From assembly GCA_009786715.1 (NCBI GenBank), contig WQRN01000032.1, positions 1-12,099 of the forward strand: a stretch of 12,099 bases of DNA, read 5' to 3'. The notes under the pieces were generated by a model, which saw only the letters and a program-made list of their open reading frames with translations, was not told the DNA's origin and searched no databases. Made by a program: the position numbers and the translations under genes. Below, one piece after another: positions 1 to 12,099 of this stretch (position 1 is its first letter; each line of letters begins with the position of its first letter). Source of the DNA: Treponema sp. GTDB lineage: Bacteria; Spirochaetota; Spirochaetia; Treponematales; Breznakiellaceae.

Positions 1-2354
1 GTTTCATAGTATGAATTGTTGTAGAATATTAAAGCTCTTTCATCACAGCCGTTAATCCATGCGCGGTTACAATACGCAAAAACATTTTCGTTAACATAAC
101 CGCCCGAACAGTAAAGATCGAAAATTCTGAATTGCGCGCTGCCGGAAAATAGAGCGCGTCTTTTCATCAAAGGAAAAATTTCATGTTCATGCCGATCCAC
201 AAGATAGCCGTCCGGCTGTTCATCGCGGTACGAGCGGCGGTATTCCATGCCGTATTTTTCTTCAAAGCCTTCAATCTGCCCGTGGCCGAACATGGGAAGC
301 CCCGGCATTGTTACAAGCAATGTACAGATACCGAAATATTTATCGCCCTTGCCGAACTGGGCAACAGCGGTTTCTTCATCGGGATTATTCATAAAGTTGA
401 CGAAGCGTTTCAAAATTTCAGGATCAAATTCCATTGTGTTTTTAATTGTCGCGCGGTATTTATCATTTTCTTCGTTTTTAAGCATATTCATAAAAGCCGA
501 GTTGTAAACGCGGTGCATTCCTAGAGTGCGGACAAAGTAGCCTTCCATCATCCAGAAAGCTTCGGCAAGCAGCAGGGTGTTAGGCGCTTCTGACGCGCAG
601 CGGTCGACAACTTCGCGCCAGAACTCATTAGGGATGCGGTTGTTAAAATCTTCTGTAGAGATTGAATGTTCCGCGCGGCTTGCGATTGCTCCGCCTGAGC
701 CGGGCGCGGGAAACCAAAGCCGCTGAATATGACGCTTTGCAAGTGTCATTGCGGCATCGAAGCGCACTATCGAAAACTGCTGGCACACTCCGATAATTGT
801 ACGGATAACAGCTTCACGCGCTTCGGCGTTTAAAAAGTCAATCTGCGCCGTATCATTCCAGGGCATGGAAGTGCCGTCGTTGCCGTGGTAGATGTAGCGC
901 GTTTCGCCTGAGCGGTTATCGATTCGTTTAAAAACGACAGCCGCGTCACTTCGTGAAAAATAATGCTCTTCGATCTGAACCGTTATATCGTCTCTGCCAG
1001 AAAGATTGCCGCAGTTGTAATTGTAAGTTGGGAAGGGCGGATATGGAAGCTGTAAAAATCTGTCGGGGTGTTCTATCATCCATTTACTGTCGATGCCTGT
1101 GTGATTCGGAACCATATCGGAACCAAGACGAATCCCCCGGCACATACAGCGTTCGCGCAAATTGCAAAGCGCTCCCCAGCCGCCAAGTTCTCCGGCTATG
1201 TCATAATCATTCAAACTGTAAGCTGAAGCCGCCGCTTCAGGATTCCCTGTCCATTGTTTAATAGTCTTGCTTGCCTGACTTCTCTCCCACACACCGATAA
1301 GCCACAAACCTGTAAAACCGCGCCGCGCAAGCTCATCGAGCTCTTCGTCGGGGATTAGATCAAGACGGTTAATTTCTCTGCCGTATTTTTGAGACATTTG
1401 AAAAAGCCAGACAAGGGTGCTTTTTGCAATTAAAACTGTTTTTGGCATCCAGTCCTGATCGGGGCTGAACCGTTCATATTCATCTAACCCTGCGAATGTA
1501 AGCACATTGCTTGGCCCCGGACCCATAAAACCGGGTTTATTTTCTTCGCTTATAACATCAAGGCTCATTAAAATACGGGACATAAATTTGGAGATGAGAA
1601 GCCCCCAATGCCTTCGCATATATTCAAGCTGATCAAAAAGCGAATCAGGGAAAGCGATTGCAGGTGAGCGAAGGAAATCCCAAAGATTCATATCATCGGG
1701 ACCGAAGGGAGGCATTTCTTTTAAATGCGCTTTTAATTCCTCGATTGCATTCGGATAAATGGTACCTTTGGAAAGGGCTTTATCGTCAAACAAAAATTTA
1801 AACGGGTTAAAAGCTGGATTAAGATTCGCAATCGAAAGAAGCATTGTTTCTTCGATGGAAAGGGCGCGGCAGCTTTCACCGTCATCTGCGCCTTTCAAGT
1901 ACTGGTCAACATTTTTTTCGCCTTTGTAAACGGCTTTCGGGGGGAACTGCGTATTGAAAGAATTTAACAGTTTCCCGATTTTATCTCCGCCAAGGTTGGA
2001 TTCAAGCCTGTCCAGCGCAGTTTCAAACACATCACCCTGAACTTCCTCGCGGTAGAGCGCGACAACAAAGTGAAGGATTTCATCGATTAAGCCCATCGCG
2101 TACAAGTGACCGGCTTTTATATAACGGTCAGGGTGAGCAGGATCTTGTTTTTGATTAAATTTATTAGAAAGTTCCCTGCATTGCTTAATGTCGGCAAGAA
2201 TCACGTTTCCGGTTAAAGAAAAAAGGCTATCGTTTAAATCATATTCGGCTCTGACATCGCGGTTTATATGAAACTCCATAAGAGCTTTTCTATTTTTAGC
2301 CCAATGTGTGTTTTTATTCTCCAATTTAGTAAGAGTGATAGAAAATTTTTTCAT
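1..2354 (-). CDS. Large GH13 alpha-amylase-superfamily protein, 3' end beyond window
   Basis: An open frame runs from an ATG at 2354 to the window edge (784 codons, no stop). Residues 1-330 form a mostly helical extension I do not recognise. A (beta/alpha)8 glycosidase domain follows, with the GH13 conserved regions in order: region I DMVPNHTG (413-420), region II RFDAAM (531-536, nucleophile Asp533), region III LLLAEAFW (594-601, acid/base Glu598) and region IV FMNNPDE (654-660, Asp659). The catalytic triad is therefore intact, but the His that normally precedes the region IV Asp is Pro658, as I remember for GlgE-type GH13_3 enzymes (NTPD). Regions II and the flanks do not otherwise look like GlgE. 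No signal peptide is visible, so a cytoplasmic enzyme acting on alpha-glucans or short alpha-glucosides is inferred; the reaction (hydrolase or transglycosylase) is unknown. AAAGGAG lies 8 nt before the ATG, supporting the start. It appears to be transcribed from its own promoter. Confidence 0.88.
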   Translation of the reverse strand, partial: MKKFSITLTKLENKNTHWAKNRKALMEFHINRDVRAEYDLNDSLFSLTGNVILADIKQCRELSNKFNQKQDPAHPDRYIKAGHLYAMGLIDEILHFVVALYREEVQGDVFETALDRLESNLGGDKIGKLLNSFNTQFPPKAVYKGEKNVDQYLKGADDGESCRALSIEETMLLSIANLNPAFNPFKFLFDDKALSKGTIYPNAIEELKAHLKEMPPFGPDDMNLWDFLRSPAIAFPDSLFDQLEYMRRHWGLLISKFMSRILMSLDVISEENKPGFMGPGPSNVLTFAGLDEYERFSPDQDWMPKTVLIAKSTLVWLFQMSQKYGREINRLDLIPDEELDELARRGFTGLWLIGVWERSQASKTIKQWTGNPEAAASAYSLNDYDIAGELGGWGALCNLRERCMCRGIRLGSDMVPNHTGIDSKWMIEHPDRFLQLPYPPFPTYNYNCGNLSGRDDITVQIEEHYFSRSDAAVVFKRIDNRSGETRYIYHGNDGTSMPWNDTAQIDFLNAEAREAVIRTIIGVCQQFSIVRFDAAMTLAKRHIQRLWFPAPGSGGAIASRAEHSISTEDFNNRIPNEFWREVVDRCASEAPNTLLLAEAFWMMEGYFVRTLGMHRVYNSAFMNMLKNEENDKYRATIKNTMEFDPEILKRFVNFMNNPDEETAVAQFGKGDKYFGICTLLVTMPGLPMFGHGQIEGFEEKYGMEYRRSYRDEQPDGYLVDRHEHEIFPLMKRRALFSGSAQFRIFDLYCSGGYVNENVFAYCNRAWINGCDERALIFYNNSYYE

Positions 2355-2381
2355 TAAAAAAGCTCCTTTACCAACAACAAC

Positions 2382-2410
2382 ATTATAGTATACTTTTATC
2401 CAGCTGTCAC
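2382..2410 (-). promoter_or_regulatory. Sigma-70 type promoter of the GH13 gene
   Basis: Reading the minus strand, GTGACA (2410-2405) is followed after exactly 17 bp by a perfect TATAAT (2387-2382). This lies about 28 bp upstream of the start codon of the GH13 gene and just before its ribosome binding site AAAGGAG. It matches the housekeeping consensus at 11 of 12 positions. The repeat element that begins at 2428 lies directly upstream of the -35 box. Confidence 0.75.
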
Positions 2411-2427
2411 GGACAAAAAAGCAAAAA

Positions 2428-2490
2428 GGTGTCAGTCACCTACGCTATATATAGTGTCGAAAATTTTTTATATACGCTATATATAGTGTA
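2428..2490. repeat. One-armed REP-family element with duplicated quasi-palindrome (R1)
   Basis: The left end GGTGTCAGTCACCTACGCTA is shared with the other elements of this window. The right end lacks the mirror arm GGTGACTGACACC. Instead the 16-mer ACGCTATATATAGTGT occurs twice (2442-2457 and 2474-2489), each copy an imperfect palindrome, separated by the AAAATTTT-type core common to the family. It lies in the divergent spacer between the GH13 promoter and the DUF4349 gene, so it could influence either. That role is inference; the repeat itself is seen directly. Confidence 0.8.
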
Positions 2491-2535
2491 TGTAACAAAC
2501 TGTAATTAAAAGTATTATTCAATTAGGAGAGTAAA

Positions 2536-3477
2536 ATGAAAGTAAAAATAATATTATTTGTGTTATTAACCACGCTTATTATTTTTGGCTGCGGCCGTGC
2601 AGCGGAAGCGCCGGAAATGCAGTCGTCGCATTATGCTTCCAAAAGCATGGGATCCGTCGGGGGTCTATATCGCGCATATGACGATTCAGAAGTAAGTTAT
2701 GGGGAAGCATCAGGAGCCGGGAGCGTTAGGGCTCAAGCGGCATCAAACAGGAGCGATCTAACTCAAGCGAATCAATCTGACTCTGCCAACTTGACTGACA
2801 ATGAGCGTAAACTGGTAAAACGTGCCAGCGTCAAAATCAGAGTAGAAAATCTCGAAGCGGCCGATGCATCGATAGCAAGCCTCCTTAAAGAATACGGCGC
2901 GTATTCCGCATCAACAACGGTCGGTGAAAATTCAAACTATTATTCGCTGCGGGTTCCTTCGCCCAAGTACGAATTATTTCTCGCAGAGATGAACGGCATT
3001 GGAAGGTTGTTACAGCGTTCAGAAACCACCGAAGACGTGACCTTGCAGTATTTCGATCTTGAAAGTCGGCTTGAATCAAAACGCGAATTGCTAAGAACAT
3101 ATCAATCATATCTTAGAAGAGCAGCCAACATCGAGGAAATTCTTTCCGTGGAAGCGCGTATCGCGGATTTACAGCGGGAGATTGAAAGCACAGGCACACA
3201 GCTCCGCAACCTTGGAAACAAGGTAGATTACTCTACAATCGATTTATCTCTGGTAGGCCCGGTTTCCATGAAACCACGCCAGAACATAACTCTTGCAGAA
3301 AAAATAAAACAATTATTCGGCAGCTTTGGCGGCTTCCTTTCCGGCCTGCTTGTTGTAGTAATCAGTATATTGATTTACGGCATTCCCATACTGGTATTAA
3401 TTCTGCTTTTGATTTGGCTCCTTTTTGGCAAAATCGGGCTATTAAGAAAATTATGGAGACTGGTGGTAAAAAAATAG
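2536..3477 (+). CDS. DUF4349 membrane-anchored lipoprotein
   Basis: A 313-residue protein with a lipoprotein signal peptide: Met-Lys-Val-Lys, a hydrophobic stretch, then IIFGC with the probable lipidated Cys19 (spirochaetal lipoboxes are relaxed). Residues 22-90 are a low-complexity Ser/Ala/Gln-rich linker. Residues about 90-300 resemble the DUF4349 family: a beta-rich section (KRASVKIRVENL), a helical coiled-coil-like section (about 173-225, FDLESRLESKRELL to LQREIESTGTQL), then VDYSTIDLSLVGP. A strong C-terminal transmembrane segment (about 267-297) is followed by a basic tail. Most of the chain is therefore expected outside the cytoplasm, anchored at both ends. The family's biochemical function is unknown. 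AGGAG at 2525-2529 lies 6 nt before the ATG. The gene is flanked on both sides by repeat elements R1 and R2, and no downstream gene is clearly co-transcribed. Confidence 0.85.
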   Translation: MKVKIILFVLLTTLIIFGCGRAAEAPEMQSSHYASKSMGSVGGLYRAYDDSEVSYGEASGAGSVRAQAASNRSDLTQANQSDSANLTDNERKLVKRASVKIRVENLEAADASIASLLKEYGAYSASTTVGENSNYYSLRVPSPKYELFLAEMNGIGRLLQRSETTEDVTLQYFDLESRLESKRELLRTYQSYLRRAANIEEILSVEARIADLQREIESTGTQLRNLGNKVDYSTIDLSLVGPVSMKPRQNITLAEKIKQLFGSFGGFLSGLLVVVISILIYGIPILVLILLLIWLLFGKIGLLRKLWRLVVKK

Positions 3478-3556
3478 GAGAAGAAAGGAAAGGTGTCAGT
3501 CACCTACGCTATATATGGTGTATAAAAAATTTTAGGCTACACTATTAGTAGCGTGG

Positions 3557-3591
3557 GGCGCGCTACTCGGGCTAAAGCCCTCGCGCCTACT
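3557..3591 (-). repeat. Second-type GTAG REP-like hairpin inside R2
   Basis: On the minus strand the sequence begins with GTAG and continues into a stem: GGCGCG at 3557-3562 pairs with CGCGCC at 3582-3587, and inside it GGGCT at 3569-3573 pairs with AGCCC at 3576-3580. A GTAG tetranucleotide at the foot of an imperfect GC-rich hairpin is the classical REP design, but its sequence is unrelated to the GGTGACTGACACC arms of the surrounding element. It is probably a mobile repeat of another family that landed in R2. Copy number elsewhere cannot be seen here. Confidence 0.55.
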
Positions 3592-3632
3592 TAATCTCAT
3601 TGACTTTTATCGGGCGCCACGTCTTGCTGCTT

Positions 3633-3661
3633 TTTTCATCTACACGCTATGCGTGCATAAT
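3633..3661 (+). promoter_or_regulatory. Possible weak promoter for arfB within R2 insert
   Basis: TTTTCA (3633-3638) and CATAAT (3656-3661) are separated by 17 bp and would start a transcript about 20 nt upstream of the arfB ATG. The -10 matches consensus at 5 of 6 positions and the -35 at 4 of 6. It lies inside the DNA inserted in R2, so the insert may have supplied the promoter. This rests on pattern alone. Confidence 0.3.
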
Positions 3662-3687
3662 CGGACGGGTGACTGACACCACTTAAT

Positions 3688-4104
3688 ATGGACACATTTT
3701 TATTAAAACAATCGATTTTAACTTTCTCAGAAGCAACCTTCGCGCGTTCAGGAGGTCCCGGCGGCCAGAATGTAAATAAAGTGAACACCAAGGTGACTTT
3801 AAGGCTGCGGTTAAATGAACTAGCAGGGCTTTCCGAAACTGAGATAGAGCGGATCAAGACACTCCTCGCGAACAGGATTACAAACGGCGGTGAAATAATT
3901 ATCACTTCTGATGAGGAACGCTCACAGCGGATAAATCTGGAAAGAGCGTACTTTCGCATGGAAGCGCTAATCGCCGCAGCTGCAAGGCTCCCAAAGAAAC
4001 GCAAACCTAGCAAGCCTGGGAAGGCTGCCAAAGAAAAGCGTCTTCAAGCGAAGAGGCGGCAAGGGGAGAAAAAAGCGGAAAGGGCAGTGCCTAAAGAGGA
4101 TTAG
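3688..4104 (+). CDS. arfB: ArfB-type peptidyl-tRNA hydrolase (ribosome rescue)
   Basis: A 138-residue protein, close to the roughly 140 residues of E. coli ArfB (YaeJ). The release-factor domain carries the catalytic GGQ motif in SGGPGGQNVNK (Gly25-Gly26-Gln27), followed by the beta-strand TKVTLRLRL. A strongly basic tail (about 102-131, KKRKPSKPGKAAKEKR onward) should enter the empty mRNA channel of stalled ribosomes. Known family role: stop-codon-independent release of nascent peptide from non-stop complexes. The codon-recognition domains of RF1/RF2 are absent, which separates it from true release factors. The ATG at 3688 is the only standard start, because an in-frame TGA lies at 3670-3672. 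No Shine-Dalgarno sequence is visible: the end of repeat R2 lies 7 nt upstream. R3 begins 15 nt after the stop. Confidence 0.9.
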   Translation: MDTFLLKQSILTFSEATFARSGGPGGQNVNKVNTKVTLRLRLNELAGLSETEIERIKTLLANRITNGGEIIITSDEERSQRINLERAYFRMEALIAAAARLPKKRKPSKPGKAAKEKRLQAKRRQGEKKAERAVPKED

Positions 4105-4119
4105 AAAAGAAGAAAAAAT

Positions 4120-4196
4120 GGTGTCAGTCACCTACACCACTAATAGCGTAGTCAAAAATTTTAACCACACCACATATAGCGTAGGTGACTGACACC
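4120..4196. repeat. 77-bp inverted-pair REP element left of RAYT (R3)
   Basis: The element begins GGTGTCAGTCACCTAC and ends GTAGGTGACTGACACC, so its ends are perfect inverted repeats. Each arm read inward to outward is GTAG followed by a small hairpin, GGTG-ACTGA-CACC. The centre holds AAAAATTTT. It has the same length and core layout as R4 on the other side of the transposase. It lies between the arfB stop and the RAYT stop (13 bp away), where the long hairpin could also end or protect both convergent transcripts (inference). Confidence 0.88.
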
Positions 4197-4209
4197 GTCA
4201 ACCGTCAAA

Positions 4210-4674
4210 TTAAATGCAATTCAAGCTACTAACACCATTACTTCTTAAATATGCTCCTGATGACTTCCAATCTTCTGGGGCGGTTACTAACCCTGCTTTT
4301 ACCGGGTTTTGGTCGATGTAGTTCATCACAATATCAAATTCTTTTGAACTTTGAATGACTTTTGCAAAATATCGATCTCCCCATAAATGATCCGTTGCTT
4401 TATGAATACGATTCCAACATTTTGCCGAGCCAGTCTTAATCCATTGCATTATATCTGCCAAATTGGTTCCATCTGCAGGTTTAATAAGCAGATGAAAATG
4501 TGTTGGCATGATACAGAAATTAAGCAGCTCAAAACAAAATTTTTCCTTGGCTTCTTCAAGGATAAGCAGAAAAATTTTCTGCCCCAGAGGTTTTTCAAAA
4601 ACCCTGGTTTTATTATTCGTCCTTGACGTAACATGATACGTTGCTCCTTCGATAAAGATTCTTAACTTGCGCAC
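4210..4674 (-). CDS. RAYT: REP-associated tyrosine transposase (Y1/HUH family)
   Basis: A 154-residue protein of the IS200/IS605-related TnpA-REP group. Visible hallmarks: ATYHVTSRTNN at the N-terminus, the HUH metal-binding motif PTHFHLLIKP (His59, His61), the LWGDRYFAKVI segment (97-106) and NYIDQNPVKAGLV (118-130), whose Tyr119 is the expected nucleophile for single-strand cleavage. The start is GTG (4674-4672) with GGGAG 6 nt upstream. Known family role: RAYTs bind and cut REP hairpins at a GTAG or GGAG foot and are thought to spread them. Here the gene is bracketed by R3 and R4, whose arms carry exactly such GTAG-hairpin units, so these are its probable substrates. All key residues are present, so the enzyme may be active. 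Confidence 0.92.
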   Translation of the reverse strand: MRKLRIFIEGATYHVTSRTNNKTRVFEKPLGQKIFLLILEEAKEKFCFELLNFCIMPTHFHLLIKPADGTNLADIMQWIKTGSAKCWNRIHKATDHLWGDRYFAKVIQSSKEFDIVMNYIDQNPVKAGLVTAPEDWKSSGAYLRSNGVSSLNCI

Positions 4675-4708
4675 AGTTTACTCCCGCGACACATAAATTT
4701 TTGAATTT

Positions 4709-4729
4709 GTGTCAGCTATATATGGCGCG
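4709..4729 (+). repeat. Degenerate REP-family relic upstream of RAYT
   Basis: GTGTCAG joined directly to CTATATATGG corresponds to the left half of R2 with the nine bases TCACCTACG removed. It lies between the RAYT start and R4. It is short and partly AT-rich, so chance resemblance is possible. Confidence 0.4.
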
Positions 4730-4776
4730 CAGATGCGTGACGCTTGATTGAAATTGAAAATTTTTAAAAATTTGTT

Positions 4777-4853
4777 GGTGTCAGTCACCTACGCTACTAA
4801 TAGCGTAGTCAAAATTTTTAGCCATACCACATATAGCGTAGGTGACTGACACC
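4777..4853. repeat. 77-bp inverted-pair REP element right of RAYT (R4)
   Basis: The ends are GGTGTCAGTCACCTACGCTA and its exact complement TAGCGTAGGTGACTGACACC, a 20-bp perfect terminal inverted repeat. The left half also contains an internal hairpin, CTACGCTA-CTAA-TAGCGTAG. The core is AAAATTTTT. It has the same length as R3, and 580 bp including the RAYT separate the two. In RAYT biology such paired inverted REPs are called BIMEs. Confidence 0.9.
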
Positions 4854-4872
4854 TTATTTCCTTATTTGGGCG

Positions 4873-4888
4873 TGTTTCACGTGAAACA
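4873..4888. other. parS centromere-like site (ParB binding)
   Basis: TGTTTCACGTGAAACA is a perfect palindrome that fits the widely conserved chromosomal parS consensus TGTTNCACGTGAAACA at every position, and the symmetry extends to 18 bp (4872-4889). It lies in a short non-coding spacer between R4 and the META-gene terminator, about 6 kb from the probable oriC. parS sites normally cluster near the origin, where ParB loads and spreads and recruits SMC. No parA or parB is in the window. Confidence 0.88.
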
Positions 4889-4910
4889 CACGAACAGCAC
4901 ATCCAATAAA

Positions 4911-4933
4911 AAAGGCTGCCAAAAGCAGCCTTT
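4911..4933 (-). terminator. Intrinsic terminator after the META-domain gene
   Basis: AAAGGCTGC (4911-4919) pairs with GCAGCCTTT (4925-4933) around a 5-nt loop. On the minus strand the stem is followed by a T-rich run opposite 4905-4913. It lies 20 bp after the stop codon of the META-domain gene. T residues on the plus side could make it work in both directions. Confidence 0.85.
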
Positions 4934-4953
4934 TCTTTAATAATTTGTCTGTA

Positions 4954-5460
4954 CTATTCCTTACAAACAAAACTCATTACTACCTCGTCGTTGCCGGTTT
5001 TTGAGTAGATTTCCAGTGATTGGTCTTTGCGGTTCCATTTGTAGGCGCTTTGTAAATAAACGTAATAGTCGTTTTCTTTTAGGTTTTTGGACTCAAAAAT
5101 GGAGGCCATTAGAGTTGAGCGCATGGGTGGGATTTTAATTGACTGATTTTCTCCAACGGTGTAGGGACCGGAATAGCGGTTGGGCGCGGCTACGCCGGAG
5201 AGAAGCCCGGCTTCAAATTTAATCGAAAAGATCTCTTCGCTGTTAAACACTGCCAGCTCTTCGCGGCTAAAACCGGTGTCGGCGCCGTTGACTTTTACAT
5301 TGGTTAAAAACCATTGTTTTCCCAGATTGTTGGAAAAATTCTTATTGCTTGCGCTTGCCTTTTGAGTGTCTTTCTCGTCAATGGCGCGTGCGCTTATGTT
5401 ACCTGCGATAAAGCACATTAAGCAAATGGTTATTAAAGTAATAATTAATCTATTTTTCAT
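4954..5460 (-). CDS. Secreted META-domain (HslJ-like) protein
   Basis: A 168-residue protein. Residues 1-26 form a signal peptide (MKNRLIITLI, hydrophobic core, then SARA before Ile27), and no convincing lipobox Cys follows. Residues about 47-166 have the META/HslJ pattern: W50-F-L near the start, SGVAAPNRYSGPY (88-100, where family members often read GxGGCNxYxGxY), MRSTLMAS (113-120), YVYLQSAYKW and a final strand VVMSFV. HslJ-type proteins are small periplasmic or outer-membrane beta-sandwich proteins linked in E. coli to novobiocin tolerance and heat induction; the molecular role is unsettled. I choose the ATG at 5460 because GAGGTG (5469-5464) sits just upstream. A GTG at 5466 would overlap that site and add only two residues. 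The gene lies between two terminators, so it is probably monocistronic. No clear promoter is visible. Confidence 0.8.
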   Translation of the reverse strand: MKNRLIITLITICLMCFIAGNISARAIDEKDTQKASASNKNFSNNLGKQWFLTNVKVNGADTGFSREELAVFNSEEIFSIKFEAGLLSGVAAPNRYSGPYTVGENQSIKIPPMRSTLMASIFESKNLKENDYYVYLQSAYKWNRKDQSLEIYSKTGNDEVVMSFVCKE

Positions 5461-5463
5461 ATA

Positions 5464-5469
5464 CACCTC
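5464..5469 (-). promoter_or_regulatory. Ribosome binding site fixing the META-gene start
   Basis: GAGGTG on the minus strand is fully complementary to the anti-Shine-Dalgarno core and lies 3 nt (5 nt from the GAGG) before the ATG at 5460. The in-frame GTG at 5466 is part of this site, so initiation at the ATG is favoured. Confidence 0.6.
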
Positions 5470-5499
5470 TTACAATCAATATAAACTAAAAAGCAAAAA

Positions 5500-5523
5500 A
5501 AATCCGCGGAAAACCGCGGATTT
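5500..5523 (-). terminator. Intrinsic terminator after gyrA
   Basis: AAATCCGCGG (5500-5509) and CCGCGGATTT (5514-5523) form a perfect 10-bp stem with a 4-nt loop. Read on the minus strand it is followed by TTTTTT opposite 5495-5500. It lies 46 bp beyond the gyrA stop and ends the replication gene cluster before the META-domain gene. Confidence 0.92.
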
Positions 5524-5569
5524 ATATAATTGTTTTTCTTTGAAAAACGACCTTCGTAAGGGCTTTGTT

Positions 5570-8047
5570 TTATTCCCCTACGGCATCGTCTTCTTTAACG
5601 ATTCTGTCCAATCCGATAACAAAATCCGGCTTGTCGATGCTGAGGATACGCACGCCCTGAGCGGAGCGTCCCATCACTCTGATGTCGCTTACTTTTAACT
5701 TAATCGACTTGCCCTGACTTGTAATGCACATTATGTCCTCTTTGTCCGAGACGTTTACGCAGCCGACAATTTCGCCGGTTTTATCAGCGACTGTGTAAAT
5801 CTTCTGGCCGCCCGTGCCGCGCCCGTGCGAGGTAAACTCGCTGAACTCAACTCTCTTGCCGTAGCCGAATTCGGAGAGAATCAGCATTTTTTCACTATCA
5901 TCGACTCTGAGCATTCCTGCAAGTTCGTCGCCGTTGGTAAGTTTCATGCCTGTTACGCCGCGCGAAGAACGACCCATTGCGCGGACATTGTCCTCGTGAG
6001 TTCTAAGCGCCTGCCCTTTACGGGAAATAAGCACTACTTCGTCTTTGCCCTTTGTTAACAGGGCGCTTACAAGTTTGTCGCCTTCATCAAGATTGATTGC
6101 GACAATTCCCCTTGTTTTTGCGTTTACAAACTCGGATGTTTTAACTTTTTTAACAACGCCGCAAGCCGTCCCCATAAACATAAATTCGTTGTCGCTGAAA
6201 TCCTTAAGCGAGACAATTGCAGCAATATCTTCGTTCGGCGAAACAGTGAGCAGGCTCTTTATGTGGGAGCCCTTGCTGGTTCTGCTTCCTTCAGGCAGTT
6301 CATGAACTTTCATCCAATAAGCCTTACCTGCGCTTGTAATGAACATGACATACTCATGCGTAGATGCTACGAAAATTTGCCGGACATAATCATCCTCCGA
6401 GAGTTTTGCACTTTGCATACCTTTACCTCCGCGTCCTTGATTTTTATATGCTGAAACGGGAACCCGTTTTACATAGCCAAGATTTGAAATAATGATCATC
6501 ATCTCTTCTTTTTTAATTAGATCTTCAATATTGATATTTTCAACTTCGCCTGCGACTATTTCTGTGCGCCTCTTGTCTCCGTACTTTTCGGCGATTTCTT
6601 TCGTCTCGTCTTTGATGACTCCGCGCAGTTTCTTTTCGTCCGCTAAAAGCGATTTATAATAGGCGATTCTTGTTTTTAATTCCGCAAGTTCCTGTTCGAT
6701 TTTTTCAACTTCTAGGCTTGTAAGCCTGCCCAAACGCATTTCGACAATCGCCTCTGACTGCGCCTCGGTGAGTAAAAAGCGTTCCTGCAGTTTAAGACGG
6801 GCAGTTGCCACATCGCGGCTTTTCTTGATTATCGCTATGACTTCGTCGATGTTCGCAAGAGCGATGATAAGCCCTTCTAAAATGTGAGCGCGTTCTTCGG
6901 CTTTGCGTAAATCGAAGCGGGTGCGGCGTGTTACGACATCGACACGATGTTCTACAAAGTGGTAGACCAATTCTCTCAATGTGAGTAACTGCGGTTTTCC
7001 GCCGACAAGCGCCAAATTGATGATCCCGAAGGTGGTTTGCAGCTGCGTATTAGAGAAAAGCAGATTTAAAATGACTTTTAGAATCGCTCCTTTTTTCAAT
7101 TCGACAACGATACGGATTCCATCGCGGTCTGATTCGTCGTTTGCGTTTGCGATACCGTCGATCACTTTGTCGCGCATTAACTGGCCGATTTTTTCCAGAA
7201 GCATCGCTTTATTTACATTGTATGGAATTTCTGTAAAAACTATTTTTTCTTTGCCCTGCTTGGTTGTCTCAACATTGAACTTACCGCGGACAAGGAGTTT
7301 TCCGCGCCCGGTTTTATACGCGTCTCTTATGCCGTTCCTGCCGAAAATTACGCCGCCTGTCGGGAAGTCGGGGCCCTGTACAAATTTCATTAAATCTTCG
7401 TTTGCAATATCAGGGTTGTCGATTATTGCGCAGATTGCGTCACAGATTTCGCCAATGTTGTGGGGAGCCATATTTGTCGCCATACCGACAGCGATTCCGC
7501 TGGAACCGTTGATCAGCAGGTTTGGAATGGCGGAGGGCAGTACAGCCGGTTCAATTTCTGACTCGTCAAAATTGGGGACAAAATCGACAGTTTCCTTGTG
7601 CAAGTCGCGGAGCATCTCATCGCCGATTTTGGAAATTTTCGCCTCAGTGTAACGCATGGCTGCAGGAGGATCATCGTCAATGGAGCCGAAGTTTCCCTGT
7701 CCGTGCACGATTGGGTAGCGCAGTGAAAAATCCTGCGCCATACGCACGAGTGCGTCATAAAGCGACAGGTCGCCGTGGGGATGGTATTTACCCATCGTAT
7801 CACCGACGATACGAGCGCTTTTCTTTGTAACGGCTCCGGGGCGAAGTCCAAGTTCATCCATCGAGTAGAGGAGCCGCCTGTGGACCGGCTTAAGGCCGTC
7901 CCGGACATCGGGCAGGGCGCGGCTTACAATTACCGACATTGCATAATTGAGATAGTCTGTTTTTACTTCGTCTTCTATCGCTATGGGTATAACTTTTCCT
8001 GTAGGTTCATCTAAGGGTAACTCACCCGTTGTATCGGTTTTCGCCAT
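5570..8047 (-). CDS. gyrA: DNA gyrase subunit A
   Basis: An 825-residue protein, full length for GyrA. It is the breakage-reunion subunit which, with GyrB, introduces negative supercoils using ATP. Visible: N-terminal [27 protein letters not shown] (32-58), the quinolone-determining region [12 protein letters not shown] (82-93), the catalytic Arg132-Tyr133 in [21 protein letters not shown], and a C-terminal beta-pinwheel starting near 512 with a GyrA-box-like QGRGGKG (537-543). That box supports gyrase rather than topoisomerase IV ParC. The residue aligned with E. coli Ser83 is Leu94, while Asp87 is conserved as Asp98. gyrB is not adjacent. The gene follows the DUF721 gene by 30 bp. No good Shine-Dalgarno precedes the ATG, only an A/T-rich leader; the start is chosen by homology. 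Confidence 0.97.
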
Positions 8048-8077
8048 GATTTAGTTTATCAAAAAAAACAAGTTGTT

Positions 8078-8560
8078 TCAATGGCCGGAGTCTTCGATTG
8101 CCTGTCCCAATTTTTTTAACGATTCTTTAAAATCCTCATCTTTAATCGCGTCAAAACCTTTATTAATAATTTTCGTTTCTATTTCTTTCTTCTCAGTATC
8201 ATCTGTTTCTTTCTGCGCAATCGGCTCATCCTGTGTAATTTCTTCGCAATTATTTTTCGGACCGTTTTTTCCAAGAATGAGAGAAAGGCCTGTAATTTCC
8301 AAATCCGGGAATCGAACACGAAAATCGTGTAACAGTTTGCTTTGTTTAGTTTGAAGAATCTGCTTCCATCCCGGGTGATCCATCTCGATATATAAAATAC
8401 CTTTTTCCAGATCTTTTATCCGTGAATAATCAACAGCTGCGGCAATTCCGTTTTTTTCGGTGATATCTTTCCACGACTCATACATCTTTGAGTAGCTCTG
8501 CGCTTTTTGTATAAATCTTTCGTCATAAAGATCCGAAAGAATTTCACCTACCGATTTCAT
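8078..8560 (-). CDS. dciA: DUF721 / DciA-like protein, probable helicase loader
   Basis: A 160-residue protein. The first 98 residues fit the DUF721 (DciA) pattern: an N-terminal helix, a central Trp (Trp30), the strand ILYIEMDHPGW (55-65), the helix KQILQTKQSKLLHDF, then FPDLEITGLSLILG. The remaining 60 residues are a charged, probably disordered tail rich in Glu, Lys and Asp ending in a short helix-like segment. DciA is known as the ancestral operator or loader of the replicative helicase DnaB in bacteria lacking DnaC or DnaI. Sitting between recF and gyrA next to dnaA fits that role. The start codon overlaps the recF stop (ATGA), so translational coupling is likely. Family assignment rests on pattern and on synteny with T. 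pallidum TP0004. Function in this organism is inferred. Confidence 0.75.
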   Translation of the reverse strand: MKSVGEILSDLYDERFIQKAQSYSKMYESWKDITEKNGIAAAVDYSRIKDLEKGILYIEMDHPGWKQILQTKQSKLLHDFRVRFPDLEITGLSLILGKNGPKNNCEEITQDEPIAQKETDDTEKKEIETKIINKGFDAIKDEDFKESLKKLGQAIEDSGH

Positions 8561-9654
8561 TTATTAACCTTTCCCCCGTTAACATTGTACACAAGCGTAT
8601 CATCTTTTTGATAACGCTGGTAAGGCTCTTCGGGCAGAAATGTATAAAAAGCCTGTTCGTATCCGGGCAGCACGTTTAAAAACTTTCGTCTTTTTTCGCC
8701 GTCCATTTCAAGAAGAACGTCATCGAGTAACAGCACAGGTTTTTGCCCTGTAACTTCCGAAAAGCGGCGCGACTGCGCGGCTCTTAAAAGCAGCGCCAAT
8801 AACCTTTTCTGCCCGGTAGAAGCGCTGCCTGTAAACTCAATTCCGTTACGTGCAATTTGATAGCGGTCGCGGTGGGGCCCGCAAAGCGAAAGACCTGCTG
8901 CCATATCGGCGGCTCGCTTTTGCTGCAGGATGCCTATAATATTTTCACCTTTCCATGACTGAACGTAACGTGCGCTTATACCGCTTATGCCGGATACTTC
9001 TTCGTAGAGGGGCCCTAAAACACCGGAAAAATCATGCGCAGCTTTTTCGCGCTTTTCCATCAATTTTGCCCCGTACATTGCAAACTGAGGATCCAGCGCA
9101 TCCAGCACGGCCTCCGGGTTTCCAGATGTTTTTCCCTGGGCGTAATCACGGAGCAGCGTATTCCTTGATTTTAAAACCTTGCGAAAGCGGCGAAGATCTT
9201 CAAGATAAACAGGATCATAAAGGCTTAAAGTTTGATCAAAAAACCAGCGCCGTCTTTCGGGGCTTCCGCTTACAAATTCCATATCTTCGTGGCAAAAAAC
9301 AATACTCGGCGCGATAGACAAAAGTTCCCTGCGGTCTTCAGCGCGTTTTCCGTTTATAAATATTATTTTTTTATTGTTTTCGAACTTAACAAGTATGCTG
9401 TCGTTCTCAGACTGCGAAATTTTAACTTCCGCGGAAAAATCTTTTTCGCCTGTTTTTGAAAATTCGTTACGAGCTAGTTCAGCGTCACGCGCAGCGCGGA
9501 AAGAAGAAGCATAAGCGCAAAAATAAAGCGCTTCTAAAAAATTTGTTTTTCCCTGCCCATTTTCACCTACAAGAAAAACATCTTTTGCGCCTGTAAAAAC
9601 TTCCGCGTCTTCAAGATTTCTAAATGAAGTTGTCCGCAGTGATGAAAAGAACAT
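8557..9654 (-). CDS. recF: DNA replication/repair protein RecF
   Basis: A 365-residue SMC-like ABC ATPase that, with RecO and RecR, loads RecA at single-strand gaps and stalled forks. Visible: the N-terminal LRTTSFRNLED, Walker A GENGQGKT (30-37) followed by NFLEALYF, SPERRRWFFDQTLSLYDPVYL (131-151), the GPHRDR segment (259-264), the ABC signature STGQKRLLALLLRAAQ (279-294) and Walker B VLLLDDVLLEMD (307-318). Length and motif spacing are normal. It follows dnaN by 38 bp and its stop overlaps the DUF721 start by 4 nt, so the three are almost certainly one transcript. The upstream ribosome binding site is weak (GGTAACAGCG just before the ATG). Confidence 0.96.
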   Translation of the reverse strand: MFFSSLRTTSFRNLEDAEVFTGAKDVFLVGENGQGKTNFLEALYFCAYASSFRAARDAELARNEFSKTGEKDFSAEVKISQSENDSILVKFENNKKIIFINGKRAEDRRELLSIAPSIVFCHEDMEFVSGSPERRRWFFDQTLSLYDPVYLEDLRRFRKVLKSRNTLLRDYAQGKTSGNPEAVLDALDPQFAMYGAKLMEKREKAAHDFSGVLGPLYEEVSGISGISARYVQSWKGENIIGILQQKRAADMAAGLSLCGPHRDRYQIARNGIEFTGSASTGQKRLLALLLRAAQSRRFSEVTGQKPVLLLDDVLLEMDGEKRRKFLNVLPGYEQAFYTFLPEEPYQRYQKDDTLVYNVNGGKVNK

Positions 9655-9692
9655 CGCTGTTACCGATTATCGCAACTTATGATTGCTGCAAT

Positions 9693-10793
9693 CTAAGATT
9701 GCATGGGCATTACGATATGGAAAAAATCTTTTTCAGGGACAGGTTCAATTGTTATCGCCTTTGTCGCGCTGGAAAAACGTATTTTAATTTCATCATCTGT
9801 CATTACTTTAAACGGTTCTTCCAGATAACGGTAATTAAGGGCGATTGTTATGTCGTCTCCATCGTATTTGCACGGAATTTCATCTTCCACTGTTCCAATT
9901 TCACTTTCCTCTGAATACACAGACATTCTTCCCGAGGAAACGCCAAGATAAATTCTATGCGATTTTTTTTCTACCATCAGCGAAACCCGGCGAAGGGCGT
10001 TTAACATTTCATCGCGTTTTACGGATAAAGAAAAATCCTGTTTTTCAGGGATTACTTTTTTATAATTGGGGAACATTCCTTCTATCAACACCGAAGAAAA
10101 TTTATAAGACGCAAAATCAATAAAAATCATTTTATCGCTTATAGAAATATTTATTAAACCTTCATCACCCGACCTTTTTATTATAGTTTGAAGAATTTTA
10201 GGAGGTATAATAATTCCGGCAAAATCATTTATTTTTTTATTAGCGGATTTTCCTACAAAAGCTAAACGTCTTCCGTCGGTTGCAACCATATTAATTTTAT
10301 CTTCCGCTTTTTCCATGTAAACACCGTTCATAAAATAACGTGTTTCATCATCGGAAACGGCAAACGCGCTTTGTTGAACCATCTCTCTAAAATCTTTAAT
10401 AGGCATTTCAAAAAATGGTTCGCTGGAAACCGGGAACTCAGGAAATTTATCTGACGCAATACATTTTAATTTATACTCTGGTTTTTTTTGAGTTGTAGGT
10501 TTAATTATTACAGTGTTTTCATTTTGTGAAAATTCAATTTCATCATTTGGAAAAGTGCTTATAATTCCAAAAAATTTATCGCCGTAAACAGTTGTTGATC
10601 CTTCTTCCAATACATTAACAGGCACTTCGGTATGAAAATTAACTTTCATATCTTTTGCTTTTATTATCAATTTATTTTTAACAGTCTCAAGATAAATATT
10701 CGATAAAATTAAAATTGCGTTTTTAGAAGAAATAATTTCCTGCGCTATTGAAATTTCTTTAAGCAGCACCTCTTTATTACATGTAAATTTCAT
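9693..10793 (-). CDS. dnaN: DNA polymerase III beta subunit (sliding clamp)
   Basis: A 366-residue protein, the usual length for the three-domain ring clamp that tethers replicative polymerase to DNA. Typical segments: an N-terminal KFTCNKEVLLKEISIAQEIISSKNAILILSN pattern (start of domain I), VYGDKFFGIISTFPNDEIEF, MNGVYMEKAEDKINMVATDGRRLAFVGK (linker and domain II core with the family ATDGRRLA motif) and the C-terminal MPM tail (MPMQS) that forms part of the protein-binding pocket. GAGGAGG lies 7 nt before the ATG, a strong ribosome binding site. It lies directly downstream of the probable origin and upstream of recF. Confidence 0.97.
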   Translation of the reverse strand: MKFTCNKEVLLKEISIAQEIISSKNAILILSNIYLETVKNKLIIKAKDMKVNFHTEVPVNVLEEGSTTVYGDKFFGIISTFPNDEIEFSQNENTVIIKPTTQKKPEYKLKCIASDKFPEFPVSSEPFFEMPIKDFREMVQQSAFAVSDDETRYFMNGVYMEKAEDKINMVATDGRRLAFVGKSANKKINDFAGIIIPPKILQTIIKRSGDEGLINISISDKMIFIDFASYKFSSVLIEGMFPNYKKVIPEKQDFSLSVKRDEMLNALRRVSLMVEKKSHRIYLGVSSGRMSVYSEESEIGTVEDEIPCKYDGDDITIALNYRYLEEPFKVMTDDEIKIRFSSATKAITIEPVPEKDFFHIVMPMQS

Positions 10794-10832
10794 TTTTTTT
10801 CCTCCTCTTAATACTAAATTTATATATATAAA

Positions 10833-10857
10833 TAATAGTAGTAATAATAATCAGGCG
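10833..10857 (+). other. DnaA-trio tract and GC cluster of the basal unwinding system
   Basis: Read on the plus strand, six triplets TAA TAG TAG TAA TAA TAA (10833-10850) are followed by a small GC-rich cluster, GGCG (10854-10857), and 4 nt later by a reverse DnaA box (10862-10870). This order and polarity match the DnaA-trio / GC / DnaA-box arrangement described for B. subtilis, where DnaA spreads from the box onto the trio strand to open DNA. The AT-rich run 10821-10830 would be the first melted segment. Confidence 0.65.
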
Positions 10858-10861
10858 TAAA

Positions 10862-10870
10862 TGTGGAAAA
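10862..10870 (-). promoter_or_regulatory. DnaA box (one mismatch) next to the trios
   Basis: TTTTCCACA on the minus strand differs from TTATCCACA at one position. It adjoins the GC cluster and triplet tract, so it is the best candidate for the box from which the DnaA filament starts. Confidence 0.7.
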
Positions 10871-10935
10871 CACATCTAATTCCTTAATTTAATTACACTT
10901 ACATAAACTAACAAACTATGCAAACTATTGCAATT

Positions 10936-10953
10936 TTTTACACAGTTTCCACA
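10936..10953 (+). promoter_or_regulatory. Two abutting weak DnaA-box-like 9-mers
   Basis: TTTTACACA (10936-10944, one mismatch to TTATNCACA) is followed without a gap by GTTTCCACA (10945-10953, two mismatches). Both have the same orientation as the perfect box 9 bp further on, so they may be cooperative weak sites. Confidence 0.5.
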
Positions 10954-10962
10954 GCCAAAAAC

Positions 10963-10971
10963 TTATCCACA
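10963..10971 (+). promoter_or_regulatory. Perfect DnaA box
   Basis: TTATCCACA is an exact consensus DnaA box, 17 bp beyond the dnaA stop codon. It points opposite to the box beside the trios. Confidence 0.88.
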
Positions 10972-10988
10972 TAATAATAACATCTTTT

Positions 10989-12099
10989 TCAATGTTTTGC
11001 ACTAAATTCATTAACAGCTCTTTTAAGGCTGTCAATTTTTGTTTCCAAAGAGGGATCCGTTAGTAATTTATCCCTTATTTTACTAATAGAATGCATTACA
11101 GTGGTATGATCACGCCCTCCAAAGTCATGACCTAGCTCTGTTGTTGAATAATCAGTCATTTCCCTGCCGACAAACATCGCGATCTGACGGGCAAAAGTAA
11201 TATTATGCGTCCTTTTTTTACCCTTTAAATCATTCGGGGTAAGCCCGTAGTCTTCCGCGACAACGCGGATAATATTGTCCATCGATAAATTGGACAACCT
11301 CGGGGCGTTAAAAATATTTTTTAAATGTTTCTGGGCTGCCTCTAGAGTTATCGGTTTTCCCATCAATTCCGCATACGCGATTAAATTATTCAGCGCGGAA
11401 ATTAAATCCCTAACATTAGACGAAATATTTTTTCCCATAAGGTCGATAACTTCATCAGGAAAGGTGACGCCGCGGTTCTGCGCCGCAGATTTTAAAATGA
11501 CGCAGCGTTCTTCATATCGCGGAGGCTGAAGATCCGCTTTAACCCCAAGTTCAAAACGGGAAATAAGTCGGTCCGAAAACTTTTTTAATTCCGAAATAGG
11601 GCGGTCGCAGGTAAAAACCAGCTGCTTTTTCGCGTCCAGCAGGGTGTTAAAAGTGTGATATAGTTCATCCTGAACGCCGGGTTTATCTGTTAAAAATTGA
11701 ATATCGTCAATCAATAAAACATCAGTCTGACGGTACTTATTTTTAAATAATTTCGTTGTATCTTGCCTGATGCCCTCAATATATTCATTTAAAAAATTCT
11801 CTGAAGTGATAAAAATAACATTGTTCTCCGAATTTTCGTGTATAAAATTACCAATCGCCTGCATAAGATGGGTTTTTCCAAGCCCGACTCCGCCGTAAAT
11901 TAATAAAGGATTGTAACTCTTTCCCGGGTTTTTACTAATCGCGTGGGCTGCATTTACAGCGAAACCGTTATTTTCGCCTTTAATATACTTGTCGAAGGTA
12001 TAGTCATCCCTCATGTTGGGGTGCTGGCCCCTTTTATCCTTTACTTTTGGCGCTTTTTCCGCTTTTACAACGGCTTGGTCGTTATTTTCTTCGTCAGGG
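10989..12099 (-). CDS. dnaA: Chromosomal replication initiator DnaA, 5' end beyond window
   Basis: The frame stays open through the right window edge. The ATG at 12014 lies inside the gene, because 28 further codons upstream read a charged domain II linker (…KAPKVKDKRGQHPN). 369 residues are visible, and roughly the first hundred (domain I and most of II) are missing. Domain III AAA+: YTFDKYIKGENN, Walker A GGVGLGKTHLMQAIG, Walker B VLLIDDIQFL, sensor-1 region LVFTCDRP and the arginine-finger region FSDRLISRFELG. Domain IV: the DnaA-box-binding signature GGRDHTTVMHSI preceded by VGREMTDYSTTELG. It recognises the DnaA boxes just downstream, melts oriC and recruits the helicase. The boxes beside its 3' end are in the dnaN leader. 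Confidence 0.97.
   Translation of the reverse strand, partial: PDEENNDQAVVKAEKAPKVKDKRGQHPNMRDDYTFDKYIKGENNGFAVNAAHAISKNPGKSYNPLLIYGGVGLGKTHLMQAIGNFIHENSENNVIFITSENFLNEYIEGIRQDTTKLFKNKYRQTDVLLIDDIQFLTDKPGVQDELYHTFNTLLDAKKQLVFTCDRPISELKKFSDRLISRFELGVKADLQPPRYEERCVILKSAAQNRGVTFPDEVIDLMGKNISSNVRDLISALNNLIAYAELMGKPITLEAAQKHLKNIFNAPRLSNLSMDNIIRVVAEDYGLTPNDLKGKKRTHNITFARQIAMFVGREMTDYSTTELGHDFGGRDHTTVMHSISKIRDKLLTDPSLETKIDSLKRAVNEFSAKH

Follow-up and report, generated by a model that had tools for sequence, protein, structure and literature searches.

The locus analyzed here raises the question whether a RAYT gene standing between repeats, close to the oriC genes of a spirochaete, forms a REPtron with them and, if so, which part of it moves. 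The window, i.e. the whole stretch of 12,099 nucleotides from a Treponema sp. contig, encodes dnaA, dnaN, recF, dciA and gyrA on the minus strand, followed beyond gyrA by a META-domain gene, the RAYT gene (minus strand), arfB, a DUF4349 gene and an amylase-like gene; the names from dnaA to gyrA and that of the amylase were assigned by inspection. Its GyrA shares 88-91% identity with the ten best matches in a family of 195 genomes, which takes in named Treponema bins presumably derived from termite gut. The first-pass annotation had placed a REPtron near oriC in a spirochaete, and a RAYT gene with flanking REP doublets does adjoin dnaA-dnaN-recF-gyrA. We put the probability at about 0.77 that the locus is a REPtron, meaning a RAYT gene beside REPINs, short non-coding elements mobilised in trans. 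The features on which the argument draws are the following.

2428 to 2504: repeat unit R1, left outer hairpin (2428-2440) intact, inner hairpins at 2442-2457 and 2474-2489, right end decayed; between divergent genes
3492 to 3680: repeat unit R2, with about 107 bp of other sequence (about 3561-3667, borders set by eye) before the right outer hairpin at 3668-3680
4120 to 4196: repeat unit R3, intact; outer hairpins at 4120-4132 and 4184-4196, inner hairpins at 4134-4149 and 4167-4182
4210 to 4674, minus strand: RAYT gene, 154 aa, GTG start; HUH residues H59 and H61, catalytic tyrosine Y119
4717 to 4746, minus strand: conserved, promoter-like block that also precedes related RAYT genes (in relatives CAAGCACCACGCATCTGCGCGCCATATATA), as judged by eye from 24 upstream regions
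4777 to 4853: repeat unit R4, intact; outer hairpins at 4777-4789 and 4841-4853, inner hairpins at 4791-4806 and 4824-4839; perfect inverted ends of 20 bp
4873 to 4888: parS-like palindrome TGTTTCACGTGAAACA, adjoining R4 and present in the arfB-META gap of relatives too

The protein encoded at 4210-4674 scores 101.7 bits against the NCBIfam model for REP-associated tyrosine transposases (NF047646, cut-off 80) and 37.9 bits against the IS200 model, below the cut-off of 55. Its top structural match is 4ER8, in which the residue counted as 115 aligns with Y119. With H59-x-H61 and Y119 present and the RAYT cut-off passed, the earlier statement that the gene retains its HUH and tyrosine residues was confirmed, and the predicted protein classes as a RAYT-type, not an IS200-type, Y1/HUH transposase. 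Y115 is the catalytic tyrosine of E. coli TnpAREP.

Two copies of the repeat had been described in the window, where there are in fact four, R1 being decayed and R2 interrupted. The sequence GGTGTCAGTCACC occurs seven times in the window versus none in 200 dinucleotide shuffles, and the seven occurrences resolve into these four units. An intact unit consists of an outer hairpin GGTG-TCAGT-CACC, an inner hairpin ACGCTA-NNNN-TAGCGT, about 17 bp of variable centre, a second inner hairpin and the outer hairpin in reverse, the outer REPs lying 64 bp apart from start to start. The arm layout given previously stands as to the GGTG/CACC hairpin and lacks the two further inner hairpins that each intact copy also contains. 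R3 and R4 do share length and layout, both being 77 bp long and identical at 72 of 77 positions. The perfect inverted ends claimed for both extend over 20 bp in R4, while the perfect end-to-end stem of R3 comprises 16 bp. The "two inverted pairs" said to flank the RAYT gene are correctly named as far as each unit is inverted internally; R3 and R4 themselves are in direct orientation to each other. Their 60-bp flanks match at the level of shuffles (18 and 15 of 60). In covariance-model searches R3 scored 79.6 bits and R4 85 bits, both having been in the training set, and R1, absent from the training set of its model, was matched at 2428-2497 with 64.8 bits.

When folded as single strands, R3 and R4 favour an end-to-end stem (z of -5.1 to -9.4), and over 55 arms 84.4% of the hairpin positions are paired versus 24-48% when the arms are slid. 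On four of five measures, covariation in the hairpins of these 55 arms was no better than in column shuffles; the exception was the number of pairs changed on both sides (7 of 10), a value reached by 7 of 500 shuffles. The hairpins are clear, but covariation is unproven. With inverted REPs, conserved ends, a variable spacer and a fold into one hairpin, the intact units are REPINs. The sequence interrupting R2 holds another hairpin, GGGCTAAAGCCC, a 15-mer of which recurs in a stretch of genome G172 (L224, around 3335); it is perhaps a second, nested repeat family.

Each arm had been read as a GTAG foot followed by a GGTG hairpin, the foot serving recognition by the RAYT. The two are not separate parts: the sequence reads GTAGGTG, in which GTA forms the border of the inner stem (TAGCGTA), the last G being already the first base of the outer stem. 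GTA precedes GGTGACTGACACC in six of seven window copies, in 11 of 17 copies in G005, a 1.6-Mb bin, and in only 3 of 128 distinct contexts elsewhere, and of the two ends of a G005 unit with three identical copies, one carries GTA and the other ACT. In the protein, the residues with which TnpAREP contacts GTAG are altered (Q95 to G99, E100 to A104, H101 to K105 and R104 to Q108), W94 being retained. The rarity of GTA before the hairpin elsewhere and these changed residues speak against a foot, and the canonical GTAG/GT[AG]G of REPs is missing from these units. Recognition of the hairpin probably rests on the GGTG/CACC stem and its asymmetric loop, not on GTAG.

A scan with the RAYT alignment yielded 27 loci, of which 21 bear the title Treponema sp., and the neighbourhoods of 25 RAYTs (L001-L024 and that of the window; L025-L027 were omitted) were examined for the hairpin. 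An exact GGTG-N5-CACC lies within 600 bp of 14 of the 25, at a density of 46 per 27.3 kb near RAYTs versus 11 per 161.5 kb far from them, and its loop (TCAGT, TCAAT, ACAGT, TCAGG or CCAGG) is mostly, with exceptions, uniform within a locus. Some of the remaining RAYTs have related repeats bearing different outer hairpins; next to others among the 25 no flanking repeats were found. The same inner hairpin pair is combined with other outer hairpins, GGGGTCTGACCCC, GGTGTCAGGCACC and GGTGCCTGGCACC, in units of G064, G081, G128 and G180 (L292, L290, L280 and L275-L279), which suggests that outer ends may have been swapped lineage by lineage.

G005 carries at least 10 units and a single RAYT match (L006). 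As anticipated, its repeats occur mostly as inverted pairs, 16 of 17 exact hairpins making up eight pairs with the partners 62-63 bp apart. Three of its units are identical at 76 of 76 positions and have unrelated flanks, so that what multiplies is the 76-77 bp unit bounded by GGTG and CACC; the identical copies stop exactly there and are the strongest evidence on this point. A move of R3, the RAYT gene and R4 as one piece, as a composite transposon, is favoured by the near-identical direct repeats on either side of the gene and by the direct copies that are present on both sides of the RAYT at L004 and L016 as well. Against this stand the low RAYT numbers in close relatives, since G001-G005 and G007-G015 have one match (9 of 14) or two (5 of 14), and the arrangement in G005, where the two units nearest the RAYT are mutually inverted, another ORF separates one of them from the RAYT and a third unit stands apart. 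We regard a composite transposon as very improbable. For the word "self-contained" in the first-pass annotation no support was obtained, nothing in the data showing joint movement of the RAYT with R3 and R4; no pair of occupied and empty sites was found either.

A tree without an outgroup grouped the window RAYT with that of G005 (97/97). When distant family RAYTs were included as an outgroup, the two formed a grade outside a crown of 26 rows (98/95), and a "clade" of the window RAYT was dropped for this reason. Among the genome RAYTs of at least 57% identity in the trees, both of which omit the RAYTs of many RAYT-positive genomes, that of G005 is the only one outside the crown. The RAYTs P0001, P0002, P0003, P0005, P0006, P0012, P0020 and P0051 also fall to the window's side in the tree.

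How far the repeats depend on a RAYT was followed across the 195 genomes. The bare hairpin, sought as a 13-mer, was present in 76 of them and a reversed control pattern in one; RAYT matches (E<=1e-3) were obtained in 99. Of the RAYT-positive genomes 49 of 99 contain the 13-mer, versus 27 of 96 RAYT-negative ones (Fisher p=0.003), but with RAYT thresholds of 1e-20, 1e-35 and 1e-54 the p-values were 0.13, 0.27 and 0.01, and the association is weak. Total copy numbers are nearly equal (259 in RAYT-positive and 254 in RAYT-negative genomes), and among the RAYT-negative genomes with at least four copies a Y1 transposase (PF01797) was found in only 1 of 12. Given this spread and the single Y1 case, the bare hairpin is not bound to the presence of a detectable RAYT. 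In G176 (77 copies) and G178 (38 copies), in neither of which a Y1 transposase was found, GGTGTCAGTCACC is partly arrayed at a spacing of 51 or 57 bp.

Intact inverted pairs are much rarer, with 23 pairs in 9 of 195 genomes; nine are in G005 and four in RAYT-negative G178, the latter belonging to a different, 70-bp element. Two covariance models of the whole unit, applied to the best 24 candidates per genome on both strands, gave matches in at least 33 and at least 48 of the 195 genomes, including at least 11 units in G172. The expectation that the repeats would be confined to RAYT genomes failed on both counts, for the 13-mer in the 27 RAYT-negative genomes and for strong unit matches in G172, G167, G175, G176 and G186, which have no RAYT match. 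The genomes are draft bins of unstated completeness, so these absences are soft and a missing gene may be a gap. The outer hairpins are perfect at 26 of 28 unit ends in the window and G005, whose units were first located by the exact hairpin and are favoured by that choice, versus 18 of 48 in seven other genomes, two of which, G010 and G014, carry other RAYTs and retain three of eight. This count omits an identical G172 copy in L232, the G178 unit, a third G186 unit and a second set of 41 units. We read these data as indicating that units survive, decaying, when no RAYT is present and stay intact where there is one of the right kind.

With genes called crudely as ORFs of at least 100 aa, units were intergenic in 35 of 39 cases in a first set, versus 12% of random windows, and in 35 of 41 in the second set, which includes weak units without outer hairpins. 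Both neighbouring genes are known for 56 units: they are divergent at 34, tandem at 18 and convergent at 4. A further 14 units are at contig or stretch edges; these counts include the three identical G005 units and one identical pair in G172. Control gaps weighted by available room were 0.37 divergent and 0.21-0.24 convergent, giving P of about 2e-4 for the divergent excess and 1e-3 to 4e-3 for the convergent deficit, and against the harshest control (0.455 divergent, single-hairpin loci) the divergent excess retained P=0.016. No such bias is seen for single hairpins that lack the inner pair, with 22 divergent, 16 convergent and 15 tandem, besides 32 within ORFs and 17 at edges. REPs of E. coli avoid divergent gaps. 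A preference for them in treponemes would be the opposite.

This placement bears on two other explanations of the units. They could be mainly transcription terminators or structures of mRNA ends that were spread by recombination, a notion in keeping with the runs of A before and of T after many single hairpins (AAAA-GGTG...CACC-TTTT) and with the convergent genes flanking R3; since convergent gaps are avoided (4 of 56) and the outer hairpin alone is a stem of only 4 bp, we find it hard to credit. Alternatively, the unit could be a host regulatory module, in which the paired palindromes TACGCTATATATAGCGTA act as operators or as a two-way promoter, with the outer hairpins and the proximity of a RAYT of secondary importance. 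The divergent excess fits such a module, as do the divergent gaps in which both called ORF starts are no more than 50 bp from the unit (6 of 34) and the inner pairs without outer hairpins in G157, G159, G118, G174 and G169. Sigma-70-like scores in the units, however, are no higher than in shuffles (8.03 vs 7.89), and identical units at three unrelated sites, outer hairpins clustered round RAYTs and variable centres are in better accord with a mobile unit; a host regulatory module is rather unlikely. A combination can also be conceived, in which four-hairpin REPINs are spread by a GTAG-independent treponeme RAYT, with divergent promoter gaps as preferred targets, and some gap-filling copies are co-opted as two-way promoter/operator modules. 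We offer this as speculation, with the odds well against it; if true, it would explain why inner palindromes persist without a detectable RAYT, and even without outer hairpins.

For the REPtron reading, then, the units are mostly intergenic, fold end to end as single strands and, among those compared, have their ends best kept in the window and G005. By analogy with proposals for E. coli and Pseudomonas (PMC3116915, PMC8266576), the RAYT most likely acts in trans on single-stranded units. As to cleavage, the cut sites and the part played by the inner hairpins, we infer that a unit would become single-stranded during replication or transcription, and that a RAYT dimer would bind the outer hairpin via its stem and asymmetric loop, cut through Y119 and then rejoin the ends. 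The unit of 76-77 nt would thereby be excised or copied into other gaps, the RAYT gene itself remaining in the chromosome. The inner hairpins would probably aid fold-back of the strand or fix the distance between the ends.

RAYTs, REPtrons and REPINs as such are known. As described by Bertels and Rainey (2011; PMC3116915), who also looked for excision junctions in deep sequencing reads, P. fluorescens REPINs are likewise extragenic inverted REP doublets near a RAYT, with conserved ends, a variable centre and a fold into a long hairpin, at a start-to-start distance of 71 bp (64 bp in the treponeme units); the treponeme units differ in lacking a free GTAG/GTGG foot, in their two extra inner hairpins, in their preference for divergent gaps and in the few copies seen, at least 10 in the bin G005. 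With the E. coli TnpAREP REPtron (4ER8; PMC6006769 and PMC8266576) the locus shares the HUH/Tyr fold and a single RAYT between inverted REP pairs, whereas the GTAG-contact residues are changed and the hairpin, a 4-bp stem with a 5-nt loop, is much shorter. TnpAREP subclass 2.6 and class 3 (PMC6006769) likewise lack a GT[AG]G consensus and have weaker structures, and for subclass 2.6 there are also copies elsewhere in the host genome. TIRtrons, as reported in PMC3733652, have a RAYT-like gene (TIRYT) between long, partly self-complementary repeats that do not match GTAG REPs; those are terminal inverted repeats, unlike the complete inverted pair on each side of the window RAYT and the direct orientation of R3 and R4. 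The same paper lists Spirochaetes among the phyla with CGTC repeats. In the open-licence literature we found, among the matches listed, no pairing of a treponeme RAYT with REPINs; the hairpin sequences were not found there, and nothing citable on the placement of REPs relative to divergent gaps.

What appears to be new is the combination of GTAG-less four-hairpin REPINs with a RAYT without the GTAG-reading residues. The RAYT studies consulted have dealt mainly with GTAG-footed REPs, chiefly in Gammaproteobacteria. In this RAYT family, mostly from treponeme bins, the GTAG-reading residues and the foot are both lost while the REPtron layout is kept, which offers a natural test of how a RAYT chooses its hairpin. 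A shared inner pair with outer hairpins that vary between lineages, together with siting in divergent gaps, makes co-evolution and domestication testable.

Several further observations concern the RAYT genes. The conserved 30-bp block, 43-72 bp 5' of the window RAYT start, is kept across RAYTs about 60% identical in protein and was found upstream of most of the 24 RAYT starts compared; it may be a promoter-like, regulatory element. RAYTs L001, L002, L004, L008, L011, L012, L013 and L016 are extended at the C-terminus by about 130 aa (around DYFIYEYD..DTMYG), a part for which none of three tested gave a Pfam match and which is absent from the window RAYT and L006. Of more distant RAYT/Y1 homologues there are at least 19 copies per genome, and up to 154 candidates (G026, G028, G029, G081, G087 and others); these are possibly proliferating transposases, unlike the low-copy RAYTs. 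Phage records gave a single match, at 27%, and viral contigs none to the 20-mer. L007, a RAYT of the window's family with AGTGACTGTCACC repeats, comes from a contig of 3.2 kb whose title is Fibrobacteria bacterium GUT307, either by inter-phylum transfer or by a binning error.

The palindrome next to R4 resembles the parS consensus. Its exact form lies in the arfB-META gap in seven of nine relatives' stretches that have both genes, and in one more with one mismatch. The same gap holds the RAYT in the window and in G002, and in G001 the RAYT lies beside arfB on a contig that stops before META. A common ancestral RAYT locus in this gap was considered and rejected, as the G001 and G002 RAYTs fall in the crown of the trees and that of the window outside it, and parS stands on different sides of the RAYT gene; for these reasons we claim neither orthology nor targeting of parS. 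In G002 the RAYT has on either side fusions of the palindrome with a REP hairpin (TGTTTCACGTGAAACACGTGGTGCCTGGCACC), three in all (L258, 1327, 1368 and 2343), which look as if parS had been duplicated through REP amplification.
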